Part shown: positions 1 to 64,000 of the stretch, piece by piece
Layout: each line of letters begins with the position of its first letter
How positions within the stretch are numbered: position 1 is the stretch's first letter
The notes under the pieces: model-generated
What the model was told of the DNA's origin: nothing
Database searches by the model: none
What the model saw: the letters and a program-made list of their open reading frames with translations, nothing else
Position numbers and translations under genes: made by a program
Source of the DNA: an uncultured Bacteroidota bacterium
GTDB taxonomy: Bacteria > Bacteroidota > Bacteroidia > Flavobacteriales > Flavobacteriaceae
Assembly: GCA_902595825.1 (NCBI GenBank)
Contig: CACJRP010000003.1
Coordinates: 40,715 to 104,714 of the forward strand
Reading direction: 5' to 3'
DNA length: 64,000 nucleotides

Positions 1-246
1 AATGAAATATTGATAACCAGTATTATAAATACCGTAAAATAAAGCAGGTAACAAAGCTATGATAACAGTAACCATTGTCCTTTTTAGATCTACAGCGTCA
101 CGAATATGTGAACCTGACTTAGTTGTATGATTCGGGACAAAAAGAAAAGTGTCAAAAGCATTAATCGCAGGTGCAAATCTTTCATACTTCTCACCCTTGT
201 TAAAAGGTTTTCTAATTTTATCTAAGTTTTTTCTAATAAATTCCAT
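1..246 (-). CDS. nqrB: Na+-translocating NADH:quinone reductase subunit B (partial, runs off window start)
   Basis: Minus-strand translation starts MEFIRKNLDKIRKPFNKGEKYERFAPAINAFDTFLFVPNHTTKSGSHIRDAVDLKRTM, NqrB-like N-terminus; directly downstream of nqrA. Confidence 0.9.
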   Translation of the reverse strand, partial: MEFIRKNLDKIRKPFNKGEKYERFAPAINAFDTFLFVPNHTTKSGSHIRDAVDLKRTMVTVIIALLPALFYGIYNTGYQYFI

Positions 247-252
247 AAAACA

Positions 253-1605
253 TTAACTTTCTTCATTAATTATTAATTCGATTCCTTTTTTAATTATTTC
301 TTGAGCTTCAATTTTTGAAGAACTACTAAAGTCTATTAATCCAAAATCTTCGGGAACAACTTCATATATACCTAGTGCTTCCATCCTTTCAATGTCTTCG
401 TTTAAACAAGCCTTAACCAACTGCATTGGATAAATATCCATTGGAAAAACTTTCTCCATTTCTCCAGTAACAACTATTGCTCTCTCCTCTCCGTTTAGGT
501 TTGTACTTACCTCCATTTTTTTTTTACTTAAAAATTTTGAAAATGATGTTTTGGACATACTTGGGATAAAATTATCTTTAAATGGTAACCAACCAAACAT
601 TCTGTAGTCTTTCCCCTCAGGAATGATGGTTAGCAAATTATTACTGTAAGACAAGTGGCCATTAATATCCGTGGTTTTACCTGAATAAACATCACCATTT
701 ATTAGCCTACATTTTTTTGATTTGTCAATATTTATTTTTTTTAATATACTAGAAATCGATGAACCAATTGTAGATGTAAAGTATTGTGGATTTTTAACGG
801 TCGGACCAACAACAGCAACTGTTCGATCGGAACAAAACTCTCCAGTTTTAAATAAAGATCCAATGTTTGAAACATCTTCAGGTTTTACAGTCCAAACTTT
901 TTCACCAGGTGAGATTGGCTTATGGTTGTGAATTTGAACCCCAACATTCCCGGCTGGATGAGGTCCTTTGACCTTTAATAATGTAGCATCTTTTATATTT
1001 TTAAAAAAACTGTTGAAATTTGAGTCTACAGTCAAATAAAGGTTTTCTGTTAGCCTAGACAACATACTTAAACCCAATTGAAAATTATCTTTTTTATTTT
1101 TTAAAATAAAATCGAAATCAACATCTAACGGTAAGGTTGAATAAGCTGAAATGTAGATAGCTTTAGGCTTATCTTCAGGATGAGCAATAATACCATATGG
1201 TCTCTGTAAAATAAAAGGCCAGGTACCAGATTTAAGAAGAATCTCTTTAATTTCATCTGCAGAAAAGTTTTTAAAATTTGTTGTTTTAAATTTTACAGAA
1301 TCATTATTATTGTCACTGGATATAACAACCTCAAGAACTTTTCTCTTTTCTCCTCTGGATATTGCTAGGATTTCTCCAGATACAGGTGATACAAAATGTA
1401 TTCTGGGATTATCTTTGGAAAAAAATAAAGGAGTTCCTTTTTTAACTTTATCACCTTCTCTAACCAAAAGCTTAGGTTTCAGAAAGAAAAAATCGGTTGG
1501 TTTTAAAGCATAGGTATTGGAAAGCTCGGATTCCGATAGAATTTTGTTTGCCTCTCCATTAAGGTTTAAATTAAACCCTTTCCTAATTTTTATGTCTACT
1601 GACAT
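253..1605 (-). CDS. nqrA: Na+-translocating NADH:quinone reductase subunit A
   Basis: 450 aa; MSVDIKIRKGFNLNLNGEA..., KGPHPAGNVGVQIHNHKPISPGEKVWTV typical of NqrA. Confidence 0.95.
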   Translation of the reverse strand: MSVDIKIRKGFNLNLNGEANKILSESELSNTYALKPTDFFFLKPKLLVREGDKVKKGTPLFFSKDNPRIHFVSPVSGEILAISRGEKRKVLEVVISSDNNNDSVKFKTTNFKNFSADEIKEILLKSGTWPFILQRPYGIIAHPEDKPKAIYISAYSTLPLDVDFDFILKNKKDNFQLGLSMLSRLTENLYLTVDSNFNSFFKNIKDATLLKVKGPHPAGNVGVQIHNHKPISPGEKVWTVKPEDVSNIGSLFKTGEFCSDRTVAVVGPTVKNPQYFTSTIGSSISSILKKINIDKSKKCRLINGDVYSGKTTDINGHLSYSNNLLTIIPEGKDYRMFGWLPFKDNFIPSMSKTSFSKFLSKKKMEVSTNLNGEERAIVVTGEMEKVFPMDIYPMQLVKACLNEDIERMEALGIYEVVPEDFGLIDFSSSSKIEAQEIIKKGIELIINEES

Positions 1606-1765
1606 ATTCTACTATTTGATTCAAATCGTGCATAAATTTAATAATTAAATATGTCTATTAAAAGATATTTTTAAACTAAATTATATAATTTTCTTATTGT
1701 CAATAGTGCAATTAACTTAGATTAAAAATTAATACATTTTGAAGTTGATTTTATATATTAGATAA

Positions 1766-3010
1766 ATGAATTTTAGAGTAATTTTTATATCATTTTTTTT
1801 TTCGCTCAATTTCTTATTTTCTAAAACAAATAATGAACTAGAAAAAAATCCTTTTATCAAAACAGTAGTTTTTTCTGGTGGATCTTTCAACTCTCAATTC
1901 CCAATAATAAAAATGAATCAAGTGCTATCCCTTTCTTTTGATGACGTAAGTGGAGAGGAAAATTTTTATTATTATAAAATAATTCATTGTGATTTTGATT
2001 GGAACAAAAGTAAACTTTTAAAATCCGAATACTTAGATGGAAATGACAATAACTTAATCCAAGATATAGAAAGCTCTTATGGAACACTCCAAAGATATAC
2101 AAATTATAAATTGTCACTCCCAAATAATGATGTGAGTTTTAAAATTTCAGGAAACTTTAAATTAGAAATTTTAGATGCAGATGATAATATAATTCTTAAA
2201 AGAAAATTTTTAATATTAAATGAAAAGGTAGATGTGGATTTAAATATTTTCCCATCTCAAAATGAAAATAGATTTTACACCCACCAAAACGTTCAATTTA
2301 CAATCGGCACTAGCAAATACGAAATTAGAAATCCAAATGAAGATATAAAAGTAACTATTCTTCAAAATGACCAGTGGGATAATTCGAAAACCATTTTAAA
2401 ACCCCAATTCATTGAAAAAGACAGACTTTTATATAGATATGACCAGGAATCAGAATTTGAGGGAGGTAACGAGTATCTGTTTTTTGATACTAAAGATTTA
2501 AGATCAACTAATCAAAATATCAGTTTCGTTAGAAAAGAAAATATTTACCAACATTTTTTATTTACTGATAACCCAAGATCAAACTTAAATTATTCAAATT
2601 ACTCTGATATTAATGGGAATTATATTCCCAACACAATTTTAGGTGAAAATTCTAATAATGAATCTGATTACAGTATAGTATACTTTAGCCTAGCAAGACA
2701 ATTTGAAATTGATGACTCAAGAATTTATATCTATGGAAAATTTAACAACTACCAGTTAAATGAAGAAAATGAAATGGTTTATAACCCAAGTTTGGAGACT
2801 TTTGAAGGTGTTTTATTATTGAAGCAAGGTTTTTACAATTATAAATATGTAATAAAAAAAAATAACATGGTTTTTAAAAATCAAATCTCAGGTTCATTTT
2901 ATCAAACTGAAAATAGTTACACTGTTCTAGTTTACAAAAAAGGGTTTGAGGATTTATATGATATGTTAATTGGAGTTGGTCGAACAAATTCATTTGAGCT
3001 CAAATATTAA
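1766..3010 (+). CDS. DUF5103 / type 9 secretion system plug-type protein
   Basis: 414 aa with signal peptide; YYYKIIHCDFDWNKSKLLKSEYLDG...NYKLSLPN pattern of the Bacteroidetes DUF5103 family. Confidence 0.8.
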   Translation: MNFRVIFISFFFSLNFLFSKTNNELEKNPFIKTVVFSGGSFNSQFPIIKMNQVLSLSFDDVSGEENFYYYKIIHCDFDWNKSKLLKSEYLDGNDNNLIQDIESSYGTLQRYTNYKLSLPNNDVSFKISGNFKLEILDADDNIILKRKFLILNEKVDVDLNIFPSQNENRFYTHQNVQFTIGTSKYEIRNPNEDIKVTILQNDQWDNSKTILKPQFIEKDRLLYRYDQESEFEGGNEYLFFDTKDLRSTNQNISFVRKENIYQHFLFTDNPRSNLNYSNYSDINGNYIPNTILGENSNNESDYSIVYFSLARQFEIDDSRIYIYGKFNNYQLNEENEMVYNPSLETFEGVLLLKQGFYNYKYVIKKNNMVFKNQISGSFYQTENSYTVLVYKKGFEDLYDMLIGVGRTNSFELKY

Positions 3011-3073
3011 TTATCGAACTACTTCTTTTTTTTTTGAAACGTTTTTTAATTAACTTGTTGTAATATTTCTAAG

Positions 3074-3460
3074 ATGTTTCAACAAATAACAAAAGGTATA
3101 AGAATTTCAGTAGTTACCCAATATAATGGGGACTTCTTAAATGATGGCTTAATTAATTACGCTTTCACCTATACTGTAAAAATTGAAAATCAAAGTAATG
3201 ATGTTGTTCAGTTAATTAATAGAAACTGGAAAATATTACAAACAAATAGAAGACCCTATTATGTTGAAGGAGACGGTATAATTGGTCAAAAACCTATTTT
3301 GAAATCTGGCATTTCTCACACTTACAGTTCAAACTGTTTGTTAACCTCACCAATCGGATCTATGAGTGGATTCTATACTATGATTAATTTTTCAACTGCT
3401 AAAGAATTTGAAGTTGAAATTCCAGTTTTTGATTTGGCAGCAACTTTCACACTCAATTAA
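3074..3460 (+). CDS. apaG: ApaG-domain protein
   Basis: 128 aa; FTYTVKIENQSNDVVQLINRNWKI...VEGDGIIGQKPILKSGISHTYSSNCLL..GSMSGFY, ApaG signature. Confidence 0.93.
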   Translation: MFQQITKGIRISVVTQYNGDFLNDGLINYAFTYTVKIENQSNDVVQLINRNWKILQTNRRPYYVEGDGIIGQKPILKSGISHTYSSNCLLTSPIGSMSGFYTMINFSTAKEFEVEIPVFDLAATFTLN

Positions 3461-3470
3461 ATTTTAAATA

Positions 3471-5096
3471 ATGAAAAATAGTTTTATTAAAAGCCCTAGG
3501 GTCGAAAATGAAGAGGTACTTTTGTATGCACCAGGAAGTAAGGAGAAAAAGGAGGTACTAGAAGCATATCATAATCTTTACAACACAAAAATAGATATAA
3601 AACTTAAAATTGATGGTAGAGATGTGGATACTAAAAAGAAAAATAAAATGTATCCCCCGCATGAACACAATCACATCCTAGGAACTTATTCAATAGCAGA
3701 TAAAAATCATGTTGACTTGGCTATTAAAAGTGCACTTAGTGCTAAAGAAAAATGGAATGATCTAGGATTTTCAGAAAGGGCAAGTATTTTTTTGAAAGCA
3801 GCTGAACTTATTTGTGGTCCTTACAGAATGATTATAAATGCGTCTACTATGATCGCCCAATCAAAAACAATTCATCAGGCTGAAATAGATGCAGCTTGTG
3901 AATTTGCTGATTTTCTTAGATTTAACGTGAAATTTGCTGAGGAAATATATAACGAACAACCTGTTTCTTCTGATGGAACTTGGAATAAATTGTCTTATCG
4001 TCCATTGGAAGGTTTTGTGTATGCAATTAGTCCATTTAATTTTACTGCGATAGGCGGAAATTTATGTGCTGCTCCAGCCCTAATGGGGAACACTATTGTT
4101 TGGAAGCCAAGTGACTATCAAATCTTTTCAGCAAAAATAACAATGGACATATTTGAGGAAGCTGGTCTTCCAAGAGGAGTCATAAATATGATTTTTGGTG
4201 ATCCAGAAATCATTACTGACAAGGTTTTATCTTCAAATGAATTTGCAGGTATTCATTTTACTGGTTCTACTTCAGTGTTTAAAAATATTTGGAAAAAAGT
4301 TGGGAACAATATTGATCTTTATAAAAATTACCCCAGGATTGTTGGAGAAACAGGGGGAAAAGATTTTATAATGGTTCATCCATCTGCAAACGTTAAAGAA
4401 GTTTCAACAGCTATAATCCGAGGTGCATTTGAATTTCAAGGCCAAAAGTGTTCTGCAGCGTCCAGAGTTTATCTTCCAAAATCAATTGGAAGCGAGGTTT
4501 TGGATATGATCGGAAATAAATTAAGTGAAATCAAAATGGGTCCTCCAGATGATTTTCAAAATTTTATAACGGCGGTGATTCACAAGGATGCTTTTAAAAG
4601 ACTCAAAAATGCGATTCAAGATGCAAAATCCTCAAAAGAGGTTAAAGTTTTGTATGGTGGAAAATGCGACGATTCGGTTGGTTATTTTGTAGAACCGACG
4701 GTTTTGGTTACTACAGATCCAAAATATGTAACAATGGAAAAAGAATTATTTGGACCTATCGTAACAGTTTATATTTATGACGACAAAGATTACAGTAAGA
4801 TTTTAAACCTTGTTGATACAACCTCGAAGTATGCATTGACAGGTGCTATTTTCGCTAAAGACAGATATGCTATCAATGAAGCTTTACTTAAATTGGAAAA
4901 CTCTGCTGGAAATTTTTATATAAATGACAAACCCAGCGGAGCTGTCGTGGGTCAGCAACCATTTGGAGGAGCAAGAGCTTCGGGGACAAATGATAAAGCT
5001 GGTTCTAAATTAAATTTACTTAGATGGGTTTCCCCGAGACTTATAAAGGAACCTCTACTAACTCCTAAAGACTATAAATATCCTTTCTTAACATAA
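3471..5096 (+). CDS. pruA: L-glutamate gamma-semialdehyde (1-pyrroline-5-carboxylate) dehydrogenase
   Basis: 541 aa aldehyde dehydrogenase; SPFNFTAIGGNL, GETGGKDFIMVHPSA, FEFQGQKCSAASRVY. Confidence 0.93.
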   Translation: MKNSFIKSPRVENEEVLLYAPGSKEKKEVLEAYHNLYNTKIDIKLKIDGRDVDTKKKNKMYPPHEHNHILGTYSIADKNHVDLAIKSALSAKEKWNDLGFSERASIFLKAAELICGPYRMIINASTMIAQSKTIHQAEIDAACEFADFLRFNVKFAEEIYNEQPVSSDGTWNKLSYRPLEGFVYAISPFNFTAIGGNLCAAPALMGNTIVWKPSDYQIFSAKITMDIFEEAGLPRGVINMIFGDPEIITDKVLSSNEFAGIHFTGSTSVFKNIWKKVGNNIDLYKNYPRIVGETGGKDFIMVHPSANVKEVSTAIIRGAFEFQGQKCSAASRVYLPKSIGSEVLDMIGNKLSEIKMGPPDDFQNFITAVIHKDAFKRLKNAIQDAKSSKEVKVLYGGKCDDSVGYFVEPTVLVTTDPKYVTMEKELFGPIVTVYIYDDKDYSKILNLVDTTSKYALTGAIFAKDRYAINEALLKLENSAGNFYINDKPSGAVVGQQPFGGARASGTNDKAGSKLNLLRWVSPRLIKEPLLTPKDYKYPFLT

Positions 5097-5100
5097 AAAG

Positions 5101-5760
5101 TTAGAAATCATTTTTTGGTATGTATATGACTTTTTTGGTTTCAAAAAATTCTGACTTGAAACTATTTTTTAATTTGTAAATCTTAATGTTAGGGAATTTT
5201 TCCTTTTCGTAAACAAGTTCACCCCCTTTCAAATAAATTATTCCAGATTCATCATTATGCGTCAAAATGTTTTTTTTGACAAGCGGAACAAATTTTTCCA
5301 TTTTTGTGACAGCACGACCTAAAACAAAATTAAATTTAGATTTTAAATTTTTTACGTCACCAACTCTAGTCTTGACATTTTTGATTTTTAATTCTTTTTT
5401 AATCGAGTCAATAATTTTTATTTTCTTTTCAGTTCTGTCAATTAATGTAAATTCAACTTCTGGAAAAAAAATGGCTAGAGGTATACCTGGGAAACCTCCA
5501 CCAGTTCCAACATCCAATATTCTTGTTTTAGATTTAAATTTGAAAAAAAATGTAATTGCTAAAGAATAACAAATATGTCTTTCGAACAAAAAATTTATGT
5601 CCTTTCTCGAAATTAAATTGACTTTATAATTCCAATTTTTAAATGATTTTTCAAAAAGCAGAAACTTATCAATTTGTGAATTTGATAGTACAGGAAATTT
5701 TTTTTTAAGTTCCACAAATTTTGAAACAATTAATTTATTTTTACATCTAAGATTATACAA
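5101..5760 (-). CDS. rsmG: 16S rRNA (guanine527-N7)-methyltransferase
   Basis: 219 aa; WNYKVNLISRKD, ILDVGTGGGFPGIPLAIFFP, LGRAVTKM. Confidence 0.93.
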   Translation of the reverse strand: MYNLRCKNKLIVSKFVELKKKFPVLSNSQIDKFLLFEKSFKNWNYKVNLISRKDINFLFERHICYSLAITFFFKFKSKTRILDVGTGGGFPGIPLAIFFPEVEFTLIDRTEKKIKIIDSIKKELKIKNVKTRVGDVKNLKSKFNFVLGRAVTKMEKFVPLVKKNILTHNDESGIIYLKGGELVYEKEKFPNIKIYKLKNSFKSEFFETKKVIYIPKNDF

Positions 5761-5771
5761 ACATAACCATA

Positions 5772-6962
5772 ATGAATAAACTTTCGGAAAGAATTGAAAA
5801 TTTGCCAGCTTCAGCTACCCTAGCTATGGCAGCAAAAGCTAGAGAATTAAAAAGTAATGGAGTAGATGTAATAAGTTTAAGTCTAGGCGAACCTGACTTT
5901 AATACACCAGATTTTATAAAAGAAGCAGCAATAAAAGCTATTGAAGAAAATTACCACTCATACCCTCCTGTAGATGGATATTTAGAATTAAAAAATGCAA
6001 TTTGTGAAAAGTTTAAAAGAGACAATGGTTTAAATTATAAACCTTCTCAAGTTGTAGTATCGACGGGAGCTAAGCAGTCTATAGCAAATGTTTGTATGGC
6101 TCTTTTAAACAAAGGTGATGAAGTTTTAATTCCCGCTCCTTATTGGGTCAGCTATTCTGCAATTGTTACTTTGTCCGAGGCTAAATTCAAAATTATTCCA
6201 ACTTTAATGGAAAATGGTTTTAAAATAACTCCTGAACAGTTAGAATCAGAATTGACATCAAGAACTAAACTAATAATGTTCAATTCACCAAATAACCCTA
6301 GTGGTATAGTTTACTCTGAAAAAGAATTAAATGAATTTGCTGTTATACTTAAAGACTATCCCTCCACTTATGTTTTGTCAGATGAAATATATGAACATAT
6401 TATTTATGGAGTAAAACATTTTAGTTTTGCCAATCTACCAAATATGTTCGATAGAACTATAACTGTGAATGGACTCGCTAAAGCATTTTCTATGACTGGG
6501 TGGAGGATTGGATATATAGGGGCACCAGAATTTATTGCTAAAGCTTGTAACAAGTTTCAAGGCCAAATTACCAGCGCTGCTAATTGTATAGCTCAAAGAT
6601 CGGCAATTACAGCTCTTACAGCTCCGGTCTCTAAAATAAAGTATATGATTGATGAATTTAATTCTAGAAGAGAATTAATTTTTGATTTAATTTCAAAAAT
6701 TCCCGGATTTAAACTTTTAAAACCATCAGGAGCTTTTTATCTGTTCCCAGATATTTCATTTTATTTTGGGAAAGAAATAAAAGGTAAAATAATTAAGGAC
6801 TCAAATGATTTTGCAATGACTATACTAGAACAAGCAAAAGTAGCAACAGTTTCTGGGGACTCATTTGGAAATAAAAATTGCTTACGAATTTCATATGCAG
6901 CTTCTAAAGATGAAATAATAGAGGCTGTATCTAGGATTAAAAATTTTTTATCAAATAATTAA
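5772..6962 (+). CDS. Pyridoxal phosphate-dependent aminotransferase (aspartate aminotransferase type)
   Basis: 396 aa; SLGEPDFNTPDFIKEAA, NSPNNPSGIVY, NGLAKAFSMTGWRIGY. Confidence 0.93.
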   Translation: MNKLSERIENLPASATLAMAAKARELKSNGVDVISLSLGEPDFNTPDFIKEAAIKAIEENYHSYPPVDGYLELKNAICEKFKRDNGLNYKPSQVVVSTGAKQSIANVCMALLNKGDEVLIPAPYWVSYSAIVTLSEAKFKIIPTLMENGFKITPEQLESELTSRTKLIMFNSPNNPSGIVYSEKELNEFAVILKDYPSTYVLSDEIYEHIIYGVKHFSFANLPNMFDRTITVNGLAKAFSMTGWRIGYIGAPEFIAKACNKFQGQITSAANCIAQRSAITALTAPVSKIKYMIDEFNSRRELIFDLISKIPGFKLLKPSGAFYLFPDISFYFGKEIKGKIIKDSNDFAMTILEQAKVATVSGDSFGNKNCLRISYAASKDEIIEAVSRIKNFLSNN

Positions 6963-6963
6963 A

Positions 6964-8040
6964 TCATTTAACAATTACTTTTTCTTGATGATTAATTGAT
7001 TCTTGGTGTATTGCTTTAAATAATTTTAACACAAATTCTTCAGATAATCCGTGATTTTCGCCATCAAGCACCATTTTACCAAGGATTTCATTCCATCTCT
7101 TATTCTGAAGAACAGCAACATTATTTTTCTTTTTCAACTTTCCTATAGAATCAGAAATTTTCATTCTTTCTCCAAGAATTTGAAGCAGATTTTGGTCAGC
7201 TATATCAATTTGTGTTCTTAAATTATATAATTCATCAACATAGTCTTTTTGTTCGATAGTTGTATTTCGAATCTTTAAATCTTTCATTATTTGAATCAAT
7301 CTATTTGGAGTTACCTGCTGTGCAGCATCACTCCACGCATTATCTGGATCTGTATGGCTTTCAATCATCAACCCATCAAAATTCAGATCCAATGCCATTT
7401 GACTAAGATCGAAAATTAGGTCTCTTCGTCCTGAAATATGAGACGGATCACAAATAATTGGAACATCAGGAAACTTATTTTTTGCTTCAATAGCAATTTG
7501 CCATTCTGGATTATTTCTATACTTCGATTTTCCTTGAGATGAAAAACCTCTATGAATAAGCCCTAATCTACTAATGTCTGCAGACTGAAGTCTTTCAACA
7601 GCACCCAGCCATAATGATAGATCAGGATTAACAGGATTTTTTACAAGAACTATTTTTTCTGTACCATTTAACGAATCGGCTATTTCTTGAACAATAAAAG
7701 GGCTAACTGTTGATCTAGCACCAATCCATAATACATCTATATCGTGTTCTAGTGCCAATTTTACGTGATCTTTGTTCGCTACCTCAGTAGCTGTTAAAAG
7801 CCCCGTTTCTTTTTTAACTCTTTGAAGCCATTTTAAACCTATGGAACCAACACCTTCAAAATTACCAGGTCTTGTTCTCGGTTTCCAAATTCCAGCCCTA
7901 AAGACTGTAACGTCTGTTTCCTTTAATTGATGAGCTATCTTTAAAACCTGTTGCTCGGTCTCAGCGCTGCAAGGGCCCGCAATAACAAGCGGATGAGATA
8001 AATTAAATTTTTCTAACCAGTCGTTTGTTTTTCTTTCCAT
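6964..8040 (-). CDS. Bifunctional 3-deoxy-7-phosphoheptulonate synthase / chorismate mutase
   Basis: 358 aa; N-terminal VIAGPCSAETEQQ...FRAGIWKPRTRPGNFEGVG (DAHP synthase); C-terminal LYNLRTQIDIADQNLLQILGERMKISDSIGKLKKKNNV (AroQ chorismate mutase). Confidence 0.93.
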   Translation of the reverse strand: MERKTNDWLEKFNLSHPLVIAGPCSAETEQQVLKIAHQLKETDVTVFRAGIWKPRTRPGNFEGVGSIGLKWLQRVKKETGLLTATEVANKDHVKLALEHDIDVLWIGARSTVSPFIVQEIADSLNGTEKIVLVKNPVNPDLSLWLGAVERLQSADISRLGLIHRGFSSQGKSKYRNNPEWQIAIEAKNKFPDVPIICDPSHISGRRDLIFDLSQMALDLNFDGLMIESHTDPDNAWSDAAQQVTPNRLIQIMKDLKIRNTTIEQKDYVDELYNLRTQIDIADQNLLQILGERMKISDSIGKLKKKNNVAVLQNKRWNEILGKMVLDGENHGLSEEFVLKLFKAIHQESINHQEKVIVK

Positions 8041-8046
8041 TTTGAT

Positions 8047-8904
8047 TTAATTTTTAGGTTTAATTGTATCAAGTATTTTCTTTAATTTATTTGTTTTAAT
8101 CATTTGATCTTTTAAATCAATATAATTTTCATTTTTAATTTTCAACTCAAATTGTTTAAGATTATCAATATATGCTTTCAAAATTTTAAGTATATTTTTT
8201 CTATTATCTTTAAAAATAGAAGACCACATTTCCGGTGAACTTTTTGCCAATCTTACAGTGGACTCAAATCCACTTCCGGCAAAATCCAGTATATTTTGAT
8301 TATTATTTTCGTACTCCATAACTGTCTTTCCAAGCATGAAAGAACTTATATGAGACAAATGTGAAACTATTGCCATTTTTATATCGTGCTCTTCTGGGTC
8401 AATATATCTAATTTTCATCCCCATCAAATTAAAAATTGATTCAGCCCATTGGAGTAAATCAGGTCTTGTCTTATTTTTCTCACAAAGAATCTGAATTTTT
8501 CCATTGAAGAGATTTTCTATACTTGCCTCAGGGCCAGAAAGTTCGTTGCCTGCTATTGGATGAGTGGCTAGAAATTGATCTCTTTTAGAATGTTTTTCCA
8601 CAGACTTGCACAAACTAAATTTTGTTGAACCAACATCCCATACTAGAGCATCTTTATTCAAATTATCAAGAATTAAAGGTAAAATTTTCAAACTTTCACT
8701 TACAGGAACAGATAAAATAACCCTATCAGCGATACTTAAATTTTCTAAATTATCGATAATATCAATCACCCCAATATCCTTTGCATGTTTAACTCTTGAT
8801 TCATTTTTATCAATTCCGTGTATTTGAATATTATCTAAAAGATTCCTTAAATCTTTCGACATAGAACCTCCTATTAAACCGGTTCCAATTAAAAACAATT
8901 TCAT
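8047..8904 (-). CDS. tyrA: Prephenate dehydrogenase (start placed at MKLFLIGTGLIGGSM)
   Basis: Rossmann motif IGTGLIGGSM at the start; ATHPIAGNELSGPEAS. The ORF track extends 16 codons into the upstream aminotransferase gene. Confidence 0.9.
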   Translation of the reverse strand: MKLFLIGTGLIGGSMSKDLRNLLDNIQIHGIDKNESRVKHAKDIGVIDIIDNLENLSIADRVILSVPVSESLKILPLILDNLNKDALVWDVGSTKFSLCKSVEKHSKRDQFLATHPIAGNELSGPEASIENLFNGKIQILCEKNKTRPDLLQWAESIFNLMGMKIRYIDPEEHDIKMAIVSHLSHISSFMLGKTVMEYENNNQNILDFAGSGFESTVRLAKSSPEMWSSIFKDNRKNILKILKAYIDNLKQFELKIKNENYIDLKDQMIKTNKLKKILDTIKPKN

Positions 8905-10049
8905 GATTTCAATCTTTTTAGAACTTGATTCATTTTTCTTGTATCTGTACATAAAGAAATCCTAACATATCCTTCACCTTGAGATCCAAATATTGATCCA
9001 GGAGATATAAAAAAATTATATTTATCCAATAAATGGTCAATAAATTCCTCAGATTTGAGAGAATCATCTAACATTTTACACCATATAAACATACCAACAC
9101 CATTTTTAGAATAAGAAAGATTTAGTTCGCTTGCAATTTCTTCTGCTAATTTTCTTCTTTTATAATACTCTTTATTAAGAGTTTCAAACCATTTTTGACT
9201 ACTAGCTAGGGCTTTTATTGCCCCATGCTGAACACAATAAAACATACCTGAATCAAAATTTGATTTTACTTTTAACACAGCATCTATGAACTTTGACTGA
9301 CCTACCATCATACCAACTCTCCATCCAGCCATATTAAACGATTTACTCAGTGAATTCAATTCTATAGCAACTCTTTTTGAGTTTTTTAATGATAAAATAC
9401 TCCTAGGTTTTTTATTTAAAATAAAACTATATGGATTATCATTTATTAAAATGATATCATTTTTCTTTGCCCAAGAAATTAGCTCATTTAATTTTTTTTC
9501 ACAAAAATCTGCGCCAGTTGGCATATGGGGATAATTTATCCACATAAGTTTGATGTTTTTTGTGTTTAAAGAATTTAAATCAACCATTTTTGGATACCAA
9601 TTATTTTCCTCTGACAAACTATAATAAAATGTCTCTGCACCCAATAATTTTGTGACCGCGGCGTATGTGGGATATCCTGGATTTGGAATTAACACACCAT
9701 CACCCTTATTAAGAAAAGCCATAGAAATGTGCATTACTCCCTCCTTTGATCCCATTAGGGGTAAAATTTCATTGTGGGGATTTATTTCAACACCATATTG
9801 TTTATAATAAAAACTTGAAATAGCCTCCCTAAGTTCCGGTAGGCCGACATAGCTTTGGTACATACTCGATCTCTGATGATCAATGCTTTCAGACAAAGCT
9901 TGTTTTACTTCTAAACTAGGCGATAAATCAGGACTTCCAATGGCCATATTGATTATAGGCCTTCCAGAAGAAATATAACTATTTATTTCTCTCATTTTTT
10001 TTGAGAAATAATATTCATCCACGTATTTTAATCTTTCGGCTGTAAACAT
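8901..10049 (-). CDS. Class I/II aminotransferase in aromatic amino acid operon
   Basis: 382 aa; NMAIGSPDLSPSLEVKQAL, NYPHMPTGA, NSLSKSFNMAGWRVGMM. Confidence 0.9.
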   Translation of the reverse strand: MFTAERLKYVDEYYFSKKMREINSYISSGRPIINMAIGSPDLSPSLEVKQALSESIDHQRSSMYQSYVGLPELREAISSFYYKQYGVEINPHNEILPLMGSKEGVMHISMAFLNKGDGVLIPNPGYPTYAAVTKLLGAETFYYSLSEENNWYPKMVDLNSLNTKNIKLMWINYPHMPTGADFCEKKLNELISWAKKNDIILINDNPYSFILNKKPRSILSLKNSKRVAIELNSLSKSFNMAGWRVGMMVGQSKFIDAVLKVKSNFDSGMFYCVQHGAIKALASSQKWFETLNKEYYKRRKLAEEIASELNLSYSKNGVGMFIWCKMLDDSLKSEEFIDHLLDKYNFFISPGSIFGSQGEGYVRISLCTDTRKMNQVLKRLKS

Positions 10050-10870
10050 TAATTTTTATGTTCTAAGTATTGTCCAATTATTTTAAATTCTAAGGCCATG
10101 ATTTTAAGGATTGAGACCGCTTTTTGAAAAAAATCTATTTTTTCAAATTTCACATCTACAAAAAAAGCATACTTACCTGGTGTTTTTATAACCGGTAGGG
10201 ATTGAATCTTAGTAAGGTTTAAAAGACAATCACTTAAAACATTTAATACAGCAGCTAAACTTCCTCTTTGGTGGTCCAAAGTAAACTTAAGGGATGCTTT
10301 GTCATAAGATATTTTTCCAAATGGCTCGAGATTATTCTTTAAAATAGCAAACCTGGTTACATTATTATTAATTGTCTGAATTGACTCAGATAAAACGTTT
10401 AGATTGTAGGTTTTAGCCGCTTCTTTTGATCCTATAGCTGCAACTCCTTTTAATTTCTCTTTTAAAATTAGTTGAGCAACCTTCGCTGTGTCAGTAGCCT
10501 CTACTAATCTGATATGATCATAATCATTAAAAAATTCCTTACATTGTAAAAGAGCCATGGGATGAGAGTGTACCTCTTTAATATCTTCCAATGTCTGATT
10601 TTTGTAACACATCAAATTATGATCAATAGAAAAATTATATTCTCCTATTACATGCATATTATAGTCGTCAATTAAAGCATAATTTGGTAAAATTGATCCT
10701 GCAATAGAATTTTCAAGAGCCATAACTCCTCTTTCAACTTCCTTTTGTTTTAATTTATCAATAATTTCTTGAAAAGTAATACATTCAATCACATCTACTG
10801 TTGGTCCAAAGTAATTTAGAGCAACTATGTGGTGAAAAGAACCTTTGATACCTTGAATAGCTATTTTCAT
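10049..10870 (-). CDS. pheA: Prephenate dehydratase
   Basis: 273 aa; MKIAIQGIKGSFHHIVAL, RGVMALENSIAGSILPNYAL, NNVTRFAIL, ACT domain DHQRGSLAAVLNVL...LTKIQSLPV. Confidence 0.94.
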   Translation of the reverse strand: MKIAIQGIKGSFHHIVALNYFGPTVDVIECITFQEIIDKLKQKEVERGVMALENSIAGSILPNYALIDDYNMHVIGEYNFSIDHNLMCYKNQTLEDIKEVHSHPMALLQCKEFFNDYDHIRLVEATDTAKVAQLILKEKLKGVAAIGSKEAAKTYNLNVLSESIQTINNNVTRFAILKNNLEPFGKISYDKASLKFTLDHQRGSLAAVLNVLSDCLLNLTKIQSLPVIKTPGKYAFFVDVKFEKIDFFQKAVSILKIMALEFKIIGQYLEHKN

Positions 10871-10889
10871 TTCATTTATTAAAAAAAAA

Positions 10890-10909
10890 AGTCCTGAAAA
10901 TTCAGGACT
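10890..10909 (-). terminator. Attenuator terminator hairpin upstream of pheA
   Basis: Minus strand AGTCCTGAA-TT-TTCAGGACT followed by about 10 T, ending about 10 nt before the pheA ATG. Confidence 0.9.
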
Positions 10910-10940
10910 ATTATTTGCTTAACAACTGTATACTATAGCC

Positions 10941-11000
10941 CTACAAATTATTAAAATAAAAGTAGAGATAGTAAGAAGTAGTCGTAGTAATTGTTCTCAT
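10941..11000 (-). CDS. Leader peptide for aromatic amino acid attenuation, MRTITTTTSYYLYFYFNNL*
   Basis: Minus-strand ATG AGA ACA ATT ACT ACG ACT ACT TCT TAC TAT CTC TAC TTT TAT TTT AAT AAT TTG TAG; six of seven consecutive codons (YYLYFYF) are Tyr/Phe; precedes terminator and pheA. Confidence 0.9.
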   Translation of the reverse strand: MRTITTTTSYYLYFYFNNL

Positions 11001-11100
11001 TTAAGCTGCAAATCTAATATCCTGAGAGATAAAAACAAAATATTTAATATGTTAATTGAATAACAATTATTAAATTATATTTTAAAATTATAATATAGTC

Positions 11101-12708
11101 ATGTCCAATCTAAAACTAAAAATAACTTTAATATTATCTTTTTTTGTATTTAATAGCTGTCAAAAAAAAACCGAAACAGAAGATTTAAATGACTTTATCT
11201 ATTTAGAATCCACTATCGAAAGTCTAATTAATGATTATAAAAATGGGGATATAAAAGCTGTAGAGGTTATAAAAGAATATATAGACAGAATTAAAAAAAT
11301 TGATATAGCTGGTCCTAATCTTAGGTCTATTATACAAATCAATCCCGATGCCGTTAAAATTGCAACCGAACTTGATAATATAGTAGCTAAAGGTGAGTTG
11401 AAGGGTCCTTTACATGGGATACCTGTAATTTTGAAAGATAATATCGACACTGGCGATAAAATGAATACAACAGCAGGTTCAAGAGCTTTGATTAATTCAA
11501 AAGCAAATAAGGACGCATTTATAGTAAAAAAACTGAGAGAGTCAGGCGCGATCATATTAGGAAAAGCAAATTTAAGCGAATGGGCAAATTTTCGAGGTCA
11601 AAATTCAACAAGTGGATGGAGTGGTGTTAACGGTCAAACCAAAAACCCTTATGTATTAACAAGAAATCCCTGTGGCTCAAGCTCTGGGTCCGGAGTTTCA
11701 GTCTCAGCTAATTTAACCGTTTTAGCTGTTGGAACTGAAACTAATGGTTCAATCGTGTGTCCATCAAATGCCAATGGAATAGTAGGAATAAAACCTACGG
11801 TTGGGCTTATTAGTAGAACAGGAATTATTCCTATCTCATTTACTCAAGATACTTCTGGTCCAATGGCAAGAACTCTAACTGATGCAGTTATAGCACTCAA
11901 TGCAATGAAAGGTGAAGACCCCTTGGATTCCAAAACATTGTACATCCCTAATAAAAATTTAGACTACACAAAATTTTTGAGACAAGGAGGGATAAAAAAT
12001 AAAAGGATTGGAGTATACAATTTACCACTAGGAAATAAATCCAGAAGGAAAGGATATAATGCCGATGTTGACAGTTTATTTAAAAAATCAATTAAATTAA
12101 TTCGTTCACTGGGTGCAGAAATTATCGAGATAGATACAATAAATCATAGAGATAATGGAATCCATTCCTTTAACGTAATGCTTCATGAGTATAAAGATGG
12201 ATTAAACAAATATTTTAAAAATTTAAGAAATGATTCTCAAATAAAGAATTTAGAAGACTTAATTGAATTCAATGAAAAAGATACAATTGAACTTAAATAT
12301 TTTAATCAGGCATATTTAAAACTAGCAAATGAGACAGGTGGGATGAAAAGTGATAAATATAAAAATTCTCTTTTGTTACTTAATAAATACAGTAAAGAAG
12401 ATGGTATTGACAGGGTAATGAACGAACATAATCTAGACGCAATTATATCTCCAACAGGTAGCCCTGCTTGGAGTTCAGATCTTTTAAATGGTGACAATTA
12501 TCATATTGGAAGCTCTTCCCCTGCAGCTCGAGCTGGCTATCCAAATATCACAATTCCTATGGGGAATATTCATGGACTTCCAGTTGGAATTTCATTTTTT
12601 GGTAGGGCTTGGAGTGAAAGTAAACTAATTGAAATCGCATTTGATTTCGAACAAGTTTCAAAAGCAAGGATTATTCCGAATTTCAAATTAAATGATGAAG
12701 ATCTTTAG
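11101..12708 (+). CDS. Amidase signature family protein, probable lipoprotein
   Basis: 535 aa; lipobox FVFNSC; LHGIPVILKDNIDT, NPCGSSSGSGVSVSANL..GTETNGSIVCPSNANGIVGIKPT. Confidence 0.92.
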   Translation: MSNLKLKITLILSFFVFNSCQKKTETEDLNDFIYLESTIESLINDYKNGDIKAVEVIKEYIDRIKKIDIAGPNLRSIIQINPDAVKIATELDNIVAKGELKGPLHGIPVILKDNIDTGDKMNTTAGSRALINSKANKDAFIVKKLRESGAIILGKANLSEWANFRGQNSTSGWSGVNGQTKNPYVLTRNPCGSSSGSGVSVSANLTVLAVGTETNGSIVCPSNANGIVGIKPTVGLISRTGIIPISFTQDTSGPMARTLTDAVIALNAMKGEDPLDSKTLYIPNKNLDYTKFLRQGGIKNKRIGVYNLPLGNKSRRKGYNADVDSLFKKSIKLIRSLGAEIIEIDTINHRDNGIHSFNVMLHEYKDGLNKYFKNLRNDSQIKNLEDLIEFNEKDTIELKYFNQAYLKLANETGGMKSDKYKNSLLLLNKYSKEDGIDRVMNEHNLDAIISPTGSPAWSSDLLNGDNYHIGSSSPAARAGYPNITIPMGNIHGLPVGISFFGRAWSESKLIEIAFDFEQVSKARIIPNFKLNDEDL

Positions 12709-12757
12709 TTTATATGATCAAATTTTACCTTAAGAATCAATAATATTTTTTAAAAAT

Positions 12758-13714
12758 TTAAAAAACAGATTCTGCAATACATTTAATATTATCTGAACGT
12801 CCCATAGTATAATAATGAAGAAAAGGAACTCCAGCTTTTTTTAGTTCCTTACTTTGTTCAATACACCATTCAATACCAACTTGTCTAATCTGATCGTTAC
12901 TTTTACATTTTATAACTGATTTTATTAAGTCATCTGGTAGGTCAACATAAAATCTTTGTGGAAGAACGTTTAGTTGTTTTTTTGTTGAAATTGGTTTTAA
13001 CCCAGGAATTATTGGAACGTTGATTTCATTTTCTAAACATTTTTTTTGAAAGTCAAAAAACTTTTGGTTATCAAAAAACATCTGAGTGACGATGTAATGG
13101 GCGCCTGCATCAATCTTTTTCTTCAAAAAATGTATATCACTGTCAAAACTTGGAGCCTCAATGTGTTTTTCTGGATAACCTGAAACTCCAATACAAAAGT
13201 TTGTTTTTGCGTTATTTTGAATTTCTTCGTCTAAATATTTTCCTTTATTAAGATCATCAATTTGTTTAACAAGATCACTTGCGAAAGAGTTTCCATCAAC
13301 ACTTGGCTTGAAATATACTTCAGATTTTAATGAATCCCCTCTAAGAGCTACAATATTTTCAATTCCTAAGAAATCTAAATCTATAAGTAGATTTTCTGTT
13401 TCTTCTTTTGAGAAACCTCCACAAAGAACATGTGGAACTGCATCTACATTATATTTATTTTGGAGCGCAGCACATATTCCTACCGTTCCTGGTCTTTTTC
13501 TTATGACATGTTTTTGCAATAAACCGTTATCTAATTCTTTATAGACATACTCTTCTCTATGATACGTAACATCAATAAAAGGTGGTTTAAACTCCATAAG
13601 TGGATCAATTGCATCAAAAATCGATTCAAGATTTTGTCCTTTTAAAGGCGGCAAAATCTCGAAAGTAAATTGAGATGTATTTTTCTTATCTTTAAAATGA
13701 TCTATAATTTTCAT
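12758..13714 (-). CDS. metF: Methylenetetrahydrofolate reductase
   Basis: 318 aa; FEILPPLKGQN, VLCGGFSKEETENLLIDLDFLGIENIVALRGD, AGAHYIVTQMFFD. Confidence 0.95.
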   Translation of the reverse strand: MKIIDHFKDKKNTSQFTFEILPPLKGQNLESIFDAIDPLMEFKPPFIDVTYHREEYVYKELDNGLLQKHVIRKRPGTVGICAALQNKYNVDAVPHVLCGGFSKEETENLLIDLDFLGIENIVALRGDSLKSEVYFKPSVDGNSFASDLVKQIDDLNKGKYLDEEIQNNAKTNFCIGVSGYPEKHIEAPSFDSDIHFLKKKIDAGAHYIVTQMFFDNQKFFDFQKKCLENEINVPIIPGLKPISTKKQLNVLPQRFYVDLPDDLIKSVIKCKSNDQIRQVGIEWCIEQSKELKKAGVPFLHYYTMGRSDNIKCIAESVF

Positions 13715-13717
13715 AGT

Positions 13718-16405
13718 TTAAAAGTTTAAATTTGGTTTTAACCACTTAATAGCACTTTCAAGAGTTATTTTTTTTCTATTTGCATAATCCTGTACTTGGT
13801 CTTTAGAAATTTTCCCAACTCCGAAATATTTTGCACTGGGATTTGCAAAATAATATCCTGAAACAGAGGCTGCAGGCCACATCGCCAGACTTTCTGTCAA
13901 TGAAACACCAATATTTTTTTCAACATTAAGAATATTCCAAATTGTTTGTTTCTCTAAATGATCTGGACATGCAGGATATCCTGGAGCAGGTCTAATGCCA
14001 GTGTATTTTTCTTTAATTAGATCGTCATTGTTGAATTTCTCGTCCGGTGAATACCCCCAATATTTAGTTCTCACAATTTTGTGTAGATATTCTGCATAGG
14101 CTTCTGCCAATCTATCGGCTAAAGCTTTCACCATTATAGAATTATAATCATCATTTTTATTTTCATAGTGTTTGGATAGTTTGTCTGCTCCGATACCTGT
14201 AGTAACGCAAAAAATACCTATGTAATCGGAATATCCAGTATTTTTAGGAGCAATATAATCAGATAGTGCCAAGTTTGGTTTATCATTTCTTTTCATTAGC
14301 TGTTGCCTTAGTGTATAAAAAGTTCCCAAAAGTGTTTTTTTATCATTTGAAGAATATACCTCAATATCGTCATCTACAGTGTTAGCGGGAAATAACCCAA
14401 AAATTGATTTTGCTTTAAGAGATTTATTTTTTAAAATTTTTTGAAGCAACTGATTAGCATCAGAAAATAATTCTTTGGCTTGTTGACCAACAATTTTATC
14501 TTCTAATATTTCTGGATATCGACCATGTAAATCCCAAGATCTAAAAAAGGGACTCCAATCAATATATTCAATTAATTCTTCCAAATTTTGATTTTTTGTA
14601 ATTGTGATTCCCCTGTTCTTAGGTATACTAGGTTTAAACTCTTCCCAATTTAATTTTATTTTATTTTTCCTGGCCGATTTTATGTTTATAAGTTCTTTTT
14701 TAACTTGCCTTTGTAAAAATTTATTTCGGAAATCTTCGTATTCTTTCCTTATTGTTTGTTTATAAACAATTGATGTTTTTTTATTTAATAAACTCCCCGC
14801 CACTGTAACTGCTCTAGATGCATCATTTACGTGTACAACTGGAGTGTTAAGTTCTGGGGCTATTTTGACTGCCGTATGTGCTTTGGAAGTTGTAGCTCCT
14901 CCTATTAATAGAGGAATATTTATTTTCTGTCTTTTTAGCTCCTGAGCTATAAAAATCATTTCATCCAAAGATGGTGTGATTAATCCAGATAATCCGATGA
15001 GATCAACATTTTCATCTTTTGCTGTTTTTAAAATTTTTTCTGGTGGTACCATGACTCCCAAATCTATTATTTCAAAATTATTACAGCCTAAAACAACACT
15101 AACAATATTTTTTCCAATATCATGTACATCTCCTTTAACCGTTGCCATTAGAATTTTGCCTGCAACTTTTTGTTTTCCACTTTCTTTTCCTGACTCAATG
15201 TAAGGTAACAGGTATGAAACTGCGTTTTTCATAACTCTTGCGGATTTAACAACTTGTGGTAAAAACATTTTACCAGACCCAAACAAATCTCCAACCACAT
15301 TCATTCCATTCATTAAAAAGACTTCAATGACCTCTATCGGCTTATTAACAATTTTTCTTGCCTCTTCAACATCATTATGTATAAATTCTTCTATACCTTT
15401 TACTAAAGAATGAGTAATTCTACCTTGTAAATCTAATTTTCTCCAGGACTTTTCTTTGAGTTTGGTTGTCTTATTTTCATCAGAAAGGTCTTCAGCAAAT
15501 TTGAGCAACCTTTGAGTTGCATCATCTCTTCGATTTAATAAAACATCCTCAATATGAAGAAGTAAATTCTTAGGTATTTCGTCATAGACTTCAAGCATTT
15601 CTGGATTTACAATACCCATGTTCATCCCATTTTTAATTCCATGATATAAAAATGCAGAGTGCATTGCTTCCCTGACTAAGTTATTACCTCGAAAAGAAAA
15701 AGAAACATTGCTAACGCCTCCACTGACACTTGCATAAGGTAAATTTTTTCTTATCCATTTGGCTGACTTAAAAAAATCTACAGCATTTGTCTTATGCTCA
15801 TCCATCCCTGTTGCAACAGGAAAAATATTTGGGTCAAAAATGATGTCTTGAGGAGGAAAATGAACTTTTTTTGTTAAAATTTTGTATGCTCTTTCACATA
15901 TTTCAATTCTCCTCAAATAATTATCTGCTTGTCCATTTTCATCAAATGCCATAATAACTACTGCAGCACCAAATCTTCTGATCTTTACAGCATTTTCAAT
16001 AAATTTCTTTTCACCCTCTTTTAGACTTATAGAGTTCACTACGCACTTACCTTGAACCAGTTTTAATCCAGCCTCTACAACCTCCCACTTTGAGGAATCG
16101 ATCATAATTGGAATTCTAGAAATATCAGGTTCTGAAACAATTAAATTTAAAAATTTTGTCATTGCCTCAACTCCATCAATCATACCTTCATCCATGTTGA
16201 CATCCAAAATTTGTGCTCCCCCTTCAACTTGATCCCTTGCAACTTCAACTGCAGATTTAAAATCATCCTCTTTGATATATTTTAAAAATTTTCTAGATCC
16301 AGTGACATTTGTCCTTTCCCCAATATTTACAAAATTTGATTCTGGAGTTATAATCAGAGGTTCTAGACCAGATAACTTTAGATACTTATCCATTGTCGAA
16401 TTCAA
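13718..16405 (-). CDS. metH: Methionine synthase, pterin / cobalamin-binding / activation domains (split MetH)
   Basis: 895 aa; [64 protein letters not shown]. Confidence 0.95.
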
Positions 16406-17385
16406 ATTTTTCTTGGTTTATAATTTCTAGCAATTTCAGCTATTAATCTTATGTGTTCAGGTTTTGTTCCACAACAACCTCCAACTATATTAATTATATT
16501 TTCTTTTAAATAATTTTCAATAAGCTCTGACATTTCAGTTGCTGTTTGGTCATAAGCGCCAAAGGCATTTGGAAGACCTGCATTTGGATGTACAGAAGTG
16601 TAGGTGTTCGTAATATTTGATAATCTCTTTACATAAGGTAAGAGTTGGTCAGCTCCTAATGCACAATTAAATCCTATACTTAAAAGTGGGATATGTGAAA
16701 TTGAAATCACAAATGCTTCCACAGTTTGACCCGACAAGGTTCTTCCACTTGCATCCGTAATTGTACCGCTAACCATTACTGGAATATCTAATTTTTTTTC
16801 GCTTTTTATTTTATCAATTGCAAATAGAGCCGCTTTAGCATTTAAAGTGTCAAAAATAGTTTCTACAAACAAAATATCAACACCACCGTCGATTAAACCT
16901 AAAACCTGATCTGAATAGCAGTTTACTAAATTATCAAATGATATAGCCCTGTATCCAGGATCATTAACATCTGGAGATAAACTAGCTGTTCTATTGGTTG
17001 GTCCAATTGAACCGGCAACAAATACCTCAGATTTTTTTGTGCTATTACAAAACTCATCTTTTACCTCTTTAGCAATTTTTGCACCGGCATGATTAAAATC
17101 ATACGCGTATTTTTCCATTCCGTAGTCTGCGAGACTTATAGATGTAGAATTAAAAGTATTTGTCTCTATTATATCAGCTCCCGCCTCTAAATAATCTCTA
17201 TGTATAGATTTAATTAAATCTGGCATGGTTATGTTGAGCAGGTCATTATTTCCTTTCAATGGCTCTTTATGATTAACAAATCTTTTTCCTCTAAAGTCAT
17301 TTTCATCAAGAGAGTGTTCTTGAATCATAGTACCCATTGGTCCGTCTAAAATCATTATTCTTTCATTAAGGATTTTTTCTATCAT
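16402..17385 (-). CDS. metH: Methionine synthase, homocysteine S-methyltransferase module (split MetH)
   Basis: 327 aa; [35 protein letters not shown] zinc motif. Confidence 0.94.
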
Positions 17386-17442
17386 CTTTGTTATATTTGA
17401 TTACAAATAATTGAAAAAACAGACTTTTGTTTTTATTAAATT

Positions 17443-17883
17443 CTATATTCTTTTACCGTTTAGAATAATGTTAAAATTTATAGTTGCAACACTATCTATC
17501 ATTTTAGAAACTGAGCAGTACTTTTGGTAAGATAATTCTGCGGCTCTTTTGGCCTTTTCACTAGAGATATTTTCTCCATCTATGAAAATTTCAATATCAA
17601 TTGAATCAAAAGTTGAAGGAACTTTATCTTTATCTCTGTTACCTAAAACTTTCATTTTTAATGATGTTGGATTGATTTTTTGTTTATTCAAAATGTCAAT
17701 TATATCAATACTACTGCACCCAGCGAGACCCATAAGTAAAACTTCCATTGGACTAACCCCTCCTATGACTCCAGATTTTTTTGATTTATTGTCTAAAAAA
17801 ACTCTGTGCCCATCTGTGTTTTTTGCTTCAAATAGATAATCGCTGTTTACTCTTTCTAGTGTTATTTCCATTTTTAGATTCAA
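17443..17883 (-). CDS. OsmC family protein
   Basis: 146 aa; GGVSPMEVLLMGLAGCSSIDII, ELSYQKYCSVSKMI; start probably at METLERV-type Met (MEITLERV), about 17871. Confidence 0.88.
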   Translation of the reverse strand: MNLKMEITLERVNSDYLFEAKNTDGHRVFLDNKSKKSGVIGGVSPMEVLLMGLAGCSSIDIIDILNKQKINPTSLKMKVLGNRDKDKVPSTFDSIDIEIFIDGENISSEKAKRAAELSYQKYCSVSKMIDSVATINFNIILNGKRI

Positions 17884-18838
17884 TTAATATTTTACTTAAA
17901 ATTTTCGACATTTTTTCATTTTCTATTAAAAATCCATCGTGCCCGTGAACAGATTGTATAATATGATGATAAATATTTTGTTTAACTGACTTGATTAAGT
18001 TATAGGTATAAATATCTCTCTCAACAGTAAAATAATAATCACTATCAATACTTACAATATGTATGTTAGATTTAATTTTAGATAATACTTCCTGCGGTTC
18101 TTTATCGTCTTCTGTAATGTCTACAGTTGACAATAAGTGATTCATAGCAATATAAGCCTCAAGATTAAATCTTTTTGAGAGACTTTCACCATGAAATGAA
18201 AGCCATTCTTCAACCAAATAGCTGCCCTTTTCATTTTTTTTATTGGAAAATCTATTGTTTAAGGAAATGGGAGTTCTATAACTTAACATGGCGTGTATTC
18301 TTGCATCTTCGAGTGGATTTTTGGAATTTTTTAAAATTCTTTTTTGTAGATAGGTATTAGCTAAAATCCAGTCCGATGTTTGCCAATCACAAGCTACAGG
18401 AATAATGTTTTCAGCAAATTTATTTTTTAAAGAAGCCATTTCCCATGTTATACCTCCTCCAATAGATCCACCAACAATTGCAAATAAACTAGAAACACCC
18501 ATTTTTTCAAGTCCTAAATAAAATATCTTGGCTATATCCTTACAGCTCAATTCCATATAATTTTCAATTGTTGGATGATAATATCCGTTGCCAGGTATGT
18601 CAAAGGCAATGACAGTGAAATAATTCAGATCAATAGCTTTATCGATCCCAACAATTTCTGACCACCAACCTTTGTCTCCGATTAAACTTGAATTACCTGT
18701 CAAAGAATGATTTACAAGTATAATTGGTGAATCACCAATTTCTTGACCATATAGTTGATAGGATAAATAAATATTATCAAATACAAAGCCAGTATTTGAT
18801 TTAAAATTTTTTATATCGATGCTATCCAATTTTGGCAT
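17828..18838 (-). CDS. metX: Homoserine O-acetyltransferase
   Basis: 336 aa alpha/beta hydrolase; ILVNHSLTGNSS, AIVGGSIGGGITWEMA; next to metY-like gene. Confidence 0.88.
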   Translation of the reverse strand: MPKLDSIDIKNFKSNTGFVFDNIYLSYQLYGQEIGDSPIILVNHSLTGNSSLIGDKGWWSEIVGIDKAIDLNYFTVIAFDIPGNGYYHPTIENYMELSCKDIAKIFYLGLEKMGVSSLFAIVGGSIGGGITWEMASLKNKFAENIIPVACDWQTSDWILANTYLQKRILKNSKNPLEDARIHAMLSYRTPISLNNRFSNKKNEKGSYLVEEWLSFHGESLSKRFNLEAYIAMNHLLSTVDITEDDKEPQEVLSKIKSNIHIVSIDSDYYFTVERDIYTYNLIKSVKQNIYHHIIQSVHGHDGFLIENEKMSKILSKILIESKNGNNTRKSKQRLSI

Positions 18839-18846
18839 ATTAAAAA

Positions 18847-20118
18847 TTATATTTTTGCAAATGATTGTTTTAAATCTTCTTTTAAATCATCCAAGTTTTC
18901 AATTCCAACAGATATTCTTACCAGATCAGGTGTAACACCAGTACTTTTTTGTTCGTCGACATTTAATTGTGAATGTGTAGTACTTGAAGGATGAATTATT
19001 AAAGATTTGGTATCCCCAATATTAGCTAGTAGAGCAAATATTTTTGTGCTTTCAGCAACTTTTTTTGCACCTTCAAAACCTTTTTTTAGACCAAATGTAA
19101 CAATACCACTTGAACCCTTTTTAAGATATTTATTAGCTAATTGATTATATTTTGATGACTTAAGTCCGGGGTAATTTACCCAACTTACCTCACTCTGCTC
19201 TTCCAACCATTTAGCAATATTTAATGCATTTTCAGAATGCTTTTGCATTCTAACTTCTAAAGTTTCTAAACCTTGAATTACTTGAAAACTGTTTAACGGA
19301 CTTGGTGCACTACCTAAGTCTCTTAAACCTTCAACCCGTGTTTTAGCAATAAACGCTAATGGTCCAAGAGCTTCGTGGTATTTTAGACCGTGATAAGAAG
19401 GTGATGGTTCAGTAAATTCAGGGAACTTCCCACTGGAATAATCAAAGGTTCCAGCATCAATTATAATTCCTCCCAGAGTAGTTCCATTTCCAGTAATATA
19501 TTTTGTAAGAGAGTGGATGACTATGTTGGCTCCATATTCTATTGGATTTAAAAGTGAAGGCGAAGCTATAGTATTGTCAACTATAAAAGGGACTTTTGCA
19601 TCTTTTGCATGCTTACTAATTCCTTCCAAATCAATAACATCTAGCTTTGGATTTCCTAAAGACTCAGCAAAAAACACTTTAGTGTTTGGCTTAAGAGCAT
19701 TTTTGAAATTTTCAACATTATCTGGATCAACAAAAGTGGTAGTTATGCCAAATCTAGGTAAAGTATTATTAAGCATATTATATGTCCCACCATATAGACT
19801 ATTTGATGCAATAATATGGTCACCTGATTTTAATAATGTCATGAATGTGGTTGCAATCGCTGAAGTTCCAGAAGCAGTAGCTACTGCAGCAACACCTCCT
19901 TCTACAGCTGCCAATCTTTGTTCTAAAACATCATTAGTTGGGTTATTAAGTCTAGTATAAATGTAACCTGACTCAGAGAGCGAAAATAAATTTGCCGCAT
20001 GCTCAGAGTTATTAAAAACATATGATGTTGATTGATAAATTGGTACGGCTCTGGTGCCTTGTGTTTGTTTCACATCATGCCCTGCATGAAGTGCCTTAGT
20101 TGCTAATTTTAAACTCAT
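18847..20118 (-). CDS. metY: O-acetylhomoserine aminocarboxypropyltransferase / cysteine synthase
   Basis: 423 aa; TKALHAGHDVKQTQGTRAVPIYQSTSYVF, IVIHSLTKYITGNGTTLGGIIID. Confidence 0.93.
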   Translation of the reverse strand: MSLKLATKALHAGHDVKQTQGTRAVPIYQSTSYVFNNSEHAANLFSLSESGYIYTRLNNPTNDVLEQRLAAVEGGVAAVATASGTSAIATTFMTLLKSGDHIIASNSLYGGTYNMLNNTLPRFGITTTFVDPDNVENFKNALKPNTKVFFAESLGNPKLDVIDLEGISKHAKDAKVPFIVDNTIASPSLLNPIEYGANIVIHSLTKYITGNGTTLGGIIIDAGTFDYSSGKFPEFTEPSPSYHGLKYHEALGPLAFIAKTRVEGLRDLGSAPSPLNSFQVIQGLETLEVRMQKHSENALNIAKWLEEQSEVSWVNYPGLKSSKYNQLANKYLKKGSSGIVTFGLKKGFEGAKKVAESTKIFALLANIGDTKSLIIHPSSTTHSQLNVDEQKSTGVTPDLVRISVGIENLDDLKEDLKQSFAKI

Positions 20119-20129
20119 TTTTGAAATAT

Positions 20130-21386
20130 TTATTTATTTAAGTAATCATTTATTTTTTTTACATAATTTAAATTTTCCCAAGTAAATAAATCCACTTTGT
20201 GATTTACTTCTTGATTATTTTTATTTAGAAAAATTTTATTAATTTTTTTATGTTCTCTTCCCATATGACCGTAAGATGAGGTTTCTAAGTAGATAGGATT
20301 TCTTAGATCTAGATTTCTTTCAATTGAGTAAGGCCTCAAATCAAAAATTTTATAGATCATTTCAGTTATTTCTGAATTAGTAAGTTTAATCTTTGAAGTT
20401 CCAAAAGTATTTACATTAATTGAAGTAGGTTCTGCAATTCCAATGGCATAACTCAATTGGACAAGTATTTTACTGGCAATTCCTGCAGCAACTAAATTCT
20501 TTGCTATATGCCTGGCAGCATAAGCTGCACTTCTATCAACTTTGCTGGGATCTTTACCGCTAAACGCACCTCCTCCATGTGCTCCCCATCCTCCGTATGT
20601 ATCGACGATTATTTTCCTTCCCGTAAGACCAGTATCTCCGTGAGGCCCGCCTATAACAAATTTACCTGTGGGATTCACAATTATTTTTGTATTGCCGTTA
20701 TAGAGAGATCTTATATTTTGTTGCTCATTCTCAAACACACGAGGTAATAGAATTTCGACAACATCCTTTTTGATTTTGTTAACCATTTTCTTATCGTTTT
20801 TTTCAAAAGGATCATGTTGTGTTGAAATTAATATTGTATCGATCGAGAGAGGATTTCCGTTTTTATCATATTCTACCGTTACTTGAGATTTAGAATCTGG
20901 ACGTAAGTATTCAATTAGACTTCCCTGCCTTCTTAAAACAGACAATTCTCTTAGAATTTTGTGTGATAAATCTAGAGTTAAAGGAATCAAGTTTTCCGTT
21001 TCATCAGTTGCATAGCCAAACATAATCCCTTGGTCTCCAGCCCCTTGATTTTCTTTCACCCTTTTTTCAACACCCCTATTAATGTCTTCTGACTGAGAAT
21101 GAATTAAAGAAGTTACTTCACATTCATTTGCGCTAAATTTAATCTTAGAATCAGTATATCCAATTTTCTCAATTGTTTCTCTTACAATTTTCTCAATATT
21201 TATTTGAGCAGAAGATTTTACCTCACCTGCAACAATTACATTATTTGTTGTTACAAGCGTCTCACAGGCCACTTTACTCTCTGGGTCAAAAGCTAAATAA
21301 TTATCCAGAATCGCGTCACTAATTTGATCAGATACTTTATCGGGATGTCCTTCACTAACAGACTCAGAGGTAAAATAGGTATTCAT
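20130..21386 (-). CDS. metK: S-adenosylmethionine synthetase (start placed at [18 protein letters not shown])
   Basis: [79 protein letters not shown]. Confidence 0.96.
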
Positions 21387-21391
21387 TTTAT

Positions 21392-21431
21392 TTGCTTTCA
21401 GGAAGGATTTGAAGATTACTTTTGAAAGCAA
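21392..21431 (-). promoter_or_regulatory. Expression-platform hairpin sequestering the metK translation start region
   Basis: Minus strand TTGCTTTCA-N22-TGAAAGCAA, perfect 9-bp arms, ending 5 nt before the metK ATG. Confidence 0.75.
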
Positions 21432-21432
21432 T

Positions 21433-21484
21433 TCTGCTTTAGCATTTTTTTTTCGAGGTTTGCAATCAGACAAATCCTTCCTCG
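21433..21484 (-). ncRNA. SAM-II-type riboswitch aptamer upstream of metK
   Basis: Minus strand CGAGG-AAGGATTTG-TCTG-ATTGCAAA-CCTCG-AAAAAAAAAT-GCTAAAG-CAGA: P1 CGAGG/CCTCG, loop ATTTG and ATTGCA, tail GCTAAAG, pseudoknot TCTG/CAGA. This order matches the SAM-II architecture and sits in front of the SAM synthetase gene. Confidence 0.82.
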
Positions 21485-21495
21485 TAATTTTTTTG

Positions 21496-21529
21496 TAAAT
21501 ATAATAAATTTTGTTAAAAGGTAGTCAAA
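21496..21529 (-). promoter_or_regulatory. Putative Bacteroidetes-type promoter for metK 5' UTR
   Basis: Minus strand TTTG-N22-TATATTTA, matching -33 TTTG / -7 TANNTTTG with one mismatch, a few nt upstream of the aptamer. Confidence 0.6.
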
Positions 21530-21604
21530 AAAAACCTGCTTAATTTTTTATGTATTAAAATTGGTGTTATTTTAGTGACATACTAAAACATATTTACTTC
21601 ATTC

Positions 21605-22219
21605 ATGCACATTGCAATTGCTGGTAACATAGGAGCCGGAAAAACTACACTTACTAAACTACTTTCCAAACACTACAGGTGGCAAGCTCACTATGAGGAA
21701 GTTTTAGAGAACCCGTATTTAGATGATTTTTATCATGAGATGGAAAGATGGTCGTTTAATCTACAAATCTATTTTTTATACAATAGATTTAGTCAAATTC
21801 TTGACATACAGAAGAGCGGAAAAAAAATTATTCAAGACAGATCAATATATGAAGATGCATATATTTTTGCTCCAAATTTACATTCAATGGGTCTACTTAC
21901 AAAAAGAGATTTTGAGAATTATAAAAACATGTTTTCACTTATGGAAAAATTAGTTAAGGGTCCGGATATTATGATTTATTTAAGAAGCAGTATTTCAAAA
22001 CTAGTTGAAAATATTCATCGTAGAGGAAGAGAATTCGAAAACTCAATAAGCATAGATTACCTAAGTAGATTAAATGAACGTTACGAGGCATGGGTTCAAA
22101 ATTATGATAAAGGAAAAATTATTTCAATTGATGTAGATAAAGTTAATTTTGTGGATGAACCAAAAGATTTTGGTAATGTAATTAACATTATTGACAAGGA
22201 AATTAATGGTTTGTTTTAA
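21605..22219 (+). CDS. Deoxynucleoside kinase family protein
   Basis: 204 aa; IAIAGNIGAGKTTLTKLLSKHY, IIQDRSIYEDAYIF. Confidence 0.92.
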   Translation: MHIAIAGNIGAGKTTLTKLLSKHYRWQAHYEEVLENPYLDDFYHEMERWSFNLQIYFLYNRFSQILDIQKSGKKIIQDRSIYEDAYIFAPNLHSMGLLTKRDFENYKNMFSLMEKLVKGPDIMIYLRSSISKLVENIHRRGREFENSISIDYLSRLNERYEAWVQNYDKGKIISIDVDKVNFVDEPKDFGNVINIIDKEINGLF

Positions 22220-22272
22220 TTCAATTAATTAGTCTAAATAAAGTAATCTTCTAATAATATTAAATATTATAT

Positions 22273-24411
22273 TTGCCAAAAAAATACAGTATGAATCCAA
22301 TTTACTTTATTCCTATTTCTGGCATTATAGCCCTGGTTTTTGTTTACATCAAAAATAAATGGGTAACATCAAATGATGTTGGATCTGAAAAGATGGAAAG
22401 AATTGCAAAAAATATTTCTGATGGTGCAATGGCTTTTCTGAAGGCAGAATATAAAATTTTAGCTGTTTTCGTTTTCTTTACCTCTATTTTATTAGCTATT
22501 AAAGGAGAAAATGAGGGTACAAGTTGGTTAGTTTCAGTGTCCTTTTTACTTGGGGCAGTTTGTTCGGCTTTAGCAGGTTTAATTGGGATGAAGGTGGCTA
22601 CTAAAGCAAATGTTAGAACTACTGAAGCAGCTAGGCATTCTCTTGGAAAAGCACTTGAAATTGCTTTCTCAGGTGGAACAGTTATGGGACTCGGAGTTGT
22701 TGGATTAGGGGTTCTTGGAATTGGTTCGCTCTTTATAATTTTTTCCGAATTTTTCGATAGTACAGACACTGTTATTAAATTAATTTCAGGATTTTCTCTT
22801 GGAGCATCTTCCATAGCCTTATTTGCTCGAGTTGGTGGGGGTATTTATACAAAAGCTGCTGATGTTGGAGCAGATTTAGTTGGTAAGGTTGAAGCTGGTA
22901 TTCCTGAAGATCATCCTTTAAACCCAGCAACAATTGCTGATAACGTTGGTGACAATGTTGGTGATGTCGCAGGTATGGGAGCAGACTTGTTTGAATCGTT
23001 TGTAGGCTCTATTATAGGGACAATGGTTCTAGGTGCTGCATTTATGAATCTTGATGAGTTTGAGGGAAAAGTGACCAATGCGGTAATTTTACCACTTTTT
23101 ATTGCTGCGACAGGAATAATCATGTCAATAATTGGAACTTTTTTTGTTCGTGTTAAAGAAGGTGGAAGTCCACACAAAGCTTTAAATACAGGAGAGTTTT
23201 TGTCTGCTTTTTTTGTTTTGATAGCAACATACTTTTTGATTGACTTTTTCCTCCCAAACATTTGGGTTTATGAGGGTAAAGAATACACTTCAAACGGAGT
23301 TTTTATGGCGACTATTTCAGGATTAATTGTTGGTCTTAGTGTCGGAAAAATAACTGAATATTATACTGCAACCGGAAAGTCACCTGTTCTTTCAATCGTT
23401 AGACAATCTGAAACTGGTCCAGCAACAACTATCATTGCAGGTTTAGGAGTTGGGATGATATCAACTGCTGTTCCAATTTTATTAATTTCAATAGCAATTC
23501 TATCTTCCTACTTTTTCGCAGGTTTATATGGTATCGCAATTTCTGCTGTGGGTATGCTTGCCAATACTGGGATACAATTAGCTGTTGACGCATATGGTCC
23601 TATATCTGACAATGCTGGCGGGATAGCTGAAATGGCTGAACTACCATCGGAGGTTAGAGAAAGGACAGATAAATTAGATGCAGTTGGAAATACAACAGCG
23701 GCTATTGGTAAGGGTTTTGCTATTGCCTCAGCTGCCCTAACAGCTCTAGCACTTTTTGCTGCTTTCATGCAAACTGCAAAGATTAAAAGTATTGATATTT
23801 CAAACCCTGTAGTTATGGTTGGTCTTCTAATAGGTGCTATGCTGCCATTCGTTTTTTCTGCACTTTCTATGAATGCCGTTGGTAAAGCAGCAATGAGCAT
23901 GATAGAGGAGGTAAGACGTCAATTTAAAGAACTTCCAAAGCTTAAAGCAGCATTAGAAATAATGAAAAAATATGATTCTGATTTATCAAAAGCCAACAAA
24001 TCTGATTTGAAAATTTTTGAAGAGGCTGACGGAGTTGCGGAATATAGTAAATGCGTAGAAATTTCTACTAATGCTGCATTAAGAGAAATGATTCTCCCAG
24101 GGTTGATGGCAATTCTGGTTCCTGTAGTTATTGGTTTTAGCGGAGGTGCTGAAATGCTGGGAGGTTTACTAGCAGGGGTTACTTCATCAGGGGTTTTAAT
24201 GGCAATTTTTCAGTCTAATTCCGGAGGTGCTTGGGATAACGCTAAAAAAATGATAGAAGAGGACGGAAGAAAAGGGAGTGAAGCACACAAAGCTGCTGTT
24301 GTTGGTGACACAGTTGGTGATCCATTCAAAGACACATCTGGGCCTTCTCTAAATATATTGCTTAAATTAATTTCTGTAGTTGCGTTGGTGATTGCACCAC
24401 TTTTAGTTTAA
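22273..24411 (+). CDS. hppA: Membrane-bound ion-translocating pyrophosphatase (K+-stimulated type)
   Basis: 712 aa; [76 protein letters not shown]. Confidence 0.96.
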
Positions 24412-24415
24412 TATT

Positions 24416-25414
24416 TTACAAATACACCACTTTTTTTACTGCCTTTATTACACTTTCGAAATTTGGTAACCACTCGTCTAATAATTGAGGAGAAAAAGGC
24501 GCAGGGGTATCTGCTGTGTTTATTTTTTCAATCGGAGCATCTAAATAGTCAAATATCCGATTTTGAACTTGATAACAAATTTCAGTTGATACATTTCCAA
24601 ATGGCCATGCTTCTTCTAAAATTACTAATCTATTAGTCTTTTTAACCGATTCCAAAATAGTCTTGTGGTCCATTGGACGAACAGTTCTTAAATCAATAAT
24701 TTCACAGCTTATACCCTCACCTTCTAATATCTTAGATGCTTTTAATGCCTCTTTAATTATTTTTCCAAAAGATACGATCGTTACTTGATTTCCAGATTTT
24801 ACAATTTCAGCCTTACCAATAGGTAGAGTATATTCATTTTCCGGTATTTGCCCTTTATCACCATACATTTGTTCGGATTCCATAAAAATAGTAGGATCAT
24901 TATCTCTTATAGCCGACTTAAGTAATCCTTTAGCATCATAAGGATTTGAAGGTACTATTACTTTTAATCCTGGACAATTAGCATACCAGCTTTCAAAAGC
25001 CTGCGAATGAGTTGCTGCCAGTTGACCTGCTGAACCAGTAGGTCCTCTAAATACAATAGGACAGGGAAACTGCCCTCCCGACATTTGCCTAATTTTGGCT
25101 GCATTATTAATTATTTGGTCAATTCCAACCAAAGCAAAGTTAAAGGTCATAAATTCTATAATTGGCCTATTTCCGGTCATTGTTGAACCAACCCCTATTC
25201 CAGCAAAACCTAATTCTGAAATCGGTGTATCAATAACGCGTTTAGGACCAAATTCATCCAGCATTCCCTTAGAGGCTTTATAAGCACCGTTATATTCAGC
25301 GACTTCTTCACCCATCAAATAAATACTATTATCTCTTCGCATCTCTTCAGACATGGCTTCTGCAATAGCTTCTCTAAATTGTACCGTTTTCATTATATTT
25401 AAAATTGAACTCAA
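24416..25414 (-). CDS. pdhB: Pyruvate dehydrogenase E1 component subunit beta
   Basis: 332 aa; REAIAEAMSEEMRRDNSIYLMGEEVAEYNGAYKASKGMLDEFGPKRVIDTPISE; start probably MKTVQFREA, about 25393. Confidence 0.94.
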   Translation of the reverse strand: MSSILNIMKTVQFREAIAEAMSEEMRRDNSIYLMGEEVAEYNGAYKASKGMLDEFGPKRVIDTPISELGFAGIGVGSTMTGNRPIIEFMTFNFALVGIDQIINNAAKIRQMSGGQFPCPIVFRGPTGSAGQLAATHSQAFESWYANCPGLKVIVPSNPYDAKGLLKSAIRDNDPTIFMESEQMYGDKGQIPENEYTLPIGKAEIVKSGNQVTIVSFGKIIKEALKASKILEGEGISCEIIDLRTVRPMDHKTILESVKKTNRLVILEEAWPFGNVSTEICYQVQNRIFDYLDAPIEKINTADTPAPFSPQLLDEWLPNFESVIKAVKKVVYL

Positions 25415-25511
25415 ATTTACAATATTTAAAAATTTAAAAACTCAAATTAATTAGATTTTGAATTCACTTTAACTTTGTTGAAAATTATTTAATTTATACA
25501 TTAGTCATTAT

Positions 25512-26126
25512 ATGGTACTAGTTGAAATGATAATTAAAGGAATTTCTTACAGCCAAGGACAAACTGGAGCATATGCTTTAATTTTATCCGAAGTAAATGG
25601 TGATAGAAACCTTCCAATCATTATAGGTGCTTTTGAAGCTCAATCAATAGCAATTGGTCTTGAAAAAGAAATAAATCCCCCAAGACCAATCACCCACGAC
25701 TTAATGTATAATTGCTTTGTTAGGTATGGAATTATTGTAAAGCAAATTATAATACATAAGTTAGTTGACGGCGTATTTTACTCTAGTTTAATATGTGTTA
25801 GAGATAAAATAGAGGAAATTATTGATGCAAGGACATCTGATGCAGTTGCTCTGTCCATTAGATTTAATAGTCCAATTTTTACATACGAAAATATTTTAAA
25901 AAAAGCAGGTTTTACAAATGAAAAAAGTAATCAAGGTGACGGAAATAAAGATAGCCAGTGGATTAAAAACTTTATAAAAGAACAAACTTCAAGTGAATTA
26001 GGAAAAGATTTTAGTAAAATTGCTCTGAAAGATTTAAAAGCTCTGTTAAAAAAGTTTGTAAAAGAAGAAGATTATGAATCAGCTGCTAAAGTTAGAGATG
26101 AATTGTCCAATAGAGAAAAAGGTTAA
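25512..26126 (+). CDS. Bifunctional nuclease (DUF151) family protein with C-terminal UvrB/UvrC-like motif
   Basis: 204 aa; ALILSEVNGDRNLPIIIGAFEAQSIAI...RPITHDLM; C-terminus LLKKFVKEEDYESAAKVRDEL. Confidence 0.9.
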   Translation: MVLVEMIIKGISYSQGQTGAYALILSEVNGDRNLPIIIGAFEAQSIAIGLEKEINPPRPITHDLMYNCFVRYGIIVKQIIIHKLVDGVFYSSLICVRDKIEEIIDARTSDAVALSIRFNSPIFTYENILKKAGFTNEKSNQGDGNKDSQWIKNFIKEQTSSELGKDFSKIALKDLKALLKKFVKEEDYESAAKVRDELSNREKG

Positions 26127-26205
26127 ATAACTTATCAACTTTTTATTTTAATAAAAAAAAATTGGGGATGTAATAAAAATCATATTACAAACATATATTT
26201 GTGCC

Positions 26206-27030
26206 ATGCAACAGTATTTAAATTTACTTAGAAAAATAAAAAATTCAGGTGATTATAAAATAGATAGAACAGGAACCGGAACTTACAGTATGTTTGGATA
26301 CCAAATGCGTTTTGACTTGTCAAAGGGATTCCCAATGGTAACAACTAAAAAACTTCATTTAAAATCTATAATTTATGAGTTACTTTGGTTTTTAAAAGGA
26401 GATACTAATATTTCATATTTAAAAGAAAATGGAGTTAGAATTTGGAACGAATGGGCCAATGATAAGGGTGATTTAGGCCCAATTTATGGATTTCAGTGGA
26501 GAAATTGGAATAATGAAGGGATTGATCAAATTAAAGGTATTATTGATTCTTTAAAAACAAACCCCAATAGTAGAAGACTTCTTGTAACAGCATGGAATCC
26601 TAGCGTACTTCCTGACAATAGTCAGAGTTTTTCAACAAATATTCAAAATGGTAAAGCTGCTTTACCTCCCTGCCATGCGTTTTTTCAATTTTATGTTTCA
26701 AATTCAAAACTTTCTTGCCAACTGTACCAAAGAAGCGCAGATGTCTTTCTAGGAGTTCCATTTAATATTGCTTCATATTCCCTTTTGACGATGATGGTTG
26801 CCCAAGTTAGCGGTTTGGAAATTGGTGAATTCATACATACATTTGGAGATGTTCACATATACTCTAATCACATCGAACAAGTAGATCTTCAACTCAAAAG
26901 AAAACCAAAAAAACTACCAAAAATTAAAATTAATAACTCTATAGATGATATTTTTAAGTTCACTTTTGATGATTTTGAACTTATAGATTATAACCCTTAT
27001 CCAGCTATAAAAGCCTCAGTTTCAGTTTAA
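26206..27030 (+). CDS. thyA: Thymidylate synthase
   Basis: 274 aa; [66 protein letters not shown]. Confidence 0.97.
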
Positions 27031-27077
27031 AAGTTTGTTGTGATTAGTCAAGATTAAATAGATTAAGATTTTTAAAT

Positions 27078-27581
27078 ATGAAAATATTAAATCAAGAGAT
27101 TACAATGATTGCAGCAGTCGCAGAGGACAATGGTTTAGGTTTAGACAATAAACTTGTTTGGCATATACCTCGCGATTTGAAGCATTTTAAAGACTTAACA
27201 CATGGACATTGCATAATTATGGGAAGAAAAACTTTTGAATCTCTACCTAAGGCATTACCATATAGGAAAAATATAGTTTTATCTAGAAGAAAGAATATTA
27301 ATTACAAAGGCGCTGTTATTGTTAATAGTGTTGAAAAAGCAATTGATGAGACGAAAAATGATCCCAGACCATACATAGTTGGTGGAGGTGAGATATATAA
27401 ATTATTTATGAATTATTCGTCTTATATTGAACTTACGAGAATTCATCATAAATTTAAAAGTGATACTTTCTTTCCAAAGATTAATTTAGATAAATGGGAA
27501 GTTATTAAAAGACATGACATAAAAAAATCTGAAGTAGAGAATTATAATTATTCATTTTTAACATACAAAAGAAAAAAATGA
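27078..27581 (+). CDS. folA: Dihydrofolate reductase
   Basis: 167 aa; MIAAVAEDNGLGLDNKLVWHIPRDLKHFKDLTHGHCIIMGRKTFESLPKALP. Confidence 0.96.
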   Translation: MKILNQEITMIAAVAEDNGLGLDNKLVWHIPRDLKHFKDLTHGHCIIMGRKTFESLPKALPYRKNIVLSRRKNINYKGAVIVNSVEKAIDETKNDPRPYIVGGGEIYKLFMNYSSYIELTRIHHKFKSDTFFPKINLDKWEVIKRHDIKKSEVENYNYSFLTYKRKK

Positions 27582-28453
27582 AGTATGCTCAAGTATTCCC
27601 TGGTCAAGGTTCGCAATTTGTAGGTATGGGAAAAGATTTATTTGATCAGTTTGATGAGGCTAAAAAATATTTTTTAAGAGCAAATAAAATTCTTGATTTT
27701 AAAATTACTGAAATCATGTTTGAGGGAAACCAAAAAGAACTGACAGAGACAAATATTGCTCAACCTGCTATATTCATTCACTCAATCATCAAATCTAGAC
27801 TATTTGAAAAAAAAGGTGAACTCACAGGAGTGGCCGGTCATTCTCTCGGAGAATTTTCTGCTTTAGTAGCTTCAAATTCAATTTCATTTCATGATGGATT
27901 AAAACTTGTAAACATTAGAGCTAAAGAAATGAAAAAAGCATGTGAAATAAACCCTGGTACAATGGCAGCTGTAATTGGTCTCGAGGCTGAAAGTGTTGAA
28001 AATTGCTGCTTGAAAAACAAAGAAATAGTAGTTCCAGCAAATTATAATTGTCCTGGACAAATTGTAGTTTCAGGAGAAAAGAATGCAATTAAAAATATTT
28101 CACAAATTCTAAGTGAAAATGGTGCTAGAAAAGTTATAGAATTAAATGTGGGTGGGGCATTCCATTCTCCCCTAATGCTTCCTGCTAAAAAAGTATTAGA
28201 AAAATACATTCAAGAAATTGAATTTAAAAAACCTTCATGTCCAATTTATCAAAATTCAGTTGGACGAGGAGTCTCCTGTGTTGTAGAAATTAGAAAAAAT
28301 TTAGTTGACCAATTGATTTCTCCTGTACTTTGGACACAATCCATAAACCAGATGATAAAAGATGGTATTAAAAATTTTGCTGAAATTGGACCAGGAAAGG
28401 TTTTAAAAGGGTTAATTAAAAAAATCAATCCAGATGTAAATCTGGAGTTTTGA
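27578..28453 (+). CDS. fabD: Malonyl CoA-acyl carrier protein transacylase
   Basis: 291 aa; VFPGQGSQFVGMGKDL, GVAGHSLGEFSALVAS, VGGAFHSPLM. Confidence 0.95.
   Translation: MKYAQVFPGQGSQFVGMGKDLFDQFDEAKKYFLRANKILDFKITEIMFEGNQKELTETNIAQPAIFIHSIIKSRLFEKKGELTGVAGHSLGEFSALVASNSISFHDGLKLVNIRAKEMKKACEINPGTMAAVIGLEAESVENCCLKNKEIVVPANYNCPGQIVVSGEKNAIKNISQILSENGARKVIELNVGGAFHSPLMLPAKKVLEKYIQEIEFKKPSCPIYQNSVGRGVSCVVEIRKNLVDQLISPVLWTQSINQMIKDGIKNFAEIGPGKVLKGLIKKINPDVNLEF
28429..28446 (+). terminator. Possible intrinsic hairpin embedded in the last codons of fabD
   Basis: TCCAGAT-GTAA-ATCTGGA followed by GTTTTGATTCTTT; perfect 7-bp stem between convergent genes. Confidence 0.5.
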
Positions 28454-28459
28454 TTCTTT

Positions 28460-29590
28460 CTAATTCAAAAACTTAATTAATTTTTCTGTGATGTAATCAA
28501 TCTGTTCATTTGTAAGTTCTGTATGCATTGGCAGAGATATAACTTCTTGAACAGCTCTATTTGTTACTCGGAAAAGTTTGTCATCAACCTCCGGACTATA
28601 ATATGCTTTTTGCTTGTGAAGAGGTACTGGATAGTAAATGCCAAAAGGAATTGAATTTTTAGCTAAATATTCAGCTAGCAAATCTCTTTTAGAATCTAAA
28701 ATTCTCAAAGTATATTGATGAAAAACATGACTTTGCAAATCAATAGGTATATTAGGTGTGATTAGGCTGTCAATACCTCTAAGATTATCTGAATATCTTA
28801 AGGCAGAATTTCTTCTGCTTTCATTATAACCATCTAGATATTTAAGTTTTACATCTAAAATTGCTGCTTGCAACGAATCCAGTCTAGAATTCAATCCAAC
28901 CAAATCATGATAATATCTTTTATCCATACCATGGTTAGCGAGAATTTTAATTTTTTTTGCCAAAAAATCATTGTCGGTATAAATTGCACCTCCGTCACCG
29001 TATGCACCTAAGTTCTTTGAGGGAAAGAAAGAAGTAGTTCCAATATCCCCAATTGTTCCAGTTTTTTTTTTCATCCCATCATTAAAAGTATATGTTGCAC
29101 CAAGAGCTTGGGCATTATCTTCAATGATTTTTAATTTATTTTGTTTTGCAATTTTTACTATTTTTTCCATATCGGCAGGTTGACCAAATAAATGAACAGG
29201 AATTATTGCCTTTGTCTTTGATGTAATGGCTCTCTCGACAGATATAGGGTCAATGTTAAATGTTTCCTCGTTGATGTCAACTAATTTAAGCCTCAAACCC
29301 ATTAGTAAAACCACTTCTGCAGTAGAAGCAAATGTAAAATTGGAAGTAATAATTTCATCGCCTGGATTTAAATTTAAACTCATTAATGCTAACTGCAGAG
29401 CATCTGTTCCATTTGCACATGGAATTACATGTTTAACATTTAGATATTCTTGAAGATTATTTTGAAATTCTTTTACAGCAGGTCCATTTATAAAACTAGT
29501 CGTACTCATTACAGAATCAATAGCAATGTCTAGTTCTCCTTTAATCGCTTCATATTGACCGTTAAGGTCAACCATCTTTATAGACTTCAT
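28460..29590 (-). CDS. DegT/DnrJ/EryC1/StrS family aminotransferase
   Basis: 376 aa; VKHVIPCANGTDALQLALMSLNLNPGDEIITSNFTFASTAEVV, IPVHLFGQPADMEKI, SFFPSKNLGAYGDGGAIYT. Confidence 0.94.
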   Translation of the reverse strand: MKSIKMVDLNGQYEAIKGELDIAIDSVMSTTSFINGPAVKEFQNNLQEYLNVKHVIPCANGTDALQLALMSLNLNPGDEIITSNFTFASTAEVVLLMGLRLKLVDINEETFNIDPISVERAITSKTKAIIPVHLFGQPADMEKIVKIAKQNKLKIIEDNAQALGATYTFNDGMKKKTGTIGDIGTTSFFPSKNLGAYGDGGAIYTDNDFLAKKIKILANHGMDKRYYHDLVGLNSRLDSLQAAILDVKLKYLDGYNESRRNSALRYSDNLRGIDSLITPNIPIDLQSHVFHQYTLRILDSKRDLLAEYLAKNSIPFGIYYPVPLHKQKAYYSPEVDDKLFRVTNRAVQEVISLPMHTELTNEQIDYITEKLIKFLN

Positions 29591-29624
29591 AAAAAAATTT
29601 TAGCAAAGTTAAAAAACCATTTAA

Positions 29625-29653
29625 TTTGAAGTACTACAAATAAACTATTTTTG
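29625..29653 (+). promoter_or_regulatory. Consensus Bacteroidetes promoter for waaA/kdtA
   Basis: TTTG (29625-29628) N17 TATTTTTG (29646-29653), exact -33/-7 match; -7 lies 5 nt before ATG 29659. Confidence 0.6.
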
Positions 29654-29658
29654 TGTTT

Positions 29659-30894
29659 ATGGTTTACTCTTTTGTTTACGAATTTTGTTTAAAAATAATT
29701 AAGATTTTGGGTCTTTTTGTCCCAAAGATTAAGGGGTTTTTAAATAGTCGTGCTAGGATTTTAAATGACATTAGAAACTTTAGTAATTCTAAAAATAATT
29801 TTATTATTTGGGTTCACTGCTCTTCAATGGGAGAATTTGAGCAAATAAAACCACTTTTGAAAAAAATTAAAAAAACTAAACCGATTACTGAATTTGTAAT
29901 TACTTTTTTTTCTAAGTCAGGATTTAGTTCTGCAAAAAAATTTTCACACGCAAAAATAATTACTTATTTACCCTTTGACAGAAAAAAAGATTTAAATCAC
30001 TTCATAAATAAAATTAAACCTAAAGCATTACTACTAGTAAAAAATGAGTTTTGGCCAAACCTTATTAATTGTGTGCATAATGCAGATATAAAAATTTTCT
30101 CAATCTCATCTACTTTTAGAAAAAGTCAACTATTCTTTAATTTTTTCTCCTTTGGTATGGTAAGTGTATTAAAAAAAATAAATTGTTTTTTTGTAGTAAA
30201 TGAAAATGATAAATTACTCCTTGAAACTTTAAATATATCAAGTGTACAAGTTACTGGAGATACAAGATTTGATAGGGTTTTAGAAAATTATACTAATGAT
30301 TCTAAAGATAAAAAAATTACAAAATTTTTAAAAGATTCCAACAACTTTGTAATAGGAAGTAGCTGGATGGAAGACCACAAAGTCCTTTTAAGTTGTTGTG
30401 AAAATAATACACCCCTTAACTGGATAATTGCACCACACAAAATAGACTCAAAATCTATCTTAGAGTTAGAAAAGTCAATTCCTATTGACTTCGCTAAATG
30501 GTCAACTTTTGATTTTGAAAGTGATTTTCATAAAAAAGTCTTAATTGTGGATGAAATTGGAATTTTGAGTTCATTATATAAATATTCAAAAATTGCCTAT
30601 GTAGGTGGAGGAATGGGAAATAAAGGTCTTCACAACACGTTAGAAGCTGCAGTTTATGGAATTCCAATAATCATAGGTAAAAATTTTCAAAGATATCCAG
30701 AAGCCCTTGAAATGGAAAAACTTGGGGGAGTGTTGTCTATTTCAACAAAAAATGAATTCAAAGATGCATGGATAAAACTAATAAATAATGAAAAAATACG
30801 TCTTAAGATGGGGAAAACAAATTTTGATTTCATAAGAAGGAGCATTGGTTCATCTGATAAGATAATTTCTTACCTAAATAAATATTTAATATAA
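29659..30894 (+). CDS. waaA: 3-deoxy-D-manno-octulosonic acid transferase
   Basis: WVHCSSMGEFEQIKPLLKKI, LVKNEFWPNLI, YVGGGMGNKGLHNTLEAAVYGIPIIIG. ORF track starts at GTG 29653; ATG 29659 more likely. Confidence 0.93.
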   Translation: MVYSFVYEFCLKIIKILGLFVPKIKGFLNSRARILNDIRNFSNSKNNFIIWVHCSSMGEFEQIKPLLKKIKKTKPITEFVITFFSKSGFSSAKKFSHAKIITYLPFDRKKDLNHFINKIKPKALLLVKNEFWPNLINCVHNADIKIFSISSTFRKSQLFFNFFSFGMVSVLKKINCFFVVNENDKLLLETLNISSVQVTGDTRFDRVLENYTNDSKDKKITKFLKDSNNFVIGSSWMEDHKVLLSCCENNTPLNWIIAPHKIDSKSILELEKSIPIDFAKWSTFDFESDFHKKVLIVDEIGILSSLYKYSKIAYVGGGMGNKGLHNTLEAAVYGIPIIIGKNFQRYPEALEMEKLGGVLSISTKNEFKDAWIKLINNEKIRLKMGKTNFDFIRRSIGSSDKIISYLNKYLI

Positions 30895-30983
30895 ATAAAT
30901 GTTTTAGGTTCATTTTTAATTTTTTAGATTTATAGACTAAATTTTCAATTAAAAAAAATTACCTACTAGATAAAATCAAATCC

Positions 30984-32351
30984 ATGAGATTACAAGTCAA
31001 ATTAAATGCAAATCTGAATTTTAAAATAAGTTATTTAGTTTGCCTTCTTTCATTTTTAACTTTATCAGCCCAAGAAAATTTTACAGGTTTAAAGCATTGG
31101 GAAATCCCAAGTAAAAACCCTGATAGAATCATATTAACATTTCATGGTGATCCAACTTCGTCAAGAGCTGTTACATGGAGAACCAACACCGAAATACAAA
31201 ATGGTGTGGCTCAGATTTCTGAGGCTACTGTAAATGCAAATATAGAGTACAACCCAAAAACCTATAAGGCATCTGTCGAAAAATTAAGATTAGGTCAATA
31301 TCAAAGAAATAATTCTTTTTCTGTAAACTACCACAGCGTTATTTTTAAAGATCTCAAACCTAATACCCTTTATGCCTATAGAGTTGGAGATGGTGATAAA
31401 TTCTGGTCAGAATGGATACATTTCAAAACCGCAAAAAAAGGGTATTCAAAAACAGAATTTGTTTTTTTTGGTGACTCCCAAAATAGGCTCTTATCACACT
31501 GGAGTCGGGTAATTCGCATGGCGTATCAAACTGCTCCTAATGCCTCTTTTGCAATTCATGGGGGAGATTTAGTTGACGATGCCCACCGAGATTATGAGTG
31601 GGCAGAATGGTTCAAAGCGGGTGGTTTTATTCATAGCCAATGGACAAATATACCTGTTCTCGGAAATCATGAATATTGGCCATTAATAGCAGAAAGTGAA
31701 CAGCAATTCACCTCGATTCACTGGCGTCCTCAATTTACGCTTCAAGTTGAAGACGATCTCAACAAAAATTTACACGAAACTGTTTACACAGTGGATTACC
31801 AAGATGTCCGAATTATTGTTTTAAATTCAAACTTTAATCTCAATACTCAAACAAAATATATTGAAGAAAAACTAAAAACCTCCACCGCCAAATGGAATAT
31901 AATTACTTGCCATCATTCTATTTTTTCACCTGCCTTAGGACGTGATTTTAGGTATGGTCGTAAAAATTGGAAACCATTATTTGATAAATATAATGTAGAT
32001 CTTGTGCTTAATGGACATGATCACACGTATGCCAGAGGACACGTTCCCAAATTATTTGAACGTAATATTGAATCAAATGAAATTAAAACTGTATATATAA
32101 CTTCAGTTAGTGGACCAAAATTTTATAGACTGGATCGTAAACAATTAATAGAGGGATATACTAAAGATGGATATAAGTCGGATAAAATATCTCATCTTGT
32201 TCAATTTTTCCAAGTTATAACAATAGAGGAAGACAAGCTTACTTATGTTGCCTATACAGCCACTGGACAGGTATACGATAGAGCTGTAATTGTTAAGGAC
32301 TTTGAAAGTGGTGAAAAAAAGTTTTATCAGAAAAGCCAAAATCCTAACTAA
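30984..32351 (+). CDS. Purple acid phosphatase-like metallophosphoesterase, secreted
   Basis: 455 aa; FFGDSQ, IHGGDLVDDA, VLGNHEYW, CHHSIFSP, LVLNGHDHTYARG metal-ligand motifs; N-terminal fibronectin-like domain. Confidence 0.9.
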   Translation: MRLQVKLNANLNFKISYLVCLLSFLTLSAQENFTGLKHWEIPSKNPDRIILTFHGDPTSSRAVTWRTNTEIQNGVAQISEATVNANIEYNPKTYKASVEKLRLGQYQRNNSFSVNYHSVIFKDLKPNTLYAYRVGDGDKFWSEWIHFKTAKKGYSKTEFVFFGDSQNRLLSHWSRVIRMAYQTAPNASFAIHGGDLVDDAHRDYEWAEWFKAGGFIHSQWTNIPVLGNHEYWPLIAESEQQFTSIHWRPQFTLQVEDDLNKNLHETVYTVDYQDVRIIVLNSNFNLNTQTKYIEEKLKTSTAKWNIITCHHSIFSPALGRDFRYGRKNWKPLFDKYNVDLVLNGHDHTYARGHVPKLFERNIESNEIKTVYITSVSGPKFYRLDRKQLIEGYTKDGYKSDKISHLVQFFQVITIEEDKLTYVAYTATGQVYDRAVIVKDFESGEKKFYQKSQNPN

Positions 32352-32371
32352 TTTAAATCAAAAATTCAAAA

Positions 32372-33451
32372 ATGAGATTATTTTTCTTTTCAATCTATAT
32401 TACTCTAAATTCATTAAATCTATCTTTCTCTCAGTCCATAAAACTTGAATTATCAAAAAAAAATAAGGTTCCTACAAACATTATTTTAATGATTGCTGAT
32501 GGAGCTGGATTATCGCAAATAACAGCAGCAACGTATGAAAATGGAAATAAATCCAACTTAGAAAATTTTCGGGTTGTTGGATTGCAAAAAACCCATTCAG
32601 CAAATTCTCTTATAACAGACTCTGCGGCTTCAGGAACTGCGATGGCATGTGGAACAAAGACAACAAATGGAACTATAGGAATAGATACAAAAAATAAATT
32701 CTATGAATCTATTTTAAAAATATGTGAAAAGAAAGGATATAATTCTGGGATAATCGTAACATCAAGTATTGTTCACGCTACACCTGCATCTTTCTATGCA
32801 AATGTTAATTCAAGGGCTAAGTATCAAGAAATAGCTTATCAATTAAGTAAAAGTGAAGTGGATTTTTTTATTGGAGGTGGTGAGAAACATTTTACAAAAA
32901 GGAATGACAAGAAAAATTTGATGAATGAAATGAAAGAGTGGGAATTTGTAAAAAGTATTGATCAATTTGATTCATCAACTTCAAAAAAAGTCGGTTATTT
33001 CATAAGTTATGAGGAACCCCCTAGTTTAATCGAGGGAAGAAAACCACTTCTTGATATTGGATTAAAATCAATACTTCAAAAGTTGGATTCCAGGGATAAG
33101 CCCTTTTTTTTGTTAGTGGAGGGGTCACAAGTTGATTGGGGAGGACATGACAATGATCTTGAATACGTTACAAGTGAATATATTGAATTTGATAAAGCAA
33201 TTGGAGTTGCGTTAAAATTTGTTGATGAGAACCCAAACACATTGCTTGTTGTAACAGCTGATCACGAAACTGGTGGTTTGGGAATAACCTCTGGTAATGT
33301 CAAGAAATTTAATCCAAAAGGAAGGTTTTCTACGAAAGGTCACACTGCATCAATGGTTCCAGTTTTTTCCATAGGTTTAGGATCAAAAAAATTTTCTGGA
33401 ATTTATGACAATACTGAAATCTTTAATAAAATGAAATCGCAGATAGAATAA
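32372..33451 (+). CDS. Alkaline phosphatase
   Basis: 359 aa; NIILMIADGAGLSQ, SLITDSAASGTAMACGTKT, GSQVDWGGHDND, TADHETGG. Confidence 0.93.
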   Translation: MRLFFFSIYITLNSLNLSFSQSIKLELSKKNKVPTNIILMIADGAGLSQITAATYENGNKSNLENFRVVGLQKTHSANSLITDSAASGTAMACGTKTTNGTIGIDTKNKFYESILKICEKKGYNSGIIVTSSIVHATPASFYANVNSRAKYQEIAYQLSKSEVDFFIGGGEKHFTKRNDKKNLMNEMKEWEFVKSIDQFDSSTSKKVGYFISYEEPPSLIEGRKPLLDIGLKSILQKLDSRDKPFFLLVEGSQVDWGGHDNDLEYVTSEYIEFDKAIGVALKFVDENPNTLLVVTADHETGGLGITSGNVKKFNPKGRFSTKGHTASMVPVFSIGLGSKKFSGIYDNTEIFNKMKSQIE

Positions 33452-34459
33452 CTATTTAGTTCTAGCAGCCAATACTACATTATCTTTAAACTTTTTATCA
33501 TCTTCAATAATATCAAAGAAACTCTCAATATATGAATACGCTTCGTCATATTCAGATGAATTGTCAAAATCTGCCTCAAATGATTTTATTAAGGCAAGCA
33601 TATCACTTTTTTTCTCTACGAAAATGTCTCTAACTTTATAAAATATATCATCGTCTCTTTTGAAACCTCGATATTTTCTTTGTCTAATATTAGCAATATT
33701 TAGGGTCTCGTTAACTACTGCATAGCTAGGATTTATAAATCCAGACATATCAAAATCGTAAGGGAGAGGAATAATCAATTTATCAATGTAAAGTAGTTTA
33801 TTATTATGCTGGTAGGCAGTAGAAAAGTCAGTGTTACCAATCATATATTGAAACATGGCATTTCTTACAGAAGCATCTGCATCCATGGCTAATGGAGGAA
33901 TAAATCTTTCAAAAACTTTTCCATTATGATATTGAGCAACCTTTTTATCATCTTCAATCAAAAAAGCATTTAGTTTTTCAACTACCGGTTTTTTCTTTTT
34001 AGTTAGATCAGTGAACTCAAGTGATAATCTTCTTGTTTTAAAATGGTAAGGATAAACCATTTCAAAAAGTTTATAAACTATAAATTCCTTTAATATATTA
34101 TCATTTTTATCTTTTTGCTTTAAGCAAGGCAAAACCAATTTCATTTTTTTATGTCCCTCAAAAACAGTTCCTTTAGTTTTTTTCTTTTTAAAATCAACTT
34201 TTACCGGAGGGTAGTAACAAGTAGATCTTCTAAAATTACCCCTAGCTCGAATACCAATTTCCATTTCCTGAAATGAATCGCCAATTTTATAAGCGAAATT
34301 TGTGTCAAAGTAAACTGTATCGACGATACTTTTTTTAAGTGTTTTCGGAGTAAAGGATATCTTTGCCTCTAATGTCTCATTAGATGTAAAGAATTTATCT
34401 TCGGTTTTCTGAGCGATTATTAAGGATGAAGTTAATAAAAGAATAAAAAATTGTTTCAT
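33452..34459 (-). CDS. Conserved secreted protein with CotH-kinase-like features, function unknown
   Basis: 335 aa; signal peptide; IGIRARGNFRRSTCYYPPVKVDF, MIGNTDFSTAYQHNNKLL, PLPYDFDMSGFINPSYA. Confidence 0.6.
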   Translation of the reverse strand: MKQFFILLLTSSLIIAQKTEDKFFTSNETLEAKISFTPKTLKKSIVDTVYFDTNFAYKIGDSFQEMEIGIRARGNFRRSTCYYPPVKVDFKKKKTKGTVFEGHKKMKLVLPCLKQKDKNDNILKEFIVYKLFEMVYPYHFKTRRLSLEFTDLTKKKKPVVEKLNAFLIEDDKKVAQYHNGKVFERFIPPLAMDADASVRNAMFQYMIGNTDFSTAYQHNNKLLYIDKLIIPLPYDFDMSGFINPSYAVVNETLNIANIRQRKYRGFKRDDDIFYKVRDIFVEKKSDMLALIKSFEADFDNSSEYDEAYSYIESFFDIIEDDKKFKDNVVLAARTK

Positions 34460-34495
34460 ATATTGCGTTTAAATATATAAATATAAAAAAAATAA

Positions 34496-35245
34496 GTGAG
34501 TCAGTATTTTTCAATAATCAACGTTAGAACTCTGTATACTATGATTATTTCAGTTTTGGTTCCCATTATCTGTTATGAATATGATGTAATTTATGATATT
34601 GATTTAACTCTTATAAGTATTGCGATTATATTTCCTCTTGTATTTGCTATAAGAGGTGCTTTTAGAAGACGAGAAAAAGCACTTGAACATTTAAGTAAAA
34701 TCAGAAGTTCATTAATGTCAATCAAGTTTGGTTTTATGACTAATGAAAAACTAACTAAAGAAGAGATTGAAACTGGAAATACACTTATTATCAATATTTT
34801 AAATGAGCTAACATCTCATCTTCAAGGTGAAAGTGAGACTAGATCTAAACTTGACATTTCCATACAAGATTTAATAAATTTCACTAATAGCAATCCTGAA
34901 ACCATTTCAAGAAATGTAAAAGGGAAAGTTGTAGGATATCTTCAAAAGGTCCAAGAAGGTATTGAAAATTGTCTTGCAATTCACATACATAGAACACCTA
35001 TCAGTTTGAAAGCATACTGTAAAATATTTATTTATATTTTCCCGGTAATTTATACACCATCAATAATAAACAAAATTGGAGTTGAAAATCCTCAGTGGTT
35101 AACTTATTTTGTAATCATTCTTAGTGAATTTATATTAATCTCTTTATATAATATTCAAGATGACATGGAATATCCTTTTGACAAACAAGGTCTTGACGAT
35201 ATAAAACTTGAAGAATTTTTAATTAAAAATCAAAAAGGTAAATAG
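34496..35245 (+). CDS. Membrane protein, weak bestrophin-like resemblance (GTG start)
   Basis: 249 aa with hydrophobic segments near both ends; stop codon immediately upstream of GTG. Confidence 0.5.
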   Translation: MSQYFSIINVRTLYTMIISVLVPIICYEYDVIYDIDLTLISIAIIFPLVFAIRGAFRRREKALEHLSKIRSSLMSIKFGFMTNEKLTKEEIETGNTLIINILNELTSHLQGESETRSKLDISIQDLINFTNSNPETISRNVKGKVVGYLQKVQEGIENCLAIHIHRTPISLKAYCKIFIYIFPVIYTPSIINKIGVENPQWLTYFVIILSEFILISLYNIQDDMEYPFDKQGLDDIKLEEFLIKNQKGK

Positions 35246-35263
35246 CAGTATTTTGGTTTTTTG

Positions 35264-35345
35264 TGCGGGTGAAGGGACTCGAACCCCCACGCCGTGAAGC
35301 ACTAGATCCTAAATCTAGCGTGTCTACCAATTTCACCACACCCGC
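35264..35345 (-). tRNA. tRNA-Leu (anticodon UAG)
   Basis: Minus strand GCGGGTGTGGTGAAATTGGTAGACACGCTAGATTTAGGATCTAGTGCTTCACGGCGTGGGGGTTCGAGTCCCTTCACCCGCA; full cloverleaf with long variable arm. Confidence 0.95.
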
Positions 35346-35427
35346 TAAAGATTGTAAATATAGATAAGTTTTATCAAATATTTTTTACTTTCACATTTCT
35401 AAATTTTATTCAAAAAATAGTGAACTA

Positions 35428-36810
35428 ATGATAAATTTTTCAGATAAAGAAAAAAATAAATTTTTAAATGAATTATATGAATTTTTGAAAATTCCCTCTG
35501 TGAGCGCCGACCCGAATCATAAAAACGAAATGGTAAAATGTTCAAATTGGTTGGAAAGCTGCTTAAAAAATTCAGGTTGTGAAAAAGTCAAAATAATCAA
35601 GACAAAAGGCCATCCAATAGTTTATGCTGAAAAATTTATTGACAAAACCCTTCCTACTATTTTGGTTTATGGACATTATGATGTCCAGCCGCCTGACCCA
35701 ATTTCATTGTGGGAATCTCATCCATTTATCCCGGTAGTCAAAAAAACAAAAATTCATCCTAAGGGTGCAATTTTTGCTAGAGGAGCTTGTGACGACAAAG
35801 GTCAAATGTTCATGCATATTAAAGCATTTGAATGGATAATAAAAAATAATAAAATAAATTTTAATATAAAATTCTTAATTGAAGGTGAAGAAGAAGTTGG
35901 TAGTAATAACCTAGAAGTTTTTATTTCTGAAAATAAAGATTTACTAAAGTCTGACATTATATTAATTTCTGACACTAGTATGAAAAGTAATTCGATTCCC
36001 TCGATAACAACAGGGCTCAGAGGAATCTCATATATGGAAATTAAATTAAAAGGACCTAATAGAGACCTTCATTCTGGAACATACGGTGGAGGGGTAGCAA
36101 ATCCTATTAATATTATGTCTAAATTGATTGCCAGCATGCATGACGAAAATATGAAGATTACGATTCCTGGATTTTATGATAAAGTACTAGAAATAAATGA
36201 TAAAGACAAAAATGAAATTTTAAAGGCTAATATAAATATCACCGATTTTAAAAATTCTATAGGAATAAATGAATTATTTGGAGATACAAACTTTACTCTT
36301 ACTGAGAGAATTGCTACACGTCCTACATTAGACGTTAATGGGATTTATGGAGGATACACTGGTGAGGGTTCAAAAACGGTACTTCCAAGTGAGGCTCATG
36401 CAAAAATTTCAATGAGACTAGTTCCAAAACAGGACTGGAAAGAAATTAGTGAATTATTTAAGAAGTATGTTCTAAATTTTATTCCAAAGAGTGTAACAGC
36501 AACTATAAAAACCCACCACGGAGCAGAACCTTATGTGACTCCAACGAATACTGCAGCTTATGAAGCTGCTACTTTGGCTTATAAAAAAAGTTTTGGTGTA
36601 AAGCCATTTCAACAACGAGGTGGCGGAAGCATCCCAATCGTTCCGATTTTTGAAAAAGAGTTAGGTATTAAAAGCATTTTAATGGGATTCGGATTGGATT
36701 CTGATGCAATTCACTCACCTAATGAACATTTTGGTCTGTTTAATTTCTTTAAAGGTATCGAAACAATCATATACTTTTATCAATTTTACACAAAGAAATT
36801 GAGTAGCTAA
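35428..36810 (+). CDS. M20 family dipeptidase
   Basis: 460 aa; TILVYGHYDVQPPDP, ARGACDDKGQMFMHIKA, FLIEGEEEVGSNNLE. Confidence 0.93.
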   Translation: MINFSDKEKNKFLNELYEFLKIPSVSADPNHKNEMVKCSNWLESCLKNSGCEKVKIIKTKGHPIVYAEKFIDKTLPTILVYGHYDVQPPDPISLWESHPFIPVVKKTKIHPKGAIFARGACDDKGQMFMHIKAFEWIIKNNKINFNIKFLIEGEEEVGSNNLEVFISENKDLLKSDIILISDTSMKSNSIPSITTGLRGISYMEIKLKGPNRDLHSGTYGGGVANPINIMSKLIASMHDENMKITIPGFYDKVLEINDKDKNEILKANINITDFKNSIGINELFGDTNFTLTERIATRPTLDVNGIYGGYTGEGSKTVLPSEAHAKISMRLVPKQDWKEISELFKKYVLNFIPKSVTATIKTHHGAEPYVTPTNTAAYEAATLAYKKSFGVKPFQQRGGGSIPIVPIFEKELGIKSILMGFGLDSDAIHSPNEHFGLFNFFKGIETIIYFYQFYTKKLSS

Positions 36811-37865
36811 ATTTTAAAAAAATCTGAGACAATTTGATTTGTAAAGTACTTTTTGTTCTTATTTACTTTAATTATTTTTTTTTCCAAACTCAAATTTCCA
36901 AGCTTTAAATGTTTTTTTACTTTATCCTGAAAATAGGAATCAAAAGACTTGAATTTTTTCCTAATTTCTAATAAGGGTAAACCTTTAGAAATTGAAAGCC
37001 CTATCATAATAGTTTCGTTGTAGATATCTTTCTCAGATAAATACTCTGTCTTCAGAGGTTTTTTAGATTTATTTACTTCTAATAAGTAATCGCTTAGATT
37101 ACTAAAATTCACACTTCTTGATTCTTTAAAATAACTACATGCCGAAGGACCTATTCCCAAGTAAGATTTTCTACTCCAGTAGTTTAAATTTTGTTTTGAG
37201 TAATTTTGATTCTTTGAAAAATTCAGATATTCATATTGTTCAAAACCGAAATGAATAAGTTTCTCGCAATAAAAATTATATTGATTCATAACTAAAATTT
37301 CATTAGTAGATGTATTTTGATTAGTCATTTTTGTAAACCCATTATTAAATTGTTCTAATGTTAGATGTGATGGATTATTTTGATTTAATTTATTGAAAAA
37401 AACTTCTAAGGCTTTATTTGATAAGTTTGGGATTCCAAATATTAAATCAATTGAATAATTTCTATAAAAATCGGAAATCAAATGAATTTTTTCAATAAAA
37501 CTGTCATGTGATTTTTCACTTAAAAAATTATCGTAGAACAATGAGTAAGTCCTGCAACTTAGTCTATTAACTTTTGTTTCTCTAATTTCATTCAAATAAT
37601 TGAGTTTAATATTTTGAATATCTAGTTCTAAAGTGATTTCTAATTCATTATCAAAGAGAAAATATATTTTTAATCTAGAGATTAAATCCTCTAAAAAGTT
37701 TGAAGATAAAAAATAGTTTTTTGGTGATTTTATATATATTGAATGAACTAACTTTTCTCTTAGTTCTTTGTGTCTAATGTCAATCTCCTTTAAAATTGAA
37801 AATTCAATTTTCTTTTTAAGATTTGAATCAAACTCATCAGGTATGCGGATATAAATAGAAGACAC
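36807..37865 (-). CDS. HemW-like (coproporphyrinogen III oxidase-like) protein lacking the radical SAM cysteine motif
   Basis: 352 aa; SIYIRIP (HemW GIYIHIP), INRLSC-type NRLSCRTYSLFYDNFL, SIDLIFGIPNLS, FGFEQYEYLNFSKNQNYSKQNLNYWSRKSYLGIGPSACSY; no CX3CX2C. Confidence 0.8.
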   Translation of the reverse strand: MSSIYIRIPDEFDSNLKKKIEFSILKEIDIRHKELREKLVHSIYIKSPKNYFLSSNFLEDLISRLKIYFLFDNELEITLELDIQNIKLNYLNEIRETKVNRLSCRTYSLFYDNFLSEKSHDSFIEKIHLISDFYRNYSIDLIFGIPNLSNKALEVFFNKLNQNNPSHLTLEQFNNGFTKMTNQNTSTNEILVMNQYNFYCEKLIHFGFEQYEYLNFSKNQNYSKQNLNYWSRKSYLGIGPSACSYFKESRSVNFSNLSDYLLEVNKSKKPLKTEYLSEKDIYNETIMIGLSISKGLPLLEIRKKFKSFDSYFQDKVKKHLKLGNLSLEKKIIKVNKNKKYFTNQIVSDFFKI

Positions 37866-37871
37866 TTCAAA

Positions 37872-38423
37872 TTAAAAGTTGGTTTTTTTTGGGTTTTGTT
37901 CGACATAGGACTTCCAACTTGAAAATTTTGTTTCATTAAATAAATTACTTTTATTAAAATGATGACAAACTGCAGTTGCTAATCCATCTGTAGAGTCAAG
38001 ATTTTTAGGTAATTCTTGAAACGATAGTATATTTTTTAGCATTTTTGCCACTTGCTCTTTGCTTGCATTACCATTACCGGTAATAGACATTTTTATTTTT
38101 TTTGGAGAATATTCAGTTATTGGGATTTGCCTTGATAAGCCCGCAGCCATTGCTACTCCTTGTGCCCTTCCCAGCTTTAACATAGATTGAACATTTTTTC
38201 CAAAAAAGGGGGCTTCAATTGCAATTTCGTCAGGATTGTAATTATCAATTATTTCAACGGTACGATTAAAAATATGGTTTAATTTTAAATAATGATCATT
38301 TATTTTTTTTAGGTTGAGTTCATTTAACAACATAAATGACATTTCATTATTTAAAACCTTGATTAATCCATATCCCATTATTGTTGTTCCTGGATCAATT
38401 CCCAAAATAATTTTTTCTCTCAT
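37872..38423 (-). CDS. ruvC: Crossover junction endodeoxyribonuclease
   Basis: 183 aa; IILGIDPGTTIMGYGLI, AIEAPFFGKNVQSMLKLGRAQGVAMAA, DSTDGLATAVCHH. Confidence 0.95.
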   Translation of the reverse strand: MREKIILGIDPGTTIMGYGLIKVLNNEMSFMLLNELNLKKINDHYLKLNHIFNRTVEIIDNYNPDEIAIEAPFFGKNVQSMLKLGRAQGVAMAAGLSRQIPITEYSPKKIKMSITGNGNASKEQVAKMLKNILSFQELPKNLDSTDGLATAVCHHFNKSNLFNETKFSSWKSYVEQNPKKTNF

Positions 38424-38427
38424 AATT

Positions 38428-38910
38428 TTATGGAGATGCCGTAATTCTTATTGGAAGTTTAATTTTAGATTTAACGTATATTCCGACATTAGTTTTTGTT
38501 GCGGGTAATGCCTTTGGAAGAGATGAAATTGTTGAATTGATTATTTCAGAAAGAGAGGGAATAGCATCGTAAACGATTGAACCGTTTTCAACATTATCTA
38601 AAGCTATTTTCCCTTCCTCATCAATAATCATATTTAAAATAATTTCTTCATCAATTTCTTGATTTGAAATAAGATCCTCGTATGATAATGAATTATATAT
38701 TGAATTAGCAATTTCATCTTTAAAACAATCAAATTGCTCACTTATTTCTAAACTACTACAAATTTCAAAAGTAGGCATTTGGTCTTTATCACTCCACTGG
38801 GAAGCTTTTTTAATTTGCTGAGATGTGTAAGTTTTTGTTGAAAAATTTTCACAACTAGAAATTAAAAAGGAAAGGAGGTAAAAATTTAAAAGTAAATTTA
38901 GTTTATTCAT
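38428..38910 (-). CDS. Lipoprotein with TonB-C-terminal-like domain, unknown function
   Basis: 160 aa; lipobox FLISSC; IILNMIIDEEGKIALDNVE...PLPKALP-like TonB-C pattern. Confidence 0.55.
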   Translation of the reverse strand: MNKLNLLLNFYLLSFLISSCENFSTKTYTSQQIKKASQWSDKDQMPTFEICSSLEISEQFDCFKDEIANSIYNSLSYEDLISNQEIDEEIILNMIIDEEGKIALDNVENGSIVYDAIPSLSEIINSTISSLPKALPATKTNVGIYVKSKIKLPIRITASP

Positions 38911-38988
38911 TTGATGAAGGTATTTAATTGTATTATTAAATGTACAATTTTTTTTACTTTGATATTATTTAAAAATTGAACTAATATT

Positions 38989-39477
38989 TTGAATCAACTT
39001 TTAGAATTTGTGGGATTAATTTTAATGTTTTTAGGTTTGATTGGCTGTTTTATACCAATTATTCCCTCCCCAATAACAAGTTGGTTAGGTTTTTTAGTTC
39101 TTTATTTCAGTTCTAACGTTGAAATTAGCTTTAGATTTTTGATTTTTACCTTTTTGATTTCAATTTTAATTTTTTTAGTAGACTTTATTTTGCCATTATT
39201 TATAAATAAAAAATTTGGAGGTTCGAAAAAAGGAATTTTAGGGAGTGGGATTGGATTATTTTTGGGGCTATTTATTCTTGGCCCAATAGGATTAATATTG
39301 GGAGCTTGCATAGGAGGGCTCATAGGTGAATTAATTAATAACAAAAGGGGTGATAAAATTTTAATTGGTGTAATTGGTTCGCTTGTAGGAATCTTATCTG
39401 GAATTATCTTAAAATTTATAGTTACGCTAGTTTTTTTATTTATTTATTTACAAAAAGTAGTGTCAATTTATTTTTAA
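38989..39477 (+). CDS. DUF456 family membrane protein
   Basis: 162 aa; LGLIGCFIPIIPSPITSWLGFLVLYF, GLFILGPIGLILGACIGGLIGELI. Confidence 0.85.
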   Translation: MNQLLEFVGLILMFLGLIGCFIPIIPSPITSWLGFLVLYFSSNVEISFRFLIFTFLISILIFLVDFILPLFINKKFGGSKKGILGSGIGLFLGLFILGPIGLILGACIGGLIGELINNKRGDKILIGVIGSLVGILSGIILKFIVTLVFLFIYLQKVVSIYF

Positions 39478-39530
39478 TGAAAAATTAACATGAATTGATG
39501 TTTTTTGACAAAATCTTTTAATTTTGTCCT

Positions 39531-39731
39531 GTGAAATTATTTTTAATATCTTTCATCCTTGTTTCATTTTCGTTTGTAGGCATAGCCATTAAAATCATTT
39601 TAAAAAAAGATGGGAAATTTAATGGGACTTGTGCTAGTCAAAGTCCTTTTTTGAATAATCAAAACAAACCATGCTCTTTGTGTGGTAAAGTCCCCACTGA
39701 GGAAAATTGTGACTCGAAACAGATTGTCTAA
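39531..39731 (+). CDS. Small membrane/secreted protein with conserved-looking Cys residues
   Basis: 66 aa; N-terminal TM helix then C...CSLC...C; TAATTTTG -7 element 4 nt upstream of GTG start. Confidence 0.6.
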   Translation: MKLFLISFILVSFSFVGIAIKIILKKDGKFNGTCASQSPFLNNQNKPCSLCGKVPTEENCDSKQIV

Positions 39732-39758
39732 AATTATAGTAGAATAAAATTCATAAAT

Positions 39759-40331
39759 ATGGTTTATAAATCCATAGAGGACGCTGTTAAAGCAGCAAAA
39801 AAAAATGATCAACGGGCCTACGGTTTTTTATATGACGAATGCTGGGACTATATATACGGTTATATTTTAAAAATTTCTAAAGATCAAAGAATTGCTGAAG
39901 AACTTTCACTAAAAACCTTATCCAAAGCTTTTGACAAGATTGACAAATTTAAGCCTGAATTTAAGTTCAAGAGTTGGGTTATTACGATTTGTAAAAATTT
40001 GCATATTGACTACCTTAGAAAACAAAATGCTAGCAATAATATTGAGTTATATATTACGGAAAGAAAAAGTTTAAATTATGATTTTGCTGACGAAATTCTA
40101 TCACCTGAAGATGAGTTAATAAAAAGTCAAAACATTGACAACCTTTTGGAAAAGGTTAAAAAATTAAAACCAACTTATGAAAAGGTGATTAGAATGAAAT
40201 ATTTTGAAGAAATGACTTACAAGGATATTTCTCATAGAACTCAAATCCCTCTAAATACAATAAAAGTTATGATACTAAGAGCAAAAAAAATTTTAGCAGA
40301 ATTAATATCAAATGAAAACTCTACATCTTAG
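39759..40331 (+). CDS. ECF-type RNA polymerase sigma factor
   Basis: 190 aa; FKFKSWVITICKNLHIDYLRKQ (sigma2), IRMKYFEEMTYKDISHRTQIPLNTIKVMILRAKKIL (sigma4). Confidence 0.92.
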   Translation: MVYKSIEDAVKAAKKNDQRAYGFLYDECWDYIYGYILKISKDQRIAEELSLKTLSKAFDKIDKFKPEFKFKSWVITICKNLHIDYLRKQNASNNIELYITERKSLNYDFADEILSPEDELIKSQNIDNLLEKVKKLKPTYEKVIRMKYFEEMTYKDISHRTQIPLNTIKVMILRAKKILAELISNENSTS

Positions 40332-41526
40332 AAAACTTGGTCCCGGACTATTATTTGCTGGGGCTGCTATTGGAGTTTCTCACTTAGTCCAATCTACAAG
40401 AGCTGGTGCTGACTTCGGTTTTGGTTTACTTTGGGCACTCATAATTTCCATAATTTTAAAATACCCTTTTTTTCAATTTGGATCTAGGTTTACACTAGCT
40501 ACCAAGATGAGCTTATTGGATGGATATTATAAACTTGGAAAAATTTACCTTCTATTTTTTTTCATTATTAGTCTTGGTACAATTTTTACAATCCAAACTG
40601 CTGTCACTATTGTAACTGCTTCACTTGCAACTACAATATTAGGTTTTTCACAAAACCTCTTAATGTTGAGTACTTTGATTATTTTATTATGTTTTGCAAT
40701 ACTTTTGGTTGGAAACTATAAATTCCTTGACAGCTTGATTAAAATTATTATTTTGACTCTAACTATAAGTACACTTATCGCACTGGTATTCGCTTTAACA
40801 AAAAACAGTATTTCATTTAATTTTTCTCAAGTTTTTCCTTACAAATCATCTATAATTTTTCTTGCTGCGCTAATCGGTTGGATGCCAGCGCCTTTAGATG
40901 TATCGGTCTGGCAATCTCTTTGGATTCTTGAGAAAAAAAAAACAAATGCGATCTCCTTTAATGAAGGTATTTTTGATTTCAATATTGGATACTTTGGAAC
41001 TTTTATACTTGGAATTTGCTTTTTAAGTCTGGGCGCGCTTGTTATGTTTGGTAGTGGAACTGGGTTTTCTGATATCGGAAGTGTTTTTGCAGGACAATTT
41101 ATCGAACTATACACATCTACCTTAGGAGAGTCGGTATATCCTATAATTGTAATTGCTGCATTTACAACAATGTTCAGTACTACTCTAACTACTTTAGATG
41201 CATCTCCAAGATGTATGCACAAATCCAGCCAGTTGTTATTTCCTAAGATTAGTTTATTGAACTATAAATTTTGGTTGATAACTTTAAGTATGGGAACAAT
41301 TTGTATTTTTTCTCTACTATTAGATGAAATGAGTACATTAGTTGAAATAGCTACAGTACTTTCATTTGTTACAGCACCTTTTTATGCGTATCTAAATTTA
41401 AAACTAGTAATTAGTGATTATATGCCTTTAAAATATAAACCATCCAAAGGTTTAATAAATTTGAGTTATGTTGGATTGGTTTTTCTTACCCTTTTTGCTT
41501 TAGTTTTTATGAAAATGATAATTTAA
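40312..41526 (+). CDS. Nramp-family transporter with non-canonical metal-site motifs
   Basis: 404 aa; GPGLLFAGAAIGVSHLVQSTRAGADFG, multi-TM; overlaps sigma factor gene by 20 nt. Confidence 0.8.
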   Translation: MKTLHLRKLGPGLLFAGAAIGVSHLVQSTRAGADFGFGLLWALIISIILKYPFFQFGSRFTLATKMSLLDGYYKLGKIYLLFFFIISLGTIFTIQTAVTIVTASLATTILGFSQNLLMLSTLIILLCFAILLVGNYKFLDSLIKIIILTLTISTLIALVFALTKNSISFNFSQVFPYKSSIIFLAALIGWMPAPLDVSVWQSLWILEKKKTNAISFNEGIFDFNIGYFGTFILGICFLSLGALVMFGSGTGFSDIGSVFAGQFIELYTSTLGESVYPIIVIAAFTTMFSTTLTTLDASPRCMHKSSQLLFPKISLLNYKFWLITLSMGTICIFSLLLDEMSTLVEIATVLSFVTAPFYAYLNLKLVISDYMPLKYKPSKGLINLSYVGLVFLTLFALVFMKMII

Positions 41527-41550
41527 AGTTATCTATATTTGTAAATATTT

Positions 41551-42420
41551 ATGAAGATGGACATCAAAACAGCTAAACCAGCGAAAAAGCCAAGGTGGAT
41601 TAAAGTAAAACTTCCAATTGGAAAAAAATATACTGAATTGAGAAATTTAGTAGAAAATAATAATCTAAATACAATTTGCACGTCTGGAAGTTGCCCGAAT
41701 ATGGGAGAGTGTTGGGGTGAAGGTACAGCTACTTTTATGATATTAGGAAATATTTGTACACGTTCATGCCAGTTTTGTGGCGTTAAGACAGGTAGACCAG
41801 GAATAGTCGATTGGAGCGAACCGATGAAAGTTGCTAAATCCATTCAAATTATGAAGGTTAAGCATGCTGTTATTACCTCGGTTGACAGAGATGACCTAAA
41901 AGATGGTGGCGCGTCACTCTGGGTAGAGACTGTAAAATGTATAAGAAAATTAAATCCATCAACAACATTGGAGACTTTAATTCCAGATTTTAAAGGAGAA
42001 AAAAAGGATCTTGACTACATTATTAAAGTCATGCCTGAGGTTATTTCTCACAATCTAGAGACTGTTAGAAGGCTCAGCCGAGAAGTAAGGGTCCAAGCTA
42101 AGTATGATAGAAGTTTGTTCGTTTTAAAATATCTTAAAGAACAAGGGGTTAACAGAACAAAATCTGGAATTATGCTCGGGCTAGGTGAAATGGAAAGCGA
42201 AGTCCTCGAAACACTTCACGACCTAAGAGATGCTAATGTAGATGTAGTTACAATCGGACAATATCTACAACCATCAAAAAAGTTACTCCAGGTGAAAGAA
42301 TTTATTACACCAGAACAATTTGACAAATACGCTCAAATTGCAAAGGATATAGGATTTATTCATGTTGAAAGTGGACCACTGGTAAGGTCATCATACAAGG
42401 CTCACAAACACATCAGTTAA
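41551..42420 (+). CDS. lipA: Lipoyl synthase
   Basis: 289 aa; CTSGSCPNMGECWGEGTATFMILGNICTRSCQFCGVKTGRP radical SAM plus auxiliary cluster motifs. Confidence 0.97.
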   Translation: MKMDIKTAKPAKKPRWIKVKLPIGKKYTELRNLVENNNLNTICTSGSCPNMGECWGEGTATFMILGNICTRSCQFCGVKTGRPGIVDWSEPMKVAKSIQIMKVKHAVITSVDRDDLKDGGASLWVETVKCIRKLNPSTTLETLIPDFKGEKKDLDYIIKVMPEVISHNLETVRRLSREVRVQAKYDRSLFVLKYLKEQGVNRTKSGIMLGLGEMESEVLETLHDLRDANVDVVTIGQYLQPSKKLLQVKEFITPEQFDKYAQIAKDIGFIHVESGPLVRSSYKAHKHIS

Positions 42421-43447
42421 ACTGATTCTCCTTTTTTAAAATATAAGAATTAAATAATTTGGAGTCTTCTTCGCTGAAATGAATATTTATTTTAACGAAA
42501 TAAAGTAAGTCTGAGTTCATAAACTCCTGGAGTTTATAATAATCTTTCTCCGTCGTAAGGATTAAATTTCCATCACTGAGAGAAACTATTTTATTTACAT
42601 CATTTTTCGTGTATTTAAAATGATCTTTATAATTAAATGTTTTAAAAATTAACCCTTTCATCCTAAGTTCATTAATCAATAAACTGTTATCGGCTATACC
42701 AGTTACTAATATAAAAGGAATTTTTTTTAAAATATTTATAGGTAGTTTTTTACTCTTTCCAAAAATGTAATCATTATACTTGATTTTAGTGAAGAAAACT
42801 TTCTGTTTTAACTCTATATTTAGTTCGGATACGAATTCTTTCTTCTCCTCGATAGATAAATTTTTAGGGCATTTTGTAATAATTATTATATCTGCTCTAC
42901 TAGCGGACTTTCTTGATTCTCTCAAGTTTCCCGAAGGAAACAAATAATCTCTAAAATATGGTTTTGAATACTCTGTCAAAAGTATCATTATGCTTGGTCT
43001 AACCCATCTATGTTGATACACATCATCTAGTATAAAGATATTTTTTAAATTTTTGTTAATTGATTCTATCATCTTTATCATACCCTCTCTTCTGCTATTA
43101 CATACTCCTACTCTAATTTTTTGATTTTGTTTATAAAACATATAGGGTTCATCCCCTAGATGACTAGCAGTGGAGGTTTTATTTGCTAGTTGAAAACCAC
43201 TTGATTTCCTTCGATATCCCCTGCTCAGAATATTTATTACATATCTGTCACACAAAATTTCGGACAAATAACCAACCAACACAGATTTACCAGTACCCCC
43301 CACAGAAATATTTCCAATTCCTATCGAAAAATAGTTAAATGTGTACTCTTTAAATATTCCAACATCGAAAAAAAAATTTCTAATAGAAGTAATAAAATAT
43401 AAAAGTGCGGCAAATGGATAAAAAAGGAGTTTTCTTATTAAAGACAT
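42413..43447 (-). CDS. lpxK: Tetraacyldisaccharide 4'-kinase
   Basis: 344 aa; IGNISVGGTGKSVLVGYL, NILSRGYRRKSSGF, LGDEPYMF. Confidence 0.93.
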   Translation of the reverse strand: MSLIRKLLFYPFAALLYFITSIRNFFFDVGIFKEYTFNYFSIGIGNISVGGTGKSVLVGYLSEILCDRYVINILSRGYRRKSSGFQLANKTSTASHLGDEPYMFYKQNQKIRVGVCNSRREGMIKMIESINKNLKNIFILDDVYQHRWVRPSIMILLTEYSKPYFRDYLFPSGNLRESRKSASRADIIIITKCPKNLSIEEKKEFVSELNIELKQKVFFTKIKYNDYIFGKSKKLPINILKKIPFILVTGIADNSLLINELRMKGLIFKTFNYKDHFKYTKNDVNKIVSLSDGNLILTTEKDYYKLQEFMNSDLLYFVKINIHFSEEDSKLFNSYILKKENQFN

Positions 43448-43512
43448 ATAAATTTAAACACCGTAAATATACACTTAAAAAAAATTGGATACTTTTAATG
43501 ATAATTATTATA

Positions 43513-44607
43513 ATGAGACTAGAAAAAATTATTAGTGAAATTGAAAAAATATTCCCTTTAAATACGGCTGAAGAATACGATAATGTTGGTTTGTTGTTAG
43601 GAAAAACGAATGTTGAGTGTAAAAAAGCTCTTGTATGTCATGATGTTACGGATGAAACAATTGACGAAGCATTAAGTAACAAATGTGAATTAGTAATTTC
43701 TTATCATCCTTTGATATTTAGTAGTCTAAAAAAAGTGAACTATGAAGATAGAGTGGGGAGACTAATTACAAAAATGATTGAGAATAAACTTTCTCTATAT
43801 ACAATTCATACTTCCTTTGATAATATAAAAAATGGTTTGAATTTGATGCTTGGTGAAATTTTAAATTTAAGTAATCAAAGAAAGTTAATTCCAAAAAAAA
43901 ATAGCTTAATGAAAATAACAAGCTATGTTCCTAGTGATTATCTAGATAAAGTTTTAAATTCATTATACGATGCTGGAGCTGGAGAGATAGGAAATTATTC
44001 AAAATGTAGTTTTTCAACAAAAGGTCAAGGAACATATATGGGGAGTAAGCAAAGTAATCCTAAATTTGGCAAAAAAGAAGAACTAACTAAAACTTCTGAG
44101 ATTTTAATTAGTCTTGTTTTTCCAAGTCATAAAAAGAAAAAAATAGTAGAAAATTTAATTGAATCCCATCCATATGAAAGCGTCGCATATGAAGTTACAA
44201 ACATTGAAAATAGTAATCCTGATTTAGGTCTAGGAAGTATCGGAATTTTACCCCGAAGTATGACACAAAACGAATTTCTTGAATATCTCAAAAGTAAATT
44301 ACCGATTTCTTTTTTGAGACACACAAAATTTAATACAAATAAAATTAGAACTGTTTCGGTTTTGGCTGGTTCGGGTGCCTTTGCGATAGACAACGCAATC
44401 GAAAATAATGCTGATGCATTTGTTACGGGCGATTTAAAGTATCATGATTTTTATAAAAGTGACAACAAAATTCTTTTAGTGGATGCTGGGCATTTCGAAA
44501 CAGAGTTTTTTATAAAAAATAAATTACAAGAGATACTTAATGAAAAAATTCCTAATTTTGCGTTCGTTCAATCTAACATAAATACAAATCCTGTAAAATA
44601 TTTTTAA
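43513..44607 (+). CDS. Nif3-like dinuclear metal center hexameric protein (start placed at MRLEKIISEIEKIFP)
   Basis: AEEYDNVGLLLGKTNVECKKALVCHDVTDETIDEA, ISYHPLIF, VLAGSGAFAIDNAIENNADAFVTGDLKYHDF. Confidence 0.92.
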   Translation: MRLEKIISEIEKIFPLNTAEEYDNVGLLLGKTNVECKKALVCHDVTDETIDEALSNKCELVISYHPLIFSSLKKVNYEDRVGRLITKMIENKLSLYTIHTSFDNIKNGLNLMLGEILNLSNQRKLIPKKNSLMKITSYVPSDYLDKVLNSLYDAGAGEIGNYSKCSFSTKGQGTYMGSKQSNPKFGKKEELTKTSEILISLVFPSHKKKKIVENLIESHPYESVAYEVTNIENSNPDLGLGSIGILPRSMTQNEFLEYLKSKLPISFLRHTKFNTNKIRTVSVLAGSGAFAIDNAIENNADAFVTGDLKYHDFYKSDNKILLVDAGHFETEFFIKNKLQEILNEKIPNFAFVQSNINTNPVKYF

Positions 44608-44610
44608 GTT

Positions 44611-45390
44611 ATGGCCAAAAAAGTAGAAATTACAATAGAGGAAAAATTGAGAGCTCTTTTTGACTTACAATTAATTGACTCTCGAATAGATGAAATTAGA
44701 AACATAAGGGGAGAACTACCTTTGGAGGTTGAAGATTTAGAAAATGAAATTCAGGGTTCTAATGTCAAAGTAGAAAAAATCACAAACGAAATTATCGAAT
44801 TTGAAAGTAGCATTAAAATTCACAAAAATAATATTGAGGAAGCAAAAGCTTTGATTGATAAATATTCTGAAAAATTGAATAATGTTAGAAATAATCGAGA
44901 ATATAATTCTATTGTAAAAGAAGAAGAATTTCAAAAGTTGGAAATTGAACTATGTGAAAAAAAAATTAAGGATTTACAGGGAAAATCTGAGCTTAAAAAT
45001 GAAACTATCAAAACTCTAAAGGAGCATATTCAGGAAAAGCAAAATCATTTAGACGCCAAAAAAGGAGAATTAAAAGAAATAATGAAAGAAACAGAAAAGG
45101 AAGAAAATCTTTTAATTAAACAGTCAAAAAAATTTGAAGAAAAAATTGAAGAACGTCTCGTAAAAGCCTACCAAAGAATTCGAAAAAATGTAAAAAATGG
45201 TATGGCTATTGTTGCACTCGAACGAGGTGCGTCCGCTGGATCATATTTTACTATTCCACCTCAAATACAAATGGAAATTGCATCAAGACAGAGGATTATA
45301 ACTGATGAATATAGCGGTAGAATTCTTGTTGATGCTGAGCTTGCTAATGAAGAAAGGGACAAAATAAATAAAATTATAAATTCCCTCTAG
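44611..45390 (+). CDS. Coiled-coil zinc ribbon-family-like protein
   Basis: 259 aa coiled coil; C-terminal RGASAGSYFTIPPQIQMEIASRQRIITDEYSGRILVD. Confidence 0.8.
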   Translation: MAKKVEITIEEKLRALFDLQLIDSRIDEIRNIRGELPLEVEDLENEIQGSNVKVEKITNEIIEFESSIKIHKNNIEEAKALIDKYSEKLNNVRNNREYNSIVKEEEFQKLEIELCEKKIKDLQGKSELKNETIKTLKEHIQEKQNHLDAKKGELKEIMKETEKEENLLIKQSKKFEEKIEERLVKAYQRIRKNVKNGMAIVALERGASAGSYFTIPPQIQMEIASRQRIITDEYSGRILVDAELANEERDKINKIINSL

Positions 45391-45401
45391 TCTTTTAAGG
45401 A

Positions 45402-47423
45402 TCATTTTTTAAACTTATCAAACCAGTATAATACAGAATTTACCTTAGCAATAAGATTACTGGATTTAGATGCTATACTGTGACTTGAGTTTGGAATTCT
45501 AACCAACATTGTTTCTACTTTATTTAACTTCAAGGCTGTATAAAATTGCTCACTTTCAGAAATTGGGGTCCTATAATCTTTTTCTCCAGTAAGTAACATT
45601 GTTGGAGTTTTAACATTTCCTACATAGGAAATAGGTGATCTTTTCATATAATTCTCTTGATCTTCCCAAGGGAAATTTTTAAACCAATATTTGTAATATA
45701 TCGAAGTATTGTCTGCATACAATACAAAGCTATACCAGTTAATTACAGGTTTTGCAACCACTGCAGCTCTAAAAATATCAGTTTTGCCAACAATCCAAGA
45801 AGACAAAACCCCTCCTCCACTGCCCCCAGTAACAAAAAGATTTTTCTCATCAATAAAACCTTTCTTTAAAACATAATTGACTCCTGAAATTAAATCGTCA
45901 TAGTCATGGCTTGGATAGTTATGATGGATTTCATTAGCAAATCTTTTACCATAACTTGTGCTACCTCTAGGGTTTATATAAAGAACTACATAACCTTTGC
46001 TAGCATATAGCTGAACCTCTGTTGAAAAACGAAAACCATAATTTGAAAATGGACCACCATGTATTTCCAAAATTAATGGATATTTATTATTTGGATCGAA
46101 ATTTGGCGGTGTTGCTATCCAACCTTGGATTTCAAGATTATCAAAAGAGGAGTTATACTTTATTTCTTTTATATTAGCTAGATTCTTAAATTCAAATAAA
46201 TTTTTGTTGAGATTTGTCAATCTAGACTTAGAACCACCAAATCCAGTTGCTAGATCTGATGGATTATAAAAATTACCAAAAGTAAAAGCATACCTTTCAT
46301 TTTTTGATACTGAAAAACTTCCTCCACTATATGGTCTCCCTTGAGATAATCCTCCAACTTCATTAACCAAAAACTGAAATTCTCCTGACAAATTAAAGTA
46401 ACCCAACTTTGTCATACCATGGTCATCGTATTTAAAAAAAATCTTTTTAGAATTACCAGACCAAAAAATACTTGTTATATTTCTGTCAAAATCTTTTGAA
46501 ATATTTTTTATGTTCTTGCCATTTCTATCCATTATATAAAGTTCATTTTGCTGATAGCCTAAAAATTTATCATCAAAGCCTAAAAAAGCTATTTTTTTTC
46601 CGTCGTACGAAACCTTGGGGGAAAAATCAGGTCCAAATCTAGATGTTAATTTTATTAAACTTTTAGAACTAAAATTATATATATGAATATCCGAGTCTCT
46701 TGGCTCAAAATCCATATTTTTTTTGAAATTTGCGGAAATTATTAATTCATTTTTATTAAACCACTCACAGGAATAAATTCTGCCCTTGAAATTACTAATC
46801 TTAGTTGGTGAACCTCCATCAACTGAAATTAAAAAAATTTGCTTATTCCCTTTTTTTAAGTATCCTCCCCCATCGGACCTAAATTCTAAATCTGTAATTT
46901 CTATTGGAGGATCATTCCATTTCGCACCATCTGGCTTTTCTGGCATTTCAATTAATTTTTTTTTCTTTTCCTCAACGAATGATAAAAAAATAATTTTTTT
47001 ATCATCTGCAGACCATCTCAGATTTGAAATATTAGCTTTTACAGTTGTCAACATTTGAAGTGATTTTTTTTCTAGTTCATATAAATACAACTTTGTTACC
47101 TTATCATTATTTGACTTAAAAAGAAACTTTTTCCCATCGTTTGACCATGTTGGTTGGTTGAATTTGTTATTTCCTGTTGTAATTGGTCTGCTGTTGCTAC
47201 CATCATAATTTACTATCCAAATATTTGAATAATTTGAATCGGACATAATATCCTTGAAATTCCTTTCATATAAAATTCTTCTTCCATCAGGGGAAATCTG
47301 AGGATTTGAAATGTGTCGTAATTTAAAAATGTCTAAGGGTTCTAAGTTAGATTTTTGCGAATTTACATTTGTAGAAACAATAAATGCTAAAATTAGATTT
47401 AAAAAAATTTTTTTTGTCATCAT
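45402..47423 (-). CDS. S9 family peptidase (prolyl oligopeptidase / dipeptidyl aminopeptidase type)
   Basis: 673 aa; signal peptide; WD40-like repeats (SPDGRRILYER); GPFSNYGFRF, FVTGGSGGGVLSSWIVG catalytic Ser region. Confidence 0.92.
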   Translation of the reverse strand: MMTKKIFLNLILAFIVSTNVNSQKSNLEPLDIFKLRHISNPQISPDGRRILYERNFKDIMSDSNYSNIWIVNYDGSNSRPITTGNNKFNQPTWSNDGKKFLFKSNNDKVTKLYLYELEKKSLQMLTTVKANISNLRWSADDKKIIFLSFVEEKKKKLIEMPEKPDGAKWNDPPIEITDLEFRSDGGGYLKKGNKQIFLISVDGGSPTKISNFKGRIYSCEWFNKNELIISANFKKNMDFEPRDSDIHIYNFSSKSLIKLTSRFGPDFSPKVSYDGKKIAFLGFDDKFLGYQQNELYIMDRNGKNIKNISKDFDRNITSIFWSGNSKKIFFKYDDHGMTKLGYFNLSGEFQFLVNEVGGLSQGRPYSGGSFSVSKNERYAFTFGNFYNPSDLATGFGGSKSRLTNLNKNLFEFKNLANIKEIKYNSSFDNLEIQGWIATPPNFDPNNKYPLILEIHGGPFSNYGFRFSTEVQLYASKGYVVLYINPRGSTSYGKRFANEIHHNYPSHDYDDLISGVNYVLKKGFIDEKNLFVTGGSGGGVLSSWIVGKTDIFRAAVVAKPVINWYSFVLYADNTSIYYKYWFKNFPWEDQENYMKRSPISYVGNVKTPTMLLTGEKDYRTPISESEQFYTALKLNKVETMLVRIPNSSHSIASKSSNLIAKVNSVLYWFDKFKK

Positions 47424-47468
47424 AATAATAAAAAAGTTTAGATTTGAATCTTTGAACTAATTGAATTT

Positions 47469-48176
47469 ATGAAAAAAATATTATTCATCTTTTTTTTGAC
47501 AATACTTTTTAAATGTTCTAAAACATCGGAAAATAAAGAATGGATTTTTCTTTTTAGTGATAAGAATTCTTCATTCTGGAAGGCTTATAATGGTGATACC
47601 TTACCTAAAAAATGGAAAATAACCAATAATTTGTTAACGTTTGATACTGATTTTAAACTTGAAAGTGAATATACTAAAGGGTCAGATATTGTTTTTTCTA
47701 AAGAAGAATTTGGGAATTTTGAACTGTACTTAGAATGGAAACTTCCTAAAGGAGGAAACAGCGGGATTTTTTATCATCTTAAAGAAGGTTACGAAGAAAT
47801 ATCCGAAGTTGCTCCAGAATACCAACTTTTAGATGACGAAGGATGGGAGGATTTAAACAACGCTAAATTAAGTTCTTGGCAAAAAGCTGGCGCAGATTAT
47901 GCAATGCATTCCCCAAATGCAGAAAATAAGATTCTTAATCCTAGTGGAGAGTGGAACTCCACCAAAATAATTTTCACTAAAGAAAAGGTAGAGCATTGGC
48001 TAAATGGCCAAAAAATTTTATCATTTGTTCCATGGTCAGAAGATTGGTATGAAAGAAAAAAGAAAGGCAAATGGAAAAATTCAAATTTTTATGGAAAATT
48101 TAAAACGGGTTACATAGGTTTACAGGATCACAATAGTTCAATTTCATTTAGAAATATGAAAATAAGAAAATTATAG
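47469..48176 (+). CDS. DUF1080 (3-keto-disaccharide hydrolase-like) domain lipoprotein
   Basis: 235 aa; LFKCSKTSENK lipobox; FGNFELYLEWKLPKGGNSGIFYHL, GYIGLQDHNSSISFRNMKI. Confidence 0.9.
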   Translation: MKKILFIFFLTILFKCSKTSENKEWIFLFSDKNSSFWKAYNGDTLPKKWKITNNLLTFDTDFKLESEYTKGSDIVFSKEEFGNFELYLEWKLPKGGNSGIFYHLKEGYEEISEVAPEYQLLDDEGWEDLNNAKLSSWQKAGADYAMHSPNAENKILNPSGEWNSTKIIFTKEKVEHWLNGQKILSFVPWSEDWYERKKKGKWKNSNFYGKFKTGYIGLQDHNSSISFRNMKIRKL

Positions 48177-48182
48177 ATTATC

Positions 48183-49529
48183 ATGAATCAAACTAGAAGA
48201 GATTTTATAAAAAAGTCTACGGCACTTGGAGTATCAAGTTTATTACCATTTAACAAAAAATTTTTTAAAATGAATGCCAAGATTAGGACCGCGCATATTG
48301 GAGTTGGTGGAATGGGCTTAAATGATTTAAAAGCTATTTCTTCGCACAAAAATGTTCTAGTTACTGCTCTTTGCGACGTAGATTCAGACCTTTTAAACCA
48401 AGCTCATAAGTTATTCCCAAAAGCAAAAATGTTTAAGGACTACAGGATTCTTTTAAATAATTTAGAGAATGAAATAGATGCAGTTGTTATATCAACACCA
48501 GACCACACACATGGTCCAGCGTCGATAATGGCTATGAAAAAAGGTAAGGCTATTTATTGTCAAAAACCGCTAACAAATAATATTATTGATGCAAGAGAGA
48601 TGAGTAAAATCTCATTTGAAAAGAGGTTAGTTACTCAAATGGGAATTCAAGTTCATTCTTTTTATGACTATAAACTTGCAAAACTTTTAATACAAGAGGA
48701 CTTAGTTGGAAAGATACATACAGTTAGAGCGTGGAGTCCAAAAAATTGGGGATTTGATGGAAAACTATCAAAAAAAGAAGATAAGATACCTGATAATCTA
48801 GATTGGAATTTATGGTGTGGAACCTCACCTTACAAAAATTATTTAGAAAATAAATATCACCAATACAATTGGAGAAAAATGGTTGGCTATGGTTGTGGAA
48901 CTTTGGGAGATATGGGTGTTCATATTTTTGACACCCCTTATAATGCATTAGAACTTGATGTTCCAGAAAGTGTTATAAATGAATGTAGAAAACCTAATGG
49001 AATTGGTTTTCCTGAAAAAAACAAAGTCTCATATGTATTCCCTGGAACAAAATTTACAACTAAAAAATTAAAGTGGGTATGGGAAGATGGAAAAGGTGCG
49101 CCATATTCTAATAATGATTTAAAACTCCCAAATGGAGATAAATTGCCTCAGCAGGGAGCTATGTTTATAGGAAAAAAAGGAAGACTTCTTTTACCACATT
49201 TTATGGAAATTCCTAAAATTATAATTGATAACAAATATCAATTTCTTGATACTTCTAAATTTGAAGAAAAGGAACTTTTAGAAAAAAATCCTGCTAGGGA
49301 TTACGAAAAAGAGTCATTATTACATTATCATGAGTTTATCGATGCCTGTTTAAACAAAAAAGAATGTTCTGCTCCATTTACATATTCCTCAAAGCTAACT
49401 GAAACGATTCTCTTGGGTGTTGTTGCGGGTAGATTTCCAGGTGAAAAACTAAATTGGGATAAGACAAAAGGCCAATTTATAGAGGAAAAGGCCAATCAAT
49501 TTCTAAAACAAAATAATAGATCGTTTTAG
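48183..49529 (+). CDS. Gfo/Idh/MocA family oxidoreductase with Tat-like signal
   Basis: 448 aa; QTRRDFIKKSTALGVSS; IGVGGMG, VISTPDHTHGPASIMAMKKGKAIYCQKPL. Confidence 0.93.
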   Translation: MNQTRRDFIKKSTALGVSSLLPFNKKFFKMNAKIRTAHIGVGGMGLNDLKAISSHKNVLVTALCDVDSDLLNQAHKLFPKAKMFKDYRILLNNLENEIDAVVISTPDHTHGPASIMAMKKGKAIYCQKPLTNNIIDAREMSKISFEKRLVTQMGIQVHSFYDYKLAKLLIQEDLVGKIHTVRAWSPKNWGFDGKLSKKEDKIPDNLDWNLWCGTSPYKNYLENKYHQYNWRKMVGYGCGTLGDMGVHIFDTPYNALELDVPESVINECRKPNGIGFPEKNKVSYVFPGTKFTTKKLKWVWEDGKGAPYSNNDLKLPNGDKLPQQGAMFIGKKGRLLLPHFMEIPKIIIDNKYQFLDTSKFEEKELLEKNPARDYEKESLLHYHEFIDACLNKKECSAPFTYSSKLTETILLGVVAGRFPGEKLNWDKTKGQFIEEKANQFLKQNNRSF

Positions 49530-49531
49530 AT

Positions 49532-50065
49532 ATGAAGCTTTTTTCAGTTTTTTTAGGTGGAAGAGCAGATAAATGCAATACTGAATTACATGATGTTGTA
49601 TTCAGTATAGGAGAAAAAATTGAGGACACTTACATTGATTTGTTGGACAAATGGTTTGGTTTACCTGATAGATTACATATAGATTCCTGGGTAGATTTAA
49701 GGATAGTAGAAGGGTATAAAGTTTCCCTTTCAAAAAAGAAAAATAAATCAAACAAAAAATTGTATTTCGTTAATCTGGGTGCTTATGAAAAAAATAAATT
49801 TGAAGAATTACATGAAAGTAAGTTTATGGTTGATATTAATAAAATAAATGTTAAAAAAAGAGCTAAAGAATTATTACTTATTGGAAAAGAACAAGTCCAT
49901 CTAGATGACCTTTATGATGTAGATGACTGCATAGAAATAAAAAAGGTTTCCGGGTATTACATAAACTTAGAAAGGACATTAGAAAAAGATAATCTTAAGT
50001 TTAATAATGGTTATAAACCAATTCCAAAAAATATTATTAGTAGTTTTAAGAAAACAAATTCATAA
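49532..50065 (+). CDS. DUF1543 domain protein
   Basis: 177 aa; LFSVFLGGRADKCNTELHDVVFSIGEKIEDTYIDLLDKWFGLPDRLHIDSWVDL. Confidence 0.85.
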   Translation: MKLFSVFLGGRADKCNTELHDVVFSIGEKIEDTYIDLLDKWFGLPDRLHIDSWVDLRIVEGYKVSLSKKKNKSNKKLYFVNLGAYEKNKFEELHESKFMVDINKINVKKRAKELLLIGKEQVHLDDLYDVDDCIEIKKVSGYYINLERTLEKDNLKFNNGYKPIPKNIISSFKKTNS

Positions 50066-50111
50066 AACGGATGATATAAAAAGTAAAGGATTAATGCATG
50101 AAATTTATAAC

Positions 50112-50574
50112 ATGGAATTTATATTCAGAAAGGCAATGGAGGTTGATATACCGTATATAGTAAAAATGTTAGCCGATGATGAACTTGGTTCCAAAAGAGA
50201 AGATTATAAAAGTCCATTACCAGAGAGAGTTACCATGATGCATTCCGAAATATCGTTCTAGACAAAAACCAAGAATTAATTATTCTTGAGAATTTCAATA
50301 AAGAAATAATTGGCACATTACAACTTACCTTTATACCATATTTGACATACCGAGATGATTTAAGAGCTCAAATCGAAACAGTGAGTGTTCACAAGAAATT
50401 TAGAGTAAAGGGGTTGGGAAAAAGATATTCAAATTGGCAATTAAAAGAAGTATAGACAAAGGAGCTCATTTGGTTAAATTAACAACTAATAAACAGAGAC
50501 TTGATGCTATAGAGTTTTACAAAGAATTAGGATTCAGAGATAGTCATATGGGAATGAAATTAAACCTCCTATAA
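50112..50574 (+). pseudogene. GNAT acetyltransferase, disrupted by two frameshifts
   Basis: MEFIFRKAMEVDIPYIVKMLADDELGSKREDYKSPLPE / SYHDAFRNIVLDKNQELIILENFNKEIIGTLQLTFIPYLTYRDDLRAQIETVSVHKKFRVKGLGK / IFKLAIKRSIDKGAHLVKLTTNKQRLDAIEFYKELGFRDSHMGMKLNLL spread over three frames. Confidence 0.85.
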
Positions 50575-50702
50575 GAAATATAGAGGAAAAATTAGAGTTA
50601 GTGTAGGAAATTAAGTATATGGAAAAGAGTTTGAAAATATAAAATTTTAGAGAATAATGGGTATAAAAAAAGATAAAGGTTATAAATCTAATTTTAGGTG
50701 TG

Positions 50703-50777
50703 TGGGCGCGAAGGGATTCGAACCCCTGACCCCTTGGGTGTAAACCAAGTGCTCTGAACCAACTGAGCTACGCGCCC
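50703..50777 (-). tRNA. tRNA-Val (anticodon UAC)
   Basis: Minus strand GGGCGCGTAGCTCAGTTGGTTCAGAGCACTTGGTTTACACCCAAGGGGTCAGGGGTTCGAATCCCTTCGCGCCCA; complete cloverleaf. Confidence 0.96.
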
Positions 50778-51174
50778 TAAATCAACACTTCGCAGAGTGT
50801 TTAATATACAGCTAATTAAAAATGTACGAAACTAATACACTATCAACTCTATTCCAATACTTTTGGAATGGTCAAATATACTGCTTTTTGTATAAATATA
50901 TTTATGCTTCTCCTCGGATTGGAATTAGTACAAATTCGCTTTTCGAATCGGTGAAAAGTTGTTTTTAGAGATAGGTAGAGGTGTGAAAAAAAATATATGA
51001 AGAAAACACCCACCAAACCAATTACTTAGAAATGCGAAGCAAATATGCATTTAAAACTCGATTTGTTCAATTATTTGAAAATTTAAAATTATAATTTTTA
51101 TTATTTTTTTACCATTGATGTTTTTTAGTTTAATTATATTAATTTTTAGTTTTATAAATAAATAATTAATAAGT

Positions 51175-51951
51175 ATGAAAGAAAAAGGGAAAACAAGAAA
51201 GTTGGGAAAAACAAAGTTCATGACTGCATCAAATGATGGAGAACTAGAAAATAAAAAAAGATTGCTTGAAATCTTAAAATCAAATATAATTCCTGATGAC
51301 CTAATTTTGGACAGCATTGGACTATTCATAAGAAGGCAGCAACTTTCTAAGATTTTACTTATCAATAGATTATATGAAAAAATTGTAAATATTCATGGTG
51401 TAATTATGGAATTTGGTGTTTTTTTTGGAAAAAACCTTTCATTATTCACCTCATTACGTGGTATCCACGAACCTTATAATCACAACAGAAAAATAATCGG
51501 ATTTGATACTTTCAAGGGTTTTCTCAATATTAATAAAAAAGATGGAAAACATAACATAATTGAAAAAGGGAGTTATTCTGTTTCTGAAAATTATGAAGTC
51601 ACCTTGGATGAGATTTTATCAATTCATGAAAAAAATTGTCCATTAAGCCATATTAGTAAATATCAAATAGTCAAGGGTGACGCAAGTAAAACAATATCAC
51701 AATATTTAAGCGATGAGCCTCAAACAATTATTGCGCTTGCATATTTTGACTTTGATATTTATCAACCAACTAAAGAATGTTTAGAAAAAATAAGACCTAG
51801 ACTAGTAAAAGGGAGCATCCTTGTTTTTGATGAATTAAATTGTAAATCATTCCCAGGTGAAACAATTGCATACGATGAAGTTCTTGGATTGAATAACTAT
51901 AAATTGAATAGAGATAGGAGCAATCCATTTGTAAGTTGGATAGAATTTTAG
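51175..51951 (+). CDS. TylF/MycF-like SAM-dependent methyltransferase
   Basis: 258 aa; GVIMEFGVFFGKNLSLFTSL, IIGFDTFKGF, LAYFDFDIYQPTKECLEKIRPRLVKGSILVFDELN. Confidence 0.8.
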   Translation: MKEKGKTRKLGKTKFMTASNDGELENKKRLLEILKSNIIPDDLILDSIGLFIRRQQLSKILLINRLYEKIVNIHGVIMEFGVFFGKNLSLFTSLRGIHEPYNHNRKIIGFDTFKGFLNINKKDGKHNIIEKGSYSVSENYEVTLDEILSIHEKNCPLSHISKYQIVKGDASKTISQYLSDEPQTIIALAYFDFDIYQPTKECLEKIRPRLVKGSILVFDELNCKSFPGETIAYDEVLGLNNYKLNRDRSNPFVSWIEF

Positions 51952-51968
51952 ATTTATATTGTAAAAAT

Positions 51969-53192
51969 TCAATTTGAAGTTAAAACTTCAGCTACTGTAA
52001 AATTACTTCCACCAACAAAAATAAAGTCTTCTTTTGAGGCAATATTTAAAGCTTTATTAAAAGCTTCCTCAATAGTCACAAAAATCTCATAATTAATATC
52101 GGTTTTTTTTAAAATTGAATTCAAATGTTCCAAACCATAAGCTCTAGATATTTTGGGTGATGAAAAGAAGTAAATCCCTTCTTTGGGTAAAAGTTTTATA
52201 ATTTTATTTATCGGTTTGTCCTTTACAAATCCTAAAACAAACACCTTTTTCTGAGATTTAATTTTTTGAACTTCACAAATAACTTCTTTAAAGGCTTCCT
52301 CGTTGTGTGCTACATCTGCAATAATGAGAGGTTTACTTGAAACTTTTTCCCACCTTCCTCTCAATGAAGTATTTTTCCTGACATTTAAAATCCCTTTTCT
52401 AAAAATTTCTGAAATCATATTATTTTCAAATAAAATTTGCATTGCTGCATAAACAGTTCTTTTATTTTTTTTTTGATAATTGGTCTCGAGACCTAACTCC
52501 GCATCGTTAGATAAAAAATCTTCAGCAAAAAATATGTTTGAGGATTCTCTTTTTGCCTTTTCAATAAAAACTTTATCAGTTTTTAGATTCTTCTCACCTA
52601 TTAAAACAGGTACATTTTTTTTAATTATTCCAGCTTTTTCATTGGCAATAGAGGTTATTTTATTTCCAAGAAATTTTGTGTGATCGTAGCCTATATTAGT
52701 TATCACAGAGAGCAGAGGGTGTATAACATTTGTCGCATCTAGTCTACCACCTAAACCTACCTCTATAACCGCAATATCAATTTTCTTGACCTTAAAATAT
52801 AAAATTGCCATTGCGAAGGAAATTTCAAAAAACGAATTTCTTTTCATAAGAAAATACTCCTTATTCTTTTCTACAAAATCAATTACAAATTGTTTTTCTA
52901 TTTTACTCGAATTTACTTTTATTCTTTCTCTAAAGTCAAACATATGGGGAGAAGTAAATAGTCCTACTTTTTTCTTAGACTCTTGAAGAACCGAGGATAT
53001 CATATGAGATGTTGAACCCTTTCCATTAGTCCCTCCAACATGTATAAATTTTAAATTTGATTCTGGATTTCCAATAAAATTTAAGAAATTTTTTATTCTT
53101 GACAACCCAGGTTTATATGAATCTCCACCTTTAAATTGGTAAGGCGGGATCTGATTGTAAAGCCATTGAATTGTAGAATTATATTTTATCAC
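51969..53192 (-). CDS. folC: Folylpolyglutamate synthase / dihydrofolate synthase
   Basis: 407 aa; FIHVGGTNGKGSTSHMISSVLQES, LFTSPHMFDFRERIKVN, VIEVGLGGRLDATNVI. Confidence 0.94.
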   Translation of the reverse strand: MIKYNSTIQWLYNQIPPYQFKGGDSYKPGLSRIKNFLNFIGNPESNLKFIHVGGTNGKGSTSHMISSVLQESKKKVGLFTSPHMFDFRERIKVNSSKIEKQFVIDFVEKNKEYFLMKRNSFFEISFAMAILYFKVKKIDIAVIEVGLGGRLDATNVIHPLLSVITNIGYDHTKFLGNKITSIANEKAGIIKKNVPVLIGEKNLKTDKVFIEKAKRESSNIFFAEDFLSNDAELGLETNYQKKNKRTVYAAMQILFENNMISEIFRKGILNVRKNTSLRGRWEKVSSKPLIIADVAHNEEAFKEVICEVQKIKSQKKVFVLGFVKDKPINKIIKLLPKEGIYFFSSPKISRAYGLEHLNSILKKTDINYEIFVTIEEAFNKALNIASKEDFIFVGGSNFTVAEVLTSN

Positions 53193-54007
53193 TAATCTAC
53201 TAACTTAAAATTGACTACAACAAATCCTGTCTGAGAATCAGGAGCACTGTCGTCAGGAAACCACTTGTGTAATAAAGCTGTTTTTTTTGCTGGATCCAAC
53301 AAACAAGGATGTACATTTGTACTTCCTTTGACACCAGCCTCCGCGTTTATAACATTTCCGATTTTATTTACTGTTATTCTCACAACTACTTTACCTATCT
53401 CATCACATTCGGGTTTCACTGATCCATTAGATTGAAGATTCCTTCCATTCAAACCAAACCCAATATTATTACCTATTAATTCTGCTTGATTATAATAAGT
53501 GCTCGAATATGGATTCCCAGAATTTATTTTACCTTGATTTTCATCTAAGATCTTCTTATTATTTGATTCAACATTTTCTTCAGCAGATATAATATTTTTA
53601 AGAATTTTTTTTGTTAGTTCAGAGATTTGAGGCTTCTTTTTTTCAACTTCATTATTTACCAATGAATCCTTTTTATCAAAACTCTTTTTTCTTGTTTTAG
53701 GATAATTTGACTTATCATCAATCGAAAGAAGAGATTTCTTTTGAACTACTGTTTTGGATTTTAATTCTGAATCATCATAATTATTTTTAGGAATTGTTTT
53801 TTCTAATGGGGTTTTAAAGGTTTGAAAATCTGCATTTTTATCCGATTTTTCATCAGATAATGTACCAAAATTTACCTCCACAGCGTAAGAAATAGGGGGA
53901 TCAAGAAAAGTTAATCCAAAAACAAAAAATATAACAATTAACAAAACTCCTATCAATGAAGTTATTAAAGCTGATTTTTTTTCATTAGGAGTAGAAAAAA
54001 ACTTCAT
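53192..54007 (-). CDS. TonB-like energy transducer / cell envelope protein
   Basis: 271 aa; single N-terminal TM helix, charged linker, C-terminal VVRITVNKIGNVINAEAGVKGSTNVHPCLLDPAKKTALLHKWFPD; downstream of exbB/exbD. Confidence 0.8.
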   Translation of the reverse strand: MKFFSTPNEKKSALITSLIGVLLIVIFFVFGLTFLDPPISYAVEVNFGTLSDEKSDKNADFQTFKTPLEKTIPKNNYDDSELKSKTVVQKKSLLSIDDKSNYPKTRKKSFDKKDSLVNNEVEKKKPQISELTKKILKNIISAEENVESNNKKILDENQGKINSGNPYSSTYYNQAELIGNNIGFGLNGRNLQSNGSVKPECDEIGKVVVRITVNKIGNVINAEAGVKGSTNVHPCLLDPAKKTALLHKWFPDDSAPDSQTGFVVVNFKLVD

Positions 54008-54013
54008 TTTTAA

Positions 54014-54409
54014 TTATTTGTCTTTAACTGCTAAAACAACTTTAACTGAATTTTTATTAGCTATATCCATAACATAAACAATTTCTTTTATTGGAACTTT
54101 ATTGTCAGATCTTAAAATTATAACTCTTTTGTTTGATTTGGATAATATTTTTATCAATTTGTTACTAACGTTACTTCTCATAACAGACTCTCCATTAATA
54201 TAAAATCTGTTTTTGCCGTCAATTGAAACACTAACGTTTTCTCTGTTCTCACTTTTCCCTTTTGCCTGTGGTAATTTTACATCAATTGTATTTAAATTTT
54301 TAGCTAGAGTAGATGCTATCATGAAAAAGATCAATAGCAAAAAAACAACATCTGTCATTGAAGACACATTAAAATTTGGTGTTATTTTATTACTAGTCTT
54401 AAAATCCAT
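54014..54409 (-). CDS. exbD: Biopolymer transport protein ExbD/TolR
   Basis: 131 aa; NVSSMTDVVFLLLIFFMIASTLAKNLNTIDVKLPQA. Confidence 0.93.
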   Translation of the reverse strand: MDFKTSNKITPNFNVSSMTDVVFLLLIFFMIASTLAKNLNTIDVKLPQAKGKSENRENVSVSIDGKNRFYINGESVMRSNVSNKLIKILSKSNKRVIILRSDNKVPIKEIVYVMDIANKNSVKVVLAVKDK

Positions 54410-55101
54410 TAACCCACTGGTTCGTTAAGTAAATCTAAAAACTCTAGAGATGATGCTTGCATTTGATATACTACCTTGCTAATTTTTACTACCAGATGAT
54501 TATAACATATATAGCCAACAATTCCTACAACAAGTCCTGCAACTGTCGTTGTCATTGCTGTGTAAAGACCGTCAGATAAGAGTTTCATATCAATACTTCC
54601 TCCAGCATTTGAAATCTCAAATATGGAAATAATCATTCCAATTACTGTGCCTAAAAAACCTATCATTGGTGAAGCTCCGGAAATAGTTGCCAAGACACTA
54701 ATATTTCTTTCTAGTTTATATATTTCTAATCGTCCTGCATTTTCTATAGCAGTATTAATATCTTCTAAAGGTCTACCAATTCTAGAAATACCTTTAGAAA
54801 TTAATCTGGCAACGGGGATTTCTTCTTTTAAACATCTTGATTGGGCCATTTCTATTTTCCCACTAGTCACAAATGTTTTTATTTCATTCATAAAAGTTTT
54901 GTCTATTTTAACAGCAGATTTAATTGTAAACAACCTTTCAAAATAAATATATAATCCAATCAATAACAAAATGAACAATAACCCTATAATAACTTGGCCT
55001 GCCAAACCGCTACTTTGAATTAGCTGAATTAAAGAAATTGTTTTTTCAGTTTGTAAAACATTGCTTTGTACTAACAAATTTTGACTAAGAGTTAATATCA
55101 T
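54409..55101 (-). CDS. exbB: MotA/TolQ/ExbB proton channel family protein
   Basis: 230 aa; LEIYKLERNISVLATISGASPMIGFLGTVIGMIISIFEI...LYTAMTTTVAGLVVGIVGYICYN. Confidence 0.94.
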   Translation of the reverse strand: MILTLSQNLLVQSNVLQTEKTISLIQLIQSSGLAGQVIIGLLFILLLIGLYIYFERLFTIKSAVKIDKTFMNEIKTFVTSGKIEMAQSRCLKEEIPVARLISKGISRIGRPLEDINTAIENAGRLEIYKLERNISVLATISGASPMIGFLGTVIGMIISIFEISNAGGSIDMKLLSDGLYTAMTTTVAGLVVGIVGYICYNHLVVKISKVVYQMQASSLEFLDLLNEPVG

Positions 55102-55149
55102 ATTTAAAGCTTTTTATATGAACGGAAAAAAAAGGTTTAAAGTATTTAA

Positions 55150-56478
55150 TTAAAAAATAAATTCTCTAATCATAATAAATGTAAAAGATCCTGACAAAAA
55201 TCCAATTAAAGCTAACCAAGATATTTTCTTTAAATACCAAAAAAAGTCAATTTTCTCCATTCCCATAGCCACAACTCCGGCTGCTGATCCTATAATTAGC
55301 ATACTACCACCAGTACCCGCAGAAAAAGCTATAAAATGCCATAAAGGATTGTTAATTTCTTGAGAAAACATACCCATAGACGCAGCTACTAGAGGTACGT
55401 TATCTATAATAGCTGAAGCTGTACCTAAGAGTACAACAACAATATCAGTATTTGGGAAAATTAAATTTAATGTATCAGCAAATGAAAACAATACACCTAT
55501 AGATTCTAAGGCCCCTACAGATAGGAGAATTCCTAAAAAAAACAAAATACTCGGTAATTCAATTTTAGATAAAGATTTGTGCACAGGACTATGATTAGCA
55601 GCGTCATCACTTTCATCATCAAATGAAGTAATATTTATTTTTGTTGAGCTTAAAATCTCAGCAAAAGTGGATACTAAAGCAAGTGAAAACATCATACCTA
55701 CATAAGGAGGGAGATGAGTAAGGGTCTTGAAAACAGGCACAAAAATTATAGATGCTAAACCTAAGTAAAGAATAATTGATCCGTTTTTATTCACTTCTTC
55801 ATTAATTTCGTAAGAGTTGTAAGTTATATTCCCCTTAAAAGCTGGTAAAAAAGTTGCAACAGTTACAGGAACCAACAAACAAACAATTGAAGGAATTAGT
55901 AGATATGAAATTAACTTAATTGTTGTTACTTTTTTTCCAATCCACAACATAGTGGTCGTTACATCACCAATGGGTGACCAAGCACCTCCAGCGTTTGCTG
56001 CGATTATGATTAGTCCAGCAAACCAAATTCTGATATTTCTATCAGGAACTACTTTTTGCAAAATTGTAATTAAGACTATAGTTGCTGTCAAATTATCAAT
56101 AATCGCTGAGAGAAAGAATGCAAGTATTGCAAAAATCCACAATAATTTTTTTTTAGACTTGGTTTTAATGAAGTTTTTGATTGTTAAAAATCCGTTGAAA
56201 TAATCAATTATTTCAACAATTGTCATTGCTCCCAAAAGAAAAACAACAATTTCAGCAGTTTTACCTAAATGGTGAAGTAAAATTTCCTCTAAATGTGTTG
56301 GGACAAGTTTTTTTAAGTTAGTATCAACCTCAAAAACAGGTATGTGTGATAAAGCAATAATTGACCATAAAAAAGCCATCATCGCGAGTGCCGGAATTAA
56401 TTTATCTACTTTGAGGGTGTGTTCTAAGGTTATTGCAAAATAGCCAATTATAAATACCGCTACAACAAGTGTTTCCAT
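55150..56478 (-). CDS. nhaD: NhaD-type Na+/H+ antiporter
   Basis: 442 aa; IDNLTATIVLITIL, IIIAANAGGAWSPIGDVTTTMLWIG, AGTGGSMLIIGSAAGV. Confidence 0.93.
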   Translation of the reverse strand: METLVVAVFIIGYFAITLEHTLKVDKLIPALAMMAFLWSIIALSHIPVFEVDTNLKKLVPTHLEEILLHHLGKTAEIVVFLLGAMTIVEIIDYFNGFLTIKNFIKTKSKKKLLWIFAILAFFLSAIIDNLTATIVLITILQKVVPDRNIRIWFAGLIIIAANAGGAWSPIGDVTTTMLWIGKKVTTIKLISYLLIPSIVCLLVPVTVATFLPAFKGNITYNSYEINEEVNKNGSIILYLGLASIIFVPVFKTLTHLPPYVGMMFSLALVSTFAEILSSTKINITSFDDESDDAANHSPVHKSLSKIELPSILFFLGILLSVGALESIGVLFSFADTLNLIFPNTDIVVVLLGTASAIIDNVPLVAASMGMFSQEINNPLWHFIAFSAGTGGSMLIIGSAAGVVAMGMEKIDFFWYLKKISWLALIGFLSGSFTFIMIREFIF

Positions 56479-56548
56479 TCAAAAATATTAACCCTAATCA
56501 AATGGGTATAAGACTAAAGTATTAATTTAAAATCTAAATAAAGGCCAA

Positions 56549-57616
56549 TCATGGTAAAAATATATTCCCTGTGGAATGATTTTTTTTTGCTCCAGTCACA
56601 CTAGAATAGCAATTAACTTTATTTTGATCTCTTAGGAGGCCTAAGAAGGCAAATATTATGGCTTCTTTAAAATTTATAACTTTTTTCTCTGGTATGCGGA
56701 TAAGACATGATGTTCTATTTTTAATTTGCTTTATTAAAAATGAGTTAAAAGCACCTCCTCCAGTGACTAGGGCTTCTTTTCTACCACTTAACTCGTGAGA
56801 AATTTTTTTAGCAATAAAAATCGTGTAAGTATATAAGATATCATTTATTGAGCATTTTTGAAAGATTTCAAATATTGGAAGAATATTTTCTTTTACCCAT
56901 TCAATGCCTAATGATTTAGGTGGTTTTAGCTTAAAAAACTTTAAATTATTTAATTTTCTTTCAAGTTCTGGGATCAATTTACCCTTACTAGCCAGTTCTC
57001 CATCTTTGTCATAGGGTTTGTTAAATTTATTTGCAAGTGAGTTTAAAATTAAATTAGCTGGACAGATATCATATGCAATAGTTTTTTTGTCATTTTTAAG
57101 AGTAATATTTGCAAAACCTCCTAAGTTTATAAAGGTATCTGATTGATGAAATAGTTTTATTTCTCCAACTGGTACAAGGGGGGCCCCTTGTCCGCCCATT
57201 TTTACATCTTTAGGTCTAAAATCACAAATAACTTTTTTGTTAATTAGTTTTGCAAGTATAGGTAAATTTCCAATTTGGTAGGTTATTCCCGAGCTTGGTT
57301 GATGCAAAACAGTATGCCCATGTGAACTTATTAAATCAATTTTATGTTCATTGTTTTTTTTTAAAAATTTACTTATCTGTTTGGATAGATATGTTGTATA
57401 AAATTGATCTAGAATTTTAATGTCATCGATATGAAGAGAACTTGAATGTTTGAGTTTTTCATAAATTTTTTTTGGATATGGATGTGTTGATGAAGAAATT
57501 AATTTAAAATACCATTTTGTTTCCTTAAAAAACTCAACTAAAACAAAATCCAAGCCATCTAACGAAGTACCCGACATGATTCCCACAACCTTATATTTAT
57601 CTTTCATTAAAAACAA
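56549..57616 (-). CDS. anmK: Anhydro-N-acetylmuramic acid kinase
   Basis: 355 aa; GIMSGTSLDGLDFVLV, SSHGHTVLHQPSSGITYQIGN, GGQGAPLVPVGE, VTGGGAFNSFL. Confidence 0.94.
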   Translation of the reverse strand: MFLMKDKYKVVGIMSGTSLDGLDFVLVEFFKETKWYFKLISSSTHPYPKKIYEKLKHSSSLHIDDIKILDQFYTTYLSKQISKFLKKNNEHKIDLISSHGHTVLHQPSSGITYQIGNLPILAKLINKKVICDFRPKDVKMGGQGAPLVPVGEIKLFHQSDTFINLGGFANITLKNDKKTIAYDICPANLILNSLANKFNKPYDKDGELASKGKLIPELERKLNNLKFFKLKPPKSLGIEWVKENILPIFEIFQKCSINDILYTYTIFIAKKISHELSGRKEALVTGGGAFNSFLIKQIKNRTSCLIRIPEKKVINFKEAIIFAFLGLLRDQNKVNCYSSVTGAKKNHSTGNIFLP

Positions 57617-57786
57617 ACTTTACTCAATATTATTAAATTTTCAATGATTGGATAAATTATTGAAATAATATTTAAAGAATTTCCATTTTATTTGCTTTAT
57701 TTAAAAAGATTAATATATAATCTCCCCCAATTTTTGTAGAACCCTTTATATCCTTATTTTTAGTGTCCTAAAAAAAACCACTAATA

Positions 57787-60700
57787 ATGTTTCCAAAAAA
57801 ACAAGGCTTGTATTCCCCTGAATTTGAACACGAAAATTGTGGAGCAGGTTTCATTTGCAATTTAAAGGGTGAAAAAACAAACTCTATAATTGGAAAAGCA
57901 TTAAATATATTAGTTAAACTTGAACACAGAGGCGCTGTAAGCGCTGATGGCAAAACTGGAGATGGTGCAGGAATTTTAATTGAAATCCCACATGAGTTTT
58001 TCTTAAATTCCACATCCTTTAAGTTGCCCGCATCAAATGATTACGCAGTTGGAATGGTTTTCCTTCCCCAGAAAAAAAATCAAAGAGAAATTTGTATAAA
58101 TACTTTTGAAAAACAAATAGAAGAAAATGGTTTAAAAATTTTAGGGTGGAGAAAAGTACCAGTTAATAAAAAAGTTGTTGGAAAAATTGCTTCAAAAACA
58201 GAGCCTTACATAAGCCAAGTTTTCGTAGGTAAAGGTGAACAAAAAATCGATGATCTTGAGTTTAATATAAAACTATATTGTGCAAGAAAAAAATGTGAAC
58301 ACATAATATACAATTCTAAGTTTTCAGAGTCCAACTTTTTTTACTTTTCTTCTCTATCTAACAAGACAATAATATACAAAGGACTTTTAGTTCCTGAAGA
58401 TATTGAGCTATATTATAATGACTTAAGAGACCCCAAACTTGTTACAAGATTAGCATTAGTTCATCAAAGGTTTTCTACTAATACTTTTCCCACTTGGGAC
58501 CTTGCACAACCATTTAGATATATGTGCCATAATGGTGAAATAAATACCATTAAAGGTAACATAAGTAGAATGGCCTCTAGAGAGGAACTATTGAAATCAA
58601 ATTTGTTTGGCGATAATATAAGTAAGATTTTACCGGTTGTTTTAAAAGGAAAATCTGACTCAGCATCTATGGATATGGTTGTAGAACTTCTTTTGCTTAC
58701 AGGAAGGTCGCTTCCTGAAGTTATGATGATGCTAGTACCTGAAGCATGGGAAAAACACACTGAAATGGATATAAGCAAAAAGTCTTTTTATAAATTTAAT
58801 TCTTGTGTAATGGAACCCTGGGATGGTCCAGCTTCAATTCCATTTACAGATGGAAAATATATAGGTGCACTTTTGGACAGGAATGGTCTACGACCCTCAA
58901 GGTATACTGTAACAAAAGACGGTAATGTTGTTATGTCTTCAGAAGTAGGAGTACTAGATATAGAACCAGCAAATGTTGAAAAACATGGTAGATTAGAGCC
59001 AGGCCGAATGTTCTTGGTTAACATGAATGAAGGACGTATAGTGGAGGATGAAGAAATTAAATCATTAATTGTAAACCAAAAACCTTACAAAAAGTGGCTT
59101 GATAAAAATCTATTACCTCTTTCCAAAATTCCATATACAGGAAACCATCTAGCAGTTGAGTCGGAAAGTTTTGAAAAGAGACTCAAAATATTTGGATATA
59201 CCCAAGAGGACTTAAGTACCATAATAAACCCAATGAGCTTAAATGCTAAAGAATCAATAGGTTCAATGGGGACTGATACTCCTTTAGCAGTATTTTCAGA
59301 AAAACCACAACTACTATATAACTATTTTAAACAATTGTTTGCTCAGGTTACAAACCCTCCTTTGGATGGAATTAGAGAAGAAATTGTTACAGACATATCT
59401 TTAAGACTAGGTAATGATTTTAATATTTTTGAATTATCTGAAATACATGCGAAAAAACTTTTGATTCAAAATCCAGTAATTTCTAATGAGGATCTTGATA
59501 AGATAAAACATCTAGAACACCGAGATTTTAAAGCTGTATCTGTTCCTGCTTTATATGAGATTCAAAAGGGTGTGAATGGTTTGGAAAAGTCTTTATTAAA
59601 AATAATTGAGGATATCGAAAGACAAATTGATTCCGGAGCTAATATTATTATTTTATCTGATAGAGGTGTATCAAATTATTTTGCACCTATACCAATGCTT
59701 TTAGCTTGTGCACACGTCCACAATACTTTTAAACGGAAGTCCAAAAGGTCAAAGTTTGATATTGTTATAGAATCCGCAGAACCCAGAGAACCACACCATT
59801 TTGCGTGTCTTTTTGGCTATGGAGCTAGTGCAATAAACCCTTATATGGTTAACGAAATTATTGAAGACCAAGCAAATCAAAAAATTGTAAAGGGTCTTAG
59901 CTTCGAAAATGCTGTAAAAAACTATAATAAAGCAATAGCTAAAGGAATAATTAAAGTAATGAATAAAATTGGGATATCTACTCTTCACTCTTATCGAGGT
60001 GCTCAAATATTTGAAGCTTTGGGATTGAGTAATGAGTTTATTGAAAGATTTTTTTGTAACACTCCATCAAGAATTGAAGGAATTGGACTAAATGAACTTG
60101 AAAATGAAATTGAAAAAAGATTTAAAAAAGCCTTTGTCGATGACCAAAGCTTTGGATTAAATCTTGAAATAGGAGGGGAATACAGATGGAGAAGGGATGG
60201 TGAAGCACACATGCTAAATCCTAGTTCTATAGCCAAATTACAACAATCGGTTCGTCAAAAAAGTTGGGAAAGCTATAGTATTTATTCTAAAATGATTAAT
60301 AACCAATCTGAAAAACTCATGACAATAAGAGGTCTTTTTGAATTTTCCGATTTGGATCCTATCCCCATTGAAGAAGTTGAGCCCTGGACAGAAATAGTAA
60401 AAAGATTCAAAACTGGCGCCATGTCCTTAGGTTCAATATCAGCCGAAGCTCACGAAAATTTAGCTATCGCTATGAATAGGATTGGAGGCAAAAGCAATTC
60501 TGGCGAAGGGGGTGAAGACCCAAAAAGATATTTTCCGGACGAAAATGGTGACCTGAAAAAATCAGCTATCAAACAGGTGGCATCGGGAAGATTTGGTGTA
60601 TCAAGCTACTATTTATCGTCCGCCGATGAAATTCAAATAAAAATGGCTCAAGGAGCTAAGCCAGGAGAAGGTGGACAATTACCAGGTCCAAAAGTTAACC

Positions 60701-62295
60701 CTTATATAGCATCTGTTAGAAATTCTACACCCTATGTAGGTCTAATTTCTCCTCCTCCACATCATGACATATACTCCATTGAAGATTTAGCACAACTTAT
60801 TTACGACCTAAAAAATGCCAACAGAAAGGCTAGGATAAATGTCAAGCTTGTTTCTGAAGTAGGTGTTGGTACAATAGCTGCAGGAGTTGTAAAAGCAAAA
60901 GCAGATGTAATTCTTATATCAGGATATGACGGAGGTACAGGTGCTTCCCCATTGACATCTTTAAAACACGCTGGGTTACCCTGGGAATTAGGAATTGCCG
61001 AAGCTCAACAAACTCTGGTTTTAAATGACCTTAGAAATAGAGTAGTTCTAGAATGTGATGGACAAATGAAGACAGGTAGAGACGTAGCTGTTGCTTGTCT
61101 TTTAGGTGCTGAGGAGTTTGGATTCTCCACAGCGCCTTTGGTAGCATCTGGATGTATAATGATGAGAGCCTGTCATTTGAATACATGTCCTGTAGGCATT
61201 GCAACTCAAGATCCTATTTTGAGAAAAAACTTCAAAGGTAAACCTGAACATGTTATTAACTTCATGTATTTTGTTGCTGAAGAATTAAGGGAAATAATGT
61301 CTAAACTTGGATTCAGAACAGTCAATGAAATGGTTGGACAATCCCAAAAAATAAATATGACAGAAGCTTTAAACCATTTCAAAGCAAAAGGAATTGACTT
61401 ATCAAAAATTTTATACAAACCAAAAATCAGTAAAAAAACTAAACTATTTAATACCGAAAAACAGGACCATGGCTTAAAAAAATCTTTGGATTTTGAAATT
61501 TTAAAATCTGCCAAACCAGCTATAAATGATAAACTTAAACAAGTCCTAAATTATCCTATCAAAAGTACTAATAGAACAGTAGGTGCTATAATCTCAAATG
61601 AAATATCGAAAATTCATGGTTCTAAAGGACTCCCAAAAGATACTCTAACGGTCAATTTTACCGGTACTGCGGGCCAGAGCTTTGGTGCCTTCACTACTAA
61701 AGGAGTTAATTTAATTGTTTCGGGAACCTGTAATGATTACTTTGGTAAAGGTCTTTCTGGAGGCAGATTAGTCGTTAAAGTTCCAGATAGAAATACATTA
61801 GTAGCACACCAAAATATTATTATTGGAAATGTTGCACTGTATGGAGCAATCAATGGCGAAGTTTACATCAACGGAATAGCAGGTGAAAGATTTTGTGTAA
61901 GAAATTCTGGGGCAACTGCTGTTGTAGAAGGAATAGGAGATCACGGATGTGAATATATGACAGGTGGAATTGCTGTCATTCTTGGTAAACACGGAAGAAA
62001 TTTCGCTGCCGGAATGAGCGGTGGAATAGCTTATATTTATAATGAAGATGGAAATCTAAAAAATGAAAAATTTAATTTAGAAATGATAGAGTTAGAAAAC
62101 CTTCAAGAAAAGGACTTTTTGTCCTTAAAGGAACTTCTAAAAAATCATGTTAAATACACATCCAGTGATAAGGGTTCATTTTTATTAAAAGATTTTTCAA
62201 ATCAAAAACATAAATTTGTAAAAGTTATGCCAACTGACTACAAAAAAGCTCTTATTATGCTTGAGAAAGAAAAGGTTAAAGAGAAGGTTAAATAA
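57787..62295 (+). CDS. gltB: Glutamate synthase large subunit
   Basis: 1502 aa; [73 protein letters not shown]. Confidence 0.97.
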
Positions 62296-62303
62296 AAATA
62301 AGA

Positions 62304-63758
62304 ATGGGTAAGTTAAAAGGTTTTTTGGAGTTTGACAGAATTGATGAATCTCAGGTGAATCCATCTGAAAGGATTAAAAATTATAATGAATTTACAGTAT
62401 CACCAAGTCCTGAAGAATTAAATAAACAAGGTGGTAGGTGCATGGATTGTGGTGTTCCTTTCTGTCATAGTGGTTGTCCCCTTGGCAATCTGATTCCAGA
62501 CTTTAATGATGCTGTTTATAAGAATGATTGGAAGAAAGCTTTAAACATTCTTCATAGCACCAATAACTTTCCAGAGTTCACTGGAAGACTATGCCCTGCT
62601 CCTTGTGAGCAAGCCTGTGTTTTAGGATTAGTAAGTCCCCCCGTTTCAATCGAAATGATTGAAAAATATATTGTTGAAAAGGGGTTCAAAGAAGGTTGGA
62701 TTAAACCGATAAAACCAACACACAATACGGGCAAGAATGTGGCTGTGATTGGGTCTGGACCTGCTGGCCTTGCGGCGGCTCAGCAATTAAATAGAGCGGG
62801 GCACAGAGTGACCGTTTTCGAAAAAGATAACAAAATTGGAGGCCTTTTAAGATATGGTATACCAGACTTTAAAATGGAAAAAAACATAATTGATAGGCGT
62901 TTAGAAATTTTAATTGCCGAGGGTATAGAATTCAATACTTCAATTGAGGTAGGTAAAGATATTTCAACAAAAGAATTAGAAAAAGAATTCGATGCTATAA
63001 TCATGTGTATTGGATCATCGGTGAAAAGGAACCTTCCAATACCAGGTAGTGATTTAAAAGGGGTAATTCAGGCAATGGATTTCCTTCCTAACAGCAATAA
63101 ATTTGTAGACAAACAATTATCATTAAAAAAAGATTTAAGTGCTAAAAATAAAGATGTAATTGTTATTGGTGGAGGTGATACTGGATCAGATTGCATTGGA
63201 ACAAGTAATAGACAAGGGGCAAAAAGTGTTACTAATTTTGAGATTACATCAAAACCCTCTGAAGAAAGAACCAACAAAAACCCTTGGCCATTTTGGCCAT
63301 TTAAGCTTAAGACTTCATCTTCTCACGAAGAAGGTAGCCACAGAGAATGGTCAATTATGACGAAAGAATTTATAGGGGATGGCAAGGGAAACCTATCTGG
63401 ATTAAAAACTGTGGAAATAAAGTGGAACCATAAAAATAAAATTGAGGAAATCAAGGGAACTGAAAAAATCTGGCCCTGTCAGATGGTACTTTTAGCTCTA
63501 GGGTTTCTAGGTCCTGAAAAAAGTATTGCAGAAAAATTTGAATTAAAGCTTAATGAAAAAGGAAATATTCAAACAGATGAACATTATAAAAGTTCAAAAA
63601 ATAAAATATTTGCTGCTGGTGATGCTAGAAGGGGACAATCTTTGATAGTCTGGGCAATTTCAGAGGGAAGGAATGTGGCTTTTGAAGTGGATAAGTTTTT
63701 GATGGGTAAATCATTTTTAACCAAGAAAAACAGCAAAGGAGATTTAATTTCTGCCTAA
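62304..63758 (+). CDS. gltD: Glutamate synthase small subunit
   Basis: 484 aa; RCMDCGVPFCHSGCPLGNLIPDFNDAVY, VAVIGSGPAGLAAAQQLNRAGHRVTVFEK, FAAGDARRGQSLIVWAI. Confidence 0.96.
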   Translation: MGKLKGFLEFDRIDESQVNPSERIKNYNEFTVSPSPEELNKQGGRCMDCGVPFCHSGCPLGNLIPDFNDAVYKNDWKKALNILHSTNNFPEFTGRLCPAPCEQACVLGLVSPPVSIEMIEKYIVEKGFKEGWIKPIKPTHNTGKNVAVIGSGPAGLAAAQQLNRAGHRVTVFEKDNKIGGLLRYGIPDFKMEKNIIDRRLEILIAEGIEFNTSIEVGKDISTKELEKEFDAIIMCIGSSVKRNLPIPGSDLKGVIQAMDFLPNSNKFVDKQLSLKKDLSAKNKDVIVIGGGDTGSDCIGTSNRQGAKSVTNFEITSKPSEERTNKNPWPFWPFKLKTSSSHEEGSHREWSIMTKEFIGDGKGNLSGLKTVEIKWNHKNKIEEIKGTEKIWPCQMVLLALGFLGPEKSIAEKFELKLNEKGNIQTDEHYKSSKNKIFAAGDARRGQSLIVWAISEGRNVAFEVDKFLMGKSFLTKKNSKGDLISA

Positions 63759-63766
63759 TTATGTTC

Positions 63767-63985
63767 TCACTTATTTATAGCATTGTCAACTAAATCAGCA
63801 AGATTTAATTGAGAATTATTTTGTATCGAATCATTTATTTTAATCAATTCAATCATATCATTTCCAAATCTAAAAAAAATACTTTGGCCGATTTTTAAAT
63901 TTAAAAACAATCTAGTATTGGAATTAATTGTTGGATTTTTAACACCCGGAATGTAAACTTTAATATTTTGGATTGTTGTATTCAC
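63767..63985 (-). CDS. Short hypothetical protein
   Basis: 72 aa ORF convergent with gltD; fills otherwise intergenic sequence in a dense genome. Confidence 0.4.
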   Translation of the reverse strand: MNTTIQNIKVYIPGVKNPTINSNTRLFLNLKIGQSIFFRFGNDMIELIKINDSIQNNSQLNLADLVDNAINK

Positions 63986-64000
63986 TAAAAAAAAACTCTT

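Follow-up and report, generated by a model that had tools for sequence, protein, structure and literature searches.

The question raised by the window (the whole stretch of 64,000 nucleotides analysed here) is whether the short segment in front of its aromatic amino acid operon is a switch that a translating ribosome would read. The operon lies on the minus strand and consists of pheA, encoding prephenate dehydratase (10049-10870; PF00800), a class I/II aminotransferase gene (8901-10049), tyrA, encoding prephenate dehydrogenase (8047-8952; NF006307 above cut-off), and a gene for a DAHP synthase-chorismate mutase fusion (6964-8040; PF00793 and PF01817), listed as aroG in the initial annotation. 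It makes both phenylalanine and tyrosine and includes the first enzyme of the common aromatic pathway, and its second to fourth genes are all found downstream of pheA in 78 of 80 named relatives. We consider that a ribosome-mediated transcription attenuator of the trpL/pheL type governs this operon, with a probability of roughly nine in ten. The support for this reading, which the initial annotation had put forward, consists of sequence, conservation, covariation and geometry, and the comparison with relatives supports it strongly through the number of conserved loci, the covarying helices and the spacing of the codon run; leader translation, termination in vivo and the response to starvation are predicted.

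Elsewhere in the window, a SAM-II riboswitch (21429-21489, minus strand; 73.6 bits against a threshold of 44) is located directly 5' of a metK-like ORF (20130-21473, with an internal ATG at about 21386 as the likelier start), which heads a run of methionine genes extending down to about 12758. By eye, two adjacent overlapping ORFs in this run (13718-17385, minus strand) resemble, respectively, the homocysteine methyltransferase portion of methionine synthase MetH and its other portions, and the translations suggest that a metF-like gene (12758-13714) follows them.

Upstream of pheA, the minus strand carries the leader ORF MRTITTTTSYYLYFYFNNL (11000-10941, stop codon included), recognised from its sequence and by comparison with relatives. 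Its start is unambiguous, since an in-frame TAA immediately precedes the ATG, and its codons for the end products of the operon are clustered: codons 10 to 16 (Tyr10-Phe16), the presumed regulatory codons, comprise four Tyr and two Phe, as had been claimed. A putative promoter adjoins the leader ATG, with a -7 box TAGATTTG (11009-11016, minus strand) 8 nt 5' of the ATG and, 19 nt further 5', a -33 element TTTG (11036-11039, minus strand); this TTTG-N19-TAGATTTG arrangement is a consensus match and not proof, the text of PMC9723704 giving TAnnTTTG as the -7 consensus of the Bacteroidetes sigma-A factor. A -7-like box (at least 5 of 6 matches) precedes 59 of the first 65 leaders, at a median of 16 nt 5' of the ATG. 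The 5' UTR of the window leader would thus span only a few nucleotides; among the predicted transcripts of F. johnsoniae, 87% have leaders of over 10 nt (PMC6847099). A promoter between the terminator described below and pheA was considered and ruled out, because the T-tract and the pheA ATG lie just 10 nt apart, and attenuation therefore survives the objection that transcription might start downstream of the terminator.

Between the leader and pheA, the first structural gene, lies an intrinsic terminator, identified by folding and comparison, with the hairpin AGTCCTGAATTTTCAGGACT (10890-10909, minus strand) and a T-tract (10881-10890, minus strand). The hairpin and the T run reaching 10881 had both been described correctly, but not the perfect 9-bp stem: such a stem would leave a 2-nt loop, and the realistic structure has 8 bp and a 4-nt loop. 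The antiterminator stands exactly as the initial annotation placed it, two G-U pairs included, and joins region 2 (UAGGGCUAU, 10943-10935, minus strand) to region 3 (AUAGUCCUG, 10911-10903, minus strand); region 3 also forms the 5' arm of the terminator, so that the two structures are mutually exclusive. A further helix, previously unmentioned, completes the trpL-like set: region 1 (10962-10973, minus strand), which is made of codons spanning the aromatic run and was located by folding and by its conserved 1:2 pairing, pairs with 10944-10939 and 10936-10931 in a protector hairpin that overlaps region 2.

Taken alone, the window locus is only moderately unusual, and is suggestive rather than conclusive. 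The leader region folds with a z-score of -1.98, and the 2:3 helix with a z-score of -1.41 (20 of 200 shuffles equally good), which is not significant for this sequence by itself. Runs of six aromatic codons in seven are about as frequent in this AT-rich genome (55 matches) as those of a reversed-pattern control (50), and the run was dropped as evidence on its own. An ATG-initiated ORF with at least six Phe or Tyr codons in eight arose in 1.7% of shuffles of the leader region, and the combination of a Phe/Tyr ORF with a terminator was found once in the 64-kb window in a scan for leaders of several amino acid kinds. The weakness of the window's own 2:3 helix and the abundance of Phe/Tyr codon runs in such a genome are what could be said for a chance ORF next to a passive 5' UTR hairpin or to the ordinary terminator of an upstream gene. 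The gene on the other side of the leader, an amidase gene at 11101, is divergent, so that the terminator does not serve it, and an upstream-gene terminator was rejected. The attenuator case becomes decisive through conservation in relatives.

For this comparison, pheA homologues were found in relatives and the DNA upstream of them was compared, counting only loci with a located pheA start. At 176 of 187 such loci (167 distinct leaders), a short ATG-initiated ORF carrying a Phe/Tyr run precedes an intrinsic terminator, a proportion that is no unbiased census, as the named loci are by search design the closest relatives. The leader-bearing loci include named Flavobacterium (with leaders of the type MSNNRFYFSNSFYFFFSRS...), Winogradskyella, Maribacter, Arenibacter and others, as well as loci labelled as belonging to the same class yet lying outside the order of the window. 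In the first set, at least five Phe or Tyr codons in eight were found in 94% of the upstream regions, versus 2.9% of their reverse complements and 4.0% of shuffles, and one locus scored as lacking the leader (L014) is truncated by the start of its contig, with the same run visible. Conservation of the element extends over much of the phylum Bacteroidota. Among 35 genomes of more distant members of the phylum, with PheA about 30% identical, no clear case of the leader was seen. With 176 loci conserved and covarying, the chance-ORF explanation is refuted already unless the comparative data are artefactual, and we regard it as extremely improbable.

The competing helices are kept in relatives along with the aromatic codons, and they covary. 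Over 65 loci, the 2:3 helix has a mean linker-shuffle z-score of -3.3, with 62 loci below -1. When pairing partners were permuted across 64 divergent representatives (less than 75% identity), the z-scores were -9.3 for 1:2, -14.4 for 2:3 and -19.3 for 3:4, against -0.7 for a control segment, values that overstate independence because the loci share ancestry. The columns of regions 2, 3 and 4 at the terminator core change jointly (ATA, GTA, GCG, TAT, CGC), and at columns 2-5 both pairings are kept in 64 of 64 cases, a count biased by the placement of region 2 through folding, which the permutation tests lessen and do not remove. A MAFFT alignment of the element was left unused for pair counts since it shifts region 2 of the window's genus by several columns; the counts relied on anchored triples and permutations. 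In three loci from Cryomorphaceae MED-G11 and allies (L120, L122 and L131), the antiterminator appears by eye to be bulged (CAGGA-UAA-CUA versus UAGUCCUG).

A well-conserved structured RNA, with a protector hairpin that sits within the codon run, would also suit a regulator made of RNA only (a riboswitch, a T-box or a protein-bound leader), in which the ORF would be incidental to control of the terminator. The codons argue against it. Over the last six run codons of the first 65 leaders, A stands 16 times at codon position 1, 126 times at position 2 and 3 times at position 3, which is the signature of TTY/TAY coding and not of a U-rich tract. At run position -5, 39 of the 167 leaders carry Trp, 38 Phe and 34 Tyr, an interchange indicating that aromatic coding is kept rather than nucleotides; since two base changes separate TGG from TTT, a nucleotide constraint is hard to invoke for it. 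At the window locus and in 15 relatives, no Rfam family was matched at threshold, and a T-box, riboswitch or known leader family was rejected for the leader on these grounds. At codon -2 of the run, a strong synonymous preference was observed among the first 65 relatives (TTC 40 versus TTT 9), which possibly serves to preserve the 1:2 hairpin.

The geometry of the element bears on the same choice. Measured from the last aromatic codon, region 2 starts at a median of 10 nt (sd 2.3) and the stop codon follows at 3-39 nt (sd 8.7); it is thus the aromatic run, and not the stop codon at which the initial annotation had anchored the antiterminator, to which the spacing is fixed. Given this near-constant distance, selection apparently keeps region 2 roughly half a ribosome footprint past the sensor codons. 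A spacing tied to the codon run speaks further against control by RNA only, which we judge very unlikely, and favours ribosome-mediated attenuation. We modelled the latter with a footprint size assumed on the basis of what is generally known about E. coli ribosomes. In this model, at least 75% of region 2 is free in 165-167 of the 167 leaders for stalls up to the last but one aromatic codon, and in 9 of 167 with the ribosome at the stop codon. The modelled energy of the window antiterminator is -9.5 kcal/mol for stalls at codons 7-15, -8.4 kcal/mol at Phe16 and -2.1 kcal/mol from codon 17 on. Stalling in the run thus frees region 2 and completion of the leader masks it in most members, though the simple geometry does not suit all of them: in about 20 of the 167 leaders, whose stops are distant, the modelled footprint at the stop leaves half or more of region 2 uncovered.

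Under ribosome-mediated attenuation, RNA polymerase would transcribe a leader in which the ORF starts very near the 5' terminus. With charged tRNA-Phe and tRNA-Tyr ample, the ribosome would pass the run, reach the stop codon and cover region 2, upon which the 3:4 terminator would form and transcription would end before pheA. With charged Phe- or Tyr-tRNA scarce, it would stall in the run and leave region 2 free, so that 2:3 would form in place of the terminator and the operon would be transcribed. If the leader were untranslated, region 2 would be sequestered in the 1:2 hairpin, which would favour termination.

Which amino acids such a switch would sense can be addressed through the composition of the 167 distinct leaders. 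It could read one amino acid only, for example Phe, with Tyr, and Trp in relatives, incidental and explained by the one-base difference between TTY and TAY or by the pairing needs of region 1; Phe outnumbers Tyr overall (21.6% versus 14.9% of leader residues) and is the last run codon in 135 of 167 leaders. Against this, Phe and Tyr codons occur together in every one of the 167 leaders, most leaders (125 of 167) have Tyr at run position -3, the window run has four Tyr versus two Phe, and the operon both makes the two products and encodes the enzyme that opens the common pathway, which renders a single-amino-acid switch unlikely. A Trp codon is present in 78 of the 167 leaders, many Flavobacteriaceae leaders among them, within or before the Phe/Tyr run (YYNWFYFFF, for instance; further examples are L008, L016, L045 and L057), and in none of the leaders of the window's genus. 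We lean slightly towards a single attenuator, ancestral to much of Bacteroidia, that would integrate the charging of tRNA-Phe and tRNA-Tyr, and in about half of the lineages of tRNA-Trp, and so set the first step of the aromatic pathway together with both terminal branches; the window's genus and others would have dropped the Trp input and kept the switch.

If this reading is correct, translation-coupled attenuation governs a central aromatic operon in Flavobacteriales and neighbouring orders. Transcription and translation would then be closely coupled in bacteria without Shine-Dalgarno sequences, on a leader whose start nearly coincides with that of the transcript. The catalogue of RNA families would gain one that is widespread and so far unannotated, along with many leader genes that have been overlooked. 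The Phe/Tyr/Trp mixes that occur in nature, with their fixed spacing from run to region 2, would lend themselves to direct tests of how several amino acids are weighed by a single leader.

Among known systems, trpL and pheL of E. coli are ribosome-mediated attenuators with a short leader ORF carrying regulatory codons and with helices 1:2, 2:3 and 3:4. The window element resembles them in its leader ORF with regulatory codons, its three mutually exclusive helices and its terminator before the first biosynthetic gene. It differs in that its codon run mixes Phe and Tyr, plus Trp in about half of the relatives, in that its start codon adjoins a TAnnTTTG promoter of the Bacteroidetes type and lacks a Shine-Dalgarno sequence, and in that its stop codon has no fixed place relative to region 2. 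Leaders for several amino acids are also known, namely thrL (Thr and Ile) and the ilv leaders (Ile, Val and Leu), and like these the window leader would report on more than one end product of a branched pathway; they concern the aspartate and branched-chain families, whereas the window leader would read aromatic amino acids. The Rfam family RF01859 (Phe_leader), which likewise places a leader peptide for Phe in front of a Phe gene, scored 16.7 bits (E 1.7), the threshold being 55, and is no detectable homologue. A 2010 survey by Lopatovskaya and colleagues reportedly belongs to the known work as well. According to the text of PMC2965389, no leader-peptide systems were known in 2010 outside Proteobacteria and Actinobacteria before the Firmicutes case of that paper. 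RF01692 (Bacteroid-trp), a candidate cis-regulatory RNA listed in PMC2864571, comes from Bacteroidetes too and its name suggests trp genes; it has no match at threshold in the window or in the 15 relatives. Closest is a structured 5' element that PMC9723704 reported in 2021 for pheA of F. psychrophilum. It lies upstream of the gene, was described as shared with further genera of the Flavobacteriaceae and as having no Rfam match, and the paper also gives clues for its proposal of leader-peptide attenuation at amino acid operons. This element precedes the same gene in the same bacterial family, so that the window attenuator is not wholly new. The main text of PMC9723704 is without a pheA leader sequence, codon content or competing helices, which its appendix may describe; the distinctive points of the present element are the mixed aromatic codon run and the class-wide spread.

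What the first reader, a model, noticed from the sequence alone, without database searches (positions are those of the whole stretch)
21392..21484. SAM-II-type riboswitch in front of metK with a clear two-state expression platform
Read on the minus strand, the 5' UTR has P1 CGAGG/CCTCG, loop elements ATTTG and ATTGCA, an A-rich linker, tail GCTAAAG and pseudoknot TCTG/CAGA. This is the SAM-II layout, seen here before SAM synthetase. Downstream there are two exact, interleaved stems. Stem A, TTGCTTTCA (21431-21423) with TGAAAGCAA (21400-21392), ends 5 nt before the ATG and would mask the initiation region. Stem B, GGAAGGATTTG (21481-21471, inside the aptamer P1/loop) with CAAATCCTTCC (21411-21401, inside the stem A loop), is 11 bp and would destroy both the aptamer and stem A. 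SAM binding would block stem B, so stem A forms and translation is off; without SAM, stem B forms and the start is open. No SD sequence is involved, which fits Bacteroidetes initiation.
Basis: partly seen in the sequence, partly recalled or inferred. Interest (0 to 1): 0.8.

Follow-up and report, generated by a model that had tools for sequence, protein, structure and literature searches.

The report
SAM-II riboswitch with two-state metK leader
The leader of a marine flavobacterium's SAM-synthetase gene carries a known type of SAM-sensing RNA followed by a conserved pair of competing RNA stems that probably open or close the start codon without a Shine-Dalgarno site, and both stems recur across related bacteria.

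Summary
Rfam SAM-II (RF01726) matches at 73.6 bits over a cut-off of 44, full length, in front of a bona fide metK. Stems A (9 bp) and B (12 bp, not 11) are exact.

The two-state platform is real. In 109 metK SAM-II leaders of the family, an anti-aptamer of 8 nt or more follows the aptamer in 60, against 4.7 expected by shuffling, and it covaries with the variable aptamer linker. Stem A, ending 1-8 nt before ATG, recurs in deep-branching marine lineages with compensatory changes. Of 36 leaders fetched by the 5' arm alone, all 36 carry the 3' arm.

I add three points. Stem B is extended by a 6-bp helix, B'. Stem A's 5' arm can also pair with the aptamer's own tail (hairpin T), which makes the states exclusive; A and B alone would not be. 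Folding energies favour stem B by 8-13 kcal/mol, so control is probably kinetic.

Outside the family the anti-aptamer is not in excess. The aptamer and its link to metK are known; I found no description of this platform. SAM binding and regulation are untested.

The parts
21429..21489 (-). SAM-II riboswitch aptamer (RF01726, long-loop form)
   Evidence: cmscan 73.6 bits, gathering 44, model 1-60/60
21480..21484 (-). P1 5' arm CGAGG
   Evidence: sequence; Rfam structure line
21454..21458 (-). P1 3' arm CCTCG
   Evidence: sequence; Rfam structure line
21467..21470 (-). pseudoknot 5' strand TCTG
   Evidence: sequence; pairs kept in 97% of cells in alignment A1
21433..21436 (-). pseudoknot 3' strand CAGA
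   Evidence: as above
21471..21482 (-). stem B 5' arm AGGAAGGATTTG, inside aptamer P1 and loop
   Evidence: inverted repeat I1
21400..21411 (-). stem B 3' arm (anti-aptamer) CAAATCCTTCCT
   Evidence: inverted repeat I1; anti-aptamer in excess in 109 leaders
21462..21467 (-). helix B' 5' arm GATTGC, inside aptamer
   Evidence: MFE structure
21414..21419 (-). helix B' 3' arm GTAATC
   Evidence: MFE structure; kept in the genus and L050
21423..21431 (-). stem A 5' arm TTGCTTTCA
   Evidence: inverted repeat I2; covariation
21392..21400 (-). stem A 3' arm TGAAAGCAA, 5 nt before ATG
   Evidence: inverted repeat I2; covariation
21435..21440 (-). hairpin T 5' arm AAAGCA, in the aptamer tail
   Evidence: apo folding of the 63-nt transcript; excess over shuffles
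21425..21430 (-). hairpin T 3' arm TGCTTT, shared with the stem A 5' arm
21496..21503 (-). probable -7 promoter box TATATTTA (consensus TAnnTTTG, one mismatch here)
   Evidence: TAnnTTTG upstream of 135 of 145 related aptamers against 1 of 145 in a control window
20130..21386 (-). metK, methionine adenosyltransferase, 418 aa
   Evidence: TIGR01034 515 bits, cut-off 309
18847..20118 (-). O-acetylhomoserine sulfhydrylase (metY), probable same operon
   Evidence: TIGR01326 622 bits
17828..18838 (-). MetX-like homoserine acyltransferase, below the curated cut-off
   Evidence: TIGR01392 168 bits, cut-off 500
16402..17385 (-). MetH N-terminal homocysteine-methyltransferase domain as a separate gene
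   Evidence: matches positions 1-319 of 1182 of TIGR02082

Best explanation
The element is a SAM-II riboswitch that turns metK (and probably the met genes behind it) off when SAM is plentiful, by a strand exchange that acts on translation initiation. Without SAM, the transcript folds in order: aptamer hairpin, then the free aptamer tail pairs with the arm just behind it (hairpin T), then the anti-aptamer CAAATCCTTCC emerges and invades the aptamer (stem B, extended by B'); the bases just before the ATG stay open and ribosomes can start. With SAM bound, the aptamer and its tail are locked, so T and B cannot form; the freed arm TTGCTTTCA pairs with TGAAAGCAA when that emerges, giving stem A, which ends 5 nt before the ATG and covers positions -14 to -6, where the ribosome must land. 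The TGAAAGCAA arm looks like a copy of the aptamer tail, so one switch arm chooses between tail and start region. No Shine-Dalgarno site is involved. Shown by sequence and comparison: aptamer class, gene, stems A and B, their conservation. Inferred: SAM binding, direction, hairpin T, kinetic control, effect on translation.
For: Rfam match; metK. Anti-aptamer complement of at least 8 nt in 60 of 109 family leaders against 4.7 by shuffling (max 12), direct-repeat control 3. Linker/arm covariation P = 0.0002; L070 has 13 nt, GGAATAATTTGGTC with GACCAAATTATTC, changed on both sides. Stem A significant in 18 of 109 leaders at p<=0.01; own arms pair better than swapped arms, 21.7 vs 18.4, P<=0.0002, one pair appearing as CG, TA, GC and AT; 28 two-sided changes, 0 of 500 shuffles. 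Leaders fetched by 5' arm only: 36 of 36 carry the 3' arm. Folding of the growing transcript: apo forms P1+T, then B+B'; aptamer-blocked RNA forms A. T: P about 0.001. Promoter box just before the aptamer in 135/145; no SD-like site in 142/145. In F. johnsoniae, structure around the start tunes initiation and mRNAs lack SD (PMC6847099).
Against: No experiment. Calculated energies: P1+A -13.4, B+B' -21.5 kcal/mol, gap (OFF minus apo) median 11 over 54 leaders; SAM binding and the pseudoknot, which are not in the model, would have to supply this, or control is kinetic. Predicted change of accessibility around the start is small on average (0.04 in stem A leaders, P 0.0009 against shuffles). Stem A is absent from most of the family, so those members need another OFF structure. 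Within the stem A lineages the aptamer arm of B hardly varies, so B has no within-clade covariation. Hairpin T is broken in L050 and L025.
Confidence: 0.75

Rival explanations
1. Transcription attenuation: stem A or a neighbouring hairpin ends transcription when SAM is bound, as proposed for many proteobacterial SAM-II riboswitches.
For: Terminators are the commonest predicted mechanism for SAM-II in alpha- and beta-proteobacteria (PMC2258182; PMC1273637).
Against: Stem A is followed by ATAAAATG, not a run of U; a run of 5 or more U in the last 20 nt before ATG is seen in only 14 of 145 leaders. Stem A ends 1-8 nt from ATG in all lineages, a constraint that a terminator does not need. Rho-dependent termination that follows loss of translation is not excluded.
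Confidence: 0.1
2. Direct occlusion: the SAM-bound aptamer itself blocks the ribosome, as in the Sargasso Sea metX SAM-II, and stems A and B are secondary.
For: This is the standard model for SAM-II (PMC10907184), and one relative, L096, has the metH ATG directly at the aptamer tail.
Against: Here the ATG lies 47 nt behind the aptamer tail, so the aptamer cannot cover it; there is no SD in or next to the aptamer tail; the conserved stems would be unexplained.
Confidence: 0.06
3. Stems A and B coexist or are static: A and B interleave without sharing bases, so they could form together as a pseudoknot, or A could simply set a low constant rate of translation or protect the mRNA.
For: Topology of the arms; stem A occurs without an exact anti-aptamer in L011.
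Against: In the window B' leaves 3 nt to span the whole B/B' helix, and in L015 only about 2 nt separate the A arm from the anti-aptamer, so coexistence is sterically unlikely; A's 5' arm is complementary to the aptamer tail, which links it to the aptamer state.
Confidence: 0.1

Closest known systems
SAM-II long loops, RF01726 (Weinberg et al. 2010, PMC2864571)
   Same: Same aptamer model over its whole length; same taxa (Bacteroidetes, marine).
   Different: The Rfam model stops at the aptamer tail; the main text gives no expression platform. I could not read its Additional File 1.
Sargasso Sea metX SAM-II riboswitch (2QWY), direct-occlusion group (PMC10907184)
   Same: Same ligand class and pseudoknot plan; probably also a translational OFF switch.
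   Different: There the ribosome site lies inside the aptamer. Here the start is 47 nt away and is reached through competing stems, with no Shine-Dalgarno site.
Sinorhizobium meliloti metA/metZ SAM-II (PMC9373788)
   Same: SAM-II upstream of methionine genes, one acting at a distance from the start codon.
   Different: metA works through an SD sequence in the riboswitch and metZ through a predicted terminator; no anti-aptamer or stem A is described.
Strand-exchange riboswitches in general, such as SAM-I terminator/antiterminator
   Same: Two mutually exclusive structures, one using the outer aptamer strand.
   Different: Output is access to an SD-less start codon; the anti-aptamer enters the P1 5' strand and the ligand-binding loop of an H-type pseudoknot.

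Membership tests
SAM-II riboswitch (RF01726) | Covariance model score above the gathering cut-off, full length | tested here: met
   73.6 bits over 44, positions 1-60 of 60
SAM-II riboswitch (RF01726) | P1 helix and P2 pseudoknot | tested here: met
   Both present; in alignment A1 P1 90% and pseudoknot 97% of cells paired, mostly invariant
SAM-II riboswitch (RF01726) | Upstream of methionine/SAM genes | tested here: met
   metK; 109 of 114 family loci precede metK
SAM-II riboswitch (RF01726) | Binds SAM and discriminates against SAH | not testable with these tools
   Needs in-line probing or ITC
Direct-occlusion SAM-II platform | Ribosome site within or next to the aptamer 3' strand | tested here: not met
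   ATG 47 nt downstream of the aptamer tail; no SD-like site before ATG
Intrinsic-terminator platform | Hairpin followed by a run of U before the ORF | tested here: not met
   Stem A is followed by ATAAAATG; U-runs rare in relatives
Two-state strand-exchange translational platform | Conserved, covarying competing helices, one reaching the initiation region | tested here: met
Two-state strand-exchange translational platform | Ligand-dependent exchange between the two helices | not testable with these tools
   Needs structure probing with and without SAM

The most novel reading that the evidence does not exclude
Flavobacteriaceae share a SAM-II expression platform not described before, in which an anti-aptamer and a single switch arm that reads either the aptamer tail or a copy of that tail beside the start codon decide, during transcription, whether an SD-less start is open.
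Probability: 0.5. Interest if true: 0.7.

Novelty: new variant of a known kind. Interest (0 to 1): 0.55.

Why it matters
Most translational riboswitches are explained by hiding a Shine-Dalgarno site, which Bacteroidetes mRNAs lack. This leader gives a compact, strongly conserved case in which the only target is the structure around the start codon, with named arms that can be broken and restored. It would extend SAM-II from direct occlusion to strand exchange and supply many natural variants for study.

Tried and rejected
An in-frame extension of metK from TTG 21473 through the leader is coincidence: only 10 of 145 leaders are open in that frame. Anti-aptamer as a feature of all Bacteroidetes SAM-II: rejected, outside the family 4 of 46 leaders against 3.7 expected, apart from L244/L250, where GATTTGGC and GCCAAATC have both changed, and L249, L276. 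Stem A outside the family is weak (7 of 48 at p<=0.05). A copy of the aptamer tail near ATG as a family-wide rule: rejected, no excess in leaders without stem A. Equilibrium accessibility of the start gave only a small effect.

Full report
What is there. The minus strand at 21489-21429 matches the Rfam SAM-II (long loop) model over its whole length at 73.6 bits against a cut-off of 44. It is the only riboswitch hit in the 64 kb window at the gathering threshold. The gene 42 nt beyond the Rfam match is methionine adenosyltransferase, metK (TIGR01034, 515 bits), followed by metY, a MetX-like gene, an unassigned gene and a separate MetH N-terminal domain on the same strand. Stem B has one more pair than stated (12), and the minimum-energy fold adds a further helix B', GATTGC with GTAATC.

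More than chance. The RF01726 aptamer is found in 6 of 7 genomes of the genus, 189 of 201 of the family, 78 of 119 drawn from the order and 28 of 198 from the class. Of 114 oriented family loci, 109 precede metK. In those 109 leaders the stretch between aptamer and ATG holds a perfect complement of at least 8 nt to the aptamer core in 60 cases; shuffles that keep dinucleotides give 4.7 (never more than 12), and direct copies of the core occur in 3. The complement is usually GTCAAATC (to GATTTGAC), in other genera TTGCAATC (to GATTGCAA). The letters beside it follow the variable linker of the aptamer: at the second position 49 of 63 form a pair, 36.6 expected after permutation, P = 0.0002. This test ignores relatedness. 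L070 has changed on both sides over 13 nt.

Stem A. A helix from the bases right behind the aptamer to the bases right before ATG is significant (p<=0.01) in 18 of 109 leaders. On a MetK tree these are mostly deep-branching lineages, many with small genomes, plus L010 and L112; the label needs 5 changes against 17.9 for shuffled labels, and the deep branches are poorly resolved. I then searched named genomes for the aptamer tail plus the 5' arm only; of 37 hits with an aptamer, 36 precede metK and all 36 carry the matching 3' arm near the ATG. In 34 non-redundant leaders, own arms pair better than swapped arms (21.7 against 18.4, P<=0.0002), and one pair occurs as CG, TA, GC and AT. The pair-counting tool finds 28 two-sided changes (P1 and pseudoknot included, most of them in stem A) and none of 500 shuffles reaching that; sliding the partner by one column drops pairing from 91% to 35-51%. 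Stem B in the same alignment keeps 87.5% pairing, mainly through G-U changes, but its aptamer arm is nearly invariant, so there is no covariation within this clade.

How it probably works. Two features close it. B' uses bases up to 21419, three bases from the A arm. And the A 5' arm TTGCTTT is complementary to the aptamer's own tail AAAGCAG (hairpin T): this complement (6 nt or more) is present in 11 of 14 stem A leaders not fetched by pattern, including L011, where tail and arm have both changed; sum of scores against shuffles P about 0.001, without correction for relatedness. So the arm can serve the tail (start open) or the tail-like sequence beside the ATG (start closed). Folding growing transcripts, the free RNA makes P1 and T at 63 nt and B with B' by 83-91 nt, before the 3' arm of A is complete; with the aptamer blocked, A forms at 95-99 nt. 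Energies favour B strongly (P1+A -13.4, B+B' -21.5; median gap 11 kcal/mol in 54 leaders), which points to a decision during transcription rather than equilibrium. That is inference from a model that omits the pseudoknot and SAM.

Translation rather than termination. Stem A is followed by ATAAAATG without a U-run; relatives rarely have U-runs there, and SD-like sites before the ATG occur in 3 of 145. In Flavobacterium johnsoniae mRNAs lack SD sequences and structure near the start tunes initiation (PMC6847099). A promoter -7 box, TAnnTTTG (the consensus is from my own knowledge), lies just before the aptamer in 135 of 145 leaders against 1 of 145 control windows, so the aptamer starts the transcript. 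The predicted average change of accessibility is small.

Limits of the platform. Outside the family SAM-II still precedes metK in nearly all loci where the downstream gene could be placed, but the anti-aptamer is not in excess and stem A is weak. Within the family most leaders have an anti-aptamer but no stem A; their OFF structure is open.

Known or new. The aptamer is known (Weinberg 2010, PMC2864571). SAM-II is reviewed as a direct-occlusion riboswitch (PMC10907184), with predicted terminators in proteobacteria (PMC2258182) and an SD mechanism in S. meliloti (PMC9373788). Six literature searches found no account of this platform; subscription papers and supplements were not searchable. I file it as a SAM-II riboswitch with a new variant of expression platform.

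Noticed in passing
L036, L038 and L037 (genomes G087, G059, G010), downstream of the SAM-II aptamer: Second SAM-II aptamers (69-70 bits) precede a QueF-like protein (PF14489) followed by a DUF6580 membrane protein in L036 and L038, and DUF6580 directly in L037; a SAM switch in front of a queuosine-type gene and a possible transporter is unexpected.
   Followed up: partly
L096, aptamer end to ATG: The SAM-II tail runs directly into the ATG of a metH N-terminal gene, a direct-occlusion arrangement in the same family.
   Followed up: partly
L043, L056, L082, L112, L280 and others, between P1 and the aptamer tail: Many family members carry an extra hairpin-like insert in the A-rich linker of the aptamer.
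   Followed up: no
L071, L073, L079, L085 and many non-stem-A leaders: A small hairpin GACG-loop-CGTC covers the GTC of the anti-aptamer GTCAAATC, possibly the OFF structure where stem A is missing.
   Followed up: no
window 16402-17385 minus: MetH is split: the N-terminal homocysteine-methyltransferase domain is a separate 327-aa gene at the end of the metK cluster.
   Followed up: no
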